Source of the DNA: Xanthobacteraceae bacterium
Lineage (GTDB): Bacteria; Pseudomonadota; Alphaproteobacteria; Rhizobiales; Xanthobacteraceae
Reading direction: 5' to 3'
DNA length: 8,401 nt
NCBI GenBank assembly: GCA_030043175.1
Contig: JASHYD010001062.1
Coordinates: forward strand, 1 to 8,401
Shown here piece by piece: positions 1-8,401 of this stretch (its first letter is position 1; each line of letters starts with the position of its first letter). The notes below the pieces were generated by a model. It did not search any database. It was not told the DNA's origin and saw only the letters and a program-made list of their open reading frames with translations. The position numbers were made by a program, and so were the translations under genes.

Positions 1-86
1 GTCTGCCGCGTATTCGCAGCGAACACGACCGTTTCTCGCTAAAGGGGCGAGGTCTTCCTGGTTCTTGAGAGCGAACTTGCGACCGA

Positions 87-1046
87 TCATTCGCCGAGCC
101 CATAGCGACGGAATTCTCCGGCGACTCCCGGATCGAGCGCTGTCGCCGCCGCGAGATCGGCGCGGCCACCTTCGGGATCATTTTGGCCCAGGCGGGCGAG
201 TCCGCGGCCGTAAAGGGAGGCCGGCTCTCGAGGATTACCAGCCAGCGCCGCGTCGTAATCGACAACCGCCTGTTCGAACCGGCCAAGCTTTAAATATGTG
301 AAGCCGCGGCTGTCGAGGGCGCCCGGATCGCCGGGCGCAAGCTGCAAGGCTTGGTTGCAGTCTGCAAGCGCTTCCTCAAGGCGGCCCAATACCGCACGAT
401 CCCAACAGCGATTATTCCAGGCCTTGGCGTTGCTTGGTTCGATGATGATGAGACGGCTGTAATCCTCGGCGGCGCGATCATAAAGACCGGCTCGCTCATG
501 AGCATCGCCGCGCTCCCCCAGAGCTTCAACGTCGCCGGGGACGAGACGGAGCGCCGCGTCATAATCCGCGATAGCAGCGCCATAGTCCTTCTTCCGATAG
601 TGGAGGCGGCCGCGCCCCACATGGGCGTCGGCATCCATCGGATCGAGTTCGAGGGCGCGGTCATAGTCCGCGACGGCACGGTCGATCTCGCCCCTCGCAG
701 TTAACGCTCCGGCGCGGTTGAAGAAGGCGACCGCGCGGTTCGGGTCGAGCATGATCGCGCCGTCATAGTCGCCGATCGCGCGCTCGACATCGCCACGAAT
801 CGCGTAGAGATTGCCGCGGGCGACATGCACCGCTGCGCCCTCCGGGCCGCTGATTTCGCCCCGCGCCAGGGCATCGAGGAGACGCGTGCAGGCGGCGATC
901 GCCTGCTCGGGCTGTGTGGCATTGTTGGAATTGATACAAGAATCGCGATCGCCCAATATTTGGGCGGTTTGCGCGAGCGCTGTTGCCGAAATACCAGTTG
1001 GGACCGCAAGGAGAAGTGCGACGGCACAGCTCTGGAGCGTGTTCAT
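87..1046 (-). CDS. Exported TPR-repeat protein
   Basis: A 319-residue protein that probably acts as a periplasmic or secreted protein-interaction scaffold; no specific partner can be named. Residues 1-26 look like a Sec signal peptide, with a short polar start, a hydrophobic stretch and a likely cut after Ala-Leu-Ala-Gln. Two cysteines follow in the mature N-terminal part (C37, C53). From about residue 71 to 307 there are seven tandem 34-residue TPR units in exact register: the same Arg recurs at 77, 111, 145, 179, 213, 247 and 281. Most units carry an A-x-x-D-Y-D-x-A-L pattern and a Leu-x-Pro end. The ATG at 1046 is supported by the signal peptide; AAGGA lies 12 bases upstream, a slightly long spacing. 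It stands alone, facing the same way as senC/senB but 642 bases beyond senC, so I see no functional link to selenium. The family is very common in rhizobia. The fold is certain, the role unknown. Confidence 0.93.
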   Translation of the reverse strand: MNTLQSCAVALLLAVPTGISATALAQTAQILGDRDSCINSNNATQPEQAIAACTRLLDALARGEISGPEGAAVHVARGNLYAIRGDVERAIGDYDGAIMLDPNRAVAFFNRAGALTARGEIDRAVADYDRALELDPMDADAHVGRGRLHYRKKDYGAAIADYDAALRLVPGDVEALGERGDAHERAGLYDRAAEDYSRLIIIEPSNAKAWNNRCWDRAVLGRLEEALADCNQALQLAPGDPGALDSRGFTYLKLGRFEQAVVDYDAALAGNPREPASLYGRGLARLGQNDPEGGRADLAAATALDPGVAGEFRRYGLGE

Positions 1047-1688
1047 GGCGTGTCGTTTTCCTTCAGGCGAGCTTCCACTGCGCTAAGCCTATCTGGTGGC
1101 GACCGCTCGGCCAAGCCCGGGGCATCGCTGAGAACCTACCATCTGCGGCAGAAAGCGAAGAGATCGTCGTTTTTTGAAATTGTCAGCTCGTCTATGTTCG
1201 TCGGTGCTCAAGATCTCGCTCGGAGTCAAGCTGCTCGCGATGGTGTCCACGTTCACGCGCAAGCAGCGTCCAGTCAAACAGCGCAGTTCGCTTGCGCTCG
1301 CATCTCTCGATCATAAGTGACGCGATCAGGTCCCGTCTTTCCGCAAGCGTTCGGCACCATCGCGTGTAACGAAGAGCAGCTTGCGGTAGATTGAGCTCCA
1401 CGCTGATTGCCGAACGCGAAGGACACGTCCTCCATCTCCAGGATAGCTCGTGAGACAAGGCCCATGTATTCTGAAAGGCCGGCCTTCGCGCTCATCGACG
1501 CTTGGCCAGCTGTCCGCAGGCATGGCGACGCCACTTCTGGCTGGAGTGCTTTCGTAGCGCAACCTCGTACGGATACCCGCCGAGCCGATTAACGGCACTG
1601 CGGCGCACGACGAGCTCCGACCCGTCAAGGTCCGGCATGATACAATCGGCGAATTCGCCTTGCCGCTACGCCGCCCGACGGCTCTGGA
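1047..1688. other. Intergenic stretch without a supported gene
   Basis: About 640 bases between the TPR gene start and the senC stop. Short open frames exist on both strands (for example minus 1192-1458, 1274-1534 and 1326-1628), but they overlap each other, have no convincing ribosome binding site and give protein sequences that match no family I recognise. The stretch may be a decayed gene or plain spacer. Its right end should hold the senC 3' untranslated region, but I see no strong hairpin with a T-run there. Confidence 0.5.
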
Positions 1689-2738
1689 TCAGACGACCGC
1701 CACCTGGGCCGCGCCCTCCATGAACTCACCGATCACCGCGGCTCGATCGAAGCCTTCGTGTCGGAATATCGAGAGCACATCGTTCGCCGATTCGGCCGCG
1801 CAGGCCACGAGCAGACCGCCGCTCGTCTGCGGATCGGTAAGCAACGCCTTGCGTGCCATGCCGAGATTGCCGCCGAGGCTGACCTCGCTACCGTAGGATG
1901 CCCAGTTGCGCGCCGAGGCGCCGGTGACGAATCCCTCGGCCGCCATATCCTCGACGCGCGGCAGCAGAGGAATGCGATCCATTACGATCTCGGCGCGCAG
2001 ATTTGCGTTGCGACACAGGGGCAAAAGATGACCGAGCAGACCGAATCCCGTCACGTCAGTCATCGCGTGCACCGCGGAAAGCTCCGACAGCAGCGCCCCC
2101 GGGGTATTGAGTTTTGTTGTCGAGGCGACGAGCTCGCGGTAGCCGGCCGCATCGAGCTTGTTCTTCTTGACTGCCGCGGACAGCACCCCGACGCCCAGGG
2201 GCTTGCCCAAAATCAGCTTGTCGCCTGGGCGGGCACCGCGATTCGTCTTGACCTTGTCGGGATGCACCAGCCCCATGACCACGAGGCCGTAAATCGGCTC
2301 CACCGAGTCGATGGTGTGGCCACCAGCGATCGGCACGTGGGCTTCACGGCACACCGATTCGCCGCCGTCGAGGATGCTGCGAATAACTTCGAGGGGAAGC
2401 TTGTCAATCGGCATACCGACGAGGGCGAGCGCCATCATTGGCGTGCCGCCCATCGCGTACACGTCCGAGATCGCGTTGGTCGCCGCGATCCGTCCGAAGT
2501 CGTAGGGATCATCAACGATCGGCATGAAGAAGTCGGTCGTCGAAACCAGCGCCTGGTTGTCGTTGAGCTTGTAGACGGCGGCGTCGTCGCCGGTTTCGAT
2601 GCCGACGATAAGGTGCGGCGGCACCAAGGGCGTGCGGGCATTGCGCAGTATGTCAGTCAGAATATTCGGCGCGATTTTGCAGCCGCAGCCGCCGCCGTGC
2701 GAGAATGAGGTGAGCCGGATCTCGGTCATGGTGTTCAT
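1689..2738 (-). CDS. senC: Selenophosphate synthetase of the selenoneine cluster (SelD-like)
   Basis: This enzyme makes selenophosphate from selenide and ATP (selenide, water dikinase); here it most likely feeds SenB. The 349 residues match E. coli SelD (347 aa) from end to end. The N-terminal loop holds the catalytic pair C18 and K21 (Cys17 and Lys20 in E. coli) in a GGGCGCK motif. The nucleotide and metal part shows DDAAVY (51-56), TTDF (67-70), TNAISD (87-92) and GGH (139-141). The C-terminal half shows DVTGFGLLGH (228-237) and DPQTSGG (302-308). The catalytic position is ordinary cysteine, so no selenocysteine recoding is needed. It follows senB on the same strand after 8 bases, which suggests one transcript. 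It would be called selD by sequence alone; the senC name rests on its neighbours. It may also serve selenocysteine or selenouridine synthesis, but no selA, selB or selU is in the window. A second ATG three codons in (2729) is possible. Confidence 0.95.
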   Translation of the reverse strand: MNTMTEIRLTSFSHGGGCGCKIAPNILTDILRNARTPLVPPHLIVGIETGDDAAVYKLNDNQALVSTTDFFMPIVDDPYDFGRIAATNAISDVYAMGGTPMMALALVGMPIDKLPLEVIRSILDGGESVCREAHVPIAGGHTIDSVEPIYGLVVMGLVHPDKVKTNRGARPGDKLILGKPLGVGVLSAAVKKNKLDAAGYRELVASTTKLNTPGALLSELSAVHAMTDVTGFGLLGHLLPLCRNANLRAEIVMDRIPLLPRVEDMAAEGFVTGASARNWASYGSEVSLGGNLGMARKALLTDPQTSGGLLVACAAESANDVLSIFRHEGFDRAAVIGEFMEGAAQVAVV

Positions 2739-2743
2739 TTGGG

Positions 2744-2748
2744 TTCCT
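2744..2748 (-). promoter_or_regulatory. senC ribosome binding site overlapping the senB stop
   Basis: Read on the minus strand, AGGAA lies 5 bases before the senC ATG at 2738 and shares bases with the TAG stop of senB (2749-2747). A ribosome ending senB would be placed on the senC binding site, which favours coupled translation of the two enzymes. Confidence 0.6.
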
Positions 2749-3805
2749 ATCGTTTATGTTCGCTGCCGCGAAATACCGCGGGTCCAGAAGCCTGATGCAA
2801 ACCATCCTCGCCATGCCCATGCAATGGTCGGGTCAACGCCTCGTTCACCAGGCGATTGACGTCGGCCCACTCGCGCGCCGGTTCGAACAGCGGCGCACGC
2901 GCCGCGCATTGGCGTCGCAGACGAGCAAGAAAATCAGGTTCCTGGCTCGCGCGGTCCATCAGCTGCGCCAGCGCTTCGTCGTCACCCAACGCGAAGTAAC
3001 CATCATAGTCCGCACCCAGCATGCCGAGGTTGCCGGGAATCCTGCTGGCCAGCACCGGCACGCCGCAAGTGACTGCCTCGACGATTACGTTGGCACCGCC
3101 CTCCATCACGCTGGAGATTATCATTGCACGGGCGTTGCGGATTTGCCGCCGCGTTTCGTGATGTGGCCGAGCACCGAGCCAGAGATATCGTCGAACCGAT
3201 GGCCAGGTATGGGTCATCAGCTCATGCGCCGCCTGCGCATACTCTTCACTCAATGCTTCACCGATATGAATCAACCGCACGTTGGAAGTCGCCGGCAATC
3301 GCACGATCGCGCGCATTGGTGTCGCGGGATCCTTCTCGGCGCGCATATGACCGACCAGCACCAGATCGAAAGTGCGCGCGCGCGGCGTGCCTGGCGCAAG
3401 GGACGGCGCCGACTGGTAGATGACGCGACATTTTGGTCGATGAACGGGATCGATCGCGTCAAGCCCGGCCTCCTGCAAAACGATCAAATGCGTCGCGAGA
3501 TTCAGCGACCGCCGCGCCGTGAGATCTGCCGGGAGGTCGCGGTAGAGATCGGTGCCGGTGAGTACCACTACGCGAGGACAATCCGGAAACGCCTCTGCGT
3601 GGCGCTCGACCGCGTCGGCCGAGCGGCGCGCGTGCAGCGCGATCAGGCATTGTGGCGTCGTTTGCGGTGTCCACTCGCCGCACAGCTCGACATCAAAACG
3701 CGCACGCAGGATACGCGACCAGCGATGCGCGGTGCGCCAGTTGCCGTTGTTTGCTGCGCGCAGCGCCGGACTGACGATCGTGACTTTTGTCCTTTGGGAG
3801 CGCAT
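2747..3805 (-). CDS. senB: Selenosugar synthase, GT-B glycosyltransferase
   Basis: By family, SenB forms the carbon-selenium bond by joining selenophosphate-derived selenium to the sugar of a UDP-sugar, giving the selenosugar that SenA uses. From the ATG at 3805 the protein has 352 residues. The N-terminal Rossmann half opens with a beta strand and an ANNGNW motif (18-23) typical of the group, and carries LTGTDLYRD (82-90). The C-terminal GT-B half has the donor-site signature [10 protein letters not shown], an E-x7-E pattern with E235 and E243, followed by GVPVLAS and a Gly-Asn loop. There is no signal peptide or membrane segment, so it is cytosolic. Start choice: a GTG at 3832 would add nine residues and run into senA, but the conserved N-terminus begins just after the ATG at 3805. 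Neither start has a clear Shine-Dalgarno site. On fold alone it could be any family 1/4 glycosyltransferase; its place between senC and senA decides the call. Confidence 0.9.
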
Positions 3806-3807
3806 TG
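3796..3807. promoter_or_regulatory. Back-to-back start region of senA and senB
   Basis: GGGAG at 3796-3800 sits 7 bases before the senA ATG at 3808 and is a good ribosome binding site. The senB ATG, read on the other strand, occupies 3805-3803, so only two bases (3806-3807) separate the two start codons. The senA binding site therefore lies within the first codons of senB. No clear -35/-10 pair is visible on either strand around here; each promoter would have to lie in the opposite gene. Confidence 0.6.
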
Positions 3808-4989
3808 ATGAGGACCGAAGGGATCGAGGCACGAGGGTTAACCCGGAGCCGCCTTGAGTGCGCTATGGACGATGCGCATGAGCGCACGTGGGCGATCCTT
3901 GCGAATCTCACACCCGATCAATGGCGCGTCCCGTACCATGCCGGCATCAATCCGCCTCTTTGGGAGTACGGCCACATCGCGTGGTTCACTGAATGGTGGG
4001 TGTTGCGCGAAGCGTACTGGAACGAGCACGGTGACCTCGTCACGCGCCGCGGCTCGCTGTTTTCCGACACCGACCGCTGGTTCGATTCCGGCCGTGTCGC
4101 GCATGTCAACCGTTGGACACTTGATCTTCCTCCACTTGCCGAGCTCTGCGACTACGCCCACGAGGTGTTCGAACGTGTGCGGACAAAGCTTGCCGCGAGC
4201 GACACGTGCGATCTCGAAGCGTTCCGGCTCACGCTGTTCCACGAGGATATGCATGGCGAGGCACTCACTTACATGCGTCAGACGCTCGATTACTCGATGC
4301 CGTATTCGGATCGCATCGCGGCGCACCGCGGCGAACACGAGGACATCGAGCTCCCGGGCGGCCCGTTCGCGCAGGGCTCGACACGCGATGACGGGTTCGT
4401 GTTCGACAACGAGAAGTGGGCCCATGACGTGCAGCTCGCACCCGCGCGGATCGCGAGGGCATGCGTGACCAATGCGGCCTATGCCGCGTTCGTCGACGCT
4501 GGCGGCTATCGCGACACGCAGTGGTGGTCGCACGAAGGTCGGGCATGGCTCGCCGACCGGCGCCTCGCCCATCCGGCGCGATGGCGCAAAGGACGCGACG
4601 GCTGGGAGCATCGCTGGTTCGCACGCTGGGAGAGTTTGCCGCCCGACCAACCGGTGTGTCACGTCAGCGCGTTTGAGGCCGAAGCGTATTGCAGCTGGGC
4701 GCGTCGACGCCTCCCCACCGAAGCAGAGTGGGAGCGCGCAGCCACTCTCGGCCTGATCGACTGGGGCTGCTCGGTGTGGGAGTGGATGGCGGACGCTTTC
4801 GCACCATATCCCGGCTTTTCCGCGGATCGCTATCGCGATTACTCGCAGCCGTGGTTCCACACGCACCGCAGCGTCCGTGGCGGCTCCTTCGTAACGCGAC
4901 CTCGCATGCATCATCCGCGTTATCGCAACTTTTATCTGCCCCATCGCAACGACATCTTCATTGGTTTTCGTACCTGCGCGCTCGCTTGA
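3808..4989 (+). CDS. senA: Selenoneine synthase (EgtB-like iron enzyme)
   Basis: SenA joins hercynine to the SenB selenosugar at the imidazole ring in an iron- and oxygen-dependent step; loss of the sugar part then gives selenoneine. From the ATG at 3808 it has 393 residues. Residues about 10-165 form the DinB-like domain, with H56 (in YGHIAWF) and the HX3HXE motif H145, H149, E151, the expected iron ligands. Residues about 180-393 form the FGE-sulfatase-like domain, with [11 protein letters not shown] (302-312), [15 protein letters not shown] (323-337), RGGSF (357-361) and GFRTCALA at the end. The link between EWERAA and VWEW is short, and the [12 protein letters not shown] and YRDYSQPWF stretches are as I recall for SenA and not for ergothioneine EgtB. 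A TTG at 3787 adds 7 residues; an ATG at 3865 would cut the first helix. It is divergent from senB. EgtB or OvoA are the alternatives, made unlikely by the senB and senC neighbours. Confidence 0.94.
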
Positions 4990-5808
4990 GTCATGCGTTA
5001 CGGGCTCAGCACTTGTTCGCTGCATAACGCGCCCGAATAGGCGAGGAGCGGCCGGAGACGCGCGATCGCTGAGTCTCGGTGATTCGGCTTGCTCCGTCAT
5101 TTTCAATAGCGCGTCTCGACCGCCTGGTCCACGAGTTCACCAACCGCTCTTGAAGCCGCCGATCACGCACGTCGTGAAGCGCTTAGCAAACCTCGCAAAA
5201 AGGGCCAGATTTCCGAACCCCGCCAATCACTGTTAGCCCGAACCACCACTCTACACAAATTTTCGCACTCCGGATTCTTCGGCAGCCAATCGCCATAACC
5301 AAGCTGCGCCTCAGTCCCGTCCAATTATGCGGGCGGGAGATCACGCAGTACTGACCAGACCTTCCGCAAGGTCGAAAAGTGGCCGCCAATAGGAATATCG
5401 GCGCACCGTTGCAACCTTGATCGATCGCCGCGAGAGCCGTATGGAATGCAGTGCTCGTGATCGAACGGTTTTGTGCGCCAATCGCCTGGCTGTCGTGCCC
5501 CTTTGTTGGCGAGGGCATGTCGCAGGATGACGAAGCATCCGCGGATGCGCCTTGGGCTCAAGGCCAAGACCGCGACGAGCCCGTGCATGAGGTGCTCGGA
5601 AAAGACTGCACCTCGGCGGGGCTCGCAAATCATCACGTGCATAATCCAACGCCAGTTGCAATGGCGAGCCTGAGCGGTGCTCGGTGGCAAGCCCGCAGTC
5701 CCGCTGGGTTGCTACCAAAACAGCCACGATATCTGGCAACCGCCGAGAGAAACGGATTCTAGTCGCGCTAGAACTTTCCGAATCGTCACGAGCTCCGCGG
5801 ATCACCAA

Positions 5809-5859
5809 AAATTCGAGCATAATTTTCGACATTTCGACATCTTGCAAAATCTCGAATTT
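5809..5859. repeat. Nine-base inverted repeat in an AT-rich patch
   Basis: AAATTCGAG at 5809-5817 is the exact reverse complement of CTCGAATTT at 5851-5859, with 33 bases between. The arms do not extend further in either direction. The whole patch is clearly richer in A and T than its surroundings, and the core TTCGA recurs inside it. It could be a protein-binding site or a hairpin in RNA; neither can be shown here. Confidence 0.6.
5824..5839 (+). repeat. Two tandem copies of TTTCGACA
   Basis: The 8-base unit occurs at 5824-5831 and 5832-5839, directly joined, inside the spacer of the 9-base inverted repeat at 5809-5859. Two copies of a short unit can arise by chance, but the nesting makes a binding site worth considering. 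Confidence 0.55.
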
Positions 5860-6152
5860 CGGGACGCATCCCCTCAAAGCAGATCTGGACAGATGCCACC
5901 CTAGAAAGGTTAAGCCTTGCACCTTGGAAACAACACAACGCGCGTGGCTTTACGTTCAGGCGCTCGGATCGGCGGCCAACGCACTGTCGGCTTCGGATGT
6001 CGCCAATAGCTTGGTGTGGGCCGCCGTTTGACCGGGTTACGGACTCAATTAGCTCATATCCAATGGACCGCGGTGGCGACGAGAGAGGGGCTGTAAAACA
6101 AGTTTTGAGCGCGTTTGTCGTGCGCGTGGCAATGCGCGGATGGCGCTGCGTG

Positions 6153-6179
6153 ACGCCGGGTGGTTGCCCCCGGCGTTTT
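6153..6179 (+). terminator. Candidate intrinsic terminator, plus strand
   Basis: ACGCCGGG at 6153-6160 pairs perfectly with CCCGGCGT at 6169-6176 around an 8-base loop, and TTT follows (four T in a row counting the last paired base). The stem is GC-rich, as intrinsic terminators require, but the T-run is short. No plus-strand gene that I can support lies in the preceding 1.1 kb, so it either ends an unannotated transcript, possibly a small RNA, or is a chance hairpin. On the minus strand there is no T-run after the stem, so it does not fit the small genes at 6389-6936. Confidence 0.4.
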
Positions 6180-6388
6180 CAATCGCAATCGCTGACGTGC
6201 GAAACCGACCTGCGAGGCACTCGGAGGCATTGCACATGTCGACGCCGCGCGCGTCTACAAGGGGCACCGCACGACTCTCACGAAGGCGCACCGCCTCGGC
6301 GCGGCACACGTCGCCAGGCCTCTCGCCCGGCGACATCCACTGCGCGCTGCGGGCGAGCAATTAATGTTCGCCTTGGCGCCGAACCGCT

Positions 6389-6727
6389 TCAATCGATTTT
6401 CGAGTGCATTACCAGGTTGGCTGGGAGGCGCCCTAGTTGCTTCGACGAATGTCTTGTCTGTGTCTGAGCGCGCGTGCACGACGGGCGTTCATGCGGAGGC
6501 GTGGCTTTCGCAACCCGAGCTGAACTCCGTTTGAGCAGTTCCGGCAGCTTTGCGAAATCGAGCGCAATCTGTCGCGCCTCCTCGATCGTCAGGAAGCCGG
6601 TGTGTCCCGCGGTATTCGGGTCTGTACGGCCGTAGAAAACGCCCAGTTGTCGGCCAGTGGCATCATCGACGGCGAATCCGTTCGGAATCTCGGCGATCCG
6701 CCACGGTGTCGGAAAGCGGCTGCTCAT
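6389..6727 (-). CDS. Small conserved hypothetical protein (rhizobial family)
   Basis: A 112-residue protein of unknown function. Residues 1-66 match a small-protein family I recall from Bradyrhizobium and relatives, with FPTPWRI (5-11), an IPNGFAVDDATGRQLGVFYGR block (14-34), DPNTA (36-40) and an EEARQIALDFAKLPELL helix (49-65). No signal peptide, membrane segment or catalytic motif is visible; it is likely cytosolic. The part after about residue 66 is basic, Ser/Thr/Pro-rich and unlike the first half, and may be a poorly conserved tail or an extension past a lost stop. The ATG at 6727 overlaps the stop of the gene before it (ATGA), and AGGAG lies 10 bases upstream at 6742-6738, inside that gene. 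The pair should be translated together. Confidence 0.8.
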   Translation of the reverse strand: MSSRFPTPWRIAEIPNGFAVDDATGRQLGVFYGRTDPNTAGHTGFLTIEEARQIALDFAKLPELLKRSSARVAKATPPHERPSCTRAQTQTRHSSKQLGRLPANLVMHSKID

Positions 6728-6936
6728 AGGACTGGCTCTCCTGTCCGTGGCATTCGCTCCAATCGTCGCCGAGTGAACGCGCGCGCTTGATCCTCGACGT
6801 CAGCGAGCAGGATGTAATCCTTAGCCATGAGCGAATAGCGATTTTTCATTTGGCTTGAGAGAGTAATTGTGGCGAGGTGGCGACACTCCTCCGCGAGGTC
6901 GCGATAACGTTCTGCGCGATTTACTGTATCCAACAT
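6724..6936 (-). CDS. Small helical conserved hypothetical protein (rhizobial family)
   Basis: A 70-residue protein of unknown function. The opening TVNRAERYRDLAEECRHLA (4-22) and the following Ser-Gln-Met-x-Asn-Arg-Tyr segment (28-34) match a small helical family I recall as common and multi-copy in Bradyrhizobium-type genomes. It appears to be two or three amphipathic helices ending in an Arg-rich tail (about 55-64), without a signal peptide or membrane segment. The ATG at 6936 has a good AGAGG ribosome binding site. Its stop overlaps the start of the gene at 6727 by four bases, so the two form a small operon with this gene first. Confidence 0.8.
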   Translation of the reverse strand: MLDTVNRAERYRDLAEECRHLATITLSSQMKNRYSLMAKDYILLADVEDQARAFTRRRLERMPRTGEPVL

Positions 6937-7618
6937 ACGACACCTCTGTGGTCATCAGGCTACAGACGGGGCGGCCGAGGATCCCAGAACAGCAGCCGAT
7001 CAAGAGAACTGACCCCAGGGCAACAAACGGTCAGGGAGTAGCGAGGGCCACGACCGAGCCCAACGCGATTGCGCCAATCGCAGCTCTGCTATCTGTGATG
7101 GGTAACTCCCGCGCGTCCGGTGCCCGATGGTTATGTCGATCACCAGACGGAAAAGTCCGGCGGGTAAGTTCTTGTTCCCGCCTTCCCTTCACATATCTGC
7201 GAGCAACTCCTGGACCCCAATCACACATTTGCGAGGGCAGACCGTCGCACCGTCCGCCAGCAGGAAAGGGAGCAACTCACGGAAATCACCGGCCGCCCGC
7301 AAAGGTCTCACCAAACCCGGTGGGGACCGACGCCGCCATACCACTGCAACGAAAGTAGCTGGCGGCGCACGGCATTGGAGAAACAATGTCGCCCGGCATA
7401 AATCCGACGCCATCTCTCCGCCCGCTTTCATGGGCTCATACCCACGAGGTGGTATTAGCGGCCCCTGGCCCCGTGCGACCGAGCCTGCGGCATGTTTCTT
7501 GGCAGTCCGCGGGATTTGGGTTCCCCAGCAACGTCACCAGCACGCGCCTGGCAGGCTTTCCCGGCGAGTAGCCCCGCCCGGCGTCACATCCGAGCAGGGC
7601 TCACACGCGTCTCGCCGC
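6937..7618. other. Intergenic stretch without a supported gene
   Basis: About 680 bases between the small two-gene operon and the end of the partial gene at 7619. It should hold the promoter of the operon (near 6937-7010) and the 3' end of the transcript from 7619, but I see no clear promoter boxes and no hairpin with a T-run. An ATG at 7386 has GGAG at a good distance, but its 61-residue product does not look like a real protein. Confidence 0.5.
6943..6947 (-). promoter_or_regulatory. Ribosome binding site of the 70-residue protein
   Basis: Read on the minus strand, AGAGG lies 6 bases before the ATG at 6936. This supports that start and the reality of the small gene. Confidence 0.6.
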
Positions 7619-8401
7619 TCAGTGCGCGAGCGGATCGGGCCGCAGCTGGAAATGAACGACCATCGGCTTGCGTCCCTTCCCGCCTTCCTTGAGCCACGGC
7701 GCACGATCGCCACTCGTGGTCCACAGTCCACGGCCCTTCCAGCCCGCGTTCGGGTCGTCGATGCGCCCATCGAATCCCTTGGCATAGAAGCCGAGCGGGT
7801 AAGGCACGCGCAGCGTGACCATCTTGCCATCCTTGAGCGCGATCAGGCCGTCGTTGAGATTGCCGGTGGACATCGGGACATCATCCCCCAGCCCGAAGGT
7901 GTTGTGCTGGTCAACCCAGCTGTAGTAGCTCGCTTCGGCACTATTGTCGCCAATGCCTTCGAAGCCAGGGCCCGGATACTTGTAGAACTTCCACCCCTCG
8001 GGACAATGGTCACCGGTGGCGTTGGGGCCGTTGAGCGGCCCTTTGCATAGACTCCTGTCGAAGCTGCCGATGTGCCCGCTCGCGAGGGACACCCACACGA
8101 CGCCCTTGCTGTCTATATCGCCGCCACGCGGGCCGTAGCCCGGCAGCGGAATGTTGTAGATTTCCGTCAGGGCCGTTTCGGGCGGGTTGGCACCCGGGGC
8201 GACGCGGATCACGGCGCCCCGGCCGACGAACACGCCGACTGTGCCCCAGATGGAGCCGTCAACCGGATTGGGCATCACGGCATAGAAGCCGCCGCTGCCG
8301 GTGATGCGCTTGTCCTTGGTCGGATCGACCGGCTGGTTGGGCTCGACATAGTCGTCGCGCTTGCCGTTGCCGTTGGTATCGAGAACGAACGCCGTCCAGC
8401 C
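7619..8401 (-). CDS. Streptogramin-lyase-like/carboxypeptidase-regulatory-like protein, C-terminal part
   Basis: Only the last 261 residues are in the window; the frame is open through the right edge, so the GTG at 8278 is an internal codon and not the start. The visible part begins with a DTNGNGKRDDY segment (complement of about 8348-8380) that resembles an acidic calcium-binding loop, then EPNQPVDPTKDKR. After that come short strand-rich segments such as DGSIWGTVGV, SKGVVWVSLASGHIGSFD, and a WKGRGLWTTSGD stretch, ending in FQLRPDPLAH. This pattern, with repeated D-G-x-x-W units, is that of beta-propeller proteins annotated as Vgb/streptogramin-lyase-like or carboxypeptidase-regulatory-like, usually several hundred residues long and exported. 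CKGPLNGPNATGDHCPEGW holds two cysteines that could form a disulfide. No lyase activity is claimed. The function is unknown; the family call is by recall of its C-terminal end. Confidence 0.75.
   Translation of the reverse strand, partial: GWTAFVLDTNGNGKRDDYVEPNQPVDPTKDKRITGSGGFYAVMPNPVDGSIWGTVGVFVGRGAVIRVAPGANPPETALTEIYNIPLPGYGPRGGDIDSKGVVWVSLASGHIGSFDRSLCKGPLNGPNATGDHCPEGWKFYKYPGPGFEGIGDNSAEASYYSWVDQHNTFGLGDDVPMSTGNLNDGLIALKDGKMVTLRVPYPLGFYAKGFDGRIDDPNAGWKGRGLWTTSGDRAPWLKEGGKGRKPMVVHFQLRPDPLAH

Follow-up and report, generated by a model that had tools for sequence, protein, structure and literature searches.

We asked whether three adjacent genes on this stretch of DNA form a complete gene set for selenoneine synthesis and what kind of uncultured bacterium carries them. 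The window (the whole stretch of 8,401 nucleotides) had been predicted to hold senA, senB, and senC in a rhizobial-type genome. Among the closest known systems is that of Variovorax paradoxus DSM 30034, reportedly described by Kayrouz et al. in 2022. Our analysis indicated that the locus at 1689 to 4989 is very probably an intact sen cluster of the beta-proteobacterial type. It is an intact but ordinary further example of an already known pathway, and it adds one such example to what is known of selenium metabolites.

Gene content and order of the locus

The features of the locus are listed in Table 1. The three adjacent genes that had been predicted were present. Their ORFs were all uninterrupted, and each product scored over a curated NCBIfam cut-off, with matches far beyond chance (E = 4e-152 for SenA, 1e-127 for SenB, and 5e-161 for SelD). 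The proteins were full-length, as the original prediction held, and the main published catalytic residues were found in them. The senA gene was divergent from senB and senC, which formed a tight pair with a spacing of 8 bases. This order (senC and senB on the minus strand, senA on the plus strand) was the commonest arrangement in the related loci, where it was found in 54 of 80; these 80 loci were the best of 561 scan matches.

Table 1. Features of the sen locus (positions in the window)
Feature	Position	Strand	Size and basis
senC: SelD-type selenophosphate synthetase (selenide, water dikinase)	1689-2738	-	349 aa; PRK00943, TIGR00476
senB: GT-B selenosugar synthase	2747-3805	-	352 aa from ATG at 3805; TIGR04348
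senA: EgtB-like non-heme iron selenoneine synthase	3808-4989	+	393 aa; NF041186, Pfam, tree
Shine-Dalgarno-like GGGAG for senA	3796-3800	+	read from sequence; antisense within first senB codons

The original prediction also held that every dedicated step was encoded here. This was true of the three selenium-specific steps, but profile models recognized no EgtD (hercynine synthase) among the window ORFs tested. EgtD was sought in genomes belonging to 22 of the 80 related loci and exceeded the cut-off in 20 of these 22.

SenA

SenA had the Pfam domains DinB_2 and FGE-sulfatase. On the NCBIfam selenoneine synthase model NF041186, it scored 506.9 bits against a cut-off of 420, whereas its scores on the EgtB model TIGR03440 (260.5 bits, cut-off 360) and on the OvoA N-terminal model (108, cut-off 400) fell below the respective cut-offs. 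The nearest solved chains, 8ryz and 8k5i, were both SenA (302 bits each), and the next solved relative was OvsA (207 bits). EgtB and OvoA/OvsA have EgtB-like domains like those of the window SenA, and an HxxxH iron motif was present in most. In the window SenA this motif read HEDMH, in contrast to the HEQQH found in 11 of 14 EgtB-like controls, counts that include a few loci from the same genome. The predicted iron ligands H56, H145, and H149 were intact and were invariant in all 33 aligned SenAs. Most of 32 homologues had N-termini in agreement with the senA ATG at 3808. Among the 120 SenA homologues listed, the closest one named to a taxon (P0040) was 66% identical.

A FastTree phylogeny of 159 rows was built from an input of 32 of the 120 listed homologues and 126 locus proteins; same-genome loci were left out, as were a number of others, among them L105 (379 bits on the SenA model). 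The window SenA was placed among beta-proteobacterial SenAs; the clade that held it, together with named Burkholderiales, had 45 rows and a support of 100. Eleven of the 14 EgtB-like rows lay across a branch 0.9 long with 100% support, so that the separation from EgtB anticipated in the original prediction was borne out for these controls. The other three (L085, L088, and L110) lay on the SenA side on a long branch. Thus, the split between SenA and EgtB was not perfectly clean.

SenB

SenB scored 425 bits on TIGR04348 (cut-off 300), and its only solved relatives at E <= 0.001 were four SenB structures (8k5u, 8fbx, 8jjq, and 8jjn). Since it passes the SenB family model, the refuting outcome named for SenB in the original prediction, a grouping with unrelated sugar transferases, did not arise. 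An in-frame GTG at 3832 was a less likely start than the ATG at 3805. The Variovorax sen cluster is treated in a commentary (PMC9814287) and in PMC10891094 and PMC10702425. This literature assigns Lys158 of Variovorax SenB a catalytic role, N20, T23, and E231 to the sugar site, and L209 to a uracil contact; it gives UDP-Glc or UDP-GlcNAc as substrates and describes H235 mutants as retaining part of their activity. In an alignment, the window SenB had the Variovorax letter at 15 of 17 published positions checked, including the catalytic lysine and all three sugar-site residues. At the two remaining positions, Arg replaced L209 and Asn replaced H235. We compared 98 distinct SenB sequences, including that of the window, drawn from 101 that exceeded 250 aa in length. 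The equivalents of K158, R155, N20, H58, T85, Q131, E231, and E239 were present in the window protein, and each was invariant in all 98. The Arg at the L209 position occurred in four of them, among which were the window, L002, and L003.

The change at H235 gives the window SenB an EGGANV sequence, whereas PMC10891094 names EGGAHV as a SenB motif. EGGANV occurred in 87 of the 98 SenBs and EGGAHV in 10, so the histidine-to-asparagine change is the family norm and was ruled out as either a defect or a novelty. Because EGGANV is the majority form and H235 mutants are described as partly active, we did not take EGGAHV as defining SenB. The published motif is a minority form, and the sugar preference of most SenBs, which carry Asn235, therefore lies outside the tests described in the sampled literature. 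The main use of this locus is corrective in this respect.

SenC

SenC was over the cut-offs of both PRK00943 (535 bits, cut-off 299) and TIGR00476 (440 bits, cut-off 125), and the nearest solved chain was a selenide, water dikinase (3u0o, E 2e-101). Its catalytic motif, HGGGCGCK, contains Cys18 and Lys21, which we take to be the catalytic residues by comparison with Escherichia coli SelD. GGGCGCK was found in 54 of 60 senCs extracted from the related loci (best 80 of 561). SenC scored as a plain SelD, and its assignment to selenoneine synthesis thus rests on its operon position.

Proposed pathway and alternative readings

We infer each reaction, and the selenoneine product, from homology. Following the published pathway, SenC would use selenide and ATP to form selenophosphate, and SenB would replace the UDP of a UDP-sugar with the selenium of selenophosphate to yield a 1-seleno-sugar. 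SenA, as an iron enzyme, would then join the selenosugar selenium to hercynine to give selenoneine. The SenA reaction would be an oxygen-dependent coupling at the imidazole C2, followed by C-Se cleavage.

One alternative is that chance has placed an ordinary ergothioneine EgtB next to an unrelated glycosyltransferase and a SelD with a housekeeping role, with no selenoneine pathway. SenA does have EgtB domains and reaches 260 bits on the EgtB model, and the models cannot tell SenC from SelD. However, that EgtB score is 100 bits below its cut-off, whereas SenA is 87 bits above its own; the iron motif differs from that of most EgtB-like controls, SenB passes TIGR04348, and the trio keeps the same order in most of the related loci. 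We therefore regard chance neighbours as extremely improbable. We rate as equally improbable a pathway leading to a different organoselenium product, for example ovoselenol. After SenA itself (302 bits), OvsA (207 bits) is the best-scoring solved relative, but the SenA equivalog cut-off is exceeded, and the OvoA N-terminal score is far short of its cut-off. It is possible, although somewhat unlikely, that the SelD of the operon has a further role in making selenocysteine or selenouridine, which would make the locus a hub for selenium in general. SenC is over SelD equivalog cut-offs, and in Ensifer a related SelD (65% identical) is encoded in a formate dehydrogenase/selA locus. On the other hand, none of the window ORFs tested was recognized as selA, selB, or selU, the window yielded no tRNA gene, and senB and senC are tightly paired.

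Comparison with known sen loci

V. paradoxus DSM 30034 has the same three enzymes as the window, but the window SenA lies on the branch of Burkholderia, Cupriavidus, and Paraburkholderia SenAs. Divergent senA and senB genes with nearly touching starts, as in the window, were found in a Burkholderiales MAG (L002), in Cupriavidus sp. amp6 (L004), and in Paraburkholderia piptadeniae (L006). Compared with Burkholderiales loci of this type, the window SenA was 60 to 64% identical and SenB 60 to 67% identical. The Cupriavidus locus has senC after senB, as in the window; in contrast, the locus DNA searched gave no senC match for L002, Paraburkholderia L006, L007, L008, L011, and L012. A divergent senA-senB pair is also annotated in the public record of pMPOP01, a 25-kb plasmid of Methylorubrum populi BJ001 (Hyphomicrobiales), where it lies near transposases. 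Unlike the window, pMPOP01 has no senC annotated beside senA-senB, and its SenB is only 41% identical to that of the window.

Head-to-head senA and senB starts

The senA and senB start codons were 2 bases apart (CATTGATG). Of the 12 closest loci, 11 had GGAGG where the window has GGGAG, 10 of them with overlapping start codons (CATG). Our start-codon rule favours starts near the window's alignment and makes the gap table lean small, so we relied on the actual locus sequences. Nearly touching starts were common to the nearest loci, and the 2-base gap was thus ruled out as an oddity.

In this Burkholderiales-type sen lineage, a 2-base gap or a CATG overlap leaves no room for a promoter between senA and senB. 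Each promoter would therefore lie inside the partner gene. Our tentative suggestion, which we consider rather unlikely to be correct, is that the senA and senB messages, unless both are leaderless, overlap as 5' antisense RNAs, which could tie senBC output to senA output. Such a regulatory effect would link the operon that forms the selenosugar to the enzyme that consumes it. A scan of both strands from 1000 to 5300 found no sigma-70-like promoter, with 1.0 expected by chance; this result neither supports nor refutes overlapping messages.

Flanking genes and the probable host

A beta-proteobacterium like the Burkholderiales is the likeliest host. The best SenA, SenB, and SenC matches were all from Burkholderiales (among the best 80 of 561 loci). 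An alpha-like class sample contained 13 SenA-positive genomes, 12 of which gave a locus. The 12 SenAs from this sample (12 of 13 over the cut-off) lay in a different part of the tree and were 36 to 42% identical to the window's.

The flanking gene at 7619-8401 was the first pointer to a Microvirga-type host, since its best match (78% identical) was a Microvirga ossetica plasmid gene. It also occurred, at 67% identity, in two genomes positive for GcrA, which we take to be an alpha-proteobacterial marker, although the GcrA control was also positive in Sulfolobus acidocaldarius. The comparison of orders then went the opposite way. Of 150 genomes in the Burkholderiales MAG's order, 10 carried the gene, at up to 76% identity and with one match of only 32 residues. 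In the order of G222, it was found in 1 of 150 genomes, namely, G222 alone, which had been chosen as the centre because it matched; this order was called alpha-like on GcrA and may not be the rhizobial order. On these grounds, we did not adopt the host suggested by the Microvirga match. The search for SenA covered 9 of the 10 genomes that carried the flanking gene in the Burkholderiales MAG's order, all but that of the 32-residue match (G967). GcrA was absent from all 15 genomes tested, 11 of which were SenA-positive over the cut-off; G161, of G222's class, was among these GcrA-negative genomes, so absence of GcrA does not exclude that class.

The gene at 7619-8401 was the one informative flanking gene. 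A 112-aa gene had weak matches (35 to 36% identical) in 2 of 121 genomes of G222's order, one with two in-frame stops, and in 0 of 120 genomes of G001's order, in a search without a positive control. Neither this gene nor a 67-aa ORF (6735-6936) matched the plasmid collection. The plasmid matches of a TPR gene were all below 60%, and no taxon-named relative was among its 35 listed. No rRNA family reached its gathering score in the window, and no tRNA genes were found there. A match to group II intron D1-D4 adjoins senC. The G+C content was 0.63 to 0.64 in the sen genes and 0.64 to 0.65 in the two larger flanking genes, a comparison that gave no sign of transfer.

These data bear on the alternative that the host is a rhizobial alpha-proteobacterium whose sen cluster, of Burkholderiales type, was acquired horizontally. 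The Microvirga plasmid match, the two GcrA-positive genomes, the 112-aa gene matches seen only in G222's order, the intron match beside senC, and the transposases near the Methylorubrum sen genes all fit such a transfer. However, the flanking gene is commoner in the Burkholderiales MAG's order, the 112-aa matches are weak and one is interrupted, the sen genes resemble the larger flanking genes in G+C content, and the TPR gene points to no named taxon. We consider the transfer unlikely. The rhizobial-type genome of the original prediction was therefore not upheld: the Sen proteins match Burkholderiales best, and the flanking gene occurs in both groups. The case shows how readily one flanking gene prompts a host guess. 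A rhizobial host would in any event be no first, since sen genes are already annotated on pMPOP01.

For the Burkholderiales-type cluster itself, a SenA 98% identical to that of the window (P0001) was among the 120 homologues listed; it lies on contigs of up to 26,257 bases and stands for six metagenome contigs, which indicates that the lineage recurs.

Family assignment and gene layout

The genes at positions 1689 to 4989, which the original prediction had named as a complete senA, senB, and senC set, were uninterrupted, and all three products scored over their NCBIfam cut-offs. On the SenA equivalog, SenA reached 506.9 bits against a cut-off of 420; its score on the EgtB (ergothioneine synthase) model, 260.5 bits, was below the cut-off of 360. 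SenB scored 425 bits on TIGR04348 (cut-off, 300), and SenC scored 535 bits on a SelD equivalog (cut-off, 299). Pfam assigned SenA a DinB_2 and an FGE-sulfatase domain, SenB a glycosyltransferase group 1 domain, and SenC AIRS domains. The nearest solved chains were those of selenoneine synthase (8ryz and 8k5i) for SenA, SenB (8k5u, 8fbx, 8jjq, and 8jjn) for SenB, and selenide, water dikinase (3u0o) for SenC. Overall, the observation of the gene set was confirmed and the selenoneine pathway reading of the locus was supported by sequence, but the reading of the host was not supported. Kayrouz et al. 2022 reported the selenoneine pathway, with hundreds of sen clusters, selenoneine production, and in vitro reconstitution (via the commentary PMC9814287), and the locus described here is a further example of this already known cluster.

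Positions of the sen genes in the window
Gene	Position	Strand	State
senC	1689-2738	minus	uninterrupted
senB	2747-3805	minus	uninterrupted
senA	3808-4989	plus	uninterrupted

Because only 8 bases separate senB and senC, these two genes probably form one operon; the AGGA preceding the senC ATG shares bases with the stop codon of senB. In an alignment of 32 homologues, most N-termini agreed with the senA start, and a GGGAG was found 7 bases upstream of it. The window is probably a whole contig, since 8401 bases is also the length of the longest contig listed for its 112-aa gene.

Between senC and the TPR gene, positions 1315 to 1433 (minus strand) matched the Rfam group II intron D1-D4-2 model (39.2 bits; gathering threshold, 36) and are possibly an intron remnant; the sole ORF tested there (1329 to 1628, minus strand) matched no Pfam family. 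Positions 4990 to 6388 and 6950 to 7618, which comprise about 2 kb of mostly lower G+C DNA without a recognised gene, may be decayed genes. The sole ORF tested in these stretches (5341 to 5922, minus strand) had neither a Pfam nor an NCBIfam match.

Conserved residues

As predicted, the SenA iron ligands H56, H145, and H149 were intact, and all 33 proteins in the alignment share them. The motif in the window SenA is HEDMH, which was present in 106 of the 133 locus proteins having a motif; HEQQH was present in 11 of the 133, all of which were rows set aside as EgtB-like.

PMC10891094 and PMC10702425 describe SenB structures and mechanism, and we checked 17 SenB positions reported there as contacts of the sugar donor, UDP, or selenophosphate, with the numbering transferred from Variovorax by motifs. 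Fifteen of the 17 carry the Variovorax letter in the window, and eight (N20, H58, T85, Q131, R155, K158, E231, and E239) were invariant in 98 of 98 SenBs. At the first of the two deviating positions, Variovorax L209 contacts uracil via its backbone and an Ala mutant was more active, according to the same sources; the equivalent window residue, 213, is Arg, as in L002 and L003 (two related loci) and in 4 of the 98 SenBs in all. At the second, H235 is described as contacting the sugar C4', with mutants retaining part of their activity, and the window has Asn. The surrounding motif was EGGANV in 87 of the 98 sequences, EGGAHV in 10, and EGGAQA in 1, so EGGAHV is the minority form and the window Asn is normal. 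EGGAHV is called a key motif in PMC10891094, where it was taken from Variovorax, Comamonadaceae, and Ramlibacter enzymes.

In SenC, Cys18 and Lys21 lie within HGGGCGCK. Three senC genes near senA in other loci (L067:11265-12320, L070:12359-13399, and L074:11229-12272) had an in-frame TGA at the catalytic position, with the sequence SSCAG*AAK or ASK. Two of the MAGs carrying them belong to Candidatus Eremiobacterota and the third is unclassified; each gene probably encodes a selenocysteine-containing SelD inside a selenoneine cluster.

Arrangement and frequency of related loci

A genome scan with the SenA alignment gave 561 loci. Among the best 80 of these, 54 had senC, senB, and senA oriented exactly as in the window, 6 had senC downstream of senA, and 1 had senA and senB in the same direction; senB and senA alone were visible in 14 and senA alone in 5. 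Some of the 80 loci were cut by contig ends. The senA and senB starts nearly touched in the 12 closest loci (L002 to L012 and L066). Nine of the 12 shared a CATG with a 2-base overlap by the start rule, and L010 had the same CATG by eye; L002 had a 2-base gap, as in the window, and L003 deviated. By eye, a GGAGG for senA lay inside the first senB codons in all of the 12 except L003. Because these loci are related, the likeness partly reflects shared descent. Of 22 genomes with related loci, 20 had EgtD (hercynine synthase) above its cut-off; one of the other two had a split match below the cut-off, and the L005 MAG had none.

SenA over the cut-off was found in 11 of 398 genomes of a phylum sample and in 13 of 385 genomes of the class of G222, an alpha-like genome. 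Matches to the window SenA at E <= 1e-90 were found in 10 of 220 genomes of the order of G001 (Burkholderiales), the genome carrying L002.

SenA phylogeny and the host

In a FastTree tree of 159 SenA and EgtB-like rows, the window SenA fell among SenAs, within a clade of 45 rows (support, 100) that also included the 12 closest loci and metagenome proteins. The titles of the 12 loci were Burkholderiales, Burkholderiaceae, Cupriavidus, Paraburkholderia, and Burkholderia, and the taxon-named proteins were from Thiobacillaceae, Casimicrobiaceae, Glaciimonas, Rhodoferax, Burkholderiaceae, and Cupriavidus. Twelve SenAs from the class of G222, which was taken as alpha-like based on GcrA in G222 and G239, formed a separate 22-row group (support, 87) and were 36 to 42% identical to the window SenA. 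A senC piece adjoined 6 of these 12 short loci and was 32 to 38% identical to the window senC. The sen cluster is of the beta-proteobacterial type, whatever the host.

The proposed separation of SenA from EgtB was not perfectly clean, as 3 of 14 EgtB-like rows (L085, L088, and L110) joined the SenA side with a branch length of 1.0; the tree program warns that such long-branch joins are often false. These proteins (L085:2559-3803, L088:102-1343, and L110:1492-2733) have HEDAQ or HEDMQ in place of the HxxxH of SenA and EgtB, so Gln replaces the third iron histidine. With about 370 bits on the SenA model, they fell short of its cut-off of 420, and egtD adjoins the gene in L085 and L088.

The rhizobial host had one real clue in its favor: the flank gene at 7619 to 8401 is 78% identical to a plasmid gene of the nodule isolate Microvirga ossetica, its sole match in 72,556 plasmid records. 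However, this gene was found in 10 of 150 genomes of the order of G001 (up to 76% identity; one was a 32-residue match) versus 1 of 150 in the order of G222, namely, G222 itself, the sampling centre. Among the 398 genomes of the phylum sample, 2 carried it, namely G222 and G239. SenA was over the cut-off in 7 of 9 flank-positive genomes of the order of G001, and the other flanking genes were uninformative. A beta-proteobacterial host is therefore more likely, although the alpha-like order compared may not be the rhizobial one.

Hyphomicrobiales sen genes had already been annotated, on Methylorubrum populi pMPOP01; a literature search on selenoneine and rhizobia (titles and abstract openings) found no paper with rhizobial sen genes as its subject. 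In strain BJ001 (L146), pMPOP01 is a 25-kb plasmid carrying senA and senB, with no senC annotated next to them. An IS6 transposase directly adjoins senA and an IS256 transposase lies about 3 kb past senB, a plasmid and transposase setting that points to mobility of the senA/senB pair.
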